NCBI GenBank assembly: GCA_020850535.1
Contig: JADZEM010000135.1
Coordinates: forward strand, 1 to 64,000
Reading direction: 5' to 3'
DNA from: Chloroflexota bacterium
Lineage (GTDB): Bacteria > Chloroflexota > UBA6077 > JACCZL01
DNA length: 64,000 nt
The notes beneath the pieces are model-generated. The model saw only the letters and a list, made by a program, of their open reading frames with translations. It did no database searches and was not told the DNA's origin. The position numbers and the translations under genes were made by a program. Positions 1-64,000 of the stretch are shown here, one piece after another (positions within the stretch are counted from its first letter, which is position 1; each line of letters starts with the position of its first letter).

Positions 1-17
1 CGGTCAGCAAAGCGTCT

Positions 18-109
18 GTCATCCTGAACGAGCGAGCTTGCGAGCGACGTGAAGGATCTCCCAACCGTGACGGTCAGCGGGTGAGATCCTTCGCTGCGCT
101 CAGGATGAC
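18..109. repeat. Family A intergenic palindrome (GTCATCCTGA type)
   Basis: It begins GTCATCCTGA and ends TCAGGATGAC. The outer arms pair, and the inner arms carry the GGATCTC / GAGATCC motif. The centre contains the GACGGTCAGCGGGTGA motif that recurs near 46.8 and 57.4 kb. It is non-coding and sits ahead of the hydratase gene. It belongs to a family dispersed over the whole window. Confidence 0.75.
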
Positions 110-163
110 ATGGGGAGTTGCGTTTTTTACTCCATCGCAGCGGCGCGCGTCAGCCGGTATGCT

Positions 164-205
164 TCCACGATCCACGATCCACGATCCACGATCCACGATC
201 CACGA
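164..205. repeat. Six tandem copies of heptamer TCCACGA
   Basis: Six uninterrupted copies of the 7-mer TCCACGA lie directly upstream of the hydratase start codon at 219. The unit is not a multiple of 3 but the run happens to stay open in all frames, so automatic callers may extend the gene into it. The 13 bases between repeat and start hold only a weak GGAG-like ribosome site. Confidence 0.9.
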
Positions 206-218
206 CCTCGGAGTTCCC

Positions 219-1037
219 ATGAGCACCGATGCCCTGGCCACCGAGCTGCTCGACGCGCTCGACCGCAACGTGCTGATTCAGACGCCCTTCACCGACCGCG
301 ATCCCGCCTTCGACAACGCCCAGGCCTACGAGGTCAACGCCGAGCTGTTCCGGCGGCGGGTGGCGCGCGGCGAGCGCCCCGTTGGCCGCAAGATCGGGTT
401 CACCAACCGGACGATCTGGCCGGAGTACGGCGTCTACACCCCGATGTGGGCGCACATGTACGACTCGACCGTCCGCGAGGTCGGGGCCGGGCCGTGCACC
501 CAGCGGATCGGCCGCCTGGCCCAGCCGCGCATCGAGCCGGAGATCCTGTTCCACTTCAGGAGCGCACCGTCCGCCGACGCGTCGGAGCGCGAGCTGCTGG
601 CGAGCATCGACTGGGTCGCCCACAGCATCGAGCTGGTGCAGAGCCACTTTCCAGACTGGAAGTTCAAGGCGGCTGACACGGCAGCGGCGTTCGGGCTGCA
701 CGGCGCGCTGATCTACGGGCCGCGGCACCGCATCGCGGATCTCGGCGATCCCGACGCGCTGGTGCAGGCGCTGCGGACGTTCAGGATCACCCTCTCGAAG
801 AACGGCGAGGCCGTGGCGGCGGGGGGAGGCTTCAACGTGCTGGACTCGCCGCTGCTGGCGCTCAAGCACCTGCTGACGGTCCTGCGAGATCAGCCACAGT
901 TCGAGCCGGTCCAGGCTGGCGAGATCGTGACCACCGGCACGCTGACGGCCGCGATGCCGGTCCAGCCGGGAGAGACCTGGAGCACCTCGTTCGACGGCCT
1001 CGGCGTGACGCCGCTGACGGTGACCTTCACCACGTAG
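219..1037 (+). CDS. 2-keto-4-pentenoate hydratase / fumarylacetoacetase-fold enzyme
   Basis: This 272-residue protein resembles the 2-oxopent-4-enoate hydratase (MhpD/XylJ) family of the fumarylacetoacetate hydrolase fold. These cytosolic enzymes hydrate 2-hydroxypenta-2,4-dienoates in aromatic meta-cleavage pathways. Visible family features are an N-terminal helical region with VGRKIGFTNR, the acidic stretch RIEPEILFHF that lies where the metal-binding Glu residues occur, the IDWVAHSIELVQ segment, and a C-terminal GEIVTTGTLTAAMPVQPGE typical of the fold. The ATG at 219 was chosen because the open frame further upstream runs through the heptamer repeat and a dispersed palindrome. No other meta-cleavage genes are adjacent, so the physiological substrate is unknown. 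Family assignment is fairly secure; exact reaction is not. Confidence 0.85.
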   Translation: MSTDALATELLDALDRNVLIQTPFTDRDPAFDNAQAYEVNAELFRRRVARGERPVGRKIGFTNRTIWPEYGVYTPMWAHMYDSTVREVGAGPCTQRIGRLAQPRIEPEILFHFRSAPSADASERELLASIDWVAHSIELVQSHFPDWKFKAADTAAAFGLHGALIYGPRHRIADLGDPDALVQALRTFRITLSKNGEAVAAGGGFNVLDSPLLALKHLLTVLRDQPQFEPVQAGEIVTTGTLTAAMPVQPGETWSTSFDGLGVTPLTVTFTT

Positions 1038-1077
1038 GAGGGTGTCGCGCGCAGCGTAGGAGGGTGTCGCGCGCAGC
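1034..1077. repeat. Two tandem copies of a 22-bp unit across the hydratase stop codon
   Basis: The unit GTAGGAGGGTGTCGCGCGCAGC occurs twice back to back with no mismatch. The first copy contains the TAG stop of the hydratase gene. The unit includes an AGGAGGGTG string that looks like a ribosome binding site plus GTG start, but no long frame follows either copy. Confidence 0.85.
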
Positions 1078-1171
1078 GGGTCGGCGGGCAGCCTCGGCGG
1101 GGCTGATGAAGATTCACGCGAGGCCCACGCATGCTGCGCTCACCCCAAGGCCCTCACCGCCTGCCCCAGCA

Positions 1172-1402
1172 TCACAGGCCGGCCGCCGACTTCACCGCGT
1201 TGAACCCGTTGACCCGCTTGACGTTCGAGCCGCCGTTCGCCGACGACACGTTGTCCGCCGTGCTCTGGATGATCGCCTGCACCTGGGCCGGGCTGGCGTC
1301 GCGACGGACGCCGCGGATCAGCGCGGCCTCACCAGCCACCAGCGGCGTCGCGTACGAGGCGCCCGAGCCAATCGCCCACGCGGATGTGCTGACACCGCGC
1401 GC
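1172..1402 (-). pseudogene. C-terminal remnant of an S8 (subtilisin-like) serine peptidase
   Basis: Read on the minus strand, about 76 codons encode GSGASYATPLVAGEAALIRG followed by a helical tail ending in VNGFNAVKSAAGL. This is the catalytic-serine segment of subtilases (consensus GTSxATPxVAG), here G-A-S-Y-A-T-P. The Asp and His motifs and the whole N-terminal part are absent. The frame continues upstream only as arginine-rich shadow sequence antisense to the next gene. It is best read as the tail of a protease gene whose 5' part was lost by deletion or replacement. Confidence 0.7.
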
Positions 1403-1519
1403 CAGAAACCCACATCCTGATCTGAGGAACCGGCTATCCTTGTCAGTGACACCCTGGGATTCGCAGCACGCGGCGCCAGACACGATGCGGTCGTCTCGCC
1501 GGCACATAAGGAGGACGCG

Positions 1520-2116
1520 ATGCCTTATCTGGTGGTTCGGAAGACGGATGGCGAGCGCACGGTGATCCCGTATCTGACGCCTGATGCCGCGCGCGAGGGG
1601 CTGGCGGGGATGCGCACGTCCCTGGCCGTCGGCGGCTGGAAGGTGGTTGCCGAGGAGCCGAACCGCTCGCTGGTGGCCCGCTCCGGCGACATCCTGGCGA
1701 CGGTCCAGGTCCGCCACGGCTTCCCGCCGCCCGAGGCCCACATGCCGACCATCGTTCCTCCGCAGACCGTCGCGCCGGCGTCGGCCGCCCCGGCCTGGCT
1801 GCGGCATGGGCGGATGCTGGCGGTGGCGGCCGTCGCGCTGGTGCTCTCGATGGGCGCGCTCGGCGGGCTGGGGGCGCAGCAGCTCCAGCAGGCGTTCGCG
1901 GCCGACAAGGAGCACGAGTTCAAGGGGTTTGTCGAGGCGATGCCGGCGGACGGCCTGCTCGGCGAGTGGCAGGTCGGCGGGCGCATCGTCCGCGTCACCG
2001 ATCTGACGGAGATCGATCAGAAGGATGCACGCGTCGCCCTCGGAGCGCGTGTCGAGGTGGAAGGCCGTCTGCTGGCGGATGGCAGCGTCGAGGCCTCGGA
2101 GATCGAGGGCGAGTAA
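1520..2116 (+). CDS. Single-pass membrane protein with DUF5666-like C-terminal domain
   Basis: A 198-residue protein with a near-ideal ribosome site (AAGGAGG, 5 bases before the ATG). Residues 1-90 are a soluble basic region with no recognised family. A hydrophobic segment at about 95-117 (MLAVAAVALVLSMGALGGLG) is the only membrane span. The C-terminal 65 residues (FKGFVEAMPADGLLGEWQVG onward, ending in a repeated V/E-rich strand pattern) resemble the small DUF5666 beta domain. In that family the module usually occurs in surface or periplasmic proteins of unknown role. An N-in, C-out topology is likely. The gene stands alone between relic genes. Function unknown. Confidence 0.75.
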   Translation: MPYLVVRKTDGERTVIPYLTPDAAREGLAGMRTSLAVGGWKVVAEEPNRSLVARSGDILATVQVRHGFPPPEAHMPTIVPPQTVAPASAAPAWLRHGRMLAVAAVALVLSMGALGGLGAQQLQQAFAADKEHEFKGFVEAMPADGLLGEWQVGGRIVRVTDLTEIDQKDARVALGARVEVEGRLLADGSVEASEIEGE

Positions 2117-2180
2117 CCCCCCCGGAGGCCCTCAGCCAGCCCCGGTCCGTCGCCCGAGCGAAGTGAGCGTGCTCACTCCC

Positions 2181-2352
2181 GTCATCCCGAGCGAAGTGAC
2201 CGCCTCGGCAGGCTCGGGGCGGGGCTTGCGACCTTTCACCCCGTCATCCCGAGCGACGTGAGCTTGCGAACGCAGTCGAGGGATCCTTCCCCATCGTGGT
2301 GGTCGTGCCTCGCGTAGCTTGCCCTGAGCGTGCCGAATGGGGTCGGGATGAC
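2181..2352. repeat. Family A intergenic palindromes (GTCATCCCGAGCG type), compound
   Basis: Two GTCATCCCGAGCG ends in the same direction (2181 and about 2240) are followed by an inverted end (GGTCGGGATGAC, to 2352). The inner part carries GAGGGATCC and the TTGCCCTGAGCGTGCCGAA motif also seen near 40.5 kb. The whole 2117-2440 stretch holds no gene. Confidence 0.7.
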
Positions 2353-2446
2353 AAGGCGGGGATGCTCGTGCCTCAAGGGCGCCTGGCTGCTGACCTCGTC
2401 GGGCGATGTGCGGCGGGCGTCCGTCTCGGCTGCGCCCGATCACCAG

Positions 2447-2683
2447 CTACCTGGCCGTCGCGGTGATCTCCTGCTGGCTGAAGCCGAGGCTGAGCGCGTG
2501 GGAGATGGGGCGGCTGAGCAGCCCGTGGATGATGGTGCGGCGCTCGCCGGGGACCTCGGGGACGCCGTTGGCGAGATCGGCCACGAAGACGCCACGGCCG
2601 GCCTGCCCCACCAGGATACCGAGATCCTGAAGCTCGGCGCAGGCGCGACGGAGCGAGCGCACGCCACACTGACCGTCGCTCGA
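2447..2683 (-). pseudogene. Relic of a GntR-type (YtrA-like) transcription regulator
   Basis: The minus-strand frame encodes LRRACAELQDLGILVGQAG followed by RGVFVAD. This matches the recognition helix and wing of GntR winged-helix domains (typically RRALxELexxGlxxxxxGxGTFV). A short tail, ALSLGFSQQEI, resembles the YtrA subfamily C-terminus. The first half of the DNA-binding domain is missing and the residues just upstream are degenerate. No convincing start codon with a ribosome site exists, since the GTG at 2662 falls within the domain. Interpreted as a decayed gene. A distant short regulator is possible but less likely. Confidence 0.5.
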
Positions 2684-2714
2684 TTCGATGGATAGGCGTC
2701 GCGTGCCAGGAGCG

Positions 2715-3758
2715 TCACGGCAGGATCAGCAGCGGCTTCGCCTGGTCTTCGCGGGTGATCAGGTCCAGCAGGATCGGGTAGACCAGATCGACGCGCTGCT
2801 TCGGGTTGTTCGGGTCGATCAGGTCGTGTTCGAGCTGCTGCGCCTTGTCGAACTCGTAGTACTCGACGCGCCGCAGCCCGCGCGACTGCCAGATCGAGAC
2901 GAGCTGCCGCGTCAGTTGATTGCTGACGGCCATGTCGTTGGCGTTCGTCACCACCATCAGGTGCTGCGTCGCCGGCCGCTGCCGCACGGCGTCGCGGGCC
3001 GTCGCGACGCCGAGCCGCAGCACCTCCCCGAGCGCGCGTGTTGACCAGCCGACGTAGGCGTACGGCATGGCCCGCTCGGTGCGGCGGAAGTGGTGGGTCT
3101 CGACGTCTGGCAGGTGCAGCATCAGGTTCATGAAGACCAGTTGCAGCCACTCGCCGTACTGTCCGAACCCGAGTGACGGCGCGATCAGCACCGATTTGGT
3201 CACCTCTGGCCGGTGCTGCGAGACCCACGCTCCGACGATCCCGCCAGCCGAGAGGCCCACGAACGTCACGCGCTCGCCCAGGCCGGCGGCGATGTCCACC
3301 ACCCGGTCCGCGAAGTCGCGCAGCTCCTCGGCGCGCAGGCGTTTCGGCTCGGTGGTCATGCGATCCGCCAGGCCGTGGCGTGGCATGCGCGGCAGCAAGA
3401 CGTTGCAGCCGCGCGCGTAGAGCAGCTCGGCGAACGGTGCCCACTGCTGCGGACAGTTTGTCAGGCCGTGCACCAGGATGACGGCGTGCTCGGTGCGCCG
3501 GCCGTGCAGGAGCCCGCGCGTGCGGCAGACCGGGCTGATCGAGCCGTCGTCCAGGAACTCCATCCGCAGCATGCGTTCGAGGGCGCCGGCGTAGTCAGTG
3601 GCGGGGTCCGGGTGAGGTTGGAGGCCGCGCACCTTCCAGCGGCTGAGCCAGGAGAGGCCGGCTGCGCCGCCGACGGTCGCGGCGCCGGCCACGAAGGCGG
3701 CGTTCCAGGCCCAGTTGCCCGCCCGGCGGGCTGCCGCGCTGGAGAGCGCGAGCTGCAT
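2715..3758 (-). CDS. Alpha/beta hydrolase with N-terminal membrane anchor
   Basis: A 347-residue serine hydrolase. The start at 3758 is set by GGAGGGAAAGCGAT before the ATG; an in-frame start 57 bases further upstream lacks a ribosome site. Residues about 15-40 form a hydrophobic anchor. The hydrolase fold begins at VILVHGLTNCPQQW (oxyanion-hole HG), and the nucleophile elbow is GLSAGG (Ser). Later DANDMAVS-like sequence and YEFDKAQQLEHDL supply candidate Asp and His. The family includes carboxylesterases and thermostable monoacylglycerol lipase-like enzymes; substrate is unknown. It is probably displayed at the membrane. It is transcribed in the same direction as the potassium channel gene upstream, 120 bp away, but no functional link is evident. 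Confidence 0.8.
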   Translation of the reverse strand: MQLALSSAAARRAGNWAWNAAFVAGAATVGGAAGLSWLSRWKVRGLQPHPDPATDYAGALERMLRMEFLDDGSISPVCRTRGLLHGRRTEHAVILVHGLTNCPQQWAPFAELLYARGCNVLLPRMPRHGLADRMTTEPKRLRAEELRDFADRVVDIAAGLGERVTFVGLSAGGIVGAWVSQHRPEVTKSVLIAPSLGFGQYGEWLQLVFMNLMLHLPDVETHHFRRTERAMPYAYVGWSTRALGEVLRLGVATARDAVRQRPATQHLMVVTNANDMAVSNQLTRQLVSIWQSRGLRRVEYYEFDKAQQLEHDLIDPNNPKQRVDLVYPILLDLITREDQAKPLLILP

Positions 3759-3881
3759 ATCGCTTTCCCTCCACACGCCGACGCTGGCTGTCACAGCATG
3801 CCACGCCAGCAGCACATCGTACAGCAGCCGGCGTCACAGGCTACGCACGGACACGCCGGAGGACACGGACGCGCGGCAGCC

Positions 3882-4883
3882 TCAGCCGCTCTCCGCCACC
3901 TGCCGCGCATGCTCCACCTGGACCGGGTCCGCGCAGAGGATCAGGATGTCGTCCTCCACCAGCACGCGGTCCGGCGGCGGGTTGAAGATGTGGTGACGGT
4001 CGCCGGCCGCCCGCATCGCGAACACGATGGTGCCGGTGCGGGCCTGCATGTCGAGTGCGCCGAGCGTCTTGCCGGCCCCGCCCACGCCGACTCGCACCTC
4101 CTGCACCCGGATCGGGCTTGGCTCGCGGAGCATCGCGTCCAGGACGCTGACGACGTGGGGCCGCAGCATCTCCGAGGCGATCCGCAGCGCCCCGATCCGC
4201 GAGGTCGAGACGACGGCGTCCGCACCGACCTTCTGCAGGCGCGCGTTGGCGTCGTCGGCGATGACCCGCGTCACGATCCGCATGTTCGGGTTCAGATCGC
4301 GCGCCGTCAGCAGCGTGAACAGGTTGTCTTTGTCGGCCGGCATGCAGGCGGCCAGCCCGAACGCCTGCTCGACGCCGGCGTGCTTGAGCACCTCGACATC
4401 GGTCGCGTCGCCGGCGATGGTCAGGATGGTCGGATCGCGCTTGCGGAGCGTTTGCAGCCGGCCGTCGTCCAGCTCGATCACGACGAACGGCATCTCGGCC
4501 TTCGTCAGCTCCTCCGCGATGTGCCGCCCGGTCTGGCCGCCGCCGCAGACGATGACATGGTTCTTGAGGGCGCAGATCTGCCGTTCCATACGTCGGCGCT
4601 CCCAGACATCAGAGACGGTGCCCTCGACCCAGAGCGCCGTCATGGTGCTGAAGCCGTAGGCGACCACGCCCACGCCGGCCACGATCAGCACCATCGTGAA
4701 CGCCCGGCCGGCCATCGACAACGGGTAGACCTCGCCGTAGCCGATGGTCGCCAGGGTGATGACGGTCATGTAGAGACCGTCGAAGAGGCTCCACCCTTCG
4801 ATGACGACGTAGCCGAGTGTGCCGACGACGCCGACGACCATCAGCAGCAGCCAGACCTGCCCTACGCGCTGTTGGAGTGTCAT
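3882..4883 (-). CDS. Two-TM potassium channel with RCK (TrkA-N/TrkA-C) domains
   Basis: A 333-residue protein with MthK-like architecture. It has TM1 at residues 8-28, a pore loop with selectivity filter TLATIGYGE at about 43-52, and TM2 at 58-85. An RCK/TrkA-N Rossmann domain starts at HVIVCGGGQTG (nucleotide-binding GxGxxG-like motif), with an acidic VIELDD at the end of the second strand. A TrkA-C regulatory domain covers about residues 235-325. The family forms tetrameric ligand-gated K+ channels in the cytoplasmic membrane, usually opened by Ca2+ or nucleotides; the ligand here cannot be told. The length is normal and both domains are complete. The start codon is the ATG at 4883, preceded by a weak GGGTGA site. 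Confidence 0.9.
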   Translation of the reverse strand: MTLQQRVGQVWLLLMVVGVVGTLGYVVIEGWSLFDGLYMTVITLATIGYGEVYPLSMAGRAFTMVLIVAGVGVVAYGFSTMTALWVEGTVSDVWERRRMERQICALKNHVIVCGGGQTGRHIAEELTKAEMPFVVIELDDGRLQTLRKRDPTILTIAGDATDVEVLKHAGVEQAFGLAACMPADKDNLFTLLTARDLNPNMRIVTRVIADDANARLQKVGADAVVSTSRIGALRIASEMLRPHVVSVLDAMLREPSPIRVQEVRVGVGGAGKTLGALDMQARTGTIVFAMRAAGDRHHIFNPPPDRVLVEDDILILCADPVQVEHARQVAESG

Positions 4884-4938
4884 CAGTCACCCCAGATTGC
4901 AGCCGCCCTCGCCGGGACCACACTGACCGTAAAGAGAT

Positions 4939-5108
4939 GTCACCCCGACCGCGGCGAGGAACGAGCGGAGTGGAGGGATCTTCTCCTCTCGTGGCGTGGG
5001 GGAAGATCCCTCGACTCCACTCGCAAGCTCGTTCCGCTCGGGATGACGGGGTAGGAAGTCGCAAGCCCTGCCCTGCGCCTGTCGAATGGGTCGTTCCGCT
5101 CAGGATGA
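4939..5108. repeat. Family A intergenic palindromes (GTCACCCCGACCGCGG type)
   Basis: It begins GTCACCCCGACCGCGGCGAG and contains the inverted pair GGGATCTTC / GAAGATCCC around 4975-5010. It then has GCTCGTTCCGCTCGGGATGAC and a second CCGCTCAGGATGAC end. The stretch fills the gap between the channel gene and the secreted-protein gene and carries no CDS. Confidence 0.75.
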
Positions 5109-5193
5109 CGGAAGCCTTCACCTGTGGCGTTGTCGTCGAGCATCGGGTGTTCGAGGTCTGCCTCCCCCAGCCATCCTGGAGACCGGTCAACCT

Positions 5194-5817
5194 TCAGCTT
5201 GCGCCGCAGGCCGGGTCCACATCCCCGGTCACGCTGTTCCCCTGCACCGTCAGCGTTCCCGGATTGTCGCCGCAGCGCAGCTCGCCGCCAATCGTGTTCT
5301 CGGTGATCTCGATCCCGTCGCCGTTGCTCGTCAGCAGCAGCGCCCCGCCTATCGTCGTCTTGTTGACGGTCACGCCGCCGGCCGTCCCGACGACGGTCAG
5401 CGAGCCGGCCACGTCGCTCGTCCGCACCGCGACGGGGCCGCCGCCTTCGGCCAGCAGCTCGCCCATCAGCCGCGAGCCGTCAATCGTGATGGCCTGGCCG
5501 CCCTCGGACTTGACGTTCCCCGCCACTGTCGTGCCCATCAGTTGCAGCGTGCCGCCGGGCTTCACCTCGATGTTCCCGAAGTGCTGGGCGTTCTCCAGCG
5601 AGCAGGTCACCCCTGGCGGCACGATCAGGTCGCCGGCCGTGGCCGAGCCGAGCGCCGGCTGGACGCGCGGCACGTTGACGACGATCGGGCCGCTCCGGGC
5701 CAGCGGCGGACAGCCCCCCTGCATCTCCGCCGTCCTCGGCCACAGGGCGCCGGCAACCGCCATCAGGCAGACCAGCAGCAGTCGGTACGCAACCTGTCGT
5801 TTCCCGTTCATGGTCAT
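5194..5817 (-). CDS. Secreted repetitive beta-rich protein, function unknown
   Basis: A 207-residue protein with an N-terminal signal (basic KRQ, then YRLLLVCLMAVAGALW) and a predicted cleavage around residue 30. The mature part is a series of short strand-turn repeats of the kind xGxLxVxGxxxGGxVxV (for example NVKSEGGQAITIDGSRLMG and SLTVVGTAGGVTVNKTTIGG). Such spacing suggests a right-handed beta-helix or solenoid, as in bactofilin-like or pectate-lyase-like folds. Two Cys pairs (GGCPP, VTCSLE, LRCGDN, DPACGAS) could form disulfides. No catalytic motif is visible. The ATG at 5817 has GGAGA 9 bases upstream; a second ATG lies 6 bases on. Likely structural or adhesive (inference). Confidence 0.7.
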   Translation of the reverse strand: MTMNGKRQVAYRLLLVCLMAVAGALWPRTAEMQGGCPPLARSGPIVVNVPRVQPALGSATAGDLIVPPGVTCSLENAQHFGNIEVKPGGTLQLMGTTVAGNVKSEGGQAITIDGSRLMGELLAEGGGPVAVRTSDVAGSLTVVGTAGGVTVNKTTIGGALLLTSNGDGIEITENTIGGELRCGDNPGTLTVQGNSVTGDVDPACGAS

Positions 5818-5841
5818 GATCCGTTCTCTCCGCGCACGCTT

Positions 5842-8535
5842 CTACAGCCGGCCGCGCTCGCCATGTCTGCCTGCGGGGCTGCCCGCGGGCGCTCGCTCCG
5901 CCGCCTCCCGGACCCGCAGCACCTTGTAGACGGCCACGGGCGTCACCCGGCCTTTGACGTAGATCGAGCCGAGGCCTTCGACCTCCACGTCGTCGTGCAC
6001 CAGCTGGTAGGTGTCGTCGGTGATGAGCACCTCGCCGGCCCGCGCCTCGCCCTCCAGCCGCGCGGCGACGTTCACCACGTCCCCGATGGCCGTGTAGCTC
6101 TTGACGTCGGGCGACCCGATCATCCCGACGATACCCGATCCAGTGTTGATGCCGATGCCGAACGACGCCCGATGCCCTTCTGGGGCGGGCCGCTCGGCAA
6201 ACCGCTTCTGCATCGCCAGGGCCGCCCTGACGGCCTGGAGGGCGTGGTTCTCCAGCGGCGCGGGCGCGCCGAACAGCGCCATGACGGCGTCGCCGATGTA
6301 CTTGTCGATGCTGCCCTTGTGCTCCAGGATCACGTCGGTGGCCGCCCCGAGGTAGCCGTTCAGGATCTCGACCACGTCCTCGGGCGGCAACCGCTCAGAC
6401 AGGCCCGTGAAGCCGCGAATGTCCGCGAACATGATCGTCAGCGTGCGGCGGTCGCCCCCGAACCCGGAGCCTTCCCCGCCGATCCGCAGGACTTCCTGCA
6501 GCACGTCTGGCGACATCATCCCGCCGAAGATCCGCATGATCCGCTCGCGCTCGGCGCCGGCCTCGCGCCGCTCCCGTTCGAGCCGCGCCAGGAAGGTCCG
6601 GTCTTCGAGCGCCAGCACGTAGCCGACCGTCCCGCCGGCGTCGTCCTTGAGCGGCGAGAGGCGGTGTTCGAAGTGGACGTAGCCGCGCCCGCGCAGCTCG
6701 CCCACCATGTCGAAGCCCTGGATCGTCACGCCGGGATCGTCGCCGGAGCCGGCGAACGGCGCGCCGAGGGCCAGCATGAAGCGCGGTGGCAAGATGCTGC
6801 CGAGCGGCGTCCCGACCACGGCGGATGGATCCACCAGCAGCATCTCGGCGGCGGCGCGGTTGCAACTGGTGATGACGCCCTCGCGGTCAACTGCGATGAT
6901 CCCGCTGCTGACACTCCTGAGGATGCGGTCCTGGGCCGTCTGCAGCGAGCCGATCTGGCGGACCTGCTGCTCGTAGCGCGCCCGCAGCTGGGCGCTGTCG
7001 ATAGCCGCCGCGCTGAGGCTGGCGAACGTCGTCAGCAGGTCGAGATCCACCAGCGTGAACGCCGTGCCCACGCTCGGGGCGTCGGCGTAGAGCGCCCCGA
7101 TGCAGCGCTCGCCAGCGACCAGCGGCACACACAGCGCCGCACCCTGACCCAGATCGTGACCCGAGCCATGACCGGCGTGATGGCCGTGACCGTGCCCGTT
7201 GGCCGAGACCTGGACCCCCAGCCCGGGATCGGCCACGACGGCGTCGCCGGCCAGGATCGGCTGGCCGCTCTGGAGCACCTGCTCGACCAGCCGCGCGGGA
7301 GTGCTGTGGTCGGCATCGGGGCGTGCGTCCAGGTCGGCAGCCAGGTCGGCGGCCGTCAGCCCGCGTCCGGCCGCGAAGACCGGGCGGGCGGCCGGCTCGT
7401 CCGCGAGCAGGATGGCGGCCCGCCGCGCCTCGGCCACCGCGAGCGCGCCGGCCAGGATGGCGTCCAGCGTCTCGGCGAGGCCGGGGTGCGAGCCGATCCA
7501 CCGCGCCGCCGTCGAGAGCACGGCCAGCCGGCTGACCGGCGGCTCAGGATGCATGCCCGAGGCTGCGTGGCCCCTCGTCGCCGGCATCGCGCCGCCCAGG
7601 CCCGCCGCTGACGGACGGCCGGACGGGCCGGTAGACAGGTTGGAAGCCGGGTGGGCAGACGAGTCAATCGGCCAGGGCGACGCCGGTGGCAACGGGGGCG
7701 ACGTGCTGGACAGCGGAGGCGCCATCGTGGTGGCCTGCCCGGTGCCCCACTCGCGTCCCTCATGTTCCGGGAGCGCCGCGATCTCCACGATCCCGACGGT
7801 GATGTTGTCGGTGCCGCCGCGCTGGTTTGCCAGCTCCAGGAGACGGTGCGCTGTCATCCGCGGGTCGCCCTGGCTGCCGATCCGCAGCAGCTCGGCGTCC
7901 GCGACGTGCCGGAACAGCCCGTCCGAGCAGAGCAGCAGCCGGTCGCCAGCCATCAGCCGCTCGTGGAAGAGGTCTGGCTGGACGGTCGGCCGGTTCCCCA
8001 GGCAGCGCAGCAGCGTGTGGCGGCCGGGATGGTGCTCGGCCTCGTCGGGGCGCAGCCGCCCGAGCCGGACCTCCTCGGCGGCGAGGGTGTGGTCCCGGGT
8101 GATCTGGCGGATCGTGCCCGCCCGCAGCAGGTACGCTCGGCAGTCGCCGGCCGCGAGGATCCAGGTCTCACCATCGCGCAGCACCGCCGCCACGACGGTC
8201 GTGGCCCACCGCTTCTCGGCGGGCCGCGCCTGCTGCCCAAGCTCCCAGAGCCGCTGGTTGGCCTGCTGGGCCGCCGTCTGAAGCGTCGCGCCGTAGTCCT
8301 GCCCCGAGTGGTCCCAGCCGGCCCGCAGGAACGTCTCGACGGCCAGCCGGGCGGCGTCGCGGCCGGTCCCATGCTGGCTGAGGCCGTCCGCCACGATCCA
8401 GACGGAAGGATGTCCGGCGGCCTCGCCGGCCTCGTCGGGATCGAGCGAGCCGCACCAGTCCTCGTTGACGGGGCGCAGCCGGCCAGGATCGGAGACGATT
8501 GCGCCGCGTGCCTGGAAGGTTGTCAGGGCGAACAT
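5842..8535 (-). CDS. Fusion: PP2C phosphatase - GAF - PAS - class III adenylate/guanylate cyclase
   Basis: About 897 residues joining four modules. Residues 1-255 are a PP2C/PPM Ser/Thr phosphatase with all metal and fold motifs visible: RPVNEDW, VADGLSQHGTG, AAGDCRAYLLR, ITRDHTL, LLLCSDGL, GGTDNITVGIV. A Pro/Ser-rich linker (about 265-340) leads to a GAF domain (about 345-520), then a PAS-like segment (IIAVDREGVITSCNRAA). A C-terminal class III nucleotide cyclase has metal-binding FADIRGFTGLS and YIGDAVMALFG, and GDVVNVAARLEG with the transition-state Asn and Arg. Lys in IDKYIGD and Thr in YTAIGD favour ATP as substrate. The gene follows a PknB-like kinase, so it may reverse that kinase and also make cAMP. 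The ATG at 8535 was preferred over an upstream TTG. Confidence 0.9.
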   Translation of the reverse strand: MFALTTFQARGAIVSDPGRLRPVNEDWCGSLDPDEAGEAAGHPSVWIVADGLSQHGTGRDAARLAVETFLRAGWDHSGQDYGATLQTAAQQANQRLWELGQQARPAEKRWATTVVAAVLRDGETWILAAGDCRAYLLRAGTIRQITRDHTLAAEEVRLGRLRPDEAEHHPGRHTLLRCLGNRPTVQPDLFHERLMAGDRLLLCSDGLFRHVADAELLRIGSQGDPRMTAHRLLELANQRGGTDNITVGIVEIAALPEHEGREWGTGQATTMAPPLSSTSPPLPPASPWPIDSSAHPASNLSTGPSGRPSAAGLGGAMPATRGHAASGMHPEPPVSRLAVLSTAARWIGSHPGLAETLDAILAGALAVAEARRAAILLADEPAARPVFAAGRGLTAADLAADLDARPDADHSTPARLVEQVLQSGQPILAGDAVVADPGLGVQVSANGHGHGHHAGHGSGHDLGQGAALCVPLVAGERCIGALYADAPSVGTAFTLVDLDLLTTFASLSAAAIDSAQLRARYEQQVRQIGSLQTAQDRILRSVSSGIIAVDREGVITSCNRAAAEMLLVDPSAVVGTPLGSILPPRFMLALGAPFAGSGDDPGVTIQGFDMVGELRGRGYVHFEHRLSPLKDDAGGTVGYVLALEDRTFLARLERERREAGAERERIMRIFGGMMSPDVLQEVLRIGGEGSGFGGDRRTLTIMFADIRGFTGLSERLPPEDVVEILNGYLGAATDVILEHKGSIDKYIGDAVMALFGAPAPLENHALQAVRAALAMQKRFAERPAPEGHRASFGIGINTGSGIVGMIGSPDVKSYTAIGDVVNVAARLEGEARAGEVLITDDTYQLVHDDVEVEGLGSIYVKGRVTPVAVYKVLRVREAAERAPAGSPAGRHGERGRL

Positions 8536-8630
8536 CTGCGTACCACCAATCGCCAAGCCGCACGAGCAGAAGTGCTATCGGAGGGCCCTCACCCGCCAGC
8601 CCCCTCCGCTGCGCGGCACGCCGTCATGGC

Positions 8631-10817
<2,187 letters not shown>

Positions 10818-10959
10818 CCTGCGCCTCCTTTCGAGAGACGGTGATGCCCGACGCCTCAGCAGCAGGGCATGCGGGCAGGCACGCTTCCACCATCACTGTG
10901 CGCCGAACGGGGGCCAGACGGTGCTGACGAGTGACACTACCTGTCCATGACAACCGTCC

Positions 10960-10973
10960 GTGCCCGGGGGCAC
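10960..10973. terminator. Short GC hairpin after the receiver gene
   Basis: GTGCCC / GGGCAC arms close a 2-base centre just downstream, on the minus strand, of the receiver gene ending at 11011. No clear U-run follows, so terminator function is only possible. Confidence 0.3.
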
Positions 10974-11010
10974 GCGCACGCTCGGCCTGCCGGCAAGGAG
11001 AAATCCGCCG

Positions 11011-11385
11011 TCAGGCGCGCTGCAGCAGCCTCGCGATGGTTGCCAGCAGATCCTCGATGTCGAACGGCTTCGTGAGCGTCGCCGCCACATCCAGCTCGTC
11101 GGCGATGGCCCGGGCCTCGCGCGCCCCGGACAGCACCACCACCGGGATGCGGTCCCAGCCGCCTTCGAGCGCCCGCTGAGCCGTGCGGAACGCGCGCCCG
11201 TCCATCACCGGCATCATCAGATCCAGCACGATCAGGTCCGGCGTCCAGTCTTCCAGCACGTCGAGCGCATCCCGCCCGTGCAGCGCCCGACGGACCTCGT
11301 ACCCCTCGTCGCGCAGGACGTCCGTCACGAACTGGGCGATGGATTCCTCATCCTCGACCACCAGTACCCGTCCGGCGCTACCCAT
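11011..11385 (-). CDS. Stand-alone response-regulator receiver protein
   Basis: A 124-residue single receiver (REC) domain. The acidic pair is VVEDEE, the phospho-acceptor Asp lies in LIVLDLMMPVMDG, the conserved Thr/Ser region is VVVLSGA, and the conserved Lys is in TLTKPFD. No output domain is attached, so it acts by protein contact in a phosphorelay. It stands just downstream of relics of a histidine kinase and another receiver on the same strand. That suggests it was once part of a longer kinase-receiver operon. Its partner could now be the double hybrid kinase at 12.6-16.1 kb, but this is inference. Confidence 0.9.
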   Translation of the reverse strand: MGSAGRVLVVEDEESIAQFVTDVLRDEGYEVRRALHGRDALDVLEDWTPDLIVLDLMMPVMDGRAFRTAQRALEGGWDRIPVVVLSGAREARAIADELDVAATLTKPFDIEDLLATIARLLQRA

Positions 11386-11454
11386 CCGTCACCCCCGGCC
11401 CCCGCTGGGGATCGTCGTTCGCAGCCCGCTGCCCGGCGTCCGCTGCGTGCCGCT

Positions 11455-11538
11455 GGCTGCCGGATGGTGCGCCCGCTTCAGCTCGCGCAACAGCAACTCG
11501 GCATCGTACGGCCGATCTTCCACGATCGGGAGACGTAG
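11455..11538 (-). pseudogene. Fragment of a response-regulator receiver domain
   Basis: About 28 codons read LRLPIVEDRPYDAELLLREL, matching strand 1 and helix 1 of REC domains (consensus ILIVEDxxxDAELLxxxL). The rest of the domain, including the phospho-acceptor Asp, is missing. The flanking codons in this frame are unrelated. It lies between a histidine-kinase ATPase fragment and an intact receiver gene. Confidence 0.55.
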
Positions 11539-11561
11539 GGCGGAGACGTTCGCCGCGCACG

Positions 11562-11831
11562 TCACAGACGCGCCGGTTGATTCAAGAGTGCCCAAGAGAG
11601 TCCCAGTTGGCGAACGGCTTCCGTGCTCATCTCGAAGCCAATACCGTTGTCCTGCACGAAGTAGGCCACCTCAGCGCTTTCGAGACGCCAGCCCACCGCG
11701 ATGACGGCCGGCGCGCGGGTCCGGCCGAACTCGATCGCGTTCGACAGCAGATTGGCGAGGACCAGCCGAAGCATGCGCGGGTCACCCTCGGTCGGCAGCA
11801 GCGAGCGCCGGGCGCAGCCGGTCATCGCCAC
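11562..11831 (-). pseudogene. Histidine-kinase ATPase domain remnant
   Basis: The minus-strand frame of about 89 codons contains GDPRMLRLVLANLLSNAIEF (N box) and YFVQDNGIGFEM (G1 box) of an HATPase_c domain. The dimerisation/phospho-acceptor His region and the later G2/G-rich ATP lid are absent. The frame ends in an unrelated LGLSWALLNQPARL tail. This is the surviving middle of a histidine kinase gene. Confidence 0.65.
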
Positions 11832-12003
11832 CGTCCTGGTCCGGCTCGATACGGCGCACAGGCCTGACCGAGGCGAGGGGGCCGGTACGCTCGGTCATGG
11901 GTGTCCCGGCGGCGGGAAGAAGGTCACGGGGTCAGTGACTCCGGGTGGTCTGGACGCACACAAGACGCAATGCGCGGGCATGACGCGCGCGTCTTGGAGA
12001 ACC

Positions 12004-12396
12004 TCAGGCGGACAGGGGCGCTGGCTGACAGCCTTCGATGACGCGCTCGATTGACTCAAGCAGGATGTCGAGGTCGAATGGTTTCACGAGACAGCCCGTG
12101 CAGCCGTCGCCGGAGGCGGAGAGGTACGCCTGCCCGTCTTTGGGCGCGGCGGTCAGCATCAGCACCGGCAGGCGGGCGGTTCGCTCACTGGCGCGCAGCT
12201 TCTCGAGGCACTGCCAGCCGGACATGCCCGGCAACCGTCCGTCCAGAATCATCACGTCTGGCACGGACTGGCCCAGGTGGGCCAGGGCGTCTTCGGCTGA
12301 CGCGCACGTCCGGACGTCGTACCCCTCGTCACTCAGGAACGCTTCTACGACGTCTCGAATCTGTGGGACGTCATCCACCAGGAGGATAGTAGGCAT
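12004..12396 (-). CDS. Stand-alone response-regulator receiver protein
   Basis: A 130-residue REC-only protein. The acidic pair is LLVDDVPQ, the phospho-acceptor Asp sits in VMILDGRLPGMSGW, the switch residue in VLMLTAAP, and the Lys in CLVKPFDLD. It is transcribed divergently from the double hybrid kinase, with a 190-bp intergenic region that holds a long inverted repeat. This arrangement suggests shared regulation and possibly a shared phosphorelay. An extra Cys pair (GDGCTGCLVK) near the conserved Lys is unusual for the family. Confidence 0.9.
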   Translation of the reverse strand: MPTILLVDDVPQIRDVVEAFLSDEGYDVRTCASAEDALAHLGQSVPDVMILDGRLPGMSGWQCLEKLRASERTARLPVLMLTAAPKDGQAYLSASGDGCTGCLVKPFDLDILLESIERVIEGCQPAPLSA

Positions 12397-12425
12397 CAGC
12401 GGCTCCTCACGGGCTCACTCCTCTC

Positions 12426-12484
12426 GCATAAACCGTGCCGAAGGCATGTCTCACCGAGACGTCCACATCCGGCACGGTTTATGC
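12426..12484. promoter_or_regulatory. 15-bp perfect inverted repeat with nested stem, divergent intergenic region
   Basis: Arms GCATAAACCGTGCCG (12426-12440) and CGGCACGGTTTATGC (12470-12484) are perfect complements. The 29-base spacer contains a further GTCTC-ACC-GAGAC stem (12448-12460). It lies between the divergent receiver gene and the double hybrid kinase gene. It could be an operator for a dimeric regulator or a structured leader RNA; no U-run follows, so a simple terminator is less likely. Confidence 0.7.
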
Positions 12485-12565
12485 ATAAGGGCTGCCGATT
12501 TGCGGCGCGGTCCTGTTCCGAGAGAGCACCCTGACGGCAGAATCGTGCGCCTCACGATGAGGCAC

Positions 12566-12605
12566 GGGAGAGGGAAAGGGAGAAGGAGTGGGAGTGGGAG
12601 TGGGG
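12566..12605 (+). promoter_or_regulatory. G-quadruplex-prone GGGA/GGGT run at the kinase start codon
   Basis: The plus strand has six runs of three or more G separated by 1-10 mostly purine bases (GGGAGAGGGAAAGGG, then three GGGAGT-like units ending GTGGGG). It covers both the expected ribosome-binding region and the candidate GTG start codons (12588, 12594, 12600) of the following gene. No other Shine-Dalgarno is recognisable. Confidence 0.6.
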
Positions 12606-15600
12606 CGCACCATACAGCCTGAGGTCAGCGACGATGCACCGCCAGTCGCCCACAGCGTCCTGGCCGGCGGCGGGGAGATGGGCGCGCGCATGCGGGCGTT
12701 TGATTGGGCCGCCACACCGCTCGGGCCGGTCGAGCGCTGGCCGCAGGCGCTCAAGACCGCGACCCGCATCCTGCTGACCTCGCGCCAGCCGATGTTCGTG
12801 TGGTGGGGCGACGAGCTGACCAACATCTACAACGATGCCTACCGCACCGTCCTGGGTGGCAAGCACCCGGGCGCCCTGGGCCGTCCGGCCAGCGAGGTCT
12901 GGCGCGAGATCTGGCCGCAGATCGAGCCGCGCGCGGTTGCCGCGCTGGGCGGCCTCGAAGGCACCTTCGACGAGTCGCTCCTGCTGATCATGGAGCGGAA
13001 CGGCTACCAGGAGGAGACGTACTACACGTTCTCCTACAGCCCGGTCCCCAACGACGAGGGCGGCGTCGGCGGCATCTTCTGCGCCAACAACGAGGATACC
13101 CAGCGGATCATCGGGCAGCGTCAGTTGAGCCTGCTGCGCGAGCTGGCCGCCGCCACTGCCGACGCCCGCACCATCGACGCGGCCTGCACCCTCAGCGCGC
13201 GCGGCCTCGCGGCCAACCCGCACGACTTGCCGTTCGCCCTGCTCTACCTCGTCGACCGCGACGGCGAGCGCGCCGTGCTGGCCGGGGCGGCCGGCATCGA
13301 GCCTGGACACCCGGCCGCGCCGCACGCGCTGCCACTGACCGCCAGCACGCCGCCCGCGGCGGATGGCACGTCCCTGGCTGCAGGCGGCGTCCGCTGGCCC
13401 CTCGGCGAGGTTGCCAGGACCGGCGAGCCGGCCCACCTGATCGATCTCGATGGGTGGGCCGGCATCCTCCCGACAGGCGCCTGGGACCGCCCGCCCTGCC
13501 AGGCGGTTGCCTTGCCCGTGACCTCTTCCGGGCGGGCTGGCGTGGCCGGCGTCCTGGTCGCCGGGCTCAACCCGTACCGTCAGTACGACGACACCTACCG
13601 AGGCTTCCTCGATCTGGTGGTGGGGCAGATCGCCGCCAGCATGGCGACTGCCCAGGCCTACGAGGACGAGCGCCGCCGCGCCGAAGCCCTGGCGGAGCTG
13701 GACCGTGCCAAGACCGTCTTCTTCTCGAACGTCTCCCACGAGTTCCGCACGCCGCTCACCCTCCTGCTCGGCCCGACCGAGGACGCCCTGGCCGACGATC
13801 TCCAGCCGCTCCCGCCAGCGCAGCGGGAACGGCTCGAAGTCGCTCGGCGCAACGCCCGCCGCCTGCTGCGGCTGGTCAACACCCTGCTCGATTTCTCGCG
13901 CATCGAGGCCGGGCGCGTGCAGGCATCGTATGAGGCAACGAATCTGCCGGCCTTCTCCGCCGATCTGGCCTCCAACTTCCGGTCCGCCGTGGAGCGTGCC
14001 AGCCTCACCCTGGTGGTGGACTGCCCGCCACTGCCGGCCGGGGTCACCGCCTACGTGGACCGCGAGATGTGGGAGAAGATCGTCCTCAACCTGATCTCGA
14101 ACGCCTTCAAGTTCACCTTCGCGGGCAGCATCGCGGTCTCGCTGCGGGTGCGGGGCGACCACGTCGAGCTACAGGTTGCGGACACCGGCACCGGTATCGC
14201 CGCCGACGAGCTGCCGAGGGTGTTCGAGCGGTTTCACCGGGTCCACGGTGCGCGGGGCCGGACCCACGAAGGCAGCGGCATCGGGCTGGCGCTCGTGCGA
14301 GAGCTGGTGCAGTTGCATGGTGGGACCATCAGCGTCGAGAGCGTGCTGGACCGTGGGACGACGTTCACCGTCACCCTGCCGCTCGGGAAGGAGCACCTGC
14401 CGGCCGACCGGATCGGCGTGGCCCGCACGGTCGACTCGACAGCCACGGGCGCAGCGCCGTTCATCGAGGAGGCGATGCACTGGCTGCCGGATGCGCCCTC
14501 AGTGGACGACGAGCGGGGCTGGCTCGACGTGCTGGCGTCGGATGCGCCGGCGCTCCGCGCGCCACCGCTCCGCGCGCCGCTGCCAGGCCAGCGGGTCGGC
14601 CCGCGCATCCGCGTGCTGCTGGCCGACGACAACCGCGACATGCGGGAGTACGTGACGCGGCTGCTCCAGGGGTTCTACCAGGTCGAGGCGGTGGCGGATG
14701 GCGAGGCGGCCCTGCATGCCGCGCGCGCCCGGCGGCCGGGCCTCGTGCTGTCCGACGTGATGATGCCCCGCATGGACGGCTTCGAGCTGGTAGCGGCGCT
14801 CCGGGCTGACCCGGCTACCCGCGAGATCCCGATCCTGCTGCTCTCGGCGCGGGCCGGCGAGGAGGCCCGCATCGAGGGCCTGCAAGGCGGCGCGGACGAC
14901 TACCTGACCAAGCCGTTTTCGGCGCGCGAGCTGCTGGCGCGGGTCGAAACGCAGGTTCAGCTCTCCTTGCTGCGCACCGAGTCCGTGCGCCAGGAGCGCG
15001 CCGCCCGCTCTCAGCTTGAGCGGCTGCTGGAGCAGGCGCCAGCCGCCATGTGCCTGCTGGACGGCCCGGACCACGTCTACACCCTGGCGAACGCCCGCTA
15101 CGTCGAGCTCGTTGGCGACCGCGACGTCATGGGAAAGTCCATCCGTGATGCCCTGCCGGAGCTGGAGGGTCAGGGGATCATCGAGCTGCTGGACCGGGTG
15201 TACCAGACGGGCGAGCCGTACGTGGCGAGCGAGCTGCCGGCCCAGCTCGCGGTGGGCGAGGGCGGGGCGCTGAAGACGATCTACTTCAACCTCGTGTACG
15301 CGCCCGTGCGGACGGTCGATGGCGCGGTGGAGAGCGTGTTCGTGCATGCCTACGACGTGACGGCGCAGGTCGAGGCGCGGCAGGTTGCCGAAGAGGCGGT
15401 GCGGATCCGCGACGAGTTTCTCTCCATCGCCTCCCACGAGCTGCGGAACCCGGTGGCGGGCCTCAAAGGGACGGCCCAGCTGGCCCGTCGCAGCCAGCGC
15501 ACCGGCCGCCTGGATGCCGAGCGTCTCGAACGGTATCTCTCCTCTATCGAGTCCGGGGCGGGGCGGCTTGCGACGCTCACCGAAGACCTGCTCGACGTGT

Positions 15601-16139
15601 CACGGCTGCAGCGCGGTGAGCTGCCCCTGCGCCGGCGGCGCATCGACCTGGCGGCCCTGGTGCGGGAGTCGGTGGCGCGGCAGCCACTGGATCCGGCTCA
15701 GGTGGTCCGCCTGCAGGTCACGGAAGGCCTCCCGCGGGCCTTCCTCGATCCTGACCGGGTCGAGCAGATCGCGACCAACCTGCTCGACAACGCCGCCAAG
15801 TACTCGCCGGACCGGGGTGAGATCCGCGTGACGCTCACATCCGAGGGCGACGGCGTGCTGCTGCTGGTCGAGGATCGTGGCATCGGGCTGCCGCCGGGCG
15901 CTGCCGAGCACATCTTCGAGCCGTTTGGACGGGCCCCGAACGCGCAGACCGCGAACATCCCTGGCCTCGGGCTGGGCCTCTACATCTGCCGGCAGATCGC
16001 GCAGCAGCACGGCGGCCGGCTCTGGGCTGAGAGCGCTGGCGAAGGCCAGGGCACGACGTTCGCACTGTGGCTGCCGCTGCACGCCGACGGTCAGGCCGAC
16101 GGGGACGGGCTGGCCGAGCCGCCGAGCGCGCCTGACTGA
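12588..16139 (+). CDS. Double hybrid sensor histidine kinase (PAS-GAF-HK-REC-PAS-HK)
   Basis: About 1183 residues. An N-terminal PAS-like region contains the characteristic WAATPLGPVERWPQ. A GAF-like region covers about 190-370. The first kinase core has phospho-acceptor His384 in SHEFRTPLT, N box NLISNAFKF and G boxes VADTGTGIA and GSGIGLAL. A receiver domain (about 673-795) has VLLADDNRDMREY, phospho-acceptor Asp in VLSDVMMPRMDGF and Lys in YLTKPFS. A second PAS (about 810-925) precedes a second kinase core with His950 in SHELRNPV, NLLDNAAKYS, VEDRGIGLP and GLGLGLY. No membrane segment is evident, so it is probably cytoplasmic. The exact start is uncertain because several in-frame GTG codons lie in a G-rich run. 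The 3' end overlaps the convergent phosphatase gene by 49 bp. Confidence 0.92.
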   Translation: MGVGVGRTIQPEVSDDAPPVAHSVLAGGGEMGARMRAFDWAATPLGPVERWPQALKTATRILLTSRQPMFVWWGDELTNIYNDAYRTVLGGKHPGALGRPASEVWREIWPQIEPRAVAALGGLEGTFDESLLLIMERNGYQEETYYTFSYSPVPNDEGGVGGIFCANNEDTQRIIGQRQLSLLRELAAATADARTIDAACTLSARGLAANPHDLPFALLYLVDRDGERAVLAGAAGIEPGHPAAPHALPLTASTPPAADGTSLAAGGVRWPLGEVARTGEPAHLIDLDGWAGILPTGAWDRPPCQAVALPVTSSGRAGVAGVLVAGLNPYRQYDDTYRGFLDLVVGQIAASMATAQAYEDERRRAEALAELDRAKTVFFSNVSHEFRTPLTLLLGPTEDALADDLQPLPPAQRERLEVARRNARRLLRLVNTLLDFSRIEAGRVQASYEATNLPAFSADLASNFRSAVERASLTLVVDCPPLPAGVTAYVDREMWEKIVLNLISNAFKFTFAGSIAVSLRVRGDHVELQVADTGTGIAADELPRVFERFHRVHGARGRTHEGSGIGLALVRELVQLHGGTISVESVLDRGTTFTVTLPLGKEHLPADRIGVARTVDSTATGAAPFIEEAMHWLPDAPSVDDERGWLDVLASDAPALRAPPLRAPLPGQRVGPRIRVLLADDNRDMREYVTRLLQGFYQVEAVADGEAALHAARARRPGLVLSDVMMPRMDGFELVAALRADPATREIPILLLSARAGEEARIEGLQGGADDYLTKPFSARELLARVETQVQLSLLRTESVRQERAARSQLERLLEQAPAAMCLLDGPDHVYTLANARYVELVGDRDVMGKSIRDALPELEGQGIIELLDRVYQTGEPYVASELPAQLAVGEGGALKTIYFNLVYAPVRTVDGAVESVFVHAYDVTAQVEARQVAEEAVRIRDEFLSIASHELRNPVAGLKGTAQLARRSQRTGRLDAERLERYLSSIESGAGRLATLTEDLLDVSRLQRGELPLRRRRIDLAALVRESVARQPLDPAQVVRLQVTEGLPRAFLDPDRVEQIATNLLDNAAKYSPDRGEIRVTLTSEGDGVLLLVEDRGIGLPPGAAEHIFEPFGRAPNAQTANIPGLGLGLYICRQIAQQHGGRLWAESAGEGQGTTFALWLPLHADGQADGDGLAEPPSAPD

Positions 16140-16615
16140 GCCGCTGCGTAGGCCTGGACCGCTGCCACCTGCCCGGCCGTCTCGACAGACCCCGGCCGCA
16201 CGCGCCGGATCTCCGCGATGGCCGCCTCAGCCGTCCGCCCCTGCGCCACGAGGTAGCAGGCCAGCACCGTGCCGGTCCGCCCGAGGCCGCCGCCGCAGTG
16301 CACGGCGACGCGCCGCCTCTCGGCCTGGGCCTGCCCGAGCGCCGCCACAGCCTGCTCGATCTGCTCGGCGCTCGGCGCGGTGAAGTCGCGAACCGGCAGG
16401 TGCAGCTCTGTCATGGCATGCTGGGCGAGCCGCTCCGGCCGGTGGGCGCGCTGGTGGAGGTTGACCAGCAGCGTGATGCCCTGGCCGGCAAGCGCCGCGA
16501 GCGCCGCCTCGCGTCGGGGATAGGCGCACGCCAGCACCCGACCATCCAGGACCCACGCACCCGCGTCCGCCAGCACGCCAGCCGCCCGCAGCAGCCTCCG
16601 CATGCGTTGCCACAT
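16091..16615 (-). CDS. Dual-specificity / tyrosine protein phosphatase-like enzyme
   Basis: A 174-residue protein with the Cys-dependent phosphatase loop HCGGGLGRTG (consensus HCxxGxxR[ST]): Cys is the nucleophile and Arg binds phosphate. An upstream general-acid candidate Asp lies in LHLPVRDFTAPS. This pattern is typical of small DSP/PTP-fold phosphatases that act on phosphoproteins, phosphoinositides or nucleotides. The ATG at 16615 (MWQRMRRLL) is taken as start; a frame 66 bases longer is open but has no ribosome site. Its 3' end runs 49 bp into the end of the hybrid kinase gene on the other strand. Substrate unknown. Confidence 0.85.
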   Translation of the reverse strand: MWQRMRRLLRAAGVLADAGAWVLDGRVLACAYPRREAALAALAGQGITLLVNLHQRAHRPERLAQHAMTELHLPVRDFTAPSAEQIEQAVAALGQAQAERRRVAVHCGGGLGRTGTVLACYLVAQGRTAEAAIAEIRRVRPGSVETAGQVAAVQAYAAAQSGALGGSASPSPSA

Positions 16616-16732
16616 GGCCCACAGGTTAGCACGCCAGTGGACGCCATCGCGGACGGAGATGCGGAGCCGTGCGCCGGCCACGACAGCACAGCAGCATGGT
16701 GCTGCCGGCGGGCCGCTCAGCCGGTCGGCCGC

Positions 16733-17002
16733 TCAGGCCGTGGAGTCGCCGCCGGCGGCCTCGTCCTCGTCTTCCATCAGGTAGGCCAGCTTGAACGCCA
16801 GCCGGTAGATGCTGTGCGGCTGGCTGACGACCTCAGTCAATTCCCAACCGTCCATCCCCAGCCGGTTGGCCACCACCGCGACGGTCGCCAGCGGGCCTTT
16901 CCGGGCCGAGTCTTCGGCCACCTGGCCGGTGCGGCCGGCGCTGTCTTTCCACCAGCCGCCGTGGGCGTAGACCTCGACCTGGAGCGTGTCGCCGACCTGC
17001 AT
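16733..17002 (-). CDS. Small protein, DUF4177-like
   Basis: An 89-residue protein. Its start ATG at 17002 has GGAGAAGGTGGTGAGG upstream. The central NRLGMDGWELTEVVSQPHS followed by YRLAFKL matches the pattern of small DUF4177-type proteins (LNxxGxxGWELVxVxxxxxxxxxxFKR). It ends with an acidic tail (LMEDEDEAAGGDSTA). No signal peptide or membrane segment. Function is unknown for the family. It is separated from the phosphatase gene by about 115 bp and may be cotranscribed with it. Confidence 0.7.
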   Translation of the reverse strand: MQVGDTLQVEVYAHGGWWKDSAGRTGQVAEDSARKGPLATVAVVANRLGMDGWELTEVVSQPHSIYRLAFKLAYLMEDEDEAAGGDSTA

Positions 17003-17104
17003 CCTCACCACCTTCTCCGCCCACGGAACCCGACGTGAGCCTATTGTGGCAGGAAGGGGCAGGTGAAGGTGGCAGTGGGCCGGCCGAGGCCGCTTTCGGC
17101 GTTG

Positions 17105-17163
17105 ATCTTTAAGATACTTGCCCCTATCTTCATGATTCTGCGAAGATGCTTGCGCGGATCTTC
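17105..17163. promoter_or_regulatory. Array of alternating ATCTT / AAGAT half-sites upstream of the GH cluster
   Basis: Five half-sites alternate in orientation: ATCTT (17105), AAGAT (17111), ATCTT (17126), AAGAT (17143), ATCTT (17158). They form two nested dyads of the type GAAGAT-N10-ATCTTC and AAGATA-N8-TATCTT. The stretch is the only A/T-rich island in the region and ends 45 bp before the first glycosidase start. It may be a regulator-binding array or overlapping RNA hairpins. No perfect promoter hexamer pair was found. Confidence 0.5.
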
Positions 17164-17207
17164 ACAGTTGGCGGTTGCCCCGTGCTGCTGGCCGCCCCGG
17201 AGCCTGC

Positions 17208-19721
17208 ATGCTCAGCGCTTCCCGCGCACTGCGCTCCTCGCCCGCCGCTCGCTGCTGGTCGTGGCCCCGCACCCGCTGGCTCGCCCTCCCGACGTTTGTG
17301 CGCGTCCTCGTCGGCGGCGTCGCCTGCTACGGCCTGCTCGCCCCGCCGCTGGCGCTCGTCCATGAGCTGATCGTCCTGGCTGTTGCCCATCTCATGGGCG
17401 ATCTCGCCTGGTACGCGGCCACCAGCGGGCTGCTCCGCGCGCTGCCGCTCGACCCGATCTACACCAGCGCGGCGCTCCTGACCCTTGGCGGCATCGAGCC
17501 GCGCGGGCTGGCGCTGGCGGCTCCGCTCGGGCCGGCGATCCACGAGCGCTGGCCGGCCGTCTTTCAGCCTCCCGCGCTGCTGGCGGCCGGCGCCTGGGCC
17601 AGCGCCGTCGTCGCGCCCGGATCGACGGTCGTCAGCCGCTGGCTGTGCAGCGCGCTCGCCGACGCCGCCCTGATCGGACTGGGGGTACTGGCCATTCGGA
17701 CGGCCCGGCCCGGCCGGCGCTGGCTGCTCGTCGCAGGGGTCATCGTGCACGCCCATGTCGTCGTGAACAATCTCGTCGATGCACCGCCCGACCTTGCCGA
17801 GGTCGAGGCGGCCGGCGTCCCGTTCGCCATCGCGATGCTGCTCTCCGGCGACGTCCAGGCCGGCCCGCGCCTGGCGGAGACCCTCGAAGGGCTCTCCGAC
17901 CCGGTCCGCGACGTCGTGCTGGGCCTCGGGATCACGGCGATCGCCTGTCTGCCGGTCCTGGCCGCCCTGCTGGCGACAGCACTCCTGCGTCGTCTTGGCC
18001 GGCCGGCCGCTCGGCCCGCAATGCTGCCGCGGAACGGTCGTCTCCGATCTGGCTGGCAGCGCGAGCGTCGACGTACCATGCCCGGGCGTCTGGCTGACCT
18101 GCACCCGGTGCGGGTGGGCAAGGTGCTGGTGCTTGCCGCGCTGGCGTTGGCGATTGCCGTGTCGCCGCTGGGCGATCTCGCGGATGCCCGTACACACTTC
18201 CTTGCCGCTGCCGCCGTAGACGAGCTTTCCCCGAACGCGCTGACCCCGGAACCTGCCAGCACCGGATCAGGTGCGTCGGCCGAACCGGCTGTGCTGGCGC
18301 CAAACGGCGGCCCGGCACCGCCGGCCGGCCCGTCGCTCGGTGTGCCGGCGCAGCCGGCTGGCGAGCAGTCGTCGCCTTCGGTGGTCGCCGTGAGCGGCAG
18401 CGGCTACCGCTATCAGTACACCGTCAACGGCATCCCCCAGGTCATTCGGGGGATTGGCTACAACGTCCAGTATCGGCGACTCGCGCCGGAGGAGCGGACT
18501 CGGCGTCTGGACCGCGATTTCGCGGAGTTGCGGAAAGCTGGCGTCAACACGGTCTTCGGCTGGGAGCAGGACGAGTTCGACGTCGCCCTGCTGGACGCTG
18601 CCCAGCGCCACGGGCTTGGTGTCGCGCCACCGTTCGAGCTGGACCCGGAGGCCGCCTATGGCGACCCGGCCGTGCGCGAGCGGATCACCCGCGAGGTCGT
18701 CGCCTGGGTGCAGCAGCAGCGGCATCACCCGGCCGTGCGAATGTGGGCCATCGGCAACGAGGTGTTGCACAAGCTAGTCTATCCCTCGTGGATGCCGATG
18801 CGCTCCAACCCGGCCTGGGAGCAGCGCGCCCGCGAGTTCGCACGGTTTTACGTCGAGCTGATCGACGCGGTCCACGCCGTCGATCCCGACCACCCGGTCG
18901 TACACCGCGATGCCGAAGACGCCTACTTGACGTGGCTCCGCGATGCGCTGCAAAGCAGCCAGCCCCGGCCCGACACGCTGCCCGGCGACGCCCCGCCGTC
19001 GGCGTCGGGGCACACCACCGGGCGCCGCCCCTGGTTGATCTACGGCATCAACGCGTACACGCCGCGTCTCGCCGAGATTCTGACCTCCTGGCCGCATCAG
19101 GGCTGGGATACGCCGCTCCTCGTCTCGGAGTTTGCGCCGGGCGGGATGAGCCCGGCCGACCGCCCGCAGGGGCTGCGCGAGATGTGGAAGATGGTGCGCG
19201 GCGCGAACGGCTGGGTGCTCGGCGGCTCCGTCTACGCCTGGACCACGGATGGCCCGGAGGAGGTTGACCGTGTGTTCGGGCTGGTGGACGGCGCGGGCAA
19301 GCCGGTCGACGGCGCGTTCGCCGCGATCAGCGCCGTCTATCGCGGGGCTGCCCGGCAGGCGCAGCCGGCCCGGATCACGCCCGCCCAGGTCGGAGACGCC
19401 CGCGTCTGGCACTTCGCCCGCTACGCCATCGGCGCGATCCAGGAGGGCCGCGGCACCGACCTGCTGCCGGCCACGGCAGATACCTCGATCATGGGCGACG
19501 TGGGGAATGTTGCCCGGACCGCACCCCAGGATGCCGAACTGACGGTGCAACGCGTCCGCGACCAGCGGCGGGTGGCCTGGGCCGAAGAGAACGGCGTGCG
19601 CGGCGAATGGTGGGTGACGTGGCAGCCGCGGGCCACGCCGAGTCGGCAGTTGACCTTCGCGGTCCAGGAGTACAGCGATGGAACGCTCGGCGTCCAGTAC
19701 ATCTACCACGGACCACGCTGA
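17208..19721 (+). CDS. Polytopic membrane protein fused to clan GH-A glycosidase-like domain (1)
   Basis: About 837 residues. The N-terminal ~300 residues contain roughly five to six hydrophobic segments (for example VRVLVGGVACYGLLAPPLAL) and a shared signature LGGIEPRGLAL. A further TM (VLVLAALALAIAVSPLG) leads into a Pro/Ala/Ser linker. From about residue 400 a TIM-barrel glycoside hydrolase domain follows: VNGIPQVIRGIGYNVQ, AGVNTVFGWEQDEFD, the acid/base region MWAIGNEVL (Glu after Asn) and the nucleophile region LLVSEFAPGG. This is the clan GH-A / GH2-catalytic-domain pattern. A C-terminal ~110-residue beta-rich extension is absent from the paralogues. Start at ATG 17208 (CGGAG upstream). 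Probably displays the hydrolase outside the membrane. Substrate unknown; envelope or exopolysaccharide is a guess. Confidence 0.75.
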   Translation: MLSASRALRSSPAARCWSWPRTRWLALPTFVRVLVGGVACYGLLAPPLALVHELIVLAVAHLMGDLAWYAATSGLLRALPLDPIYTSAALLTLGGIEPRGLALAAPLGPAIHERWPAVFQPPALLAAGAWASAVVAPGSTVVSRWLCSALADAALIGLGVLAIRTARPGRRWLLVAGVIVHAHVVVNNLVDAPPDLAEVEAAGVPFAIAMLLSGDVQAGPRLAETLEGLSDPVRDVVLGLGITAIACLPVLAALLATALLRRLGRPAARPAMLPRNGRLRSGWQRERRRTMPGRLADLHPVRVGKVLVLAALALAIAVSPLGDLADARTHFLAAAAVDELSPNALTPEPASTGSGASAEPAVLAPNGGPAPPAGPSLGVPAQPAGEQSSPSVVAVSGSGYRYQYTVNGIPQVIRGIGYNVQYRRLAPEERTRRLDRDFAELRKAGVNTVFGWEQDEFDVALLDAAQRHGLGVAPPFELDPEAAYGDPAVRERITREVVAWVQQQRHHPAVRMWAIGNEVLHKLVYPSWMPMRSNPAWEQRAREFARFYVELIDAVHAVDPDHPVVHRDAEDAYLTWLRDALQSSQPRPDTLPGDAPPSASGHTTGRRPWLIYGINAYTPRLAEILTSWPHQGWDTPLLVSEFAPGGMSPADRPQGLREMWKMVRGANGWVLGGSVYAWTTDGPEEVDRVFGLVDGAGKPVDGAFAAISAVYRGAARQAQPARITPAQVGDARVWHFARYAIGAIQEGRGTDLLPATADTSIMGDVGNVARTAPQDAELTVQRVRDQRRVAWAEENGVRGEWWVTWQPRATPSRQLTFAVQEYSDGTLGVQYIYHGPR

Positions 19722-20949
19722 GGTGGAGCAGACGCGCAGCGCTCGCGGGCCAGCCGGCGCTTGCGGGCAGGCCTCGCGCCGCCGGCTCCTGGCGCTGCTC
19801 GCCGGGACCACCCTCGGGCTGGCGACGGCGCTCGGCGGCCACGTCTCCAACGGTCGCCGCGCAGGAGGCATCGTGCTGGCCGCCGGCCCGGCGGCCTGTG
19901 ACTCCCCGCCTCACGAGCCGGCCCCGTTCGCCCCGCCAGACGGTCGGACCGGCTGGCAGGCGCCATCTGGGGCGCTCGTCACCACCATCCAGGCGTCGGG
20001 CGGCCAGTATCGCTACGCCGTCGGCGGCCAGCCGGAGACCATCCGTGGGATGGGCTACAGCCCGGTGCTGGACGGCCTCTCGCCTGACGTCCGTCGCCAG
20101 CGGCTGGATCGGGATCTCGCGCTGATGGCTGCCGCTGGCGTGAACACGCTGATCGGCTGGGATCCGGCCGTCCTCGACGGGCTGGCGCTGGACGTAGCCT
20201 GGCAGGTGGGGCTTGGCGTGGCGCTGCCGTTCGACGTGGACTTCACCGCCGACCTCAGCAGCCCGGCCGTACGGCGCGGCTTCCTCGACACGATCCGTGC
20301 CTGGGTCGAGCAGTACCACCTGCACCCGGCCCTCCGCCTGTGGGCCGTCGGCAACGAGGTGCTCCAACGGACGGTGCCGCCCTCCTGGTGCGCCAGCCCG
20401 CCGACCGTCGAACAGGCAGCCTGGGCCGAGGCGTGGTCGCGGCTGCTGCTCGAGGCGGCCGACCTGATCCACGATCTCGATCCGGCCCATCCCGTCTTGT
20501 ACCGCGAGGCCGAAGATGCCTACGCGCCGTGGCTGGCGCGCGCGCTGGCCAAGCGGCCGGCCGACCGCTCGTGGCTGGTCTACGGTGTCAACGCCTACAC
20601 CCCGCGCCTGGCCGACATCGTCGAGGCGTGGCCCGCGCGCGGCATCCCCACCAGCCTGCTGATCTCGGAGTTCGCGCCGCTCAACGCCTCACGTGGCGAG
20701 CGGTCGGCCGGCTTCCGCGAGCAGTGGGCCGCCATCCGCGCCCACCCGGAGTACGTGCTGGGCGGGGCCGTCTACGTCTGGTCCACCGACGGGCCGGAGG
20801 CGGTCGACCGGCAGTTTGGACTGGTGGACGGGGCCGGCCAGCCGGTGGACGACGCGCTGGAGGCGGTGGCAACCCTGTACCACGACGATGCGCGCGAACG
20901 GGCTGCTCGTGCGCCCACGGTGGCGGCCGCAGAGGGGGCGGCCTCATGA
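19678..20949 (+). CDS. Secreted clan GH-A glycosidase-like protein (2), Tat-type signal
   Basis: A 423-residue paralogue of the preceding catalytic domain without the polytopic region. A twin-arginine-like signal, SRRRLLALLAGTTLGLATAL, lies at about 35-55. The catalytic domain has YAVGGQPETIRGMGYSP, AAGVNTLIGWD, acid/base region LWAVGNEVLQ and nucleophile region LLISEFAPLN, and ends VFGLVDGAG-like QFGLVDGAGQPVDDALEAVA. Its start overlaps the previous gene by 44 bp and its stop overlaps the next start (ATGA), so the three genes are translationally coupled. Clan assignment rests on the NE and SEF motifs; the precise GH family and substrate cannot be given. Confidence 0.75.
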   Translation: MERSASSTSTTDHAEVEQTRSARGPAGACGQASRRRLLALLAGTTLGLATALGGHVSNGRRAGGIVLAAGPAACDSPPHEPAPFAPPDGRTGWQAPSGALVTTIQASGGQYRYAVGGQPETIRGMGYSPVLDGLSPDVRRQRLDRDLALMAAAGVNTLIGWDPAVLDGLALDVAWQVGLGVALPFDVDFTADLSSPAVRRGFLDTIRAWVEQYHLHPALRLWAVGNEVLQRTVPPSWCASPPTVEQAAWAEAWSRLLLEAADLIHDLDPAHPVLYREAEDAYAPWLARALAKRPADRSWLVYGVNAYTPRLADIVEAWPARGIPTSLLISEFAPLNASRGERSAGFREQWAAIRAHPEYVLGGAVYVWSTDGPEAVDRQFGLVDGAGQPVDDALEAVATLYHDDARERAARAPTVAAAEGAAS

Positions 20950-22466
20950 GTGCGCGACGGCTCTCGGTGCTGGTCACGCTGCTGCTGCTCTCGGTGCTCA
21001 CCGCCGACCGGGCGCTGGCGCAGTTCTTCCCGGAGGCCGAGCCTGCCAACGCCGAGATCGTGTTTGGCTGCGCGCCCGGCCCGGTCGAGGAGCTGCATCA
21101 TGCCGATCCTCCGATGCCGCCCGTTCGGGTCGCCTCGCCGCGCGACGCGATGCGGACCGCCGCCCTGCGTATCGACACGGGCCAGGGGCGCATCACCCAG
21201 GGGCACGGCTTCAACCTGGAGCACACCCTCTGGAGCTGCCCTGACTTCCGCCGCGTCCTCGACCGGCAGCTGCTGACGCCGTTTCAGCCGGAGGTGGCCC
21301 GCGTTGACTCCGGCCAACTGCCGTTCGTTCAGGAGGACGCTCCGCTCGCCGAGCTGGGGCGCGAGCACTATCAGCGCCTGATGGACGATCCGAAGTACGC
21401 GCCGAGCTGGACGATGCTCCGCCGGCTGAACGGCGACGGCGTCCGGCTGATGCTGGGCGTCTGGGGCGGCCCCGGCCAGCTCAACGACGACGGCACGCGG
21501 CGTGGCGCGCTCCTGCCCGAGCATGCTGAAGCGTACGCGGAGTACGTCGCCGCCGTGGTTGAGTACCTGGCCGTTCGCCAGAACGTCCAGATCTGGTCGG
21601 TGACCGTCGCCAACGAGCCGGACGGCGGCGATGGCACGTTCCTCTCGCCGGAGCTGTACGTCGAGGTCGCGCGGCTGCTCGGCCCGAAGGTCGCCCCGTT
21701 TGGCGTGACGCTCTACGGCCCGGACACGGCCTCGGCGGCCAACGCTCGCCCGTACGTGCAGGCGTTGGCCGCCAATCCGGACGCCCTGCGCTGGTTCAGC
21801 GCCATCGCCACCCACGAGTATTTCACGACCCACGAGCTGCCGGAGCTGATCGGCGACGTGCGGGCGGCCGGCTCGGGCCTACCGGTCTACGTCACGGAGT
21901 ACACCAGCTTCCGGTTCGGGGCGATGGATCGCGGCCAGGAGGCGACCAACGAGCTGGGCCACATGCTGGACAGCCTCCAGGTCTACGCCTCGCTGATGAA
22001 CGCCGGCGCGGACGCGGCGATCTACTGGGACGCCGTGGACTACTACCAGGCCGGGCACGCCGCCGTCACGCGCTGGGGCATCCTCCAGGGGCCAGACGAG
22101 GCGTTCGCGCCGCGCACCCGCTACTACGGCTTCCAGCAGATCCTGCCGTATGTCCAGGCCGGCTCCACGATCCTCCCCACCCAGATGGACGGTCCCGAAC
22201 GACTGGCCGCCCTGGCCATCGGCGGCGGCGAGCGCCGCCCGCGCGATCTCACCGTCGCCCTGATCAACCGTGGCGGCCCGACCGGGCTGACCCTGTCGCT
22301 GACGGGGGCGGCCCCACGAGCATTTGAGGTCTACGTCACCGACCGCGATCGCCACGTCGAGCACCTGGGGCGCATCGCCGTGCAGGACGGCCAGACGAGC
22401 ATCACCGTCCCCGCCCGCGCCGTCATGACGCTGACGGCCGGCCCGCCCCCCGACGAAGAAGAGTAG
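20946..22466 (+). CDS. Secreted GH30/GH5-like glycosidase (3)
   Basis: A 506-residue protein with a cleavable signal peptide (MSARRLSVLVTLLLLSVLTA, cleavage near ADRALA-Q). The barrel carries WSVTVANEPDGGD (acid/base Glu in the NEP motif) and VYVTEYTSFR (nucleophile Glu). It has a C-terminal beta domain ending in a strand-rich tail, as in GH30-type glucosylceramidase/xylanase-like enzymes. It is distinct in sequence from the two GH2-like paralogues upstream. The ATGA overlap with the preceding stop shows it belongs to the same operon. The last residues are an acidic PPPDEEE tail. Substrate unknown. Confidence 0.75.
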   Translation: MSARRLSVLVTLLLLSVLTADRALAQFFPEAEPANAEIVFGCAPGPVEELHHADPPMPPVRVASPRDAMRTAALRIDTGQGRITQGHGFNLEHTLWSCPDFRRVLDRQLLTPFQPEVARVDSGQLPFVQEDAPLAELGREHYQRLMDDPKYAPSWTMLRRLNGDGVRLMLGVWGGPGQLNDDGTRRGALLPEHAEAYAEYVAAVVEYLAVRQNVQIWSVTVANEPDGGDGTFLSPELYVEVARLLGPKVAPFGVTLYGPDTASAANARPYVQALAANPDALRWFSAIATHEYFTTHELPELIGDVRAAGSGLPVYVTEYTSFRFGAMDRGQEATNELGHMLDSLQVYASLMNAGADAAIYWDAVDYYQAGHAAVTRWGILQGPDEAFAPRTRYYGFQQILPYVQAGSTILPTQMDGPERLAALAIGGGERRPRDLTVALINRGGPTGLTLSLTGAAPRAFEVYVTDRDRHVEHLGRIAVQDGQTSITVPARAVMTLTAGPPPDEEE

Positions 22467-22623
22467 CCGCCGCGGCCGTGCCCGTCAGGCCAGGGCCGCG
22501 TGCGCCCACCCATGTAAAGACTGACGATGTCACCTTCACATTCGACGCGTCTGGCTGGAGGCTCACCCGTGTTTCACGCTTCTTCACCTGGCCGCGCCGC
22601 TCGCCCGAGCTCCGCTGGTCGCG

Positions 22624-24573
22624 ATGGAACCGCCCGTGCGTGACGCCCGTCCGCTCGCGGCTGGCGTCGGGCTGTTCCTGGTTGCCGCGCCGCTGCTGGC
22701 CTGTCTGCGGCAGGCCAGCCTGCTGCTGGTCGCGGGTGGGCTGAGCGCCGCCGCCCACGCCGCCGACCGTCTGCTGCTCCCCTGGCTCCCGGTCGATCCC
22801 GTCTACGGCGGCGCCGGGCTGGCGGTGCTGGGCGGGATCGATCCGCGCGGCCTGGCCGTCGCCGGCCTGCCGGGCCAGTGGCTCCATGCCCTGCTGCCCC
22901 CGTTGTTCGGCGATCCGACGCTCGTGGCAGATGGGGCCGTCGCCAGCGCGCTGGTCGATCCTGGCATCACCGTGCTGGCGCGCCTGCTGGCGGCGATCCT
23001 CGCGACGAGCGTCCTGGTGGCGCTGGCCGGGCTGGCCGTCGGGCCTGCCCGGCGTCCGTGGCTGGCCGTGGCCGGACGGCTCGGGCAGATCTGGCTGCTG
23101 CTCGATCTCGCCCACGAGACGGACCTCAGTATCCGCGACCTCGAAGCGACGGGCCTGCCGTTTGCGCTGGCCGCGCTCACCCCCGTCGACGCACACGGGC
23201 AGCGCATCCTGCTGACGACGGCGCTCCACGATGTGCCGCCGGCCGTCCTCGGTCTCGCCAACGCGCTGCTGGCCATCGGCGTCTGCCTGCTGCTGGCGTG
23301 GGTGCTGATGACGCTCACGCGGCTCCGGCGCGCGTCCCGGAAGAAACCCCTCACCCTCCGCCCCGCTGCGCGGCCCGCCCTGCTGGTCGGACTGGCGCTC
23401 GTGCTGAGCCTGTCGCCGCTCCGCACCTTCGCCGAGGGCGAGGTCGCCGTTGCGCCGATGCTGCTCGAGGAGTCCGCCGATCCGCCCGCTGCGCCGGCGA
23501 CGCCCCCCTCCGACGCGACGGCCCCCTCCGACGCGACGCCCCCCTCCGACGCGACGGCCCCCTCCAACGCGACGCCCCCCTCCGAAGCTCCGTCCGCATC
23601 CGTCTCCGGTAGCCGCGTCACCCTGGACGGCGGCAGCTACGCCTACACGCTGCGGGTCAACGGCCGCCCCTGGATCGTGAAGGGGATGGGCTACAACCCC
23701 TGGTACGCCGCCCTGCCCACCGAGGAGCGGCGGGCCCTGTACCGCCGCGACTTCGCCCTGATGCGCGAGACCGGCATCAATACCGTCGAAGGGTGGTTCC
23801 AGGATCAGTTCGACGAGGTCACCCTGGACGAGGCCCACCGGCAGGGCCTCAAGGTCATCATGCCGTTCGAGCTGAACCAGGATTACGACTACGCTGACGC
23901 GGCCACCCGTGCGCGTTTTCGCGCGGAGGTGACGGCCTGGATACTGCGCTACCGCGACCATCCGGCCGTCCTGATGTGGGGCCCCGGCAACGAGAACCTG
24001 CACCGGCTGATCTTCCCGACCGCCGTGCAGGGCCAGCACGACCCGGCCCGCGAGCAGCGCGCCGACGACTTCGCACGGTTTTACGTCGAGCTGATCGACC
24101 TGGTGCATCAGCTCGACCCGAGCCACCCGGTGGTCTACCGTGACGCCGAAGACCTCTACCTGGAGCGCTTCCTGGCCCAGCTTCAGGCCCAGCCGGCCGC
24201 GCGTCCCTGGTTCGTCTACGGTGCGAACGTCTACACCCGGCGCATCGCCGACGTCATCGAACGCTGGCCGACGCGCGGTCTGGACGCGCCGCTGCTGGTG
24301 TCGGAGTTCTCCCCGGGCGGGGCTGGCGAGTCCGACCGACCGCAGATGCTCGGCTGGTACTGGGCCACGATTCGCGCCCATCCCGAGCGGGTGCTTGGCG
24401 GCGTCGTCTACACCTGGGCCACGCGCGGCCCCGAGGATCTCGACCGCGTCTTCGGCCTGACCGACGAGTCCGGCGCGCCGGTGGACGGATCGTTGGCAGC
24501 CCTCCGCCAGTTGTTCACCGCGCCCGTCAGCGTACGACGGCAACAGCGCGAGGGCCTGCCTCCGACTCGGTAG
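22624..24573 (+). CDS. Polytopic membrane protein fused to clan GH-A glycosidase-like domain (4)
   Basis: A 649-residue paralogue of gene 1 of this cluster. The N-terminal ~250 residues have several hydrophobic spans and the same LGGIDPRGLAV signature. A last TM (ALLVGLALVLSLSPL) precedes a linker built from five TPPSDA-like hexapeptides. The catalytic domain (from about residue 340) has VNGRPWIVKGMGYNPWY, TGINTVEGWFQDQFD, acid/base region MWGPGNENLH (Glu after Asn kept) and nucleophile region LLVSEFSPGG. It lacks the extra C-terminal domain of gene 1. The start is preceded by a weak GGTCGCG region and could be later; a 157-bp gap separates it from gene 3. Same likely role as gene 1. Confidence 0.75.
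   Translation: MEPPVRDARPLAAGVGLFLVAAPLLACLRQASLLLVAGGLSAAAHAADRLLLPWLPVDPVYGGAGLAVLGGIDPRGLAVAGLPGQWLHALLPPLFGDPTLVADGAVASALVDPGITVLARLLAAILATSVLVALAGLAVGPARRPWLAVAGRLGQIWLLLDLAHETDLSIRDLEATGLPFALAALTPVDAHGQRILLTTALHDVPPAVLGLANALLAIGVCLLLAWVLMTLTRLRRASRKKPLTLRPAARPALLVGLALVLSLSPLRTFAEGEVAVAPMLLEESADPPAAPATPPSDATAPSDATPPSDATAPSNATPPSEAPSASVSGSRVTLDGGSYAYTLRVNGRPWIVKGMGYNPWYAALPTEERRALYRRDFALMRETGINTVEGWFQDQFDEVTLDEAHRQGLKVIMPFELNQDYDYADAATRARFRAEVTAWILRYRDHPAVLMWGPGNENLHRLIFPTAVQGQHDPAREQRADDFARFYVELIDLVHQLDPSHPVVYRDAEDLYLERFLAQLQAQPAARPWFVYGANVYTRRIADVIERWPTRGLDAPLLVSEFSPGGAGESDRPQMLGWYWATIRAHPERVLGGVVYTWATRGPEDLDRVFGLTDESGAPVDGSLAALRQLFTAPVSVRRQQREGLPPTR
23500..23589 (+). repeat. Five in-frame copies of an 18-bp unit encoding TPPSDA
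   Basis: Units ACGCCCCCCTCCGACGCG and ACGGCCCCCTCCGACGCG alternate, giving TPPSDA-TAPSDA-TPPSDA-TAPSNA-TPPSEA. It forms the stalk between the membrane domain and catalytic domain of the fourth glycosidase gene and is a likely site of length variation. Confidence 0.9.
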
Positions 24574-24615
24574 CTGCCTGAACTGAAGCGATACTGACAG
24601 TCGCCGGCGGGCACA

Positions 24616-24665
24616 GAAGACCTCACCCCCCAGCTGCCGCGCGGCGGTTGGGGGGTGAGGTCTTC
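24616..24665. terminator. Strong bidirectional stem-loop between convergent genes
   Basis: Perfect 17-bp arms GAAGACCTCACCCCCCA (24616-24632) and its complement (24649-24665) enclose a GC-rich 16-base loop. It lies between the end of the GH cluster and the end of the minus-strand paralogue pair, so it can stop transcription from both sides. The arm sequence CCTCACCCCCC links it to the family B palindromes. Confidence 0.75.
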
Positions 24666-24703
24666 CCGATTCCCACGTTAGCATGGGTTCCGGCAACGTG
24701 AGG

Positions 24704-25414
24704 TTACGGCGCGCGGTACACCGCGTAGGTGCCAGCCTTGCGGACCGTGGCCGAGATGTACGCGTTGGACGCGCCTGGATCGGCGACCGTCGGGACCGGC
24801 GTCCACCGGTCACCGTCGAGGATGGCAAAGGTCAGGCCCGGCGTCACGCCGCCGGCGTAGGCCAGCCCGAGATTGGCGTCGGCCGGCAGCTCCCCGATGC
24901 CGCCGCCGTTGCAGCCGTCCTGCGCCCGCAGCTCGAAAACGATATCGTCCAGCCGCTGGCCCGACGTGGCCGGCACGGCGGCGGGATCGACCTTCGACAG
25001 CGTGACGCGGCTGTCGCGGCCGAACGTCGAGGTCGGAACGACGGCCAGGCGAACCGTGCCACCCGGCAGCACGAGCGACAGCGACCCGCCCTGGCCGGCC
25101 GCGAAGCAGCCGCCGGACTGGCCGGCTGGCGCGGACGGCTCGGGCATGCCCTGCGTCGGACGATGCCGGCCGCCACCATCGCCGCCGTCGCCACCATCGT
25201 GCTCGTCGCTCTCGTTGTCATCGCGGTCGTTGTCGTTGCCGTTGCCGTTGTTGTCGTTGCGGTTGGCGTTGCGCCGCTCAGGGTGGCGGTCCTCAGCCGG
25301 CGCGGCCTGCGCCGTCGAGCTGTCCCAGGTGGTGCCACTCGGGGCCACCATCGACGGCAAGCCGATCAGCGCCACCACCACCAGCCCGACAATCAGGATG
25401 CGGAACGTGTTCAT
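24704..25414 (-). CDS. Secreted protein with Asn/Asp-rich linker (paralogue 1)
   Basis: A 236-residue protein. The ATG at 25414 has GAGGGAG upstream. Residues 1-35 are a signal peptide (RILIVGLVVVALIGLPSMV). A low-complexity hydrophilic linker follows (about 45-85: NRNDNNGNGNDNDRDDNE, then GGDGGDGGG). The C-terminal ~150 residues are a conserved beta-rich domain with two Cys (GGCFAAG, DGCNGGG), LSLVLPGGTVRLAVVP, LDDIVFELRAQDGC and a final ISATVRKAGTYAVYRAP. The domain is shared with the neighbour at 25619-26416. No known family recognised. Function unknown; the linker and disulfide-capable domain fit a surface protein. Confidence 0.8.
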   Translation of the reverse strand: MNTFRILIVGLVVVALIGLPSMVAPSGTTWDSSTAQAAPAEDRHPERRNANRNDNNGNGNDNDRDDNESDEHDGGDGGDGGGRHRPTQGMPEPSAPAGQSGGCFAAGQGGSLSLVLPGGTVRLAVVPTSTFGRDSRVTLSKVDPAAVPATSGQRLDDIVFELRAQDGCNGGGIGELPADANLGLAYAGGVTPGLTFAILDGDRWTPVPTVADPGASNAYISATVRKAGTYAVYRAP

Positions 25415-25618
25415 GCATCTCCCTCGCAGCATGACTGTAGCCTACTCCGCGGCCGACACGGAGGTCACAAATACGGGGCACACAGATGTGGACCCGACGT
25501 GTGACGAGTACGTCGGGTCCACGGGCATGCTGCGCGATGGCGGCGGCCAGGAGGCTGGATCGGCCTCCGTCGCCACGCAGCCGTTCAGCGGGCTGCGCCT
25601 GCGGCGCTCGGGTTGCGC

Positions 25619-26416
25619 CTACGGCGCTCGGTAGACGGTGTAGGTACCAGTCCTCCTGATGGTGGCCGAGATGTACGGGTTGGCCGGGTTCGGATCGGCG
25701 ACGGTCGGCACGGGCGACCAGCGGCTGCCGTCCCAGACGGCGAAGGTCAGGCCGGGCGTGGTGGGGCCAGTGTACGCCAATCCGAGGTTGGCGTCGGCCG
25801 GCAGCTCTCCGAGTCCGCTGCCGTCGCAGCCGGCCTGCGCCCGCAGCTCGAAGACGATCTCGTCCAGGCGTGCGCCAGGGGCGCCTGCCACGGATGCAGG
25901 ATCGATCTTCGCCAGCGTCAGATGGGTGTCCTGGCCGAACCGCGAACCTGGGACGATGGTCAGGGCCACCGAGCCGCCAGGGAGCGTCAGGGTCAGGGAG
26001 CCGGTCTCACCCGCGCCGTAGCACTGCGAGACCACGCCGGGGGGCGGTGGTGGCGGCGCTGGAGGGGGCGGTGGCCCGTGATGCTGATAACGGTTGTCGT
26101 TCCCGTTGTCCTCGTCGTCGTTGTCGTTGGAATTGCTGTTGGTGTTCCCGTTGTCGTCGTTGTCGTTGCTGTTGCCGTTCGTGTTCCCGTTATCGTCGTT
26201 GTCGTTCTCTGAGTTGTCGCCGTTGTCGTTGGCGTTGCCGTTGTCGTTCTGGTTGGCGTTGCCATTGCCATTGTCGTTGTCAGCCAGCACCCCGCTGGCT
26301 GGAGCGGCGCGTACCAGTCCATGTCCCCAGAGACTGCCCGCTGGCGAGACCAGCGCTGGCATGCCGACGAGCGCCGCGATCACAAGAGCGGTGAGAACCG
26401 CGCGGGAGAGTCGCAT
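25619..26416 (-). CDS. Secreted protein with long Asn/Asp-rich linker (paralogue 2)
   Basis: A 265-residue tandem paralogue of the gene at 24704. A signal peptide (LTALVIAALVGMPALVSPAG) is followed by an Asn/Asp/Gly-only linker of about 60 residues built from NDN, NGN and NDD units. A Pro-rich stretch follows (HHGPPPPPAPPPPPP), then the same C-terminal domain: SLTLTLPGGSVALTIVP, LDEIVFELRAQAGC, LGLAYTG, ISATIRRTGTYTVYRAP. On the plus strand the linker reads as GTTGTC/GTTGCC hexamer repeats. The linker is longer than in paralogue 1, showing repeat expansion or contraction since duplication. Function unknown. Confidence 0.8.
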   Translation of the reverse strand: MRLSRAVLTALVIAALVGMPALVSPAGSLWGHGLVRAAPASGVLADNDNGNGNANQNDNGNANDNGDNSENDNDDNGNTNGNSNDNDDNGNTNSNSNDNDDEDNGNDNRYQHHGPPPPPAPPPPPPGVVSQCYGAGETGSLTLTLPGGSVALTIVPGSRFGQDTHLTLAKIDPASVAGAPGARLDEIVFELRAQAGCDGSGLGELPADANLGLAYTGPTTPGLTFAVWDGSRWSPVPTVADPNPANPYISATIRRTGTYTVYRAP

Positions 26417-26561
26417 GACAGCACCTCGGAGGTCAGCAGCCGATCTGAACGGCCGCTGGTGGGATCATCGGCCCCGAACCTTACTGCCGTCGTTACTCAA
26501 CGTGAACGGTATGTAAACGTCATCGCGCTCGTGCTCCACCCCACTGAAGCTGGAGAAAGAT

Positions 26562-26600
26562 CCCTCCACTCCACTCGTTCCTCGCGCCGGTCGGGCTGAC
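26562..26600. repeat. Half copy of a family A repeat
   Basis: GAAAGATCCCTCCACTCCAC then TCGTTCCTCGCGCCGGTCGGGCTGAC. It matches the right half of the family A element (GATCCCTCGACTCCACTCG...CGGGATGAC) with no left half. The surrounding 26417-26690 gap holds no gene. Confidence 0.55.
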
Positions 26601-26635
26601 AGGCTCCCCATATTCAACCTGTACCAGGACAAAGG

Positions 26636-26664
26636 GAAAGGCGAGGGGCGCGCCCTCGCCTTTC
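26636..26664 (-). terminator. Terminator-like hairpin after the sugar ABC operon
   Basis: Perfect 12-bp arms GAAAGGCGAGGG / CCCTCGCCTTTC with a 5-base loop. On the minus strand it lies 26 bp after the last permease stop and is followed by a pyrimidine-rich CTTTCCCTTTG run, as in intrinsic terminators. Confidence 0.8.
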
Positions 26665-26690
26665 TGCACGCCGCGTGGTGTGCGCGTTGC

Positions 26691-27536
26691 TCAGCCCTTG
26701 ACTGCCCCCGCCGTCAGGCCGTTGACGTACTGATCCACGAAGAACGAGTAGATGAAGGCGACCGGCACCGATCCGAGCACGGCGGACGCCATCAGCGAGC
26801 CCCAGAACAGCACGTCCGCCTTGATCAGGTCGCTGACCGTGCCGACCGGGATCGTCTTCATCGAGCCGGCGCCCATGAAGACCAGCGCGTACAGGAACTC
26901 GTTCCAGGACAGGGTGAAGGCGAAGATGCCCGCCGAGAGCACGCCCGGCAGCGAGAGCGGCAAGATCACCCGTATCAGGATGCCCAGCCGGCTGCACCCG
27001 TCGATCATCGCCGACTCTTCGATCTCGGGCGCGATGGTCCGGAAGTAGCCCATCAGCGTCCACGAGGCGAACGGGATCAGCTGCGTCGGGTAGGTCAGGA
27101 TCAGCGCCCAGTAGCTGTTGTACAGCCCGAGGCTGGCGACCACCTGGGCCAGCGGCAGGAACAGCAGGGTCGGCGGGACGAGGTACGCCATGAAGATGGC
27201 GATGCCCATCGCGTTGCTGAAGGGGAACCGCAACCGGGCCAGCGCGTAGCCGATCAGGATGCTGCAGAACAACGAGATCGCCGTGGAGGCGATGGACACG
27301 ATCAGGGTGTTCTTCAGCCAGGACATGAACGCCGTCTCGCGGAAGAGGTAGGTGTAGTTGTCCAGGGTGAACGTCTGGATCACGAACGGGTTGTTTTGCA
27401 GATCGAACAGCTCGGTCGTCGGCTTCAGCGAGACCATGATCATCCAGTAGAACGGGAAGAGCAGGAACGCCAGGAACAGACCGAGCGGAAGGTACATGCC
27501 GAGGAATCGTCGGCTCAGGACCATACTGCCGACCAC
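26691..27536 (-). CDS. Carbohydrate ABC transporter permease (MalG-type)
   Basis: A 281-residue inner-membrane permease with six predicted spans. The cytoplasmic EAA loop reads EESAMIDGCSRLGILIRVIL followed by PLSLPG, which contacts the ATPase. Family: binding-protein-dependent sugar transporters (MalG/AraQ/UgpE-like). The GTG at 27536 is chosen as start because AAGGAGG sits 7 bases upstream; it begins 2 bp after the stop of the other permease. This is the last gene of the operon, binding protein - permease - permease. No ATPase is encoded nearby, so a shared MsmX/MalK-type ATPase elsewhere is expected. Confidence 0.92.
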   Translation of the reverse strand: MVGSMVLSRRFLGMYLPLGLFLAFLLFPFYWMIMVSLKPTTELFDLQNNPFVIQTFTLDNYTYLFRETAFMSWLKNTLIVSIASTAISLFCSILIGYALARLRFPFSNAMGIAIFMAYLVPPTLLFLPLAQVVASLGLYNSYWALILTYPTQLIPFASWTLMGYFRTIAPEIEESAMIDGCSRLGILIRVILPLSLPGVLSAGIFAFTLSWNEFLYALVFMGAGSMKTIPVGTVSDLIKADVLFWGSLMASAVLGSVPVAFIYSFFVDQYVNGLTAGAVKG

Positions 27537-27538
27537 GG

Positions 27539-28480
27539 TCAGACCTCCTTGCGGAGATAGATGAGGAGGATCGCCGCGAAGACGGCCAGGATCGGGAACA
27601 TGTAGAGCGCGATGGCCGCGCCCTGGCCGATCGCCGTGGCGTTCAGCCCCACCTGGTAGGCGTACGTCCCGAAGATGTGGGTCTGATTGGCCGGCCCGCC
27701 CTTGGTCAGGACGTAGATCAACTGGAAGTCTGCGAACGTCCAGATGATCGAGAAGAGCGTGGCGATCATGACGATCCCACGAATCGCCGGCAGCGTGACG
27801 GTCCAGAACCGATCCCAGACGCCGGCCCCGTCGATGGCGGCCGCCTCGTACAGATCCGGTCCGACCGTCTGGAGGCCGGCCAGGATCGTCACGGCGAAGA
27901 ACGGGATGCCGCGCCAGATGTTCGCCAGGGCCACCGAGGCGACGGCCAGCCCCGGATCGCCCAGGAAGTTGATGTTGTGGTCGATGATCCCCAGGTGACG
28001 GAAAAGCCAGGAGAACGGGCTGAACACCGGGTCGAACAGCATGAACCAGCCGAGGCTGCTGAGCGCCGTCGGCACGATCCACGGCAGCAGCACGCCGGCC
28101 CGCACGGCGTTTCGGAACGGCAGCTTCTGATTGAGCACCAGCGCCAGTCCGAGGCCGAGGGCCAGCTTGAACGGCACGGTCACCATTGCGTAGACAAACG
28201 TGTTGAGAGTGGTCTGCCGAAAGATGCTGTCCGTCAGCAGGTCACGAAAGTTCAACAGCCCGATGAACTTGCCCGGCATGCCGATGCGGCTGTCCGTCAG
28301 CGCGAGCCAGATCCCCAGGAAGAACGGATACGCCATAAACACGAGGAGCAGCAGCACGCCCGGGAGCATCAGCGTGATGCCGAGGCTGGTGGGCCGCTCC
28401 AGGAATAGTCGCGGGTCGAGAAGGTGCGGACGCCGAGCCGGCGGCGCGATCCCGACCGTGCTCTTGGTCGTGGTAAGCAT
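27539..28480 (-). CDS. Carbohydrate ABC transporter permease (MalF/UgpA-type)
   Basis: A 313-residue membrane protein with six main spans after a hydrophilic N-terminus. The EAA loop is YEAAAIDGAGVWDRFWTVTL followed by PAIRG. The ATG at 28480 has GGGGAG about 10 bases upstream, better than a GTG 18 bases earlier. It pairs with the MalG-type permease downstream to form the heterodimeric sugar channel. It is spaced about 95 bp from the binding-protein gene upstream, in one operon. Confidence 0.92.
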   Translation of the reverse strand: MLTTTKSTVGIAPPARRPHLLDPRLFLERPTSLGITLMLPGVLLLLVFMAYPFFLGIWLALTDSRIGMPGKFIGLLNFRDLLTDSIFRQTTLNTFVYAMVTVPFKLALGLGLALVLNQKLPFRNAVRAGVLLPWIVPTALSSLGWFMLFDPVFSPFSWLFRHLGIIDHNINFLGDPGLAVASVALANIWRGIPFFAVTILAGLQTVGPDLYEAAAIDGAGVWDRFWTVTLPAIRGIVMIATLFSIIWTFADFQLIYVLTKGGPANQTHIFGTYAYQVGLNATAIGQGAAIALYMFPILAVFAAILLIYLRKEV

Positions 28481-28575
28481 GCTCGGGACACTCCCCACAA
28501 CGGGGCGGACGACGGCCGCCCGCCCCGCGCATATTCGCGATGATCGATCACCGGGGGATGAGAGCTTGACGCGCG

Positions 28576-29988
28576 CTAGTCGCGGTAGATGCGCTGCAGC
28601 TCGTCGGCGCCCCAGGCGATGGAGCCGGCCGCGTCGCCCGACTGCACGGCCTTCGCGAAGGTGTCCACCACGATGAACTTCGACCAGGCCAGCGACGCCT
28701 TCTCGTTACCCGGGCCGGCGTAGCCCTGGTTGCGCCCGTACTTCGGCTGCTCGCGGAAGGGGGCCATCTTGGGATCCTTGTCCCACATCGGGTCAGACGC
28801 CCACTTCTTGGAGTTCTGCAGGAAGTACCCCTCCTGCAGGTGGAACCAGTCGCCGTACTGCTTGTCCTCGAACCACCACTTGAGGAACGCCTTGGCGGCG
28901 TCCACGTTCTTCGAGTTCTTCAGGATCGCGAAGGTGCGGGTTTCGAGGATGTAGAAGCGGCCGGCCGGCCCCTTCGGGATGAGCATGTGGTGGGTGTCCT
29001 CAGCGATGGCCGGGTTGTCCTTCTTGGCGGTGAAGTAGATGCTCGAGCCGTTGTAGGTCGAGGCGATCTGGCCGGCCAGGTAGGCGCGGTTGTTGTTGCT
29101 GTCGTCCCAGGACGTGCCGGTCTCGTCGTAGCCGTCCTTCCAGGCCTGGATGAAGCGCTTCATCGCATCGACGAACTCGGGCTTGTTGAACGCGATGGTC
29201 TTGCCATCCTGCTCGACTTCCATCGCGCCGCTGCTCCACATGTAGGGGTACACGAACCCTGGCGGATCCCCCGTGCTGTGGCCGAGCGCCTGCCCGAACG
29301 GCGTCCCCTTCTGCTTGAGCTTCTTGGCGGCCTCGAAGTACTGCTCCCAGGTCAGATCGACCTTGGAGCCGTCCTCGGCGTTGGCAACGCCGGCATCCTT
29401 GAACATGCTGATGCGATACGCCATCGAGGCGTTCGACGTGCCGTGTGGGATGCCGAGGTAGCGGTCGCCCACCTTGGCCGAGTTGGCAACGTACGCTTCG
29501 TAGCCGCCACCGCGCTGCCCGATCTCTTCGGCAAGATCCGTCAGGTCCACAAGGTTGTCGCGGTAGAGGTAGTTCCAGACCGGCCAGAGCTCGACGATGT
29601 CGAGGCCGCCAGCCTGGACCGCCGCCGCGATCTTCGGCTGCAGGTCGGGCCAGTTCAGGAAGTCGGTGTTGACCGTGACGCCGTTCTGGCCGCCCCACTC
29701 CTGGGCCTGCTTCTTGTAGAGATCCTGGCCGGGGGCGATGAAGTAGGTGCCCTGGAGGACGGAGAGCGTGGCGCCCTTGAAGGAGGCTGGAGCCTTGGCC
29801 GTCTCAGCGGCTGGCTTCGCGGCCCCCGCGCCGGCTGCTGGCTGGCCCGGAGCGTTGCCCGCCGGCGGCGCCGCCGTTGGCGTGCAGGCCGTGACGAGCG
29901 AGCTGGTGGCGGAGAGTCCCGCGACAAGCAGCATCCCGCGAATAAAAGCGCGCCGACTCAATGGGTGACTGGCATGCAAGGCGAACAT
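28576..29988 (-). CDS. Extracellular solute-binding lipoprotein, sugar ABC family 1
   Basis: A 470-residue binding protein. The start at 29988 has AAGGGAACGAGT before ATG. A twin-arginine motif SRRAFIRG, a hydrophobic core and lipobox SLVTAC show a Tat-exported lipoprotein anchored by Cys. An Ala/Pro/Gly linker follows, then a family-1 (MalE-like) bilobal domain: NTDFLNWPDLQPKIAAAVQAG, DIVELWPVWNYLYRDNLVDL, GIPHGTSNASMAYRISMF and AAKAFLKWW. First gene of the importer operon; ligand probably a sugar or oligosaccharide, identity unknown. Proximity to the glycosidase cluster, on the other strand, may be meaningful. Confidence 0.93.
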   Translation of the reverse strand: MFALHASHPLSRRAFIRGMLLVAGLSATSSLVTACTPTAAPPAGNAPGQPAAGAGAAKPAAETAKAPASFKGATLSVLQGTYFIAPGQDLYKKQAQEWGGQNGVTVNTDFLNWPDLQPKIAAAVQAGGLDIVELWPVWNYLYRDNLVDLTDLAEEIGQRGGGYEAYVANSAKVGDRYLGIPHGTSNASMAYRISMFKDAGVANAEDGSKVDLTWEQYFEAAKKLKQKGTPFGQALGHSTGDPPGFVYPYMWSSGAMEVEQDGKTIAFNKPEFVDAMKRFIQAWKDGYDETGTSWDDSNNNRAYLAGQIASTYNGSSIYFTAKKDNPAIAEDTHHMLIPKGPAGRFYILETRTFAILKNSKNVDAAKAFLKWWFEDKQYGDWFHLQEGYFLQNSKKWASDPMWDKDPKMAPFREQPKYGRNQGYAGPGNEKASLAWSKFIVVDTFAKAVQSGDAAGSIAWGADELQRIYRD

Positions 29989-30158
29989 ACTCGTTCCCTT
30001 CCTCGCCCTCTGCGTTGAGAGCATTGACGACCTCTACTCCGAGAGCAGGCCCGACGACCGTGGGCAACAGGCCACACGGAGGCCGAAACCCCGCTTTCAT
30101 GGTGTGGTCGGAGGGTTGCCGGGAAGGTTGCTGACCGTAAACGGCAGAGAAACGCCGT

Positions 30159-30169
30159 TTCGTCAGGTT
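30159..30169 (+). repeat. Left direct repeat flanking the composite element (TTCGTCAGGTT)
   Basis: TTCGTCAGGTT abuts the left terminal inverted repeat of copy 1. The same 11 bases occur at 34077-34087, one base beyond the right end of copy 2. It is interpreted as a 10-11 bp target-site duplication of the whole 3.9-kb unit. Confidence 0.75.
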
Positions 30170-30343
30170 AGGGCTGATTCAAAGTCCCGCACAGCGGTGT
30201 CTTGCCGAGTGACCAGATGCTTCGTCACCAGCACGCGGGGGTACCCGGCTCCTGGTGAACCGCCCGAATGACGGACTACCCGCCCCAACCAGACCGTCAG
30301 GGCTCGCCTGATTCAGTGCCTACGGCAACTTTGAATCAGCCCT
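30170..30343 (+). repeat. MITE-like element, copy 1
   Basis: 174 bp with perfect 16-bp terminal inverted repeats: AGGGCTGATTCAAAGT (30170-30185) and ACTTTGAATCAGCCCT (30328-30343). The interior is non-coding. It differs from copy 2 at only a handful of positions (for example GTGACC/GTAACC, ATGCTTC/ATGTCTC, GTGCC/GTGTC). Confidence 0.88.
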
Positions 30344-30676
30344 GGAAGCTGAGTCTCTGACCTCGTGTGGACGCCGGAGACGACCGCCAACGCGGCCTGA
30401 CCGATCCCGGTCCTACCGTCGAGACGATGGGCGACGGCTGGCAGTAGGCCGTCCGCGAAGGCCGCTCGGGGTCGTGGTGAGTGCCCTGGGTCGATCGCAT
30501 GCTGAACCGAGTCGACTGCCCGTGCCCCGACCACCGCGACTCGAAGCACACCTATCGCCACGAGTGGGCCGTGGCGCATCCGGGCCGAGCAATGGGCCGT
30601 GGAAACTGGCCGCGCTGCTTGACAGCCCCGAACGGACCGGAGCGGCGCCACTTGGGGCGCCGGGCCGCCTGAGCCC

Positions 30677-31000
30677 TCAGTGCCGACGTCGGCTGGAGTC
30701 TGGCGCGCCGCCCTGCACGACGTGGATCGGCCCCTTGCTCTGGCGCATGGGGTGAGCGATCCACGTCTCCCCGGACACCGCACTCGGCAGCAACCACTCC
30801 CCGTGCATGATCTCACGCAGCTCTCGCCGGTAGAGCCGGCGCCCGAGGCGCTGCTCATGTCGCGTGATCTCACGGGCCCTCGCTCGGATATCGTGACCCT
30901 GCGCAATCGCGCGAAGCTCGTCCGAGTAAAGCCGGCGACCGAGTTCTCGTTCGAGGGCCGGAACAGATCCGGGATCTCCATCGTCCTTGTCACGAGCCAT
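30677..31000 (-). CDS. Small basic protein with a duplicated GRRLYxxELRxI motif
   Basis: A 107-residue protein. The start at 31000 is marked by AGGAGG with 6-base spacing. It contains two copies of one helical motif: RELGRRLYSDELRAIAQG and QRLGRRLYRRELREIMHG, about 31 residues apart. The N-terminus is charged (ARDKDDGDPG) and the C-terminus ends basic (SSRRRH). No known family recognised. It follows the resolvase-like gene by 38 bp on the same strand, so the two are probably cotranscribed. The Arg-rich paired helices could bind nucleic acid (inference only). Confidence 0.65.
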   Translation of the reverse strand: MARDKDDGDPGSVPALERELGRRLYSDELRAIAQGHDIRARAREITRHEQRLGRRLYRRELREIMHGEWLLPSAVSGETWIAHPMRQSKGPIHVVQGGAPDSSRRRH

Positions 31001-31038
31001 TCGCCACCTCCTGCGCGAAGTCGTGCGCTCCATCGTCC

Positions 31039-32286
31039 TCAGGAGCGGTCGATGATCCGGATCGACGGCAGATGCGCAACCTTCTCGGCCAGTTCGCCGC
31101 TCGGACCAAAGTGGCCCCACAGCGTTCCATACGCGTCCGTGAGCACCACGTCAAACAGTCCATCGGCGGCATCCTGGAGCAGGCACTGAAAAGCCGGGCG
31201 CTTCCCCGAGGGAGCGTCGAGATCCCAGTACAGTCCGGCGAGGACGAGCCCCTGATCCTCGATGTGCCTCCTCCCCCTGGCCAAGTCCTCTCGGACCAGC
31301 TCGGTATGCTTGCCTTTCCCCCATCTCGCATAGACGACAGCACGACGGCCATCGGCCGTCGGCTGGTGCCGCCGAAGCTCGACGCCCCAGCTCTCTGATG
31401 GGGTCCCTTCCTTCTTGCTGAAAGCTGCAAGCAGACGGTCGCCGGCGTACGGGGACCATGCGGCCCCGAGCGCCGACTCGAACTCAAGCTTTCGGCGCTG
31501 CCTCCGAAGGTCACCGATCTGGGCCTCGATCTCTCTTTTGGCAGCCCAGTCGCCGCCCGCCAGGTGCAGCCGATCCATCAGGCCGCGCTCGGCACGGTCA
31601 AATTCCGAGATGGGATCGGACGAGGGCAGCCCCGCAGGCGTGGCGCCGGCTTCATCCGTGGCCGCGTCGTCCCCCACTGGGGCCAGCTCCGAGTCGTGGA
31701 TGAAGAACTCCCCGTTGGAGTCGTAGACGTTGCCAGACTCGTCTACTGTGTAGACCTCGTACGGCTTCAGTAGCTCGTCGACGAGTATCAGCCCGACCAG
31801 ATCTTTGTCCCCCAGCATCCTGGCCAGGGTGCCCATCGGCTTGGCCACGTCCGCTATGCGCCGGTCGGCAACCGCCTCGCAGATCGCGTCCAGCTCGGGT
31901 AGGGCCAGCTCCAGATTGTGCGACGACATGTGGAGATCCTCGGCGGCCGATAGGTATTCGGTTTCGGCGTCCGCGATGGCGCGTAGCTGGTCGGGCGTCT
32001 CATCGAATGCGTCGCGGACCTCGACTGCCTGTGCGACTGCTGCAGCGTAGCGCGCGCCCCAGTCCTCGGCATCGCTATCGTCCAAAAGCTGCCACGCCGA
32101 GGCCATGATGTCGTGCAGGTCGCGGAGCTTCGGCTCAAGCTCGACCATCTTCCCGAAAGCGCCGCCGATGCAGCGGCGAGCGTGCTCGACGGCGCAGTAC
32201 CGGTCCTCATCGGGCAGGAAAACCACCTCTAGTAGCGGTTCGGGAAGGTCGACAATCTGAACGTTTGGTTCGTCAGCAGTACTCAT
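31039..32286 (-). CDS. Large protein with C-terminal catalytically degenerate resolvase-like domain
   Basis: About 415 residues. Residues 1-200 are acidic and mainly helical with no family recognised; a short strand region follows (VYTVDESGNVYDSNGEFFIH), then a charged coiled-coil-like stretch (about 228-275). Residues 315-415 match the serine-recombinase N-terminal fold: RAVVYARWGKG, EDQGLVLAGLYWD, GKRPAFQCLLQDA, DGLFDVVL, with a final strand IRIID. The nucleophilic Ser (normally YARVS) is replaced by YARWG, and the Arg pair after DVVL (normally KLDRLGR) reads AYGTLWG. So the domain should not cut DNA. It may bind protein or DNA, or be a relic. Start taken at ATG 32286; an alternative GTG lies 39 bases upstream, neither with a strong ribosome site. 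Confidence 0.75.
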   Translation of the reverse strand: MSTADEPNVQIVDLPEPLLEVVFLPDEDRYCAVEHARRCIGGAFGKMVELEPKLRDLHDIMASAWQLLDDSDAEDWGARYAAAVAQAVEVRDAFDETPDQLRAIADAETEYLSAAEDLHMSSHNLELALPELDAICEAVADRRIADVAKPMGTLARMLGDKDLVGLILVDELLKPYEVYTVDESGNVYDSNGEFFIHDSELAPVGDDAATDEAGATPAGLPSSDPISEFDRAERGLMDRLHLAGGDWAAKREIEAQIGDLRRQRRKLEFESALGAAWSPYAGDRLLAAFSKKEGTPSESWGVELRRHQPTADGRRAVVYARWGKGKHTELVREDLARGRRHIEDQGLVLAGLYWDLDAPSGKRPAFQCLLQDAADGLFDVVLTDAYGTLWGHFGPSGELAEKVAHLPSIRIIDRS

Positions 32287-32555
32287 AGCAATGCCCCAGG
32301 GCACTATTGGTGGTGACTTGGCCACGCGCTCAACGCCTGTGACAACTATACATCCTTGCGATTGAATCTGGCTGACCTTCTCAAGATAGAGCAGCCGCTC
32401 TCAATCGTGAAAATCGAGAGGCCGCGACCAAACGTGAAAAGGCTCGTGCTCTCGGACCGACGCTCCCTGCGGATGTCGCGCGACGCGATCATCAGCCCTT
32501 CAGCGTTCCGCCTCTCATCCCAAAACGGTCACCATGGGGCCACGGCGTCGAGTCG

Positions 32556-32876
32556 TCAGCGCCGCCGTCGATTGGTCTCCATGCCGCCGCCTTGGTAGAT
32601 GGCCTTGACCAGACACGGCCCCTTGGGCTGCGAACCCGGAGACTTCGTACGCTCTATCACTACGATGAGCTGCCCATGCCAATTTCGGGCGAAGTGCCAG
32701 GACCACTGCGTCTCTGACAGCACGGCACGGATCGCCGCTTTGCCCACTTTCGTCTGACCCCAAGGTGGCACTCTGGCGACCATTCCCGGCCAGTAGGCGA
32801 CGCTCCACGCGCGGGCCTTCTTCATGAGCTGATCGGGGCTCTCACGCTGCTGACCACGTTCCGCGTCCATGACCAT
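32556..32876 (-). CDS. Hypothetical protein in the composite element
   Basis: A possible 106-residue protein starting MVMDAERGQQ, with GGGAGCAGG immediately before the ATG at 32876. A second ATG follows 6 bases on. It is Trp-rich (RAWSVAYWPG, WGQT, TQWSWHFARNWHGQLIVVIE) with a central strand-like stretch and a basic end (NRRRR). No family recognised and no membrane segment. It is oriented with its neighbours. The codon pattern is less biased than typical host genes; the gene call itself is moderately sure. Confidence 0.5.
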   Translation of the reverse strand: MVMDAERGQQRESPDQLMKKARAWSVAYWPGMVARVPPWGQTKVGKAAIRAVLSETQWSWHFARNWHGQLIVVIERTKSPGSQPKGPCLVKAIYQGGGMETNRRRR

Positions 32877-33011
32877 CCTGCTCCCGGCACGGCCGAAGCA
32901 CCGGTGGGCAGCGACGACCAGGGTCAAATGACCCTCCGACGGACGAGGCAGCGATCGGGCCACCGCCAGGTTGTGGCGGAGCTGCCCGGGCACCTTGTCG
33001 AGCAGATCGAG

Positions 33012-33214
33012 CTAGCTGCTTGGCGGCGTGTCCGGCTTCTGTGGCTGCTCCTGCGGCTCCTCGTCCACCGTATCGGCCGACGTCTCGGCCCACGACTCGC
33101 TCCAGGGTCGACCGGCGAATACCAGCATCTCTCCCGGCTCCGGCTCCGAGTCCAGTTCCCAGCCCAGCTCCTGGGCCAGCTCTGCGCCACTTCGTCCGGG
33201 TTGTACTTCGTCAT
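33012..33214 (-). pseudogene. Small acidic protein gene with apparent one-base frameshift
   Basis: A good start (AAGGA, 7 bases, ATG at 33214) opens with MTKYNPDEVAQ. After that the frame turns into Arg/Trp/Ser-rich shadow sequence, while the adjacent frame gives AELAQELGWELDSEPEPGE and ends PQKPDTPPSS. Restoring one G at about 33186 (GTGGCGCAG to GTGGCGGCAG) would join them as MTKYNPDEVAAELAQELGW. It is either a recent disabling deletion or a sequence error. If a start 7 bases upstream (33221) is used, a 69-residue intact frame exists, so the gene could also be functional in that form. Confidence 0.55.
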
Positions 33215-33302
33215 GATGCATTCCTTCGCCTTCGGGGTGTCAGGCCGCTTCAACCAGAGCGTAGCTCGGCTCGACCGGCGGGATCAGGGTCAACGTTGAC
33301 GG

Positions 33303-33757
33303 CTACGGCGCCGCCCAGATCGCCTGACCGCGCGTGTTGTAGACCTGGATGAACGGCATCTGACTGTCCTCGTATGTTCGCAGGATGATTCCGCCTCGCT
33401 CACCCGCTGAGTTCAACGCCAGGAGAGCACCACCGCCCGATTCGTGGGGCACGACGTGCAGGGTGACGTATGCAGCCCGAACTCCATCATTCTCTGGAAA
33501 CGATGCCTCCATCAGATATAGCTGAGGCTGTCCATCATTGGACGCGGTAAACCTACCGATCATCTCTCCGGTGTTGTTGACGAGGACGACTTCCCTCGCC
33601 ACGACGCTCTGGGTCGATGTCTGGGCATCCGCGATGCGTGGTTGCCAGTAGGCGAACGTGACAGCGGCCACGAGACTCGCGGCCAACACCACCCTCCCAG
33701 CTTCAGACGGCTGTTCTCCCGCTCCAGCCTGCTCAATCGCAGTTCGACGCTGTCCAT
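33303..33757 (-). pseudogene. Coiled-coil-TM-surface domain protein, frameshifted
   Basis: The start ATG at 33757 (GGGGGAG upstream) encodes MDSVELRLSRLERENSRLKL, a short coiled coil typical of a family of small anchored proteins. The expected TM helix (VVLAASLVAAVTFAYW) lies in a different frame immediately after. It continues intact through VVAREVVLVNNTGEMIGRF, LHVVPHESGGGALL, GGIILRTYEDSQMPF and QAIWAAP to the stop at 33303. One missing G in the GGAGGGTGG run near 33695 explains the break. It is the first gene inside the right end of the composite element. Function of the family is unknown. Confidence 0.7.
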
Positions 33758-33901
33758 GTCTCCCCCTGGACGACCGGCTCGGCTGCGAGTCGGTGTGATC
33801 CGCCCCCACCCAGACCGTGGACAGCATGCCGTCATGCCGTGGCCGGGTTGCACCAGGGGTTGCCGGCCGTGTACGCAGGGTGACTCTCGCCGTCCCCTCG
33901 T

Positions 33902-34075
33902 ACGGCTGATTCAAAGTCCCGCACAGCGGTGTCTTGCCGAGTAACCAGATGTCTCGTCACCAGCACGCGAGGGTACCCGGCTCCTGGTGAACCGCCCGAA
34001 TGACGGACTACCCGCCCCGACCAGACCGTCAGGGCTCGCCTGATTCAGTGTCTACGGCAACTTTGAATCAGCCCT
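33902..34075 (+). repeat. MITE-like element, copy 2
   Basis: 174 bp, same orientation and length as copy 1. The left terminal repeat has one mismatch (ACGGCTGATTCAAAGT) and the right (34060-34075) is identical to copy 1. The left flank (GTCCCCTCGT) does not match its own right flank, consistent with both copies having moved together as ends of one unit. Confidence 0.88.
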
Positions 34076-34076
34076 G

Positions 34077-34087
34077 TTCGTCAGGTT
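34077..34087 (+). repeat. Right direct repeat flanking the composite element (TTCGTCAGGTT)
   Basis: Identical to 30159-30169. One base (G34076) separates it from the last base of the perfect terminal repeat. Confidence 0.75.
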
Positions 34088-34098
34088 CCGAGTCGCGG

Positions 34099-34132
34099 GG
34101 GCCGAGCGCGCCGCCGGGCCGAGCGCGCCGCC
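34099..34132. repeat. Two tandem 17-bp GGGCCGAGCGCGCCGCC units
   Basis: Exact duplication with a partial third unit, just outside the composite element and just after the MarR gene stop. Non-coding. Confidence 0.8.
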
Positions 34133-34144
34133 GGGCCGCGAGGG

Positions 34145-34717
34145 TCAGGCTTGCGGGGCCGAGACGGCCCGAGCCGTCAGGTGCCGGATGGTGGCCGGCA
34201 CCAGCGGCGTGGCGATGGCCTGGGAGATCTCCCGCAGCTGCTCGGCCTGCTCGGGCGTCAGCCGGTCGAACAGGTGGCGGCGGACGCCCTCGACGTGGCC
34301 CGGCGCGGCGGCGGTGAGGGCAGCATGGCCGGCCTCGGTCAGCAGCGCGAACGTGCCACGGCGGTCTGTCGGGCAGTCCACGCGCTGGACCCAGCCGCGC
34401 TCTTCGAGCCGCCCGATGGCGTGCGTCAGCCTGCTCTTCGAGAACCGCAGCATCTCGGCGATCTCGGTCATCCGCAGGGAGCGCTCCGGGCTCTCAGAGA
34501 GCACGACCAGGATGCTGTAGTAGGTGTGCGGCATGTCGGCGGCGTGCTGTAGCTCACGATCGAGTTGATCCATCAGCAGGTGCGTGGCCAGCAGGAACGC
34601 CCGCCAGGCCCGGGCCTCGCTGGGGGAGAGCCAGGGCACGCCCGCCGACGCGCCAACGGAGGCGTCTGGGGACGCAGCCGGGCCGGGCTGAGTCGGCACG
34701 TCAAGCAAGTCGGACAC
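34145..34717 (-). CDS. MarR-family transcriptional regulator
   Basis: About 190 residues. After a disordered Pro/Ala N-terminus, the winged helix covers about 30-165. It shows THLLMDQLDRELQHAADMP (dimer helix), LRMTEIAEMLRFSKSRLTHAIGRLEERGWV (helix-turn-helix and recognition helix; core EIAEMLRFSKSRLTHAIGRL) and the wing RVDCPTDRRGTFALLTEAG, with the conserved D-x-R-R. MarR dimers usually repress divergent or neighbouring genes and respond to small phenolic or oxidant ligands. The aldo/keto reductase gene diverges from it about 215 bp away and is a candidate target. Start taken as GTG 34717; a longer frame exists and no clear ribosome site decides. Confidence 0.9.
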   Translation of the reverse strand: MSDLLDVPTQPGPAASPDASVGASAGVPWLSPSEARAWRAFLLATHLLMDQLDRELQHAADMPHTYYSILVVLSESPERSLRMTEIAEMLRFSKSRLTHAIGRLEERGWVQRVDCPTDRRGTFALLTEAGHAALTAAAPGHVEGVRRHLFDRLTPEQAEQLREISQAIATPLVPATIRHLTARAVSAPQA

Positions 34718-34932
34718 ACGCGTAGTGTAGCGCGAAGCGCGCACTGTTGCGCGGGCAGAGTCGAGCGTTCAAAGGACGCTGGGGGGTCAGGCTGCAGACG
34801 CTCCAGCCGGCCCGCCTGGCCCCACCAGGCCCCACCATGCCCGACTCTCCCGGCTTCTGGCGGCCGGTGGCTCCCTGGGGATCACCGTCCCAGGGGCTGC
34901 CGTGCGGTACAACCTCGCCAGAGGTGCCCCAC

Positions 34933-35892
34933 ATGGACAGGTCTTCGCCGCCACCCGCGCTTGCTCCCCGGCCGCTCGGCCGGACCGGCCTGCTGGTCTC
35001 CCCGGTCTCGCTCGGCTGCGCGCCGCTCGGCAACATCCCGACGGCCTTCCCCTACGAGGTGCCGGAGGAGCGCGCGCTCGACGTGATCCGCGCCACGTTC
35101 CAGAGTCCGATCGCCTTTCTGGACACCGGCGCATCGTACGGCGACGGCGAGAGCGAGCGGCGCATCGGCATCGTGCTGCGCGAGCTGGGCGGCGTGCCGG
35201 ACGGCTACGTGCTGGCGACCAAGGTTGACCGCGACCTGCACACGGGCGACTTCAGCGGCGCGCAGATCGAGCGGTCGCTGGAGCGCAGCCTCAGGCTGCT
35301 GGGCCTGGACCGGCTCGCGCTGGTCTACCTGCACGATCCGGAGCACACGACCTTCGAGGCGGCGATGGCGCCCGGCGGCCCGATGGATGTGCTGCGGCGC
35401 TTCCAGCAGCAGGGCGTCGTCGAGCATCTGGGGGTGGCGGGCGGCCCCATCGACATGCTGACGCGGTACGTCGAGACGGGCGCGTTCGAGGTGGCGATCA
35501 CCCACAACCGCTTCACGCTGCTCAAGCGCGAGGCCGAGCCATTGCTCGACGTGTGCCAGGCGCGCGGGGTCGCCGTGGTCAACGCGGCGCCGTACGGCGG
35601 CGGCATGCTGGCCAAGGGGCCGTCCTCGTACCCGCGGTACCGCTACCGGCCGGCTCCTTCGGCCCTGCTGGAGCGGGCCGAGCAGATCGCCGCCCTCTGC
35701 GACGAGGCCGGCGTGCCGCTGGCTGCCGCCGCGCTGCAGTTCTCGATGCGGGATCCGCGCATCGCCTCGACTATCGTCGGGATGACGCGCGTCGAGCGCA
35801 TCGCGGAGACGGTGGCCCTGGCGACGCACCCGATCCCGGACGCGCTGTGGACGGCCCTGGAGCCGTTGGCCCTCCCCGACGACCCGGCCTGA
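34933..35892 (+). CDS. Aldo/keto reductase (D-threo-aldose / L-fucose dehydrogenase-like)
   Basis: A 319-residue TIM-barrel oxidoreductase. Active-site residues are visible: DTGASYGDGESERRIG (Asp, Tyr), LATKVDRD (Lys) and LVYLHDPE (His). NAAPYGGGML and the C-terminal STIVGMTRVERI form the cofactor-binding part. The Y/GGGML pattern matches the AKR group of D-threo-aldose 1-dehydrogenase / L-fucose dehydrogenase, which oxidises free sugars with NAD(P)+. The start at ATG 34933 (MDRSSPPP) follows from alignment of the first strand LGRTGLLVSPVSLG; the longer open frame upstream is not coding-like. Divergent from the MarR regulator. Confidence 0.88.
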   Translation: MDRSSPPPALAPRPLGRTGLLVSPVSLGCAPLGNIPTAFPYEVPEERALDVIRATFQSPIAFLDTGASYGDGESERRIGIVLRELGGVPDGYVLATKVDRDLHTGDFSGAQIERSLERSLRLLGLDRLALVYLHDPEHTTFEAAMAPGGPMDVLRRFQQQGVVEHLGVAGGPIDMLTRYVETGAFEVAITHNRFTLLKREAEPLLDVCQARGVAVVNAAPYGGGMLAKGPSSYPRYRYRPAPSALLERAEQIAALCDEAGVPLAAAALQFSMRDPRIASTIVGMTRVERIAETVALATHPIPDALWTALEPLALPDDPA

Positions 35893-35973
35893 GCGGGGCG
35901 TTTCCCGACATTCCGCGCGCCGACTCCGACATTTCGTCAGGGGTCGGGCGGTCTTTACGTGCAAAACGCGCGG

Positions 35974-36717
35974 TCAGGGGCGGGCGGCGCGCTCCCGCGA
36001 GGCTGGCTGCACCGGCTGGCTCACCAGATCCAGCCGCAGCCGCGCCAGCTCCACCAGCGAGCGGATGATGTGATCCAGCCGGGCGCCCTTGGCCTGCCCG
36101 GCCGTGCGCGGCAGGTGGGTGACCCGCACCTCGGCCACCCGGAAGCCTGCCCGCCGGGCCTTGATCAGCAATTCTGGGCTGAGGGTGTGGCCGGTGCTGA
36201 CCAGCCGCACGTCCTGGAGCAGCCGGCGTGGGAACAGCTTGAAGGCGCAATCCACGTCGCGGGCGGTGTACCCGAACAGGGTGTTGACCAGCAGGTTCCA
36301 GCCCCAGCCGTAGAAGCGCCGCACCAGCGGATCGGCGCGCGGACGCCGGAACCCGACCACCACATCCGCGCCGCTCAGGCGTGGCAGGAACCCCTCAAGC
36401 TCGTGCACGTCAAACTGGCGGTCGCCGTCCGTCAGGAAGACGTAGTCACGGGTGGCGGCAGCGAAGCCCGTCGCCAGGGTTGCGCCATACCCTCGGTTGA
36501 CGGCGTGCGAGACCAGGCGGACGGCCGGGCGCTCCTGGCTCAACCCCTCCACGATCTGCGGGGTGGCGTCGTGGCTGCCGTCGTTGACGACGATGATCTC
36601 GTAGTCGTCGACGAGGCGTGCGAGCGTCTCGTCGAGCGCCTCGACGGTGCTGGCGATGATGCGCTCTTCGTTGTAGGCAGGAATGACCGCCGAAATGCTC
36701 GCCGCGGATCTGGCCAC
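35974..36717 (-). CDS. Family 2 glycosyltransferase (polyprenyl-phosphate type)
   Basis: A 247-residue GT2 enzyme. SAVIPAYNEERIIASTVEAL, VDDYEIIVVNDGSHDATPQI and the DxD-containing FLTDGDRQFD define the nucleotide-sugar fold. FGYTARDVDCAFKLFPRRLL and a basic tail resemble DPM1/polyprenyl-phosphate glycosyltransferases, but no C-terminal membrane segments are present. It likely transfers a sugar to an undecaprenyl-phosphate carrier or glycolipid at the inner membrane face. The GTG at 36717 has GGGAG 5 bases upstream and starts just before the first strand; the longer frame is shadow-like. Confidence 0.88.
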   Translation of the reverse strand: MARSAASISAVIPAYNEERIIASTVEALDETLARLVDDYEIIVVNDGSHDATPQIVEGLSQERPAVRLVSHAVNRGYGATLATGFAAATRDYVFLTDGDRQFDVHELEGFLPRLSGADVVVGFRRPRADPLVRRFYGWGWNLLVNTLFGYTARDVDCAFKLFPRRLLQDVRLVSTGHTLSPELLIKARRAGFRVAEVRVTHLPRTAGQAKGARLDHIIRSLVELARLRLDLVSQPVQPASRERAARP

Positions 36718-36905
36718 GCCGACTCCCAGGTTCCAGCAGGCGCAGCTCACCAGGAGAGGGGCGCGCTGCCGGGCCGGAGGGAGTATAGGCGAGCGCCGCC
36801 CCGGCCTCCAACGCCGCACCGTGGTCTCCCCGTGGTCGCGCGCGCTGACGGACCGGCTACCATCTGGCATCCGGTCTGGCGCGCGGCCAGACCCGTTGGA
36901 GAACC

Positions 36906-37727
36906 ATGATGGTGTTCAACAGTCCCGAGCGCGTCGCCGAGCTCACCCCGAACAACCCGTTCGACCGCCTGGAAGACGGCCGGCCCGCCGTCTCCGAAGA
37001 TCTCCTCCAGCGGGCGAAGCTCGTCTCGCCGGAGGAAGCATGGTCGGTGCTGGAGCGCCGCCACGGCTACAAGTTCCAGTTCACAGGCGGCTGGCACGTC
37101 CTGCACCCCAATCGCGTGCTGGTCGGTCGGGCGGTGACCGCCGTTTTCATGCCGCTGCGGCCAGACCTGGACGCCGTCGTCAACGCCTGGGGCGGCGCGA
37201 AGGGCTGGAGCGTGCGCCAGAACACCTGGGTCATCGACAACCTGATCAAGGACGACGTGGTCGTCGTCGACCTGTTCGGCAAGATCAAGGACGGCACCTT
37301 CGCGGGGGACAACCTCTCGACGGCGATCCAGGCTCGCACCGGCACCGGCATGGTCGTGGACGGCGCGATCCGCGACGCCCGCCAGATCGAGGAGCTGGAC
37401 CCGTTCAACGCCTTCGTGCGGGGCATCGACCCGTCCGCCATCGCCGAGGTGACGCTCGTCGGGGTGAACGTGCCGATCCGCATCGGGGATGCGACGGTCC
37501 TGCCGGGCGACGTCGTGCTGGGCACCTCGGCCGGCGTGACCTTCATTCCCCCAGCACTGCTGGAGGAGATCGTCGTCCACTCGGAGGAGACGCGCCTGCG
37601 CGACGAGTTCGGCAAAACGCGGCTGGCCGAGGGCGCGTACTCGTCGTCGCGCATCGACACGCAGACCTGGGACGACGAGATCCAGGCGGACTACCTCCGC
37701 TGGAAGGAGCGGCGCGGCCGACCGTAG
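36906..37727 (+). CDS. RraA-like / 4-hydroxy-4-methyl-2-oxoglutarate aldolase-family protein
   Basis: A 273-residue member of the RraA/HMG-aldolase fold. Signature segments are VVVDLFGKIKDGTFAGDNLS (where GDNLSTAI matches the substrate loop), MVVDGAIRDARQIEELD and VLPGDVVLGTSAGVTFIPPA. Enzymes with this fold cleave 4-hydroxy-4-methyl-2-oxoglutarate or oxaloacetate with a divalent metal; others inhibit RNase E. The extended N- and C-terminal regions (longer than E. coli RraA) fit the catabolic branch. GGAGAACC precedes two adjacent ATGs (36906 and 36909); the second has better spacing. It lies upstream of the acyl-CoA dehydrogenase pair in the same direction. Confidence 0.85.
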   Translation: MMVFNSPERVAELTPNNPFDRLEDGRPAVSEDLLQRAKLVSPEEAWSVLERRHGYKFQFTGGWHVLHPNRVLVGRAVTAVFMPLRPDLDAVVNAWGGAKGWSVRQNTWVIDNLIKDDVVVVDLFGKIKDGTFAGDNLSTAIQARTGTGMVVDGAIRDARQIEELDPFNAFVRGIDPSAIAEVTLVGVNVPIRIGDATVLPGDVVLGTSAGVTFIPPALLEEIVVHSEETRLRDEFGKTRLAEGAYSSSRIDTQTWDDEIQADYLRWKERRGRP

Positions 37728-37811
37728 TACCCTGTACCCGCTCTGTGCTTCCTGGCGGCGAGGCCAGTGGGCTTCGCCGCGTCGAGCGCAACCACTGCCC
37801 GGAGGTGTGAC

Positions 37812-39023
37812 GTGGATCTGAACGAGAGCCCGGAGCACCGGGCCTATCGCGCACGGGTGCGCGCCTGGTTCGAGCAGCACCGGCCCGGCTCGCTGGACAC
37901 CTTTGAGGACCGGCGGGCGTGGCACCGCACCCTCTACGATGCCGGCTTCGTCGGGATGGGCTGGCCCAAGGCGTACGGCGGCCAGGACGCCAGCCCCATC
38001 GAGCAGGCCATCGTCGGCGAGGAGATGGTCCGCGCCCAGGTGCCGGGGACCATCAACGCGCTGGGCATCGGGTTCATCGGGCCGACGCTCATCGCGCACG
38101 GGACCGAGGCGCAGAAGCAGCGGTACGTCAAGAAGATCCTGACGGCCGAGGAGCTGTGGTGCCAGTTGTACTCTGAGCCGGGGTCGGGATCGGACCTCGC
38201 CAGCCTCAAGACGACGGCCGTCCGTGACGGCGATCACTACGTCGTCAACGGCCAGAAGGTCTGGTCGAGCCAGGCCTACAACGCCGACTACGCCATCCTG
38301 CTGGCCCGCACCGACCCGACGGCCCCGAAGCACAAGGGGATCTCCTACTTCATCCTCGACATGCGCGCGCCGGGCGTCGACGTGCGCCGGCTGAAGCAGA
38401 TCACCGGCAGCTCGGAGTTCTGCGAGGAGTTCCTGACGGACGTTCGCATCCCCGTCGAGAACCGCATCGGCGAGGAAGGACAGGGCTGGGAGCTGGCCCA
38501 GACGACGCTCGGCTTCGAGCGCGGCGGCAACCTGCTGGCGCGGGTGACGGCCCACAAGCTGACGATCAACCGGCTGATCGAGGTCTGCAAGACGCTGCCA
38601 CGCAACGGCGGCGTCGCCATCGACGATCCGCTGGTGCGCCAGAAGATCGGGAAGATGCTGGCCGAGGTCGAGGTGCTGCGCTACGCCGGCCTGCGCCTGC
38701 TCTCGAAGCTGGAGAAGGGGCAGCGGCCGGGTCCAGAATCGTCCGTGGACAAGCTCTACTACAGCGAGATGGACAAGCGGCACCAGGAGCTGATCCTCGA
38801 GATCCTCGGGCCGTTCGGGCAGCTGTTCGAAGGCGGGCCGCCCGAGGTGGCGCTGAACCTCCGCTCGACGCGCGAGGACGAAGGCTCGTGGGCCTACAAC
38901 TACCTCTGGTCGCGCGCGGGGACCATCTACTCGGGGTCGTCGGAGATCCAGAAGAACATCATCGGCGAGCGCGTGCTGAAGCTGCCGCGCGAGCCGCGCG
39001 CCGACCGCATGGCACGGGCCTGA
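37812..39023 (+). CDS. Acyl-CoA dehydrogenase (alpha of adjacent pair)
   Basis: A 403-residue flavoenzyme of the acyl-CoA dehydrogenase family. The N-terminal helical domain contains GWPKAYGGQD; the beta domain has CQLYSEPGSGSDLASLKTTA with the substrate/FAD-contact SEPGSGSDL. The C-terminal helices end with YSGSSEIQKNIIGERVLKLP, the conserved FAD-binding end. The GTG at 37812 has GGAGG with 6-base spacing. The next gene, also an acyl-CoA dehydrogenase, starts 14 bp after the stop, suggesting a heteromeric enzyme as described for alpha2beta2 steroid-side-chain dehydrogenases. The catalytic Glu is not obvious at the usual C-terminal site, which fits a division of labour between the two chains (inference). 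Confidence 0.9.
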   Translation: MDLNESPEHRAYRARVRAWFEQHRPGSLDTFEDRRAWHRTLYDAGFVGMGWPKAYGGQDASPIEQAIVGEEMVRAQVPGTINALGIGFIGPTLIAHGTEAQKQRYVKKILTAEELWCQLYSEPGSGSDLASLKTTAVRDGDHYVVNGQKVWSSQAYNADYAILLARTDPTAPKHKGISYFILDMRAPGVDVRRLKQITGSSEFCEEFLTDVRIPVENRIGEEGQGWELAQTTLGFERGGNLLARVTAHKLTINRLIEVCKTLPRNGGVAIDDPLVRQKIGKMLAEVEVLRYAGLRLLSKLEKGQRPGPESSVDKLYYSEMDKRHQELILEILGPFGQLFEGGPPEVALNLRSTREDEGSWAYNYLWSRAGTIYSGSSEIQKNIIGERVLKLPREPRADRMARA

Positions 39024-39037
39024 AGGAGGCGACGGCC

Positions 39038-40201
39038 GTGGACTTTGATTTCACCGAAGAACAATTGATGCTGCGGGGGCTGGCGCGCGAGCTGCTGACC
39101 GCCGAGTGCCCCCCGACCGAGGTCCGCGCCCAGATGGAGGACGCCCGGGGGTACAGCCCGTCGCTCTGGCGGCAGCTTGCCGAGACCGGCCTGCTCGGGA
39201 TCGCCGTGGACGAGGCGCACGGCGGACAGGCGCTCGGGATGGTCGAGCTGGCGCTGGTGCTGGAGGAGATGGGGCGGGCGGCCTACCCCGGGCCGTACCT
39301 CCCGACCGTCGTGCTGGCCGCCTCTGCGCTGGCGGCCGGCGGCAGCCGCGCCCAGCTCGACCGCTACCTGACGGGCATCGCCGATGGCAGCGTCGTCGCG
39401 ACGCTGGCCCTGATGGAAGATCGGCTGGCGGCCGGCCCGGAGGGCATCGAGCTGCGGGCGCGGGCGCAGGGCGGCGAGTACGTCCTGACGGGCCACAAGC
39501 GGTTCGTGCCGTTCGGGCACGTGGCGGACCTGATCCTGGTGGCCGCCCGCACGTCGGAGGCCACCGACCCGCGCGCGGGCGTCACGATCTTCGCGCTGGA
39601 CAGGGACACCCCGGGCATCTCGCACCAGCCGAACGTGCAGATCGACCTGACCAACAAGACCTCGACCCTCACGCTGGAGAACGTTCGGGTGGGGGCGGAC
39701 GCGGTGGTCGGGCAGGTTGACGGCGGCTGGAAGATCCTGGACGGCGTGCTGCGGCGGGCGTCCGTGGCGGCGGCGGCCGTGATGCTCGGCTCGGCGCGCA
39801 AGTGCATGGAGCTGAGCGTCGAGTACGCGAAGGTCCGCGAGCAGTTCGGGCAGCCCATCGGCACGTTCCAGGCGATCAAGCACGCCTGCGCCGAGATGCT
39901 GGTGGAGGTCGAGAACGCTCACGGCGCAACCTACTACGCGGCCTGGGCGCTCGACGCGGCGGCTCCCGACGCGGCGTTCGCGGCGTCGGTGGCGAAGTCA
40001 TACGTCGGCGAAGCGGCGCGGAAAGTCTGCGGCTCGGCGATCCAGGTGCATGGCGGCATCGGGTTCACCTGGGAGTACGACCTGCACCTGTACTTCAAGC
40101 AGGCGAAGCTGCTGGAGGCGCTGTACGGCGACGCCGAGCACCACCGCGAGCAGGTGCTGACGGAGATCCTGGCGCCGGCAGCGGTGCCGGCGCTGGCGTA
40201 G
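39038..40201 (+). CDS. Acyl-CoA dehydrogenase (beta of adjacent pair)
   Basis: A 387-residue acyl-CoA dehydrogenase. It shows DFDFTEEQLMLRGLARELL, GIAVDEAHGGQALGM, YVLTGHKRFVPFGHVADLIL, FGQPIGTFQAIKHACAEMLV and GGIGFTWEYDLHLYFKQAK (the GGxGxTxE end motif). The family SEPGSGSD loop is replaced by a divergent segment (ALMEDRLAAG), typical of the non-FAD-loop partner in heteromeric enzymes. The GTG at 39038 has AAGGAGG 8 bases upstream. It acts with the preceding gene on a CoA-thioester substrate of unknown identity. Confidence 0.9.
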   Translation: MDFDFTEEQLMLRGLARELLTAECPPTEVRAQMEDARGYSPSLWRQLAETGLLGIAVDEAHGGQALGMVELALVLEEMGRAAYPGPYLPTVVLAASALAAGGSRAQLDRYLTGIADGSVVATLALMEDRLAAGPEGIELRARAQGGEYVLTGHKRFVPFGHVADLILVAARTSEATDPRAGVTIFALDRDTPGISHQPNVQIDLTNKTSTLTLENVRVGADAVVGQVDGGWKILDGVLRRASVAAAAVMLGSARKCMELSVEYAKVREQFGQPIGTFQAIKHACAEMLVEVENAHGATYYAAWALDAAAPDAAFAASVAKSYVGEAARKVCGSAIQVHGGIGFTWEYDLHLYFKQAKLLEALYGDAEHHREQVLTEILAPAAVPALA

Positions 40202-40256
40202 GTTCGAGGGGCCAGGGGGCAGGTTTCAGGGGAGAGGCGAGCATCAGACTGGCCCC

Positions 40257-40504
40257 GTCATCCCGATCGCGGCGAGGAACGAATACTCACCCTGTCATCC
40301 CGACCGCGGCGAGGAACGAGCGGAGTGGGATCTTCCTCAACCAGACAGCATCGAGTGCCGGGGAAGATCCCTCGACTGCACTCGTAAGCTCGTTCCGCTC
40401 GGGATGACGGGAGGGGTGCAAGCTCGTTCCGCTCAGGATGACGAGGCAGAAGGTCGCAGGGCTTGCCCTGACCTTGCCGAATGGGTCACTCCGCTCGAGA
40501 TGAC
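40257..40504. repeat. Cluster of family A repeats (GTCATCCCGACCGCGG type)
   Basis: Several ends of the same family in both orientations: GTCATCCCGATCGCGGCGAG, GTCATCCCGACCGCGGCGAG, CGTTCCGCTCGGGATGAC, CGTTCCGCTCAGGATGAC and CCGCTCGAGATGAC. The central pair GGGATCTTC / GGAAGATCCC forms a stem. It fills most of the gap between the dehydrogenase pair and the MaoC gene. Confidence 0.75.
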
Positions 40505-40666
40505 GGGAAATCCGCCAGCCTCAGTCTTGTGCAGGACGCGGCAGTCTTGTGCAGGACGCGGCGGTGGCGGGCGGGGGATACTCCCTCTGACAACATCGAC
40601 ACTGTGACACAATGCGCTGGATGGGCCGATGGGATCGGTGGGAGCCGGCGCAGAGGACTGGTGACC

Positions 40667-41146
40667 ATGGGCGAGCATGCGAAAACGGTGAACAGCGTCG
40701 AGGAGCTGCGCGCGCTCGTCGGCGAGGAGATGGGCGTCAGCGGCTGGCTGACGATCACCCAGGAGCGCGTCAACGCCTTCGCCGAGGCGACCGGCGACCA
40801 TCAGTGGATCCACGTCGACCTGGAGCGGGCGAGATCGTCGCCGATGGGCGGCCCCATCGCGCACGGCTACCTGACCCTCTCGCTGCTGCCGCTCCTGCGC
40901 GACCACGAGTGGCAGGGCGTGGACGTGGCGATGCCGACGAAGATGGTCATCAACTACGGCTCGAACCGGGTCCGATTCGTCAGCCCGGTGCCGGTCGGGG
41001 CGCGGATCAGGCTGCGCGTGAAGCTGCTCAGTGTCGACGAGGTCCAGCCGGGCGTGGTGCAGTCGGTCAGTCAGGCGACAGTCGAAATCGACGGCCAGGA
41101 GAAGCCGGCGATGGTGGCGGAGACGGTGGGCCGTACCTACCTCTGA
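40667..41146 (+). CDS. MaoC-family (R)-specific enoyl-CoA hydratase-like protein
   Basis: A 159-residue hot-dog-fold hydratase. The hydratase-2 motif is intact: FAEATGDHQWIHVDLERARS (catalytic Asp and His) and GPIAHGYLTLSLLP. The later strand NRVRFVSPVPVGARIRLRV is typical of the family. It hydrates trans-2-enoyl-CoA to (R)-3-hydroxyacyl-CoA and would accept the product of the dehydrogenase pair upstream, although a repeat cluster separates them. The start at 40667 has AGAGGA upstream. Confidence 0.9.
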   Translation: MGEHAKTVNSVEELRALVGEEMGVSGWLTITQERVNAFAEATGDHQWIHVDLERARSSPMGGPIAHGYLTLSLLPLLRDHEWQGVDVAMPTKMVINYGSNRVRFVSPVPVGARIRLRVKLLSVDEVQPGVVQSVSQATVEIDGQEKPAMVAETVGRTYL

Positions 41147-41251
41147 CCCGCCCGAGGACCTCTCCGACGTTCTTGGCGGCGCGGGCCGGCCGGCACCACA
41201 ATCCTGTCGGGTTCGTTCTCTGTACCCGAGCACCCGACCAGCCGAGCACCG

Positions 41252-42340
41252 ATGAGACAGCATCCGTCCAGGCGCGCATTTCTCCAGGTGGCAGTGGCGG
41301 CGCTCGCGGCGTCCTCGACGCTCGCGAGCGCCGGCTGTCAGGCTGTGAGCAGCGCGTTCGTGCCATCCGCGCCCGTGCTCGACGACGACGAGGAGCTGCC
41401 GGACCCGGCGCTCACGCGCCAGCCGCCGCCGCCGACCAGCACGCCGGTCCCGCCGCCCACCGAAGCCCCGCTGACCGGCCCCGGTGGCGCGCCGGCCATG
41501 GTGGCGCGGGCGGAAGGGCTCGGGCGCGATCCGACGCCCGGCCCGGCCCTGACGGTCGTCGTCCCGCCGACCCCGACGCCGCCCCCGCCGACCCCCCTCC
41601 CCACCGCCACGCCGCGCCCCCGTCCGACGCGCGCCATGCTGACCGTCCCCTACTACAGCCAGTTGAACATCGGCCGCCAGAACTACTGCCTGCCGACCTC
41701 CATCGCGATGATCGCCGACCGCTACGGGCGGCTGCCGTCTGACGTCTCCGGGACGCCAGACCGTGCGCCGGGCTTCGTGGCGGACATCGGCTACCGGCTG
41801 GCCCGTGAGCGCATCGCCGCCCTGGACTCCGACGGGTTCAAGGAGCTGTGGGAGGAGATCGGGACCGACCCGCTGGGCGGGCTGATCTGGAACGTGTTCG
41901 CCGCGAACGGCCGCGACCTGGCGGTCGGGATGTCGCCGGCCCTGGCGTATCTGGTGCTCTCGTTCGCCTTCGGCCTGACGCCGGTCCTCGGGACGCTGGA
42001 GGAGTGCCTCGTCGCCCTCGCGGACGACGTCCCCTCGATCCTCTTCGGCAGCTACGGGCCGCTCAAGCGGGTGGACGGGATGCCGGCCAACGCGGGCGGC
42101 TACGTCGGGGACCACGCCTTCGTGCTGGTCGGCATCGACTACGAGCGGGCGCTGATCAACGACCCCCTGCCCTCGGACAAGGTGCGCTACGCCGGCGAGC
42201 GGACCCGCGCGACGGCCTCGCTGCGAGCGGTCCGCTTCGATCTGGCGTCGGTGCGGCGGATGACGCGCGGGACGGACGGCGAGCCGCGCAGCGACTGCTT
42301 CATGATGCCGCCACCGGGGAGCGGCCCGTCACGCCCGTGA
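41252..42340 (+). CDS. Tat-exported lipoprotein with C39-like peptidase domain
   Basis: A 362-residue protein. The twin-arginine signal SRRAFLQVAVAALAASSTLA with lipobox ASAGC marks an anchored lipoprotein. A long Pro/Thr-rich stalk (about 60-128) leads to a papain-fold C39-like domain: LTVPYYSQLNIGRQNYCLPT (catalytic Cys in NYCLPTSIAMIADRYG), GDHAFVLVGIDYERALINDP (His and Asp). The family includes surface or processing cysteine peptidases. The substrate is not known. It faces the outside of the cytoplasmic membrane. Gene stands alone ahead of the peptide ABC genes. Confidence 0.8.
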   Translation: MRQHPSRRAFLQVAVAALAASSTLASAGCQAVSSAFVPSAPVLDDDEELPDPALTRQPPPPTSTPVPPPTEAPLTGPGGAPAMVARAEGLGRDPTPGPALTVVVPPTPTPPPPTPLPTATPRPRPTRAMLTVPYYSQLNIGRQNYCLPTSIAMIADRYGRLPSDVSGTPDRAPGFVADIGYRLARERIAALDSDGFKELWEEIGTDPLGGLIWNVFAANGRDLAVGMSPALAYLVLSFAFGLTPVLGTLEECLVALADDVPSILFGSYGPLKRVDGMPANAGGYVGDHAFVLVGIDYERALINDPLPSDKVRYAGERTRATASLRAVRFDLASVRRMTRGTDGEPRSDCFMMPPPGSGPSRP

Positions 42341-42509
42341 GACCGGCGGCGCAGCCCGCGGTGGGGAGGTCAACGACAGCCGCCATCTCGGCCCCCCGCC
42401 AGACCGCAACCCCGAGCAGCCCAGCAGCGGGCCGGGCTACGCCGTAGTCGGATCTTTTCTCTGGTGGCAAGAGTCTCAGACCGATGGAATACGTTCGCGG
42501 TCGGAGTTG

Positions 42510-42537
42510 TTGATAATCCCGACCGATGTGCTAGACT
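42510..42537 (+). promoter_or_regulatory. Sigma-70-type promoter candidate upstream of peptide ABC operon
   Basis: TTGATA (42510-42515) and TAGACT (42532-42537) are separated by 16 bp, an unusual A/T-rich pair in a GC-rich gap. It leaves a leader of about 270 nt before the permease start at 42817. No terminator, riboswitch or leader peptide was recognised in that leader. Confidence 0.45.
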
Positions 42538-42816
42538 TCGGCGCTCGTGCGGTGGCGGCCTCACGTCCTGTTCCCCGTCGTTCGGCGTGGCAAGGGCCGT
42601 CTCACTCCACTCTCTGGAGCGTGCCCATGCTGCGATCCCGCACCCTGGCGTTCACCACCCACCGGCTCGGGCGATGGTGTCCGTCTGGTTGTTGTGCTAT
42701 CGTGCGCGCATCGCGGCCCGCGGCGTCCGCCCGAGTCTCTCTTCACGTAGCGCCTCCCCTTCGACTGGCGACCGCTGCCTCGCTGCTGCGCGTCCGCCTC
42801 CCTGGGCTTGGGTGAG

Positions 42817-43770
42817 ATGGGACGGTACCTCCTTGCGCGCACGCTCGCTGCCGTGCCGACGCTCTTTCTCCTGACGTTCGTCTGCTTCCTGCTGACCACC
42901 GCCGCGCGCGGCGATCCGGCCGTCGAGGCGCTGCGCCAGGGCGGCCAGGAGCCGACGCCCGAGGCTGTCGCACGCTTCCGCGCCGAGCGCGGCCTGGACG
43001 ATCCGCTCCCCGTTCGCTACGTCCGCTGGCTCGGCGGGCTGGCGCAGGGCGATTTCGGCCGCTCGTTCCTCTCGGCGCGGACCGTCGGCGACATCATCGG
43101 CGAGAAGCTGATGCCGACCGTCTGGCTCGGGCTCTCGGCGTTCGCCGTGACCAGCGTGACGGGCATCACCCTGGGGGTGCTGTTCGGCCTGGCGCCGAAC
43201 TCCCTGTTTGACCGCGTCGGCCGGGTCATCACCCTGTGGCTGGCGGCCATCCCGTCCTTCTGGCTGGCGTTGCTGCTGGTGACGTTCATCTCGGAGAAGG
43301 GCCGGCTGCTGCCGGTGGCCGGGTACGGCGGCATCCAGTACATGATCCTGCCGGTCATCGCGCTCTCGTGCGGGCCTGCCGCCGGGCTGATGCGGATCAC
43401 CCGCAGCGCCGTCATCGAGGTCTGGCGGCAGGACTACGTCCGGACGGCCCGCGCCAAGGGGCTGGTGCAGCACCGGGTGGTGCTGCGGCACACCCTGCCG
43501 AACGCGATGCTTCCCGTCGTGACGTTGCTCGGGCTGCGCTTCGGGCAGTTGCTGGCGGGGGCCGTCGTCATCGAATCGATCTTCTCCTGGCCGGGCATGG
43601 GCACCGCCCTGATCCAGGCCATCTCCGGGCGCGACCTGCCGGTCATCGGCGCGTACGTGCTGATCGCCGGAGTGACGTTCGTGGTTGTGAACCTGCTCAC
43701 CGACCTGAGCTACGGCCTACTCGATCCGCGCGTGCGGCTCGGCGGCGGCGAAGGGCGAGGGGGACGCTAG
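42817..43770 (+). CDS. Peptide/nickel-type ABC transporter permease (DppB-like)
   Basis: A 317-residue inner-membrane permease. It begins GRYLLARTLAAVPTLFLLTF, typical of the DppB/OppB N-terminal span. GRSFLSARTV and the EAA loop YVRTARAKGLVQHRVVLRH followed by TLPNAMLPV are family signatures, and the end DPRVRL matches DppB. About six spans. Start ATG 42817; a TTG 9 bases upstream is possible. The stop overlaps the start of the DppC-type gene. No ATPase genes (DppD/DppF) follow. Confidence 0.92.
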   Translation: MGRYLLARTLAAVPTLFLLTFVCFLLTTAARGDPAVEALRQGGQEPTPEAVARFRAERGLDDPLPVRYVRWLGGLAQGDFGRSFLSARTVGDIIGEKLMPTVWLGLSAFAVTSVTGITLGVLFGLAPNSLFDRVGRVITLWLAAIPSFWLALLLVTFISEKGRLLPVAGYGGIQYMILPVIALSCGPAAGLMRITRSAVIEVWRQDYVRTARAKGLVQHRVVLRHTLPNAMLPVVTLLGLRFGQLLAGAVVIESIFSWPGMGTALIQAISGRDLPVIGAYVLIAGVTFVVVNLLTDLSYGLLDPRVRLGGGEGRGGR

Positions 43771-44657
43771 TGGCCGCCGAAGCGATTGCACTCCCAGTCG
43801 AGACTCGACGACCCAGGGCCACGCCGTCCTGGCTGAAGCTGCTCTCCAGCCGCCGCGCGCGCCCGGCCATCCTGCCGGGCATCATCCTGACGACCATCGT
43901 CGTGCTGGGCATGCTGGCGCCGTGGATCGCCCCGTACGATCCCGACATCATCGACATGCCCTCGGCCCTGGCCGATCCGAGCGCCGACTACTGGCTCGGC
44001 ACCGACCAGTTGGGGCGCGACCAGCTCAGCCGGCTGCTCTACGGCGGCCAGACCACGATGACCGTCTCGGCCATCAGCACCATCGGGATCATCGCGATCG
44101 GGCTGGCGGTCGGGCTGATCGCCGGCTACTTCGGCGGGCACGTCGATCTGGTGATCTCGTCCCTGCTGACGGTGCTGCTGGCGCTGCCAAGCCTGCTGCT
44201 GAGCCTGGCGATCCTCGGCATCCTCGGGCCCGGCGACGGCAGCCTGCTGATCGCCCTGATCGCGGCGGGCTGGGCCGGCCACGCCCGGATCTTCCGGGCC
44301 TCGGTGCTCTCGTTGCGGGAGCAGCTCTACGTCGAGTCCGCCATCAGCCTCGGGGCCACGCCGGCCCGCATCCTGGTGCGGCACCTGATCCCGAATCTGC
44401 TCCCGACGGTCATCGTGCTGGCGACGCTCGACTTCGGGGCGCTGTTGCTGACCGTCTCCAGCCTCAGCTTCCTGGGGCTGGGCGTCCAGCCGCCGACGGC
44501 TGACTGGGGCGTGATGTTGAACGACGCGCGCCCGTACTTCAGCCAGGTGCCGATGCTGATGATCGTGCCTGGGGTGTGCATCGCCCTGGTGGCGATGACG
44601 AGCAACCTGCTCGGCGACGCCCTGCGCGACCTCATCGACGCAGGTCACCGCGACTAA
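43770..44657 (+). CDS. Peptide/nickel-type ABC transporter permease (DppC-like)
   Basis: A 295-residue permease partner. GTDQLGRDQLSRLLYGGQTT is the DppC hallmark (GTDxxGRDxxSR), and the EAA loop is YVESAISLGATPARILVRH followed by LIPNLL. LSFLGLGVQPPTADWG and the ending LRDLIDAGHRD are typical. GTG start 43770 sits 1 base into the stop of the DppB gene, with GAGGGGG upstream, so translation is coupled. Confidence 0.92.
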   Translation: MAAEAIALPVETRRPRATPSWLKLLSSRRARPAILPGIILTTIVVLGMLAPWIAPYDPDIIDMPSALADPSADYWLGTDQLGRDQLSRLLYGGQTTMTVSAISTIGIIAIGLAVGLIAGYFGGHVDLVISSLLTVLLALPSLLLSLAILGILGPGDGSLLIALIAAGWAGHARIFRASVLSLREQLYVESAISLGATPARILVRHLIPNLLPTVIVLATLDFGALLLTVSSLSFLGLGVQPPTADWGVMLNDARPYFSQVPMLMIVPGVCIALVAMTSNLLGDALRDLIDAGHRD

Positions 44658-44665
44658 ACCTCGGA

Positions 44666-44695
44666 GGCGGCAGGCCGGGGGGAGGGCCTGCCGCC
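44666..44695 (+). terminator. Stable stem-loop between DppC-like gene and binding-protein gene
   Basis: Perfect 11-bp arms GGCGGCAGGCC / GGCCTGCCGCC with an 8-base purine loop, 8 bp after the DppC-like stop. No U-run follows. It could be a partial terminator or an mRNA-stabilising hairpin that sets the ratio between permeases and binding protein. Confidence 0.6.
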
Positions 44696-44772
44696 CCATG
44701 ACCCGCGCCCCGACCGTTCACGGCCTGCGATCCGTTGTCTCGGCCGTTCCGATCTCGTGGAGGATCTGCTCG

Positions 44773-46608
44773 ATGCGTAGCTCTGTCCCGTCCTGGCAAC
44801 CGTCACGGCGGCGCATGCAGGCGTCCTGGCGCTTGCTCTCCGCCCTGTTCGCCCTGCTGCTCGTGGCAGGCTGTGCCGGCCAGCCGGCCGCGCCGAAGCC
44901 GGCTGCCCAGTCGTCCGAGTCGAAGCCCGCGGCTGGCGCGGCGACCGCCGCGCCGGCCAAGCCGGGCGAAGCGGCAAAGCCCGCTGAAGCCGCGAAGCCC
45001 GCTGAAGCCACGAAGCCGGCCGCTGCTGGCAAGCCGGGCGCGGCCGGGATGCCCGCGCCGCCGGCCACGCCGGTCCCAGGGCAGGCCCGCCCCGCCAACG
45101 AGCAACTGGCCGACAAGCAGGAGATCACCGTTGGCGTCTCCCGCAACCTCGTCAACGGCGAGCACGACTGGCTGAACGTCCATGCCAGCCTGCAGATCTG
45201 GGAGCCGCTGATCCGCTACGACGAGGAGCTGAAGGTCCAGCCGGGCCTCGCCGAGAAGTGGACGCTCAGCCCGGACGGCCTGACCTGGACCTTCAACCTC
45301 CGCAAGGACGTGAAGTTCTCGGACGGCTCGCAGTTCACGGCGGATGACGCCGTGGCCGTCATCAACCGCTACAAGGGCGTCAGCGGCTGGCCCTCGGGCT
45401 TCCTGGGCGGCATCGACTTCAAGGAGATCTACGGCGAGCCGACGGCCATCGAGAAGATCGACGACTACACGTTCAAGATCGTGTACCCGTCGCCGCGCCC
45501 GCTGCTGCCGTACTCGATGTCCAACCACTACAGCGCGATGTACTCGCGCAACAGCTGGCTGGACAACCTGGACTTCAAGCCGAACCTGCCGATCGGCTCG
45601 GGCCGCTTCAAGCTGGTGGACTGGAAGCGCGACCAGTACATCATCCTCGAGCGCAACGAGGGGTACACCCGCCCGGACAAGGCGACGCTGACGAAGATCA
45701 CGCTCAAGTACTACTCGAACGCCAATGCGCGGCTGGCGGCGCTCAAGTCGGGCGAGATCGACGCACTGGTGGAGCTTGGCTCGGTGTTGCCGGTCCAGGC
45801 CCGTGAGCTCTCGGCGGACTCGAACTACACGGTGGCGCAGCACGCCTCATCCTGCACCACCTACCTGGGCTACAACGGCACCAAGGCCCCGTTCAACAAC
45901 GTCAAGCTGCGGCAGGCCGTCGATTCGGCCATCGACCGCGCGGCGTTCGTGCGGGATCTGAACTACGGCTACACCCTGCCCGGCAAGGGCGTCATGATCC
46001 AGCCGAACACGACGTGGTTCAACCCGGACCCGTCCGCGCACACCAAGTTCGACATGGCCCAGGCGACGGCCCTGGCGAAGGAAGCGCTCAACGGCGGCCG
46101 GGCGAAGGTGGTGCTGGCGTTCACGCCGCCCACGGAAGGCATCGGCAACTGGCCCTACCCGCAGATGGGGGCGTACTTCCAGCAGCTGTTCCGGCCGCTC
46201 GGCCTGGATGTCGAGCTGAAGCAGCAGGAGACGGCGGCCCTGAACGAGACGCGCAAGAACGGCGAGTTCGACCTGGTCATCGCCAACAACTGCTGGGCCA
46301 GCGGCGATCCGAACTACATCCTGCGTCGGCTGACCCACTCGAAGTCAGCGCTGCAGGCCCCGGGCGTCCAGAACGGCGGGTACAGCAACCCCGAGGTCGA
46401 CAAGATGCTGGATCAGGCGATGGTGGAGATCGACCCGGCGAAGCAGAAGGAGCTGTACTTCAAGATCCAGCAGATCGGACAGCAGGAGGTGGCGCTCTCG
46501 ACGCTGTACGATCAGGTGACGATCACGGCGGCGAAGGCGAACATCAAGGGACTGAGCCAGCGGATCGCCTACGCGCCGACGTTCGACACGATGTACGTGG
46601 TGAAGTAG
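44773..46608 (+). CDS. ABC solute-binding lipoprotein, family 5 (peptide type)
   Basis: A 611-residue binding protein. The ATG at 44773 is preceded by GGAGG at 8-9 bases. The signal ends in lipobox LLVAGC, followed by an Ala/Lys/Pro linker with AKPAEA repeats (about 40-100). The SBP_bac_5 domain shows EPLIRYDEELKVQPGLAEKW, FNLRKDVKFSDGSQFTADDA, LRQAVDSAIDRAAFV and PEVDKMLDQAMVEIDPAKQK. It captures di/oligopeptides or other ligands for the two permeases upstream. Order permease-permease-binding protein is unusual, since the binding protein normally comes first. Confidence 0.93.
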   Translation: MRSSVPSWQPSRRRMQASWRLLSALFALLLVAGCAGQPAAPKPAAQSSESKPAAGAATAAPAKPGEAAKPAEAAKPAEATKPAAAGKPGAAGMPAPPATPVPGQARPANEQLADKQEITVGVSRNLVNGEHDWLNVHASLQIWEPLIRYDEELKVQPGLAEKWTLSPDGLTWTFNLRKDVKFSDGSQFTADDAVAVINRYKGVSGWPSGFLGGIDFKEIYGEPTAIEKIDDYTFKIVYPSPRPLLPYSMSNHYSAMYSRNSWLDNLDFKPNLPIGSGRFKLVDWKRDQYIILERNEGYTRPDKATLTKITLKYYSNANARLAALKSGEIDALVELGSVLPVQARELSADSNYTVAQHASSCTTYLGYNGTKAPFNNVKLRQAVDSAIDRAAFVRDLNYGYTLPGKGVMIQPNTTWFNPDPSAHTKFDMAQATALAKEALNGGRAKVVLAFTPPTEGIGNWPYPQMGAYFQQLFRPLGLDVELKQQETAALNETRKNGEFDLVIANNCWASGDPNYILRRLTHSKSALQAPGVQNGGYSNPEVDKMLDQAMVEIDPAKQKELYFKIQQIGQQEVALSTLYDQVTITAAKANIKGLSQRIAYAPTFDTMYVVK

Positions 46609-46720
46609 GGACGGACGGCCCTCACCCCCAACCCAGTCGAGCCACCGGGCCTGTGCGCGGGGGAGGGAGCGAATAATCGGCCTGGGGGCGGAGGGCACGC
46701 CCTGGGTTCAACGTGCTGAT

Positions 46721-46874
46721 GTCATCGTGAGTGAAGCGAGCTTGCGAGCGGAACGAAGGACCTCACCCGCTGACCGTCAACGTGCCATCGCCTGCTGACC
46801 ATCAGCGCTACCTCACCCGCTGACGCGAATGTTGACGGTCAGCGGGTGAGGCCCTTCGCTGCGCTCAGGATGAC
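46721..46874. repeat. Family A palindrome (CTCACCCGCTGAC core)
   Basis: It starts GTCATCGTGAGTGAAGCGAG and ends CGCTGCGCTCAGGATGAC. The core repeats CCTCACCCGCTGAC twice and has the inverted GGTCAGCGGGTGAGG. The preceding 46618-46665 stretch resembles a degraded family B copy (CCCTCACCCCCAA ... GTGCGCGGGGGAGGG). Confidence 0.75.
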
Positions 46875-46907
46875 ATGAGATGTTGCATGCTCTGCACGCG
46901 ACGACGG

Positions 46908-47462
46908 TCAGGCAGCCTGGTCGCGGGCCAGCTCATCGGCCAGTTGATCGAACGTGCCGCCGTACCCCTGCTGCATGCTCTCGAGGAGGTCCACGAAGGC
47001 GGCGCGCTCCTCGGCGGTGGCGTTGATCGGCGTCACCTGGAGCCTGAGCACGGTCCGCTGGCCCTGCGCTTCGAGCGTGATCGTGTTGAGGATCTCCAGG
47101 GGCACGGTCTGGCTGAACGGGGCGCGCACGAGGTTGCCATCCGGGTCCGAGAACGTGTTGACCCAGACGATGCGCTCCGGCTCGACGATCTCGCGGTAGA
47201 GGAACTGGCCCCACATCTCGTGACCCTCAGAGTGGACCATGCGGTAGTGAAAGACGCCGCCCGGCCGGCAGTCGAGCCGCTTGACCTGGACCTCGAACCC
47301 GGCCGGCCCCCACCACCGGGCCAGCCGCTCGGCCTCGGCGAAGGCGCGGAAGACGAGTTCGCGCGGGGCGTCGTAGGTCCGCGTCATCGAGAGGGCCGGC
47401 GACTCGGGGCTCGGGTTGGCCGAGAACGTGGCGTCACTCGGGGTCGACGGGGGGTTGGGCAT
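46908..47462 (-). CDS. SRPBCC/AHSA1-family protein
   Basis: A 184-residue protein of the Bet v1-like / START (AHSA1) fold. Signature strands are SMTRTYDAPRELVFRAFAEA, LARWWGPAGFEVQVKRLDCR, RMVHSEGHEMWGQFLYREIV and a final helix LLESMQQGYGGTFDQLADEL. The family members bind hydrophobic ligands or are regulated partners of ArsR proteins. The ATG at 47462 (AGGAG upstream) overlaps the end of the ArsR gene by 29 bp, so both are cotranscribed and coupled, the usual arrangement for this pair. Ligand unknown. Confidence 0.9.
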   Translation of the reverse strand: MPNPPSTPSDATFSANPSPESPALSMTRTYDAPRELVFRAFAEAERLARWWGPAGFEVQVKRLDCRPGGVFHYRMVHSEGHEMWGQFLYREIVEPERIVWVNTFSDPDGNLVRAPFSQTVPLEILNTITLEAQGQRTVLRLQVTPINATAEERAAFVDLLESMQQGYGGTFDQLADELARDQAA

Positions 47463-47811
47463 CGGGCTGCTCCTGCTGCTGAATCGCCGTGAGGTAGGTG
47501 TCCAGGCGGTCGAGCCGCTCATCCCAGAGGTCGCGGTAGGCGTCGAGCCAGCTCGCGACCTCGCGGAAAGGGGCCGGCTGCAAGCGGCAGGGCCGCCACT
47601 GGGCCGCGCGCCCGCGCACGATCAGGCCGGCCCGCTCCAGCACGGACAGGTGCTTGGAGACGGCCGGCAGACTCATGGCGAACGGGGCCGCCAGCTCGGT
47701 GACGGTGACCTGGCCATCGGCCAGACGCGCGAGGATGGCCCGGCGCGTCGGATCGGCCAGGGCCGCGAAGACGAGGCTGAGACGGTCGGCCGGCGCCGCT
47801 GACTTAACCAT
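47434..47811 (-). CDS. ArsR-family transcriptional regulator
   Basis: A 125-residue winged-helix regulator. LSLVFAALADPTRRAILARL, VTELAAPFAMSLPAVSKHLS (helix-turn-helix) and VLERAGLIVRGRAAQWRPCRL (wing) are canonical. No metal-binding Cys box (ELCVCDL) is present, so it belongs to the non-metal subgroup that accompanies AHSA1 proteins. The ATG at 47811 is embedded in a 14-bp palindrome, and a good promoter lies just upstream, suggesting autorepression. A longer frame to 47922 runs through the promoter and is rejected. Confidence 0.92.
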   Translation of the reverse strand: MVKSAAPADRLSLVFAALADPTRRAILARLADGQVTVTELAAPFAMSLPAVSKHLSVLERAGLIVRGRAAQWRPCRLQPAPFREVASWLDAYRDLWDERLDRLDTYLTAIQQQEQPDAQPPVDPE

Positions 47812-47862
47812 CTGGTTACTTACCTCATTGGTAAAATACAACGGGCGGCCGGCCTTTGTCAA
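47805..47862 (-). promoter_or_regulatory. Promoter and two palindromic operator candidates of the ArsR gene
   Basis: On the minus strand TTGACA (47862-47857) and TATTTT (47838-47833) are 18 bp apart. Downstream are two adjacent dyads: TTACC-TCATT-GGTAA (47820-47834), overlapping the -10, and TAACCA-TC-TGGTTA (47805-47818), covering the start codon. Both share the half-site TTACC/GGTAA-TAACC core, as expected of a dimeric ArsR repressor site. Confidence 0.65.
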
Positions 47863-48004
47863 CAGGGTGCTGGCGGGACGGTTGGAGCCTGCACGCCGAC
47901 GGGCTGCCGTGAGAGATGGCATCTCGCCCGCCCGAGATTCCGCACGCAGTTCAGCGCGGGCGGTTTCAGGCAGAACGGCCCATGCAGGGCATCAGGCGCA
48001 ATTG

Positions 48005-48338
48005 TCCATGTCATCCCGCGCAAAGCATGCAACGTCCCATGTCATCCCGCGCAAAGCATGCAGCGTCCCATGTCATCCTGAGCGCAGCGAGCTTGCGAGC
48101 ACAGCGAAGGATCTCACCCACTTGTGCGACGGTTGAAGGTCAGCAAGACTAGTGGCTCGGCAGGCGTGAAGCGCAGGGTCGTTCGGTGCCCATCGTCATC
48201 CCGACCGCGGCGAGGAACGACCTCCCGTCCGTCATCCCGACCGCGGCGAGGAACGAGCGGAGCGAAGGGATCTTCTCCTTCTGTAACGTGAGGAAGATCC
48301 CTCGACTTCGTTCGCACGCTCACGTCGCTCGGGATGAC
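48005..48338. repeat. Cluster of family A repeats, with nested 31-bp tandem duplication
   Basis: Two near-identical units TCCCATGTCATCCCGCGCAA-AGCATGCA(A/G)CG (48005-48065) precede a standard GTCATCCTGAGCGCAGCGAG copy, then two GTCATCCCGACCGCGGCGAG ends and a final CGTCGCTCGGGATGAC. Inner stem GGGATCTTC / GAAGATCCC. It occupies most of the gap between the ArsR and MBL genes; no gene is seen there. Confidence 0.75.
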
Positions 48339-48411
48339 AGCGGAAGCGTCGAGTGACCCGACCCGGTCGTTCACGACTGACAGGCCATTCGCTCAGCATC
48401 TGCCAGCGAGG

Positions 48412-49239
48412 CTAGCTCAACGGCTGCCAGCGGCGCTTCCCCTCGACCCGCACGATGCCGCCAAATCCCGGCGCCGGGTAGTGGCCGGCCGCGATGGTCA
48501 GCCCCTCCTGCTCGACGCGCTCGAAGATGCTGGCACGGGTCCGTGCGGACTGCGCTGGATCGGTGTCGTAGCGGGGCGACCACTCCGGATGCACCAGTTG
48601 CGCCAGCGTGTGCGAGGCGTCGCCCATGACCAGTACCTTCTCGTCGCCCGACGCGATCAGCACGGACTGGTGGCCCGGCGTGTGGCCGGGCGTCAAGATG
48701 GTCGAGATGCCGGCGCTGATGGTCTGGCCGCCGTCAAGCAGATCGAGCAGGCCGGCCTCCTCGATGGGGTCGGCGCAGAGGGCGATGACGGCCCGCTCGC
48801 GCTTGATCTCGGGCTGCTGGAAGTAGTCCCAGTCCTGGCGCTGCACCACGTAGCGGGCGTTCTTGAAGGTCGGGACGGGCCTGCCGTCAAGGTCGATGGT
48901 GTTGCCGCCGAGGTGGTCGCCGTGCAGATGGGTGATGATGACCCGGCCGATCTCGTCGGGGCGGACGTTGGCGCGCTCAAGCTCGGGGAAGAGGCCGCCG
49001 CCAGGGCTGTCAGGGCGGTTGCCGTAGCCCGTATCGACGAGGGTCCAGAGGTCGCCCTCGCGGATCAGGTACGAGCCGTAGTTGATCGGGATGTTGCCGT
49101 CGGCATCGAGGTACTCGCCGAGAGACGCCCACGCGGAGGCGGGAACGTCTGGCAGCATATCGGCAGGGGCTGTCGCGCCGGTCCCGTCCGAGAGCGCAAT
49201 GATGGAGATGGCGCCAACCTTGAGCGTCGGCTGTGACAT
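48412..49239 (-). CDS. MBL-fold metallo-hydrolase
   Basis: A 275-residue metallo-beta-lactamase-fold enzyme. The zinc-binding motif HLHGDHLGG (HxHxDH) is intact, with TPGHTPGHQS (third His), VMGDASHT (bridging Asp) and a final GHYPAPGFG (last His). Such proteins include N-acyl-homoserine lactonase-like and other hydrolases; the pattern TPGHTPGH and length fit that broad group but substrate is not predictable. The ATG at 49239 has GGAGGA with 7-base spacing. No signal peptide, so cytosolic. Confidence 0.9.
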   Translation of the reverse strand: MSQPTLKVGAISIIALSDGTGATAPADMLPDVPASAWASLGEYLDADGNIPINYGSYLIREGDLWTLVDTGYGNRPDSPGGGLFPELERANVRPDEIGRVIITHLHGDHLGGNTIDLDGRPVPTFKNARYVVQRQDWDYFQQPEIKRERAVIALCADPIEEAGLLDLLDGGQTISAGISTILTPGHTPGHQSVLIASGDEKVLVMGDASHTLAQLVHPEWSPRYDTDPAQSARTRASIFERVEQEGLTIAAGHYPAPGFGGIVRVEGKRRWQPLS

Positions 49240-49322
49240 CGTGCATTCCTCCAGGTCAGATGCGCCGACAGGGTAGGCTGCTGGCGCCGCCGGCCGCCAT
49301 GCGTTAGTGGATCAGTGCATGA

Positions 49323-49463
49323 CGCCCTGACCGCGCCGAGCTCTTCTCGTTCCTGGCCCAGACGCCGCCCGAGGCCCTCTTCGACGTGATGCTGGAAGCC
49401 AGGGCCGAGGAGCGGGCGTTGTTCGCCATCCGCACGGCGCTGGACGTGACCATCGCCGGGTGA
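49323..49463 (+). pseudogene. Short C-terminal gene fragment without start
   Basis: 47 codons between an upstream stop and TGA at 49463 read DRAELFSFLAQTPPEALFDV then MLEARAEERALFAIRTALDV, a well-formed amphipathic helical tail. No start codon precedes it in frame. It is probably a relic; family unknown. Confidence 0.3.
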
Positions 49464-49539
49464 CCAGCGTGCGGCGACAGCCAGAAAGCTTCGTGGGCAT
49501 TGCGCCCTCCGCGTCACGAAGCGACAGCATGATGGTAGA

Positions 49540-49557
49540 CGGGGGTTTCAACCCCCG
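49540..49557. terminator. CGGGGG-TTTCAA-CCCCCG hairpin
   Basis: Perfect 6-bp GC stem with 6-base loop, 8 bp beyond the stop of the minus-strand gene ending at 49565. Likely stops its transcription, although no U-run is present. Confidence 0.5.
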
Positions 49558-49564
49558 ACATTGC

Positions 49565-50386
49565 TCAGCGCGCGAACGCCTCGATCCGGTCCCGGTTGAA
49601 GTCCGGCGACACATGCTCCTCGTAGATGCAGGCCTGGAGCCAGTCCGTCACTGCCTCACCTGCGGGCGCGGTCGCGAGCAGCGCGGCAAGCCCGAGGCTG
49701 GCCGCCCCGAGGTACTCGCGGTACGTCCGCGCCACATCGGGATCGGCGTCGAGCCACCCGACGACCTCGTCGGCTGGGCGCCGCGCGCGAGGATCGGTCA
49801 GCAGCGCCGCGAGTCCACGCTCTGCCGCTTCGACTCCCGCCCACAGGCTCCGCCCGCCGAGCCGGCCCAGAAACGCTCGTGCCACCAGGCTGTGGGCGTC
49901 CAGCCAGAGCCGCGCGCGGTCCGGCCCGAGCCAGAGCGTCGCCGCGACCAGCATCAGGGCATGGTGCCGGACCATGCTGTACGTTCCGTCGGGCGGGTTC
50001 GGCACGTACAACTGGAGCACGTCGTTCGCGATGCCGACCCACTGGCGCTCGCCGCTTCTGACAAGCTGCCACAGGCCATCCGTCGCGCGGCCGGGATCGC
50101 CCGCCGAGGCGCACCAGCCGGCCAGCATCGCGCCCCAGTCCGCGACGAACTCGATGGTGACCCGGCCATCCGTGCCACGTAGCGGCCAGGCTGGGATCAG
50201 GCTGCCGCCGCGCGCCGTGGCCGGCGCCGCCAGCCGAGCCGTGACCTGGACGCCGCCGGCCGTCTCCGGCCCCGGTCGGAGCAGCGCCTCGGTGTGCGGT
50301 CGGGCCGCCCGCACGATCTCTTGCGCCCGCGTCTCGTCGAGCCGAGCGGCAGCCCCGAGCAGGTCGTAGAACTCGCGCACGCTCAT
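49565..50386 (-). CDS. Conserved-looking protein of unknown function
   Basis: A 273-residue soluble protein with no family I recognise. It is rich in helical segments with Trp (WGAMLAGWCAS, DGLWQLVRSGERQWVG, VGWLDADPDVARTYREYLG). A mid-region DVLQLYVPNPPDGTYSMVRH may be a loop or active region. No membrane span or signal. The start ATG 50386 has GGGGTGACACG upstream. It lies 21 bp from the stop of the amidohydrolase gene on the same strand, so the two probably form one transcript. Function unknown. Confidence 0.7.
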   Translation of the reverse strand: MSVREFYDLLGAAARLDETRAQEIVRAARPHTEALLRPGPETAGGVQVTARLAAPATARGGSLIPAWPLRGTDGRVTIEFVADWGAMLAGWCASAGDPGRATDGLWQLVRSGERQWVGIANDVLQLYVPNPPDGTYSMVRHHALMLVAATLWLGPDRARLWLDAHSLVARAFLGRLGGRSLWAGVEAAERGLAALLTDPRARRPADEVVGWLDADPDVARTYREYLGAASLGLAALLATAPAGEAVTDWLQACIYEEHVSPDFNRDRIEAFAR

Positions 50387-50407
50387 CGTGTCACCCCGGA
50401 TACTCCC

Positions 50408-51730
50408 CTATCCAAATCCAACCCGACGGCCGGCCTTCAGCACCAGCAGCCGGGGCGGGTGCGCCGCCACCGCCTCCGCGCCGTTCTCGGCGTCTACCAC
50501 CACCAGGTCGGCCGCGGCTCCTACCTCCACGCGCACCGGCTCCAGCCCGAGCAGGCCGCTGTTCACGTCGGTGATCGTCTCCAGCGTCCGCAGCAGCCCG
50601 GCATCGGTTCGTAGATTGTTCCGGTAGGCTACCAGGAACGCCTTCTCCAGCACGTCCCCTCGCGCGAACGGCGACCACGAATCGTGGACGTTGTCCGAGC
50701 CGATCCCCAGCCGCACCCCGGCCGCCCAGAGCGCCGGCGCGGGAGGGACCGCCGCTGCGCCTGAGGCCGCCGTGATCGCCGAGACGCCCGCGCGCGCCAT
50801 CCGCTCCAGCACCGGCTGGACCTCCCCGAGCGGCCGATCTCCCAGCGCGAAGGCGTGGCTCACCGCCACCTTGCCGCCGTAGCCCGTCTGCTCGGTCCAG
50901 GCGCAGATCCGCCCGATCTCGAACAGGCCGAGCGTGCCGCCATCGTGCAGGTGGATGTCGATGTCCGCGCCGAGCCGAGGGGCCAGCGTGAACAACAGCC
51001 GAAGGTGCGCCTCGATGTCGCCGTCGTAGCCGGCCGGGTCCAGGCCCCCGAGGACCGTGCAGCCCATCCGCAGCGACTCTTCCAGCAGCCCGGCCACGCC
51101 CGGCGCGATCGCGCCGTCCTGCGGAAAGGCTACCAGTTGGATGTCCAGGTCGCCGGCGAAGCGCTCGCGGACCTGGAGCAGCGTCTCCACCGACGACAGC
51201 CCCAGGCCGGGCGTCACGTCGGCATGGCTCCGCAGCGCCAGCGTCCCGAAGCGCCGAGCCGACTCGGCCAGCGCCGTTGCGCGGTCCAGCACGGTGCGCG
51301 TCGTCCGGTTCTTGAGGAGGTCTTCGGCGGCGGCCACGCGCTCGGCCAGGGTGCGCGTCTCCGGCAGCCCGATCCACGGCTCGCCCATCAGCGTCTTGTC
51401 AAGGTGCATGTGGGCATCGACGAAGCGCGGCAGCACCACGCGCCCGCCACCGTCGTAGAGAACCTCACCCCCCGGCCCCCGGAGAAGGCCCTCACCCCCC
51501 GGCCCCCTCTCCCTGTGCGCGGGAGAGGGGGAGACACGAAACTCTCGTGCGTCTCCCCCTCTCCCGCGCACAGGGAGAGGGGGCCGGGGGGTGAGGGCCT
51601 TCTCCGGGGGCCGGGGGGTGAGGGCCTCCCGGGGGGTGAGGTCAACGATCCGCCCGTCCGCGATCCCGATGCTGACCGGGCCGCTGCCGTCCGGCAGCCG
51701 CACGTTCGTCAGGCGCAGCCGCTCAGCCAT
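50408..51730 (-). CDS. Amidohydrolase (cytosine deaminase-like) carrying an in-frame palindromic insertion
   Basis: About 440 residues. Metal ligands of the amidohydrolase superfamily are visible: VDAHMHLDKT (HxH), LRSHADV, DIDIHLHDGG (His) and GIGSDNVHDSW (Asp), the cytosine-deaminase/isocytosine group pattern. These enzymes hydrolyse amino-heterocycles; the true substrate is unknown. Between the first beta domain (GIADGRIVDLTP) and the strand VLYDGGGRVVLPRFVDAHMH about 55 residues such as ALTPRPPLPVRGRGG and SPSPAHRERGPGGEG are encoded by an inserted family B palindrome. The insertion keeps the reading frame and sits in a surface loop of the N-terminal domain, so the enzyme may still fold. 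ATG 51730 has GGAGG 9 bases upstream. Confidence 0.85.
   Translation of the reverse strand: MAERLRLTNVRLPDGSGPVSIGIADGRIVDLTPREALTPRPPEKALTPRPPLPVRGRGGDAREFRVSPSPAHRERGPGGEGLLRGPGGEVLYDGGGRVVLPRFVDAHMHLDKTLMGEPWIGLPETRTLAERVAAAEDLLKNRTTRTVLDRATALAESARRFGTLALRSHADVTPGLGLSSVETLLQVRERFAGDLDIQLVAFPQDGAIAPGVAGLLEESLRMGCTVLGGLDPAGYDGDIEAHLRLLFTLAPRLGADIDIHLHDGGTLGLFEIGRICAWTEQTGYGGKVAVSHAFALGDRPLGEVQPVLERMARAGVSAITAASGAAAVPPAPALWAAGVRLGIGSDNVHDSWSPFARGDVLEKAFLVAYRNNLRTDAGLLRTLETITDVNSGLLGLEPVRVEVGAAADLVVVDAENGAEAVAAHPPRLLVLKAGRRVGFG
51463..51623. repeat. Family B palindrome, 73-bp perfect arms, inside a CDS
   Basis: Arms 51463-51535 and 51551-51623 are perfectly complementary over 73 bp, with a 15-base loop. 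The arm runs CCTCACCCCCCGGCCCCCGG then a second CCTCACCCCCC unit and CTCTCCCTGTGCGCGGGAGA. An extra GGGGGGTGAGG follows at 51632. The same CTCTCCCTGTGCGCGGGAGAG module occurs at 60.5 kb. It lies in frame within the amidohydrolase gene. Confidence 0.95.
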
Positions 51731-51843
51731 GCGCGCAATCCTCCCCGTCCCTGTCCTCTGCTCCGTCATCCGCGCCCGATGATAGCGTTCATCGCCGCTA
51801 CAATTCGTCGGGCAGACTGCGCGCTCCACAGGGAGGTGGCCCC

Positions 51844-52689
51844 ATGCCGGCGCTTGGCGACTACGCCCCGTACTCTGGGCCAGACACGCCACTGATGCTG
51901 CTCGGGCGCGAGCCGGGGGTGGACGGGCTCTACGGCCGGCCCACGCCCGACGAGCCGCTCCCACGTGACCCTGGCAACCCGGCCCTCTGGCTGCCCGGCC
52001 AGGGCCGCGCCAACGCCTGCGGCACCACCACCCTCGCCTACGTCCTGCGCTACCTGCTGGGCGAGCGCGCGCCCGACCGTCCGCGCCTGGACCGCGCCAT
52101 CCGCCGCGCCGATATCTTCTCCGCGCCAGCCTTGCTGGTCGAGTGCGCCCTCCGGCTCAGCCTGCCCGCGACGGCCTACAACGGTATCGATCTCGACTTC
52201 GTCCTGGGCCTCGTGGACCGCGACATCCCCGTCATGGTCCTCGTCGACACCACCCCGCTCGACCTGACCGACACCGCGAACCTGCACTGGGTCTGCGTCG
52301 TCGCGCACCACGAGGACCGCATCGGCATCTATAACCCGCACGGCTTCCAGCAGGAGCTGGACCGAGCCAGCTTCGAGCAGTGCTGGAGCGAGGCCCGACT
52401 CTTCGGGCTGCCGGCCTGGAGCCGGTTCGCCATCGCGGTGGCCCGGCCCGGCACGCAGCTTCCCGATGCGCCCTCCGGCGGCCTCTCGGCGCTCGGCGCG
52501 AACTGGGCCGCGAAGGGAGTCGCCGGCGTAGTGAACCAGTCCGTGACGCTGCGCAGCCGCATCGGCGGAGGCGGCGGGACGGGCCAGACGCTCTCGGCGT
52601 TCCCGGGCGCGCTCGGGCTGCTCAAGCCGGCCGCGCAGACGGTCGCCGGGGCGGCGCTGCTGCTGGGCGCGGCGCTGGTACGACGATAA
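51844..52689 (+). CDS. C39-like cysteine peptidase-fold protein
   Basis: A 281-residue protein. ATG 51844 has GGGAGG with 7-base spacing. The papain-like core has GRANACGTTTLAYVLRYLLG (candidate catalytic Cys), FVLGLVDRDIPVMVLVDTTP, and LHWVCVVAHHEDRIGIYNPH (candidate His and Asn). That is the C39-like order Cys...His...Asn/Asp. The C-terminal ~80 residues are Gly/Ala-rich and end in a hydrophobic helix plus ALVRR, which could be a membrane tether. It diverges from the amidohydrolase gene. No signal peptide is evident. Substrate unknown. Confidence 0.65.
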   Translation: MPALGDYAPYSGPDTPLMLLGREPGVDGLYGRPTPDEPLPRDPGNPALWLPGQGRANACGTTTLAYVLRYLLGERAPDRPRLDRAIRRADIFSAPALLVECALRLSLPATAYNGIDLDFVLGLVDRDIPVMVLVDTTPLDLTDTANLHWVCVVAHHEDRIGIYNPHGFQQELDRASFEQCWSEARLFGLPAWSRFAIAVARPGTQLPDAPSGGLSALGANWAAKGVAGVVNQSVTLRSRIGGGGGTGQTLSAFPGALGLLKPAAQTVAGAALLLGAALVRR

Positions 52690-52821
52690 GCGGCGATCTC
52701 AGGGGAACGAACGCTGTAGCGCGGGGGCTTGAGATCGCCTGCACGGGGAGAGCGTCCGGCGCGGGCCGGCCTCGCCACCCGGCCCGCGCCACGAGAAGAC
52801 CTGCTCGACACGCCCGCTGCG

Positions 52822-55626
52822 CTACGCCGCGCCGCGTTCGAGCCAGTCCATGCCGATCAGTGGGCCGCCGTTGAGCATCTCCGTCATCGCCTCACTGGAG
52901 ACCGGGGGCGAGTGGTAGAAGCCCTGCCCCTGGCGGCAGCCAATCGACCGCACCAGCGCCAGGTGCTCCGACGTCTCGATGCCCTCGGCCGTCACGTTCA
53001 GGCCCAGCGACGTCCCGAGCGTCATCACCGCCCGCACGATGGCGTCGGTGCCACGGTCGCGGTCGAGGGCGGCCACGAACGAGCGGTCGATCTTCAGGGT
53101 GTCCACCGAGAACCGCCGCAGGTAGCTCAGCGACGAGTAGCCCGTGCCAAAGTCGTCGATGGCCACGCGCACCCCGAGCGTCTTGAGCCGGAGGATCGTC
53201 TCCTCAGCCTCGACGGCCTCGTCCATCAGCGTGGACTCGGTGATCTCCAGGCGCAGGCAGTCCGGCGGCAGACCGGTGTTCCGCAGCGCCGCCGCCACCC
53301 GCTCCACGAACCCCAGCTCCTGGAACTGGCGTGGGGAGATGTTGACGCTCATGACGATGGGCTGGGTGCCCGTGGCGTGCTGCTGCCACTGGAGCCCCTG
53401 CCGGCACGCCTCGTCCAGCACCCACCAGCCGATGGGCACGATCATGCCCGTCTCCTCGGCAATCGGGATCATCTCGGACGGCGAGACCTGCCCGCGCCGT
53501 GGATGATCCCAGCGCAGCAGCGCCTCCATCCCGACGATCTGTCCCGTGTCCAGGTCCACCTCGGGCTGGTACACCAGCCGCAGCTCGCCGCGCGTCAGGG
53601 CGAAGCGCAGGTCCGTCTCCAGGTCCATCCGCTCGACAGCGCGGTGCATCATGGCCGGGTCGTAGGCGACGGCCCGGCCCCGCCCGGCCTCCTTGGCCTG
53701 GTAGAGGGCGGTGTCGGCCTCGCGGATCAGGTCGGCGGCCGTCGGGACCGGCCGGCCGCGCGGCGGCAGGGTGATGCCGATGCTGCCGGCGATGAAGACC
53801 TCGCGGCCTTCGAGCGCGAACGGCCGCTTCAGCTCGTCGATCAGCCGCTGGGCGATGTGGGCGGCCCGGGCTGGCCCGTCGATGTCGTCGATGAGGATGG
53901 CGAACTCGTCGCCGCCAAACCGCGCGATGGTGTCGCCTGGCCGCAGCATCGCCGTCAGCCGCTCGCCGACCTGCACCAGCAGCACGTCGCCGGCCGCGTG
54001 CCCGAGGGTGTCGTTGACCATCTTGAAGCCGTCGAGATCGAGGAACATCACGCCGATCAGCTTCGCGGAGCGCTCCGAGGCCGCCAGCGCGTGCGTCAGC
54101 CGGTCGTTGAAGAGCGTCCGGTTCGGCAGGCCGGTCAGGGCGTCGTAGAACGCCTGCTGCGTGAGCTGCTGCTCCAGTGAGGTCCGCTCGGTGATGTCGC
54201 GGCCAACGGCCTGCAGCTCGCTGAGCTGGCCGGCGTCGTCGAAGATGGCCCGGCTCGTCCAGTGGACGCGCCGCCGCTCGCCGCTGGGCAGCACGATGTC
54301 ATGCTCCAGCGAGACCGACGGCTGCTCGTCGGTGAGCGTCGCCGCGTGCTCCAGCACGAGCGCGTGGATCTCGTCGCCGAACAGCGTCTGGACCGTCGCC
54401 CCAAGCAGCCGCTCGGCTGGGATCCCGAGCCAGCGGACGGTGGCCTGATTGACGAAGGTCAGCGTGCCGTCCGGCAGCAGCCGGCAGATCAGGTCGTTCT
54501 GGTCTTCGACAATCGCCTGATACCGCTGCTGGCTGGCGCGCAGGGCGTCGGCGCGGGCGGTGACGACGCCACGCATGCTGTCGAACGCCTCGACCAGCCG
54601 GGCGATCTCGCCGTCGACGGACATCAGGTCGGGCAGGGGCGCCTTGGCGTTGCCGTCTTCGAGCGCGTGGACGGCGGTTGCCAGCGCACGCAGGCGCATC
54701 GTCAGGCGGCTGGAGATCCAGGCGGCCAGCAGGACGATCAGCACGATGGCGACGCCCATGCCGAGCAGCACCAGCCGCCATGTCCGCGCGGCCGGGGCCA
54801 TCAGCTCGACCTCGGTGGCCTCCGTGACGACGAACCACTTGACGGATGACAGCGGCGCGACGGCGGCGAGGCGCATCTGCTCGCCGACGAGGTAGCGCAG
54901 CGGCGCGTTGGGGGGCAAACCCTCGGTGCGGAGCAGGTGGGGCGGCAGCTCGTCGGCCATGCTGCGCCCGCCCAGCGAGCCGGCCTGCACCAGAATGCGG
55001 CCGGACTGGGTGATCAGCACGACCTCGCGGCCGGTCTGCTCGGAGACGGTCCGCAGAACGCCGGTCGCCTCCAGCAGGTCTACCTGGCTGCCCAGCACCC
55101 CGACGATCTGCCGCTTCAAGCCGTAGATCGGCGTGTAGACCGTCAGCGTCGAGCGGGTGGTGGGGCCGGCCGCCACCAGGTCCAGCCCCTGCTCGCCGAC
55201 TTCCAGGGCGGCGCGGAAGGCGGGGATGCTGGTAGCGGCTGGCTCGGCGTCCGGATGCGACGAGCTGACGACCGCGCCGTCGCGGTCGAAGGTGGTCAGG
55301 CGGACGTACTCGGGGCGGTAGTGGAACAGCTGACGGAGCGTCGGACCCTGGCGGGCCGGGATCTGGCTGGTGACATCTGGCAGGGCCGCGATGGTCCGGG
55401 CGTCGCGCAGGATGCCGCCCAGCGCCTGGTCGAGCTGGGCCGCCAGTCCGCGTCCGAGGACGGTCAGGTCACGGCTGGCCTGCACGCCGATGGACTGCTG
55501 CTGCATGATGGCCGCGCCGATGCCGACGAGCACCATCGGGAGGATGCTGCTGACGGCCAGGGCCAGCATCAGGCGGGCGCGGAGGGTCCGCAACGCCGGG
55601 AACTGCTGACGGAGCCGCCCCATCAT
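52822..55626 (-). CDS. Membrane sensor with PAS-GGDEF-EAL (c-di-GMP) domains
   Basis: A 934-residue protein. TM1 (LMLALAVSSILPMVLVGIGA) precedes a dCache-like extracytoplasmic region (about 45-280), with TM2 (LVLLGMGVAIVLIVLLAAWI) and a HAMP-like linker after it. A PAS domain (about 365-480) follows. The GGDEF domain has an intact RFGGDEFAIL, predicting diguanylate cyclase activity; the EAL domain has EALLRWDHP, SVNISPRQF, LEITESTLMD, IDDFGTGYSSLSYL and TAEGIET, all catalytic residues present. It may make or degrade c-di-GMP in response to an external ligand; balance is unpredictable. Start ATGATG at 55626/55623. Confidence 0.92.
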   Translation of the reverse strand: MMGRLRQQFPALRTLRARLMLALAVSSILPMVLVGIGAAIMQQQSIGVQASRDLTVLGRGLAAQLDQALGGILRDARTIAALPDVTSQIPARQGPTLRQLFHYRPEYVRLTTFDRDGAVVSSSHPDAEPAATSIPAFRAALEVGEQGLDLVAAGPTTRSTLTVYTPIYGLKRQIVGVLGSQVDLLEATGVLRTVSEQTGREVVLITQSGRILVQAGSLGGRSMADELPPHLLRTEGLPPNAPLRYLVGEQMRLAAVAPLSSVKWFVVTEATEVELMAPAARTWRLVLLGMGVAIVLIVLLAAWISSRLTMRLRALATAVHALEDGNAKAPLPDLMSVDGEIARLVEAFDSMRGVVTARADALRASQQRYQAIVEDQNDLICRLLPDGTLTFVNQATVRWLGIPAERLLGATVQTLFGDEIHALVLEHAATLTDEQPSVSLEHDIVLPSGERRRVHWTSRAIFDDAGQLSELQAVGRDITERTSLEQQLTQQAFYDALTGLPNRTLFNDRLTHALAASERSAKLIGVMFLDLDGFKMVNDTLGHAAGDVLLVQVGERLTAMLRPGDTIARFGGDEFAILIDDIDGPARAAHIAQRLIDELKRPFALEGREVFIAGSIGITLPPRGRPVPTAADLIREADTALYQAKEAGRGRAVAYDPAMMHRAVERMDLETDLRFALTRGELRLVYQPEVDLDTGQIVGMEALLRWDHPRRGQVSPSEMIPIAEETGMIVPIGWWVLDEACRQGLQWQQHATGTQPIVMSVNISPRQFQELGFVERVAAALRNTGLPPDCLRLEITESTLMDEAVEAEETILRLKTLGVRVAIDDFGTGYSSLSYLRRFSVDTLKIDRSFVAALDRDRGTDAIVRAVMTLGTSLGLNVTAEGIETSEHLALVRSIGCRQGQGFYHSPPVSSEAMTEMLNGGPLIGMDWLERGAA

Positions 55627-55860
55627 CGAAGCTGGCCTGCGCGCTGCTGTCCGCCTGCGGCTCTCCGCCGTGGGCCCTGCATGTCCCGAACGATCCCCCG
55701 AGTGCCATCAGGAGCAGCGCACGCTGGTGCTGTTCCATCTTCGATTATCGGACGGCACTGACCCGCGCGTAGGGCCAGATGGCGTATCTCTGTCTAGAGG
55801 TCTAACGCGAGAGCTGGTCCCAACGAGTACAAGGAGACGGAACGATCTCGGACGGTGCGT

Positions 55861-55880
55861 CAGGCGAGGGCGCTCGCCTG
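55861..55880. promoter_or_regulatory. CAGGCGAG-GGCG-CTCGCCTG stem-loop in divergent gap
   Basis: Perfect 8-bp arms and 4-base loop in the 379-bp gap between the GGDEF-EAL and threonine dehydratase genes. It may be an operator or leader hairpin. The rest of the gap shows nothing recognisable; no T-box motif was found. Confidence 0.45.
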
Positions 55881-56005
55881 CTACAACCACGGACAACAAA
55901 CTCTCTCACGCGACGCTACGACGGGATCTGCATGGCCCGCATCCAAGGTTGTCCGAGCTGTGGCATCGTGCACATCTCAGCGTAGCGTCGGTGTAGGCGG
56001 CCTCG

Positions 56006-57304
56006 GTGACCATCAACGGCAGCGGTAACGAATCGGCGGCCAGCGGCAGCCTCCCCCTGGTCGATCTCTCGCGGGTCCAGAGCGCCGCCGCGCGCATCCA
56101 GTCCTACATCAGACGGACCCCGGCCGAGCTCTCCGAGCCGCTTGGAGAGCTGACCGGGCGGCACCTGACCCTCAAGCTCGAAAACCTCCAGCACACCGGC
56201 GCGTTCAAGATCCGTGGCGCGCTCTCACGGCTGCTGGCGATGTCCGAGCAGGAGCGCCAGTGCGGCGTCATCACCGCCTCGGCCGGCAACCACGGGCTGG
56301 GCGTGGCCCTCGCCGCCCGGCTGCTGGGGATCTCGGCCACGGTGGTGGTCCCGACGACGGTCCCCCTGGCGAAGCTGACGGCGATCCAGCGGCAGGGCGC
56401 GGAGGCCGTCCTCGACGGCGCAACCTACGATGACGCCCACGCCGCCGCCGTGGCCCTCGCCGCCGAGCGCACGCTGACCTACGTGCACGCCTTCGACGAT
56501 CCAGACGTCATCGCCGGGCAGGGCACACTGGCCCTGGAGCTGCTGGAGGACGCTCCGGACCTGGACGCCATCCTGGCGCCGGTGGGCGGGGGCGGGCTGA
56601 TCTCCGGCGTGGCCGTGGTGGCGAAGGCGATCCGTCCGAACCTCCGGGTGATCGGCGTGCAGGCGTCGGGCAGCCCGGCCATGGCCGAGTCGTTCCGCGA
56701 GGGCCGCCTGATGACGGCCCCGAGCAGCACTATCGCCGACGGCATCGCCGTCAAGCGCCCCGGCGATCTGCCGTTCGAGTTGATCAACCGGCTGGTTGAC
56801 GACGTCATCACGGTGGACGACGAGGCGATTGCCCGGGCCATCGTGCTGCTGCTGGAACGCCACAAGCTGCTGGCCGAGGGGGCCGGCGCGACGGCCCTGG
56901 CGGCGGTGCTGCTGGGGGAGATCCCGGCTCGGCTGCGGCGGGTGGGCGTCATCATCAGCGGCGGCAACGTCGATCCGAACCTGCTCGGCAAGGTGCTCCA
57001 GCAGGGACTCGCCAGCGCCGGCCGCTACCTCGCGATCCGCACCTGGCTGGACGATCAGCCGGGGCGGTTGCATCAGTTGACGGGCCTGCTGACGGCGGAC
57101 CGCATCAACATCATCCACATCAGCATTCACCGGCTCGGGCCGTACACGGGCATCGGGAAGGTGGGGCTGGATCTGATCGTCGAGACGCGGGACCGCGCCC
57201 ACGCGCTGGCCGTGCTCGACCTGATCCGGCAGCACGGCTTCCCGGCCGAGGAGACCATCGCGTCCCACCCGCCAACGCACAATCCGGGCGCCGTGCCGCT
57301 CTGA
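56006..57304 (+). CDS. Threonine ammonia-lyase (dehydratase) with C-terminal ACT-like domain
   Basis: A 432-residue PLP enzyme, fold type II. The Schiff-base Lys lies in TGAFKIRGAL; ASAGNHGLGVALAA is the phosphate/substrate Ser-Gly-Asn loop, VGGGGLISG the glycine loop for PLP phosphate, and the cofactor-ring Ser region appears as IISGGN. The C-terminal ~85 residues (LAIRTWLDDQPGRLHQLTGL...) form an ACT-like regulatory domain, as in catabolic/biosynthetic TdcB-like enzymes of about 400 residues. It converts threonine to 2-oxobutyrate and ammonia, feeding isoleucine synthesis or catabolism. GTG start at 56006; no strong ribosome site. Confidence 0.9.
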   Translation: MTINGSGNESAASGSLPLVDLSRVQSAAARIQSYIRRTPAELSEPLGELTGRHLTLKLENLQHTGAFKIRGALSRLLAMSEQERQCGVITASAGNHGLGVALAARLLGISATVVVPTTVPLAKLTAIQRQGAEAVLDGATYDDAHAAAVALAAERTLTYVHAFDDPDVIAGQGTLALELLEDAPDLDAILAPVGGGGLISGVAVVAKAIRPNLRVIGVQASGSPAMAESFREGRLMTAPSSTIADGIAVKRPGDLPFELINRLVDDVITVDDEAIARAIVLLLERHKLLAEGAGATALAAVLLGEIPARLRRVGVIISGGNVDPNLLGKVLQQGLASAGRYLAIRTWLDDQPGRLHQLTGLLTADRINIIHISIHRLGPYTGIGKVGLDLIVETRDRAHALAVLDLIRQHGFPAEETIASHPPTHNPGAVPL

Positions 57305-57353
57305 GCGCGGCGTCGGCGCCGCTGTCGCTCTCTCTGATGTGTCGCAAGGTTCT

Positions 57354-57439
57354 GTCATGCTGAGCGCAGCGAAGCACCTCACCCGCTGACCGTCAAGACC
57401 GCGCCAGCGGGTGAGGTGCTTCGCTGCGCTCAGCATGAC
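57354..57439. repeat. Family A palindrome, 35-bp perfect arms
   Basis: Left arm 57354-57388 starts GTCATGCTGAGCGCAGCGAA; right arm 57405-57439 is its exact complement, ending TCAGCATGAC. The 16-base loop is ACCGTCAAGACCGCGC. Cleanest copy of the family; lies between convergent genes and could also terminate transcription. Confidence 0.92.
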
Positions 57440-57453
57440 ATGGTCACCGGCGC

Positions 57454-58914
57454 TCAATCCGTCGGGTTCGCGACCTCCATCGCCGGCTGGAGCTGCCCTG
57501 CCAGCACCTTCAGCACGTCCGCGCGCGTCAGCACGCCCACCAGCCGCCCGTGCCGCGTCACCGGCAGGCGCGCCAGTCCCCGCTCGCGGAACAGGTGCGT
57601 GGCCCGCGAGAGCGGCGTTGAGGCGTCCAACACCACCGATGGCCGGCTCATCGCGCGGGCGACCGGCTCGCGCTGGATCCGCTCGGCATAGGCCGCTGGG
57701 GCCGGCAGCTCGCCGTGCCCCAGCTCGTGGGTGACATCGTCGTACCAGTCCGTCAGCTCCCGCTCGGAGATCGTGCCGACAAGGTCGCCGTGTGCATCCA
57801 CGACCCCCGCCATCAGGGTCCGCTGGCGCAGCAGCTTGCGGAGCACCACCACCAGCGACTCATCGTCGCGGACGGTCGCCACCTCCGTCATCACCTCGCC
57901 CACCGTTGGCTCGGCCTGCCGCTGGGCGGCTGCACGAGCGCTGACCAGCAGCACCGGCCGGTCAGCATGGCGCACCACCTCGTCGGCGACGCTGCCAAGC
58001 AGCCAGCGCGCCGGCCCACTCCGTCCGTGCGTCGCCATGACGATGGCCGTGCTCCCGTGGGCGCGCGCCGCCGCGAGGATGACCTGGGCCGGGCGTCCGT
58101 GGCGAACCTCGGTGGTCACCTGGACCCCGCGCGCGGTGAGACGCTCGCCGAGATGTCGGAGGTAGCCGATGGCGAGCGTGGCCGGCATCGCCGGGGCCGG
58201 TGTCTGAGTGGCCGCGCCATCAGGCGGGGCATCGGCGTGGGTTGCCCCAGCAGGTGCTGCCCCATCAGGACCTGCGCCGGTGCCGGCCTCGCCTTCGGGC
58301 ATGGCGCTGGCTGCTGTCTCCACCACCTGGAGCAGCACCACCGTCGTGCCCGGCTCGGCCAGCTCGGCGGCTGCCTCGAAGGCGCGCTCGGCCAGCGCTG
58401 AGCCGTCGAGCGGCACCAGCAGCCGTGCGAAGCTCGGCTCGGGCTTCGGCGCGCCGCCATCGGCCCGCACCAGCAGGACCGGGATCGTCGCATGCTGCAC
58501 GATCCAGTTCGCGACGCTCCCGAGCACCAGCCTCGGCAGACCGCCCCGCCCGTGCGTCGCCATCACGAACGTGTCGGCGTTCAGCTCGTCGGCAAGATCG
58601 AGCAGGCCGCCGTACGGCGAGCCTTCGCGCACGGCGATCTCGATCTCGATGTCGATGGGCCGGCCCTCGGCGGCGAGCGACGCGCGCACGTCCTGCAGGT
58701 ACGCCATCGCGGACTCACGCTCGGCGGAGATCATCTCGTCGTAGACGTCGGCGGGCACGTAGCTGCCGGCCAGGCCATCGGCGACCATCGGCGGCCAGGG
58801 AAAGGTCTGCGCCAGCACCAGCTCGGCGTTGCGGCGGCGGGCCAGAGCGGTCGCCCAGGGCAGCGCAAGCTCGCCCGCCGGCGAGCCGTCGAGCGGAACG
58901 AACAGGCGGGTCAT
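57454..58914 (-). CDS. Universal stress protein, Usp-Usp-CBS-CBS architecture
   Basis: A 486-residue protein. Two UspA domains: residues 1-150 (LFVPLDGSPAGELALPWA ... VMATHGRGGLPRLVLGSVAN) and about 162-325 (LLVPLDGSALAERAFEAAAE ... VMATHGRSGPARWLLGSVAD), each with the ATP-binding G-2x-G-9x-GS/T pattern. An Ala/Pro-rich insert (about 205-245) interrupts the second. A CBS pair (about 340-480; VGEVMTEVATVRDDESLV and AMSRPSVVLDASTPLSRATH) should bind adenosine nucleotides. Together it reads as an energy or stress sensor in the cytosol. Start ATG 58914; GTG 58917 is equally possible (AGGAGG upstream). Confidence 0.9.
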   Translation of the reverse strand: MTRLFVPLDGSPAGELALPWATALARRRNAELVLAQTFPWPPMVADGLAGSYVPADVYDEMISAERESAMAYLQDVRASLAAEGRPIDIEIEIAVREGSPYGGLLDLADELNADTFVMATHGRGGLPRLVLGSVANWIVQHATIPVLLVRADGGAPKPEPSFARLLVPLDGSALAERAFEAAAELAEPGTTVVLLQVVETAASAMPEGEAGTGAGPDGAAPAGATHADAPPDGAATQTPAPAMPATLAIGYLRHLGERLTARGVQVTTEVRHGRPAQVILAAARAHGSTAIVMATHGRSGPARWLLGSVADEVVRHADRPVLLVSARAAAQRQAEPTVGEVMTEVATVRDDESLVVVLRKLLRQRTLMAGVVDAHGDLVGTISERELTDWYDDVTHELGHGELPAPAAYAERIQREPVARAMSRPSVVLDASTPLSRATHLFRERGLARLPVTRHGRLVGVLTRADVLKVLAGQLQPAMEVANPTD

Positions 58915-59151
58915 CACGGTGCGCCTCCTCTCCGGAAGCTCCGTCGCGCCCGGCGCAGGGAGTTGCCGTCACCGGGATCGTCGTGCCCCGGCGTAGCAGA
59001 CGAGGTTGCGCGAGGTGAACGCGCGGTTGCCGGCCATCCCCGGGAGCACGGCGAGCCTCGCCGCCCCGGCCGAGGTTGCCGGACCGGGGCGGCGCCAAGG
59101 AGATCCACTGCCGCGCTCCCAGGGGGCGTACTCGCATGGGGGCGCGCCGGG

Positions 59152-60504
59152 TCAGCCCGCCGTCCGGACCATCCCGGCCGCCACCGTATGGTTCGTGGCG
59201 GCGTCCGCCAGGATGAACGCCCCGCCCGTCTGCACGCGGTCGTACGGGTCCAGCGCCAGCGGCTGCTGCGTCTCGACCACCACCCGCGCGATGTCGTTCG
59301 GGCCGAGCGTGCTCTGCTCCTCGCTTTCACGCCACTCGACCGCGCCAAGATCCAGCACCTCGTCGATGCGCCGGATGCGCGCCTGAACCCAGCGTGTGCC
59401 GTGCCGCAGCCAGAGCTTGCGCTGCAACGCCAGCGGCGAGGAGTCGAGCCAGGCGAGGTCAGCTGTGAACTGGCGGGCCTCGACCGGCTGGGCTGCGGCG
59501 TCCTCCGGCGCCAGCCAGTCGCCGCGCGAGATGTCCAGCTCACGGTCGAGCCGCACCACCACGGACTGACCGGGCTGCGCCTCCAGCAGCGGCCCGTCGA
59601 ACGTGCCGACACTCAGGACGCGCGCCACGGCCCCGCTCGGCAGCACCCGGACCGTCTGCCCCGGCCGGATCGTGCCGCTCCCGACGCGCCCGGCGTACCC
59701 GCGTGCGCCGCCCTCGTTCGGATCGAAGCCGCGCAGCACGTACTGCACGGCGAACCGGAGCGGCGCCTGCGCCTGCTGGTTCTCTTCGAGCGCGCTCGGG
59801 ACGGACTCCAGCCACTCCAGCAAGTGCGGGCCGGTGTACCAGGGCGTCTGCTGGCTGAGGCTCACCACGTTGTCGCCGTGGAGCGCCGAGATCGGGATCG
59901 CCGTGACCTCGGTCAGGCCAAGGCGGGCGGCCATCGCCCGGTACGAGGAGACGATGGTCTCAAACGTCTGCTGGGAGAAGTCGAGCTGATCGAGCTTGTT
60001 GACAGCCACGACGATGTGCCGAATCCCGAGCAGCCGCGCCAGCGCCGAGTGCCGGCGGGTCTGCGGCAGCAGCTGGCCGTCCACCACCCGCGTCGCGTCG
60101 ATCAGGATGACAGCGGCGTCGGCGGTGCTGGCCCCGGTCACCATGTTGCGGGTGTACTGCTCGTGGCCGGGCGTGTCCGCGATGATGAACTTCCGTCGGC
60201 CGGTCGCGAAGTACCGGTAGGCCACGTCGATGGTGATGCCCTGCTCGCGCTCGGCCTCCAGACCGTCGGTCAGCGCCGCAAGGTCGAGCGCGCCCTTCGG
60301 GGAGTTCGTGCCGCGTCGCTCGCCGGCCCGCGCCAGGGCGGCAAGCTGGTCAGACAGGATGCTCTTGGTGTCGTAGAGCAGCCGGCCGATCAGCGTGCTC
60401 TTGCCGTCGTCCACGCTGCCGGCGGTGATGAAGCGGAGGACGCCCCGGTCCTCGACATGAGTGCCGAGGAGATCGAGATGCTCGGGTAACGTTGGCACGG
60501 TCAT
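59152..60504 (-). CDS. cysN: Sulfate adenylyltransferase, GTPase subunit (CysN)
   Basis: A 450-residue EF-Tu-like GTPase that drives ATP sulfurylase. G1 GSVDDGKSTLIGRLLYD, switch II DTPGHEQYTRNMVTGAS, NKLD (G4) and ISALHGDN (G5) are intact, followed by two beta-barrel domains. There is no C-terminal APS kinase (CysC) fusion. The ATG at 60504 begins MTVPTLPEH; the longer open frame is translated palindrome. It follows cysD on the same strand with a family B repeat in the 224-bp gap. With CysD it makes adenosine 5'-phosphosulfate for sulfate assimilation. Confidence 0.95.
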   Translation of the reverse strand: MTVPTLPEHLDLLGTHVEDRGVLRFITAGSVDDGKSTLIGRLLYDTKSILSDQLAALARAGERRGTNSPKGALDLAALTDGLEAEREQGITIDVAYRYFATGRRKFIIADTPGHEQYTRNMVTGASTADAAVILIDATRVVDGQLLPQTRRHSALARLLGIRHIVVAVNKLDQLDFSQQTFETIVSSYRAMAARLGLTEVTAIPISALHGDNVVSLSQQTPWYTGPHLLEWLESVPSALEENQQAQAPLRFAVQYVLRGFDPNEGGARGYAGRVGSGTIRPGQTVRVLPSGAVARVLSVGTFDGPLLEAQPGQSVVVRLDRELDISRGDWLAPEDAAAQPVEARQFTADLAWLDSSPLALQRKLWLRHGTRWVQARIRRIDEVLDLGAVEWRESEEQSTLGPNDIARVVVETQQPLALDPYDRVQTGGAFILADAATNHTVAAGMVRTAG

Positions 60505-60518
60505 GGCTTGCGAAAACC

Positions 60519-60712
60519 CCCTCACCCCCCGACCCCCTCTCCCTGTGCGCGGGAGAGGGGGAGGCGGTACAGGCGCCGATTTCACATCTCTGAGCGACGA
60601 GGGTCGGGACTATCTTGGTCGCTGCAATCATGCTCCCCCTCTCCCGCGCACAGGGAGAGGGATGTCGACGCAGTCGATAGTTGCGCCGCGCAGCGGTCGG
60701 GGGGGTGAGGGC
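60519..60712. repeat. Family B palindrome between cysD and cysN
   Basis: CCCTCACCCCCCGACCCCCT and CTCTCCCTGTGCGCGGGAGAG on the left pair with CTCTCCCGCGCACAGGGAGAG (60636-60660) and GGTCGGGGGGGTGAGGG on the right. The arms are interrupted by a non-palindromic insert near 60663-60690. An untranslated copy of the element that lies inside the amidohydrolase gene. It separates two genes normally translated together. Confidence 0.85.
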
Positions 60713-60728
60713 CGTCCTGGCTCCTGGT

Positions 60729-61655
60729 CTAGAAATAGCCCTCGCGCTTGCGGCGCTCCATCGACGCCTCGGAGGTCTGGTCGTCCATCCGGGTCGCGCC
60801 GCGCTCGGTGATCTCCTCGACGGCCGTCTCGCGGATGATGTCCTCGACGGTGGCGGCAGCGCTGGCGACCGGGCAGGTGCAACTGATGTCCCCAACCGTC
60901 CGGAAGCGCACCGTCAGCGTCTCGACCGTCTCCTCGGCGCGCGGCGGCGTGATCGGCGTGACCGGCACCAGCAGGCCGCGCCGGCGGACCACCTGGCGCT
61001 GATGGGCGAAGTACAGCTCGGGCAGCGGCAGCCGCTCCCGCTCGATGTACTGCCAGACGTCAAGCTCGGTCCAGTTGGAGATCGGGAAGACCCGCAGGTG
61101 CTCGCCAGGATGGACGCGGGCGTTGTACAGATCCCACAGCTCGGGCCGCTGGTTCTTCGGATCCCACTGGCCGAAGCTGTCGCGGAAGGAGAAGATCCGC
61201 TCCTTGGCGCGAGCCTTCTCCTCGTCGCGGCGCGCCCCACCGATCAGCGCGTCGAAGCCGAACTCTTCGATGGCCTCCAGCAGCGTCACCGACTGCGCGG
61301 CGTTCCGCGAGTCCAGCTCGCCCCGCAGCTTGACCGTTCCGCGCGCCATCGAGTCCTCGACCGACCGCACGATCAGCCGCTCGTTCAGGTCGCGGGTGCG
61401 CGCGTCTCGGAAGTCGAGCACTTCCTGGAAGTTGTGGCCGGTGTCGATGTGGAGCAGCGGGAACGGGAACGCCCCTGGCCGGAACGCCTTCTCGGCCAGC
61501 CGCAGCACGACGCAGCTATCCTTGCCGCCCGAGAACAACAGGGCCGGCTTCTGGGCGGAGGCCGCCACCTCGCGCAAAATGTAGATGGCCTCGGCTTCGA
61601 GCCACTCCAGATGGTCGAGGCGGGCAGCGGGCCGAGCTGCCACGGCGGCGCTCAT
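60729..61655 (-). CDS. cysD: Sulfate adenylyltransferase, small subunit (CysD)
   Basis: A 308-residue PP-loop enzyme. The P-loop ALLFSGGKDSCVVLRLAEKA, HIDTGHNF, IGGARRDEEKARAKERIFSF and RVFPISNWTELDVWQYIERE are canonical for CysD, as is the C-terminal MERRKREGYF. It forms the catalytic subunit that adenylates sulfate, coupled to CysN GTP hydrolysis. The ATG at 61655 gives the usual length; the open frame further upstream passes through GTGCAC repeats and is not coding. Upstream region holds a three-unit 15-bp repeat that could be regulatory. Confidence 0.96.
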   Translation of the reverse strand: MSAAVAARPAARLDHLEWLEAEAIYILREVAASAQKPALLFSGGKDSCVVLRLAEKAFRPGAFPFPLLHIDTGHNFQEVLDFRDARTRDLNERLIVRSVEDSMARGTVKLRGELDSRNAAQSVTLLEAIEEFGFDALIGGARRDEEKARAKERIFSFRDSFGQWDPKNQRPELWDLYNARVHPGEHLRVFPISNWTELDVWQYIERERLPLPELYFAHQRQVVRRRGLLVPVTPITPPRAEETVETLTVRFRTVGDISCTCPVASAAATVEDIIRETAVEEITERGATRMDDQTSEASMERRKREGYF

Positions 61656-61845
61656 ACGACAGTGGTGCGAGGTTCGGCGGGCTCGCGGGCCGCGACGTGG
61701 AGGATCAAAAGGCTGCTCCCGATGGACATGATCGGATTTAACCACAATCGCGTCGTCCGGGCAAGGGCCGGGCGTGTCGCGGTCACGCACGAGCATGGCA
61801 GCGGAATAGAACCGTCGCCGTCGCCGTTGTGGGCGGCAAGCGCAA

Positions 61846-61890
61846 ACCGTGCACGCGCGCACCGTGCACGCGCGCACCGTGCACCTGCAT
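61846..61890. repeat. Three 15-bp units with GTGCAC palindrome in the cysD/SDR divergent gap
   Basis: ACCGTGCACGCGCGC at 61846-61860 and 61861-61875, then ACCGTGCACCTGCAT at 61876-61890. Each unit carries the palindrome GTGCAC, and the last is followed by another GCATGC. They lie between divergent cysD and the SDR gene. Could bind a regulator in a phased array or be a simple slippage product. Confidence 0.75.
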
Positions 61891-61975
61891 ACAACCTGCA
61901 TGCGCGGCGTCTGCTGCGCGATGGGAGCGCCGCGCTCCGTGCGCCGGCCGATCACAGCGAGGTGGGAGGGGTTTC

Positions 61976-62767
61976 GTGGATCTGCAGTTGACGGGCAAAG
62001 TGGCGATGGTGGCGGCATCCAGTCGTGGCCTCGGGCGGGCCTGCGCCATCGGGCTGGCCCGCGAGGGCGTCAAGCTGAGCCTGGCCGCGCGCAGCGCCGA
62101 GGCCCTGGCAAAGGTGGCCGACGAGATCGAGCAGGAGTCTGGGACCGAGGTGCTGACGGTCCCCACGGACGTGACCCAGGGCGACCAGATCCTGGCCTGG
62201 ACCGAGCAGACGGTTGCACGCTACGGCGGCGTGGACATCCTGGTCACCAACGCGGGCGGGCCGCCGCACGGCAACTGGGCCGACTTCCAGGACGACGAGG
62301 CCTGGATCGAGGCGTTCAACCTGAACATGCTGAGCACCATCAGGATGATCCGCTCGGTCATCCCCTCGATGCGCGAGCGCGGCGGCGGGCGCATCCTGAA
62401 CATCCAGTCCACCTCGGTCAAGGCGCCGCTGCAGAACCTGATTCTGTCGAACACGATCCGCCCCGGCGTGGCCGGCCTCGCCCAGAGCCTCTCGCGCGAG
62501 CTGGCCGGCGACAACATCCTGGTCAACACGGTCTGCCCGGGCGCGATCTACACCGACCGTCTGCGCTCGGCCACCCTCCACCGCGCCGAGCAGGTCGGCA
62601 TGACCGAGCAGGAGGCCGTCGCCGAGCGCACCCAGGCGATCCCACTCAAGCGGTTCGGCACGCCCGAGGAGTTCGCCAACATGGTGGTGTTCCTGGCGTC
62701 CGGCCGGGCCAGCTACGTGACGGGCAGCACCATCGCGGTGGACGGCGGCTCGTTCCCGGCCATCTAG
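61976..62767 (+). CDS. Short-chain dehydrogenase/reductase lacking the YxxxK motif
   Basis: A 263-residue Rossmann-fold protein. The cofactor motif is AASSRGLGRACAIGLA (modified TGxxxGxG), with VTNAGGPP (NNAG) and a C-terminal GSTIAVDGGSF as in FabG-like enzymes. The catalytic segment reads IQSTSVKAPLQNLILSNTIR where YxxxK should be: Ser is present but the Tyr and Lys are replaced (ILSNTIR). A recognisable SDR subgroup has this change, so the protein may use other residues or be non-catalytic. GTG 61976 has GGGAGGGG 4 bases upstream. Divergent from cysD. Confidence 0.88.
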   Translation: MDLQLTGKVAMVAASSRGLGRACAIGLAREGVKLSLAARSAEALAKVADEIEQESGTEVLTVPTDVTQGDQILAWTEQTVARYGGVDILVTNAGGPPHGNWADFQDDEAWIEAFNLNMLSTIRMIRSVIPSMRERGGGRILNIQSTSVKAPLQNLILSNTIRPGVAGLAQSLSRELAGDNILVNTVCPGAIYTDRLRSATLHRAEQVGMTEQEAVAERTQAIPLKRFGTPEEFANMVVFLASGRASYVTGSTIAVDGGSFPAI

Positions 62768-62849
62768 CGGCGTGGCCCACGCTCCGCAAGCTACCTCCGT
62801 GACGAGGCACCACCTCACTCCGTCGTGAGCGCCGGGAGAGCGATACACG

Positions 62850-63071
62850 ATGTTTCAGCTCTGGGACATGGAATCTGCGAACCTTCTCGGCTCGTATACG
62901 ACCGAGGATGCAGCGCTGCACATCGTTCGACAGGCGATCGACAGGCATGGCGCTGAGGTGGTCGCCACGCTGTTGCTCCTCCGGGAAGACGCGGGCGGTC
63001 AGCTCACCGACATCGCCGAGAGCGCGGCTCTCGCGAAGCTCGCGCTCTCGCGCACGACGCCAGCGGCCTGA
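62850..63071 (+). CDS. Small protein of unknown function
   Basis: A 73-residue protein with GGGAGAG upstream of ATG 62850. It reads MFQLWDMESANLLGSYTTED then ALHIVRQAIDRHGAEVVATL and resembles short helical proteins with an N-terminal strand pair; a final Ala-rich helix ends SRTTPAA. A sequence starting with an xxFxLWDxxSxNxxGxYxT pattern is common in short uncharacterised bacterial proteins. No function can be assigned. Confidence 0.6.
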   Translation: MFQLWDMESANLLGSYTTEDAALHIVRQAIDRHGAEVVATLLLLREDAGGQLTDIAESAALAKLALSRTTPAA

Positions 63072-63165
63072 TTCGGCCGGGCGACAGAGGCGCTGTCGCC
63101 CGGCCGGTCCCCAGTCAGGCGCGAGTCAGGTGCGGTTGTTGGTCGCGGTCGCGTCGGACCTGAGC

Positions 63166-63426
63166 CTAATAGATCGTGCCCGTGAACGCTGGCGTACCGC
63201 GCATGCCGTGGCCGTGGCAGGCGGTGCAGGAGCAGGCGCCCTTCCCACCGCACTCCGGGCAGGCGCACCGTGGCGCAGCCTTCGACTTCTGGACGGCCGT
63301 CGCCGAGCTGCCAGGGCCCAGGTGCATGTCGCTGACGTCGCCAGCGCCGCTACAGGACTTACACGGGATGCGGCCCTGCCCGTGACAGACCGGGCAGGTG
63401 TTGTACCAGACGGATGCCTGAGTCAT
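63166..63426 (-). CDS. Stand-alone DnaJ-type cysteine-rich zinc protein
   Basis: An 86-residue protein containing four CxxCxGxG motifs in order: CPVCHGQG, CKSCSGAG, CPECGGKG and CTACHGHG. These bind two zinc ions in the cysteine-rich domain of DnaJ/Hsp40. There is no J domain or substrate-binding C-terminus, so it is an isolated zinc module, as in small thiol-disulfide chaperone-like proteins. Start taken at ATG 63426 (MTQASVWYN), with AAGGCACGC upstream; a longer frame is not supported. Its role may be in folding or redox (inference). Confidence 0.8.
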   Translation of the reverse strand: MTQASVWYNTCPVCHGQGRIPCKSCSGAGDVSDMHLGPGSSATAVQKSKAAPRCACPECGGKGACSCTACHGHGMRGTPAFTGTIY

Positions 63427-63745
63427 TGCGTGCCTTCTTTCCGCGTTCAATGAGGTCCCGCGAACAACACCTGTTCTCAAAGGCCCTCTCTACTGAACTG
63501 ATTCCTCTCTCTCATTCAACGTCCAGCGGCGCACACGCAGACGGGGCGGATGTCCCGACTCCCCTGGGCCGGCTGTCCCGACGCCCGTTCATCTCAATTC
63601 TTTCCGAAATCTTTTCCGTCAGCACCCCATCCTGCTGCGCTGGTGGGCCGTTGTTCTCGAAAGAGCCTGCCGGCAGCCAGGGTGTGCTGTTCGCGCGCCA
63701 TGGTGGCGGGTGTGGTGTGCAGGCAGTGTGGGTGGAGTACGAGAA

Positions 63746-64000
63746 ATGGGATCCTGGCTACGCCATGTGCGTGTGCGCTGGCAACTTATCGCCAGCATCA
63801 GCTCGATTCTGGTTTTGTTCGGCGTGGCTGGCTGGGTCAGCATCGCGTCGTTGGGCCGGCTGGCGGACGGTCTCGACGGCATGTACGGGCGCGAGCTGCT
63901 GCCGCTCGACCGCGTTTCGCGGGCGACGCTGACGCTCGAACGGATCAACACCACGCTGGAAGAGGCTCTGAACGCGACCTCGCCCGAGGAGCGCGCTCAC
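63746..64000 (+). CDS. Start of a chemoreceptor-like membrane sensor (runs off window)
   Basis: An ATG at 63746 with GGAG 8-9 bases upstream opens a frame without stop to the window end (85 codons). It reads MGSWLRHVRVRWQLIASISS then ILVLFGVAGWVSIASLGRLA, a basic N-terminus and one TM helix. GLDGMYGRELLPLDRVSRAT and LERINTTLEEAL follow. This is the N-terminal pattern of four-helix-bundle methyl-accepting chemotaxis proteins or related sensor kinases (4HB_MCP). The 320 bp before it (63427-63745) hold no gene I can support. What follows beyond 64000 is unknown. Confidence 0.7.
   Translation, partial: MGSWLRHVRVRWQLIASISSILVLFGVAGWVSIASLGRLADGLDGMYGRELLPLDRVSRATLTLERINTTLEEALNATSPEERAH

Follow-up and report, generated by a model that had tools for sequence, protein, structure and literature searches.

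An orphan protein on a small mobile element ends in a truncated serine-recombinase core that lacks its catalytic residues

Serine recombinases carry out no strand cleavage or exchange by the known route without their nucleophilic serine, their active-site arginine pair and their dimerisation helix. In the large serine recombinases and phage integrases examined here (the TP901-1 integrase, 3bvp, and Azospirillum and phage homologues), the catalytic domain lies at or near the N-terminus with its serine intact, and complete proteins of this group have a long further part after it. IS607 transposases, such as TnpA of ISC1926 (PDB 6dgc), are built the other way round: an N-terminal DNA-binding domain and a short linker precede a catalytic domain that keeps its own active-site Ser, its Arg residues and helix E. 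C-terminal placement of a recombinase catalytic domain therefore has an active precedent.

We analyzed a gene from a Chloroflexota bacterium, in a stretch of 64,000 nucleotides (hereafter the window), whose product ends in a domain of this family. The gene and its parts are as follows.

31039..32286, minus strand: open reading frame of the protein in question, 415 aa, with its ATG at 32286 and its stop at 31039
31348..32286, minus strand: N-terminal region, residues 1–313, predicted to be mostly helical, of no recognisable family
31039..31347, minus strand: serine-recombinase catalytic core (b-a-b-a-b-a-b), residues ~314–415, from sequence and structure
31318..31320, minus strand: codon of Gly323, which the alignments put opposite the nucleophilic Ser (YARWG instead of YARYS)
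31114..31125, minus strand: codons of Thr388 to Gly391, which align with the R-x-x-R pair of the active site

By sequence, the closest proteins are the large serine recombinases and phage integrases (~22–34% identity in the core). The arrangement resembles that of IS607 TnpA, with the catalytic domain C-terminal to another region, and IS607 TnpA is also the best structural match. Unlike IS607 TnpA, the 415-aa protein has lost or lacks the Ser, the Arg residues and helix E, and its N-terminal part has ~310 residues. A preliminary description of this DNA had called the domain order reversed. This holds with respect to resolvases and integrases, but not as a unique trait, since IS607 transposases share it.

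Evidence for a serine-recombinase core

The open reading frame looks coding over its whole length, as its GC content by codon position (0.72/0.44/0.77) is similar in all four quarters. The best codon-usage scores belong to this frame over most of the region, and of 300 random islands of matching composition, 3 had a frame as long. Set against the neighbouring chromosomal genes (mostly about 0.9), GC3 is lower at 0.79, which fits a foreign origin. The product is a two-part protein, in which an N-terminal region of ~310 residues, predicted to be mostly helical, precedes a truncated serine-recombinase core, and the coding periodicity extends across both parts.

All of the resolvase-domain motifs named in the preliminary description are present in the product. 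In Pfam, the domain matched the PF00239 profile at E = 0.014, which lies below the gathering cut-off. With the C-terminal domain alone as query, a PHROG integrase was matched at E = 7e-4. Searches of plasmids by tblastn returned Azospirillum serine recombinases (best 1e-5), and the annotated tblastn matches of the domain were recombinases or integrases. Scored against a profile of 22 Ser-intact recombinases from which it had been left out, the query reached 39 bits, versus 4.3 bits for the best of 1000 shuffles; the 39 bits are somewhat generous, because the relatives were picked partly by likeness to the query, but the gap is large. These 22 were taken from 27 viral relatives, retrieved using the query aligned with two recombinases. 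The serine is kept in all 27, most of which have the recombinase domain at the N-terminus or close to it. Of the two search patterns, one spanned the Ser place and permitted Ser or Gly there, so retrieval was not restricted to Ser-intact proteins.

Structure prediction pointed the same way. The full-length model made without an alignment was poor (mean pLDDT 48); the b-a-b-a-b-a-b order was already visible at residues 315–413 of this single-sequence model. An AlphaFold model of the domain, guided by the 22 relatives, reached a pLDDT of 77 and a pTM of 0.73, with the proviso that an alignment of recombinases biases the model towards the family fold. Its best match in the PDB was 6dgc (Z 13.6, rmsd 2.1, 98 residues), the C-terminal catalytic domain of the IS607-like ISC1926 TnpA. 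All matches at Z 8.7 and above were serine recombinases, and unrelated folds appeared at Z 7.5 and below. In fold and sequence, then, the domain belongs with the catalytic core of PF00239, its Pfam score itself being under the gathering cut-off.

That score, and the low confidence of the unguided prediction, are what one would cite for a chance similarity, the domain having in truth some other alpha/beta fold. This explanation is largely refuted, and we give it hardly any probability: the profile score stands far above that of every shuffle, the annotated tblastn matches are recombinases or integrases, and the best matches among solved structures are all serine recombinases. Residues ~314–415 are a genuine serine-recombinase catalytic core, and the homology is real.

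Loss of the active site and of the dimerisation helix

In the alignments, four catalytic positions are replaced (Ser-10 by G323, Gln-14 by H327, Arg-68 by T388 and Arg-71 by G391) and three are retained (R321, D355 and R363 as equivalents of Arg-8, Asp-36 and Arg-45), in gamma-delta numbering. The core residues Y-A-R, D, R-P and F-D remain in place, and it is near-invariant catalytic residues that have been lost. Both the nucleophilic Ser of Y-x-R-x-S and the Arg pair of R-x-x-R, by which a functional serine recombinase is recognised, are absent, which bears out the losses noticed earlier. The protein also ends right after the fourth core strand (b4), before the aD/aE helices, and lacks the long dimerisation helix as well as every DNA-binding part. 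Deprived of nucleophile, Arg pair and dimerisation helix, the protein cannot cleave and exchange strands by the known route, and its C-terminal core is, as judged from its sequence, catalytically dead. In the literature searched, coverage of which was incomplete, no serine-recombinase pseudoenzyme of such a kind was described.

We give about an even chance to a non-catalytic, binding role for the core. It would survive as a plain alpha/beta scaffold that binds protein or nucleic acid, and the N-terminal helices would give the protein its main role; most likely, the protein would then be accessory or regulatory for the element or its host, rather than a recombinase. Several observations favour such a role. 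The homology lies well above that of shuffled sequences, the PDB matches down to Z 8.7 are exclusively serine recombinases, and the strand and helix order emerges in the single-sequence model too. Core residues have been kept as near-invariant catalytic ones were lost, and codon periodicity persists through the C-terminal quarter of a frame that is intact across 415 codons. A point on the other side is that the alignment of recombinases behind the second model leans that model towards their fold.

A dead core might instead pair with intact recombinase subunits and block or tune them, much as an inhibitory paralogue does. It shares its fold with serine recombinases, and the same genome encodes two further proteins whose PF00239 scores exceed the cut-off. 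However, the usual partner surface is absent along with the dimerisation helix, and a serine recombinase was not identified within the element that carries the gene. We regard such interference as improbable.

The N-terminal region and the search for relatives

The ~310-residue N-terminal part gave no meaningful match in Pfam, NCBIfam, PHROG or PADLOC (the last including no match to a defence family), in keeping with the earlier statement that it could not be assigned. Residues 1–300 had no match in phages or plasmids. The single-sequence model of the region is of low confidence except for a helical hairpin at 225–276. In Pfam, the region matched HetR_C alone, below threshold, and this match was rejected; a MerR-like DNA-binding domain, which IS607 transposases carry at the N-terminus, was not among its Pfam matches. 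A likeness of residues 224–307 to release factor 2 (L019; 48 bits against one RF2) was ascribed to chance, with 0 of 30 other release factors showing it. Further weak matches (L021, L026 and L011, and L002, by eye a radical-SAM-like protein) were put down to chance or taken as unrelated.

Homologues of the fusion, or of its N-terminal 300 aa, were not found in viral contigs, phages or plasmids, in the class, in 400 genomes of the phylum, or in 84,980 species genomes searched by short-pattern scans. Such contig scans use short conserved patterns, which diverged relatives would escape. Conservatively varying the protein copy, so as to widen the search pattern, gave no match in species genomes or viral contigs. 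On these searches, the 415-aa fusion gene appears so far to be one of a kind. The lack of homologues weighs against a binding role, as it leaves nothing that shows selection for the dead form.

The mobile element and its cargo

The gene was earlier described as carried on a mobile element. This stands, and the element can now be delimited as a 3.9-kb unit with paired 176-bp copies and a 10-bp target duplication.

30169..34076, strand not applicable: whole mobile element, 3,908 bp, from the paired 176-bp copies and the 10-bp duplication at its outer edges
30169..30344, plus strand: left terminal unit, 176 bp, with inverted GGCTGATTCAAAGT ends
33901..34076, plus strand: right terminal unit, 176 bp, in the same orientation and 96% identical to the left
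30159..30168, plus strand: left copy of the target-site duplication, TTCGTCAGGT
34077..34086, plus strand: right copy of the target-site duplication, TTCGTCAGGT
30677..31000, minus strand: downstream open reading frame, 107 aa, 38 bp past the stop of the 415-aa gene

Each 176-bp copy is bounded by perfect inverted GGCTGATTCAAAGT ends, a sequence with four matches within the window versus 0.07 expected. The window contains the 10-mer TTCGTCAGGT exactly two times, immediately beyond the two outer ends of the element, and we interpret the pair as a target duplication belonging to the entire 3.9-kb unit. Terminal inverted repeats and a target duplication are the marks of a composite or MITE-type element. 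The element ends read (C/T)AGGGCTG, with the 10-bp duplication; ISAs1-type elements have terminal CAGGG ends and an 8–10-bp duplication. The ISAs1-type transposase genes of this genome are broken pieces, and no match of their ends to the element was established. No transposase was recognised inside the 3.9-kb element, so one acting in trans would be required for its movement. The 176-bp unit had no match in plasmids, and a search of 60 relatives revealed no empty site of the element. MITEs and other non-autonomous elements that are mobilised in trans, such as MITEAba12 (PMC6382973), likewise are short units with terminal inverted repeats and a target duplication and no transposase found. The present element differs in that two copies bound a cargo of 3.5 kb and that the repeat occurs nowhere else in the genome.

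Two other reading frames of the cargo deserve mention. The 107-aa frame (30677–31000) contains an internal duplication of the motif L-x-R-R-L-Y-x-x-E-L-R-x-I and has no clear relatives, with one weak match (L096). A small gene at 33303–33850 (minus strand; MDSVELRLSRLERENSRLKL... then ...VVAREVVLVNNTGEMIGRF...) appears split between two frames, which suggests a frameshift or an assembly error.

The state of the cargo bears on a further explanation, in which the 415-aa gene is a chimeric fossil. Transposition or deletion would have severed the 5' end of a large serine-recombinase gene and fused it in frame to the end of an unrelated orphan gene, leaving a functionless tail whose catalytic residues drifted away. 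The recombinase is indeed represented by its first ~100 residues only, the fusion has no relatives that we could find, the gene is carried by a mobile element, and its small neighbour looks frameshifted. By the same token, that the neighbour looks split speaks against a binding role, for the whole cargo may be decaying. Yet the frame has stayed open, and its C-terminal quarter shows undiminished coding periodicity (GC 0.70/0.47/0.75 by codon position). Moreover, the losses fall largely at catalytic or near-invariant positions, and the core motifs remain. We consider a fossil a serious possibility, though somewhat less than an even one.

That the protein represents a new kind of regulatory or binding protein borne by mobile elements, with the core, devoid of catalytic residues and dimerisation helix, as its C-terminal binding module, seems to us unlikely. 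If selection acts on the dead domain, this would be a recombinase pseudoenzyme in which the domain order is reversed, and would show that binding alone can be reason enough to keep the fold; if not, the gene would be a clear case of chimerism on a small non-autonomous element. In both cases the protein is a singleton until relatives are found, and any new function proposed for it is guesswork, not a result.

The window contains no tRNA or Rfam feature. Just outside the element lies a MarR-family regulator (34145–34639, minus strand), and a stretch elsewhere (G000:C37) matches part of it at 82% identity. At 24704–25414 and 25619–26416 (minus strand), two adjacent paralogous predicted proteins have long Asn/Asp-rich low-complexity stretches. 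A mobile-gene cluster of the same genome (L093; G000:C136:20500-30500) holds a serine recombinase and a broken ISAs1-type transposase, together with reading frames that by eye resemble a group II intron reverse transcriptase.

Follow-up and report, generated by a model that had tools for sequence, protein, structure and literature searches.

The palindrome at positions 51463-51623 of the window (the whole stretch of 64,000 nt that was analysed) probably belongs to a non-coding palindromic repeat family with a high copy number, as a copy that consists of the apex only. In structure, it is an inverted dimer, heads outside, of a unit of the intrastrand-triplex type. It lies in frame within a gene for an amidohydrolase. 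The features concerned are as follows.

50408-51730, minus strand: amidohydrolase of 440 aa (Pfam Amidohydro_3; nearest solved relative 6nbo)
51463-51624, minus strand: net insert of 162 nt, codons about 36-89 of the amidohydrolase (LTPRPPEKALTPRPPLPVRGRGGDAREFRVSPSPAHRERGPGGEGLLRGPGGE), from the orthologue alignment
51463-51623, no strand: the palindrome as a whole, with a 15-nt loop between perfect arms of 73 nt each, from arm pairing and folding
51463-51488, plus strand: extra head with local flank (CCTCACCCCCCGGCCCCC-GGAGAAGG), forming a tandem of 27-nt period with the core head
51489-51597, no strand: core dimer of 109 nt (the modal length), two inverted units with heads outside
51489-51533, plus strand: unit 1, CCCTCACCCCC-CGG-CCCCCTCTCCC-TGTGCGC-GGGAGAGGGGG-AG (head, 3-nt spacer, hairpin stem, 7-nt loop, stem)
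51553-51597, minus strand: unit 2, the inverted partner of unit 1
51598-51624, minus strand: mirror image of 51463-51488, an extra head with flank at a 27-nt period on the opposite side
51625-51641, minus strand: third head, partial, with an 18-nt period; it marks the junction to the sequence of the enzyme proper and encodes LTPREA
60519-60711, no strand: second copy, an inverted pair in which the linker is long and one unit holds a 35-nt block, located between cysD and cysN

The palindrome with 73-bp perfect arms claimed in the first-pass annotation is real: the arms (51463-51535 and 51551-51623) are reverse complements at 73/73 positions and can be extended to 78 nt at 97% (51458-51535 and 51551-51628). 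Folded as single-stranded DNA, the 161 nt reach -119.5 kcal/mol, compared with -43.8 for shuffles (z = -21.8). Its in-frame position within an enzyme gene is likewise borne out, with a gain of 54 codons where about 55 had been estimated. The insert occupies a loop that follows the first strands and precedes the metal-binding DAHMHLDKT of the amidohydrolase, whose nearest solved structure is the N-isopropylammelide isopropylaminohydrolase 6nbo (E 9e-65). An orthologue comparison, proposed in the same annotation, showed that the closest orthologue, from genome G002 (same family), lacks the insert. The insert-free query is 54% identical to it over query residues 2-382, and the N-terminal 34 residues and the remaining protein both match it, with nothing between. 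The 54-residue stretch is found in no homologue of the amidohydrolase alignment, the G002 orthologue included, and the solved homologues align from residue 83 onward only; conservation of these residues as a normal domain in unrelated orthologues, which would speak against an insertion, was thus not encountered in this comparison. A tblastn search with the insert peptide against plasmids gave nothing. A single-sequence structure prediction (pLDDT 37.7) is too poor for placing the insert.

It is unlikely that the insertion disabled or split the gene, with the hairpin blocking transcription or translation so that nothing useful, or a shorter protein from a downstream start, is made. In mRNA, a perfect 73-bp hairpin (with the above energy as DNA) could stall ribosomes or polymerase, and GTG codons are present just downstream of the insert. 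However, the minus-strand frame runs without a stop across the palindrome, 440 codons are open with the catalytic motifs intact, and the sequences on both sides are in one frame. A downstream start would also lose N-terminal strands that are kept by the orthologues. Moreover, all head spacings in the two copies of the repeat that lie inside genes are multiples of three (27, 27, 18, and 30), as are about half of those in other copies.

The repeat itself consists of a 45-nt unit (consensus CCCTCACCCCCCGGCCCCCTCTCCCTGTGCGCGGGAGAGGGGGAG; layout CCCTCACCCCC-N3-CCCCCTCTCCC-N7-GGGAGAGGGGG), and the 109-nt core is an inverted dimer of two such units. Dimers and units were counted in 762 kb fetched around unit matches in genome G000, and pattern searches covered the whole genome. 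In the 762 kb, a unit profile search with a threshold of E<1e-3 detected 131 units; 44/46 neighbouring unit pairs are inverted with heads outside (+,-), the others being one (+,+) and one (-,+) pair. The dimer is exactly 109 nt long in 24/38 cases, and the 11-nt stems and 7-nt loop (TGTGCGC/GCGCACA) are nearly invariant across 48 units. Genome-wide, the exact pattern occurs 52 times forward and 47 times reverse, with 0 and 0 in the control. Allowing 3 mismatches at most, the search gives 74 heads in forward and 73 in reverse orientation, compared with 56 and 51 in the read-backwards control, a high background that is probably due to the C-rich, mirror-like motif. A structured-RNA family was rejected as the identity of the repeat, as Rfam gave no match in the window; a related copy gave only sub-threshold miRNA-hairpin matches. 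Phage records searched for the repeat contained no match.

The suggestion that the same module occurs untranslated at 60.5 kb is correct in part. Both units are present at 60519-60711, between the cysD and cysN frames, but the linker is much longer, one unit carries the 35-nt block, and an internal GTG at 60585 could in principle start a longer CysN. The 35-nt block (GCTGCGCGGCGCAA..CGACTGCGTCGACATC) occupies the same place in another copy (C13:24700, L142). Degenerate fragments of the palindromic repeat are found at window positions 8581-8615 and 46614-46667.

Judged by the hexamer coding score on both flanks, most copies are intergenic, often 10-60 nt beyond a stop codon. In stretches where about 85% of the sequence is coding, 36/38 dimers lie outside genes and 2/38 inside, which is far below chance (P about 1e-27); insertion or survival is therefore strongly biased away from genes. 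Genes run into the element in a few cases (e.g., at C191:21243) and may gain a tail from it. The only two dimers in a frame open on both sides are the 51463-51623 copy and one at C152:21954, whose host is a membrane glycosyltransferase-like protein (weak Pfam PMT_2 match, 19.9 bits against a 26.1-bit cut-off). The in-frame copies share one reading frame (LTPRPPLPV...SPSPAHRERG), and dimers or units are in frame in unrelated proteins of other taxa (see below), as would be expected of a dedicated protein-coding palindromic element, similar to those of Rickettsia and kept for the added peptide. Such an element is very unlikely given the scarcity of intragenic dimers against the 85% coding background; besides, the dimer sequence is open in two of three frames anyway. 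The in-frame copies are exceptional and would therefore represent a rare tolerated insertion. The parallel with Rickettsia drawn in the first-pass annotation is fair for the 51463-51623 copy, but it does not extend to the family.

One or more extra tandem heads are present in 16/38 dimers. Their period is mostly constant within a site but differs between copies (e.g., 27,27; 24,24; 20,20; 23,23), which points to local duplication and not to the import of a fixed unit. The two arms differ at 2.69 positions within a copy versus 3.87 between copies (0/20,000 permutations), and symmetry continues for at least 6 nt past the element boundary in 5/37 copies, compared with 1.2 expected. Quasipalindrome template switching is a known process capable of such arm homogenisation (PMC7202029). 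The concordance of the arms and the local head duplications would be compatible with replication slippage and template switching at the hairpin; alternatively, the concordance could result from a recent spread from symmetric founder copies. Active correction, one of two origins that had been proposed for the perfect arms, fits both the concordance and the symmetry past the boundary, while a recent spread of symmetric founders is an alternative. An assembly artefact, in which a short-read assembler wrongly closed the palindrome, is a very unlikely explanation: many copies are at contig ends, and one near a contig end (C165) is symmetric for at least 40 nt past the element, but the 51463-51623 copy lies deep in a 187-kb contig, flanked in the same frame by N-terminal and catalytic parts that match the orthologue.

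For some dimers, the palindrome continues outward into arms GTCGGGGNTTGATGAAGATTGA (18 forward and 18 reverse, control 0), so that the dimer forms the apex. Several of these longer composites have CAGGGCGATTGC/GCAATCGCCCTG at their ends, which are also the terminal repeats in a separate MITE family. This family is very abundant, with 446 exact CAGGGCGATTGC ends in the 7.65 Mb of genome G000 (reversed control 0), a modal length of 217 nt (e.g., L319:1501-1717, L321:1501-1717, and L323:1501-1717), and 10-bp TSDs in 7/14 paired members versus 0.08 expected. The dimers checked for TSDs have no clear excess of direct repeats, and the combination of TIR and TSD typical of a MITE was not found for them; it is the long composites that share the TIR. 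The window contains no CAGGGCGATTGC end, and the 51463-51623 copy is without the outer composite parts. At window positions 49511-49559, there is a 49-nt piece of the 217-nt MITE (84% identity).

A RAYT/Y1 transposase was rejected as the mover of the repeat. No PF01797 (Y1_Tnp/RAYT) gene was found in genome G000, and the presence of Y1_Tnp and that of the repeat are uncoupled across 31 Chloroflexota genomes: the unit is matched exactly 82 times in G059 (Herpetosiphon giganteus, 100% match) and 127 times in G067, both without Y1_Tnp, whereas G119 has one Y1_Tnp and no copies. No unit was found in 20 loci (up to 3.4 kb) around Chloroflexota Y1_Tnp genes. In Herpetosiphon, too, the dimer serves as the apex of an element, here about 200 nt long and with other outer arms, and a comparison of filled and empty orthologous sites shows that G119 and G067 lack one such element. 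G119 has no exact unit match, compared with 82-128 in its congeners G059, G067, G098, and G126, to which it is 82-90% identical at the DNA level in one compared stretch. Filled and empty sites in these closely related genomes offer a tractable system for studying the movement of a repeat without an evident transposase.

Among the matches listed, the taxa with the 43-nt pattern (stems of 11 nt, loop of 7 nt) include Chloroflexota, Armatimonadota, Bacteroidota (Cytophagaceae), Planctomycetota, and Acidobacteriota; the preference for outside heads is not general in those other taxa. In annotated plasmids, in-frame dimers or units are found in a ParE-UvrD fusion of Pseudanabaena, a DISARM methyltransferase, and a DUF559 protein, and further plasmid cases are Nostoc pglX and a Planktothrix DUF1156 protein. 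In the Pseudanabaena fusion (L285:1-2195), the ParE-like toxin domain is joined to the UvrD helicase via a linker made up of several head-derived repeats (SPPSPLSQNSLSYGNSLP) and one dimer. The plasmid-borne 3-hydroxyacyl-CoA dehydrogenase of the betaproteobacterium Vitreoscilla also contains an in-frame case; it matches a Pfam domain of 69 positions, but the match breaks off at position 40, where the insert lies. Two Nostoc pglX genes (about 85% identity) are without the stretch, and the change replaced about 34 nt.

These observations suggest that the repeat spreads as small non-autonomous DNA and survives mainly between genes, sometimes as the apex of longer terminal-inverted-repeat composites. 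One dimer would have entered the amidohydrolase loop ahead of the metal-binding strand, and the enzyme presumably tolerated it because the net length was a multiple of three and the frame stayed open. Afterwards, replication slippage and template switching at the hairpin, which is very stable, might have duplicated the heads and homogenised the arms. Against this explanation, there is no TSD signal at the dimers, and transposition of the apex alone is putative; the sole fine-scale empty site for an intragenic copy, that of Nostoc pglX, represents a replacement and not a clean insertion.

A more far-reaching and doubtful proposal is that the triplex-type hairpin unit is one DNA module, present in at least seven bacterial phyla, which forms the apex of unrelated lineage-specific palindromic elements and is spread by replication template switching and not by a transposase of its own. 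If so, the in-frame insertions in Chloroflexota, Cyanobacteria, and Betaproteobacteria would be repeated by-products of template switching.

Among known systems, Rickettsia palindromic elements include cases read in frame, and nearly half of those of R. conorii are located in ORFs (PMC10969869). The resemblance consists in a palindrome of about 150 nt translated within unrelated proteins; the repeat described here belongs to a different family and does not have the large in-gene share, with only 2/38 dimers. REPINs or REP dimers (PMC3116915) are similar in that a short linker joins two palindromic units in inverted orientation and the copies are scattered, near gene ends; the inverted dimer in many copies is found here in 44/46 adjacent pairs. 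Unlike REPINs with RAYT, genome G000 has no cognate Y1 transposase (PF01797). GTAG/CGTC-tagged REPs are mostly intergenic, near ORF 3' ends, and sometimes lie in genes, such as uvrA and dnaE2; REPs within genes are known from several species (2013, PMC3733652). They are short palindromes as well, but the unit consensus CCCTCACCCCCCGGCCCCCTCTCCCTGTGCGCGGGAGAGGGGGAG has no GTAG or CGTC tag.

The closest counterpart is TM/TMECO, which was reported from 262 proteobacterial genomes, and from proteobacteria only; in E. coli K-12, all of its copies were reported to be intergenic (Holder et al. 2015, PMC4666352). The order of parts is the same and the letters are nearly so (CCCTCACCC, a 3-nt spacer, a CCCTCTCCC stem, a loop, and GGGAGAGGG), and both repeats have many copies and a patchy distribution between close relatives. 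The TMECO layout, with a C-rich stem, a G-rich stem, a third G-rich strand, and a 3-nt second loop, is reproduced by the Chloroflexota unit on its reverse strand. The sizes differ, since TMECO has stems of 9 nt and its first loop measures 3-6 nt, as opposed to 11-nt stems and a 7-nt loop, and so does the dimer, which has heads outside in the Chloroflexota genome but inside in most neighbouring pairs of the E. coli K-12 TMECO table. As far as the open-access literature searched shows, the kind of repeat is already known; what is new for the triplex-type motif is the form of its dimer, the phyla that host it, and the cases in which it is coding. The range of the E. coli-type triplex repeat thereby comes to include Chloroflexota and several other phyla, with a dimer form that is new. 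Judging from the reading frames, it may also become protein sequence, as in the amidohydrolase, the glycosyltransferase-like protein, cyanobacterial defence methyltransferases, and the betaproteobacterial 3-hydroxyacyl-CoA dehydrogenase.
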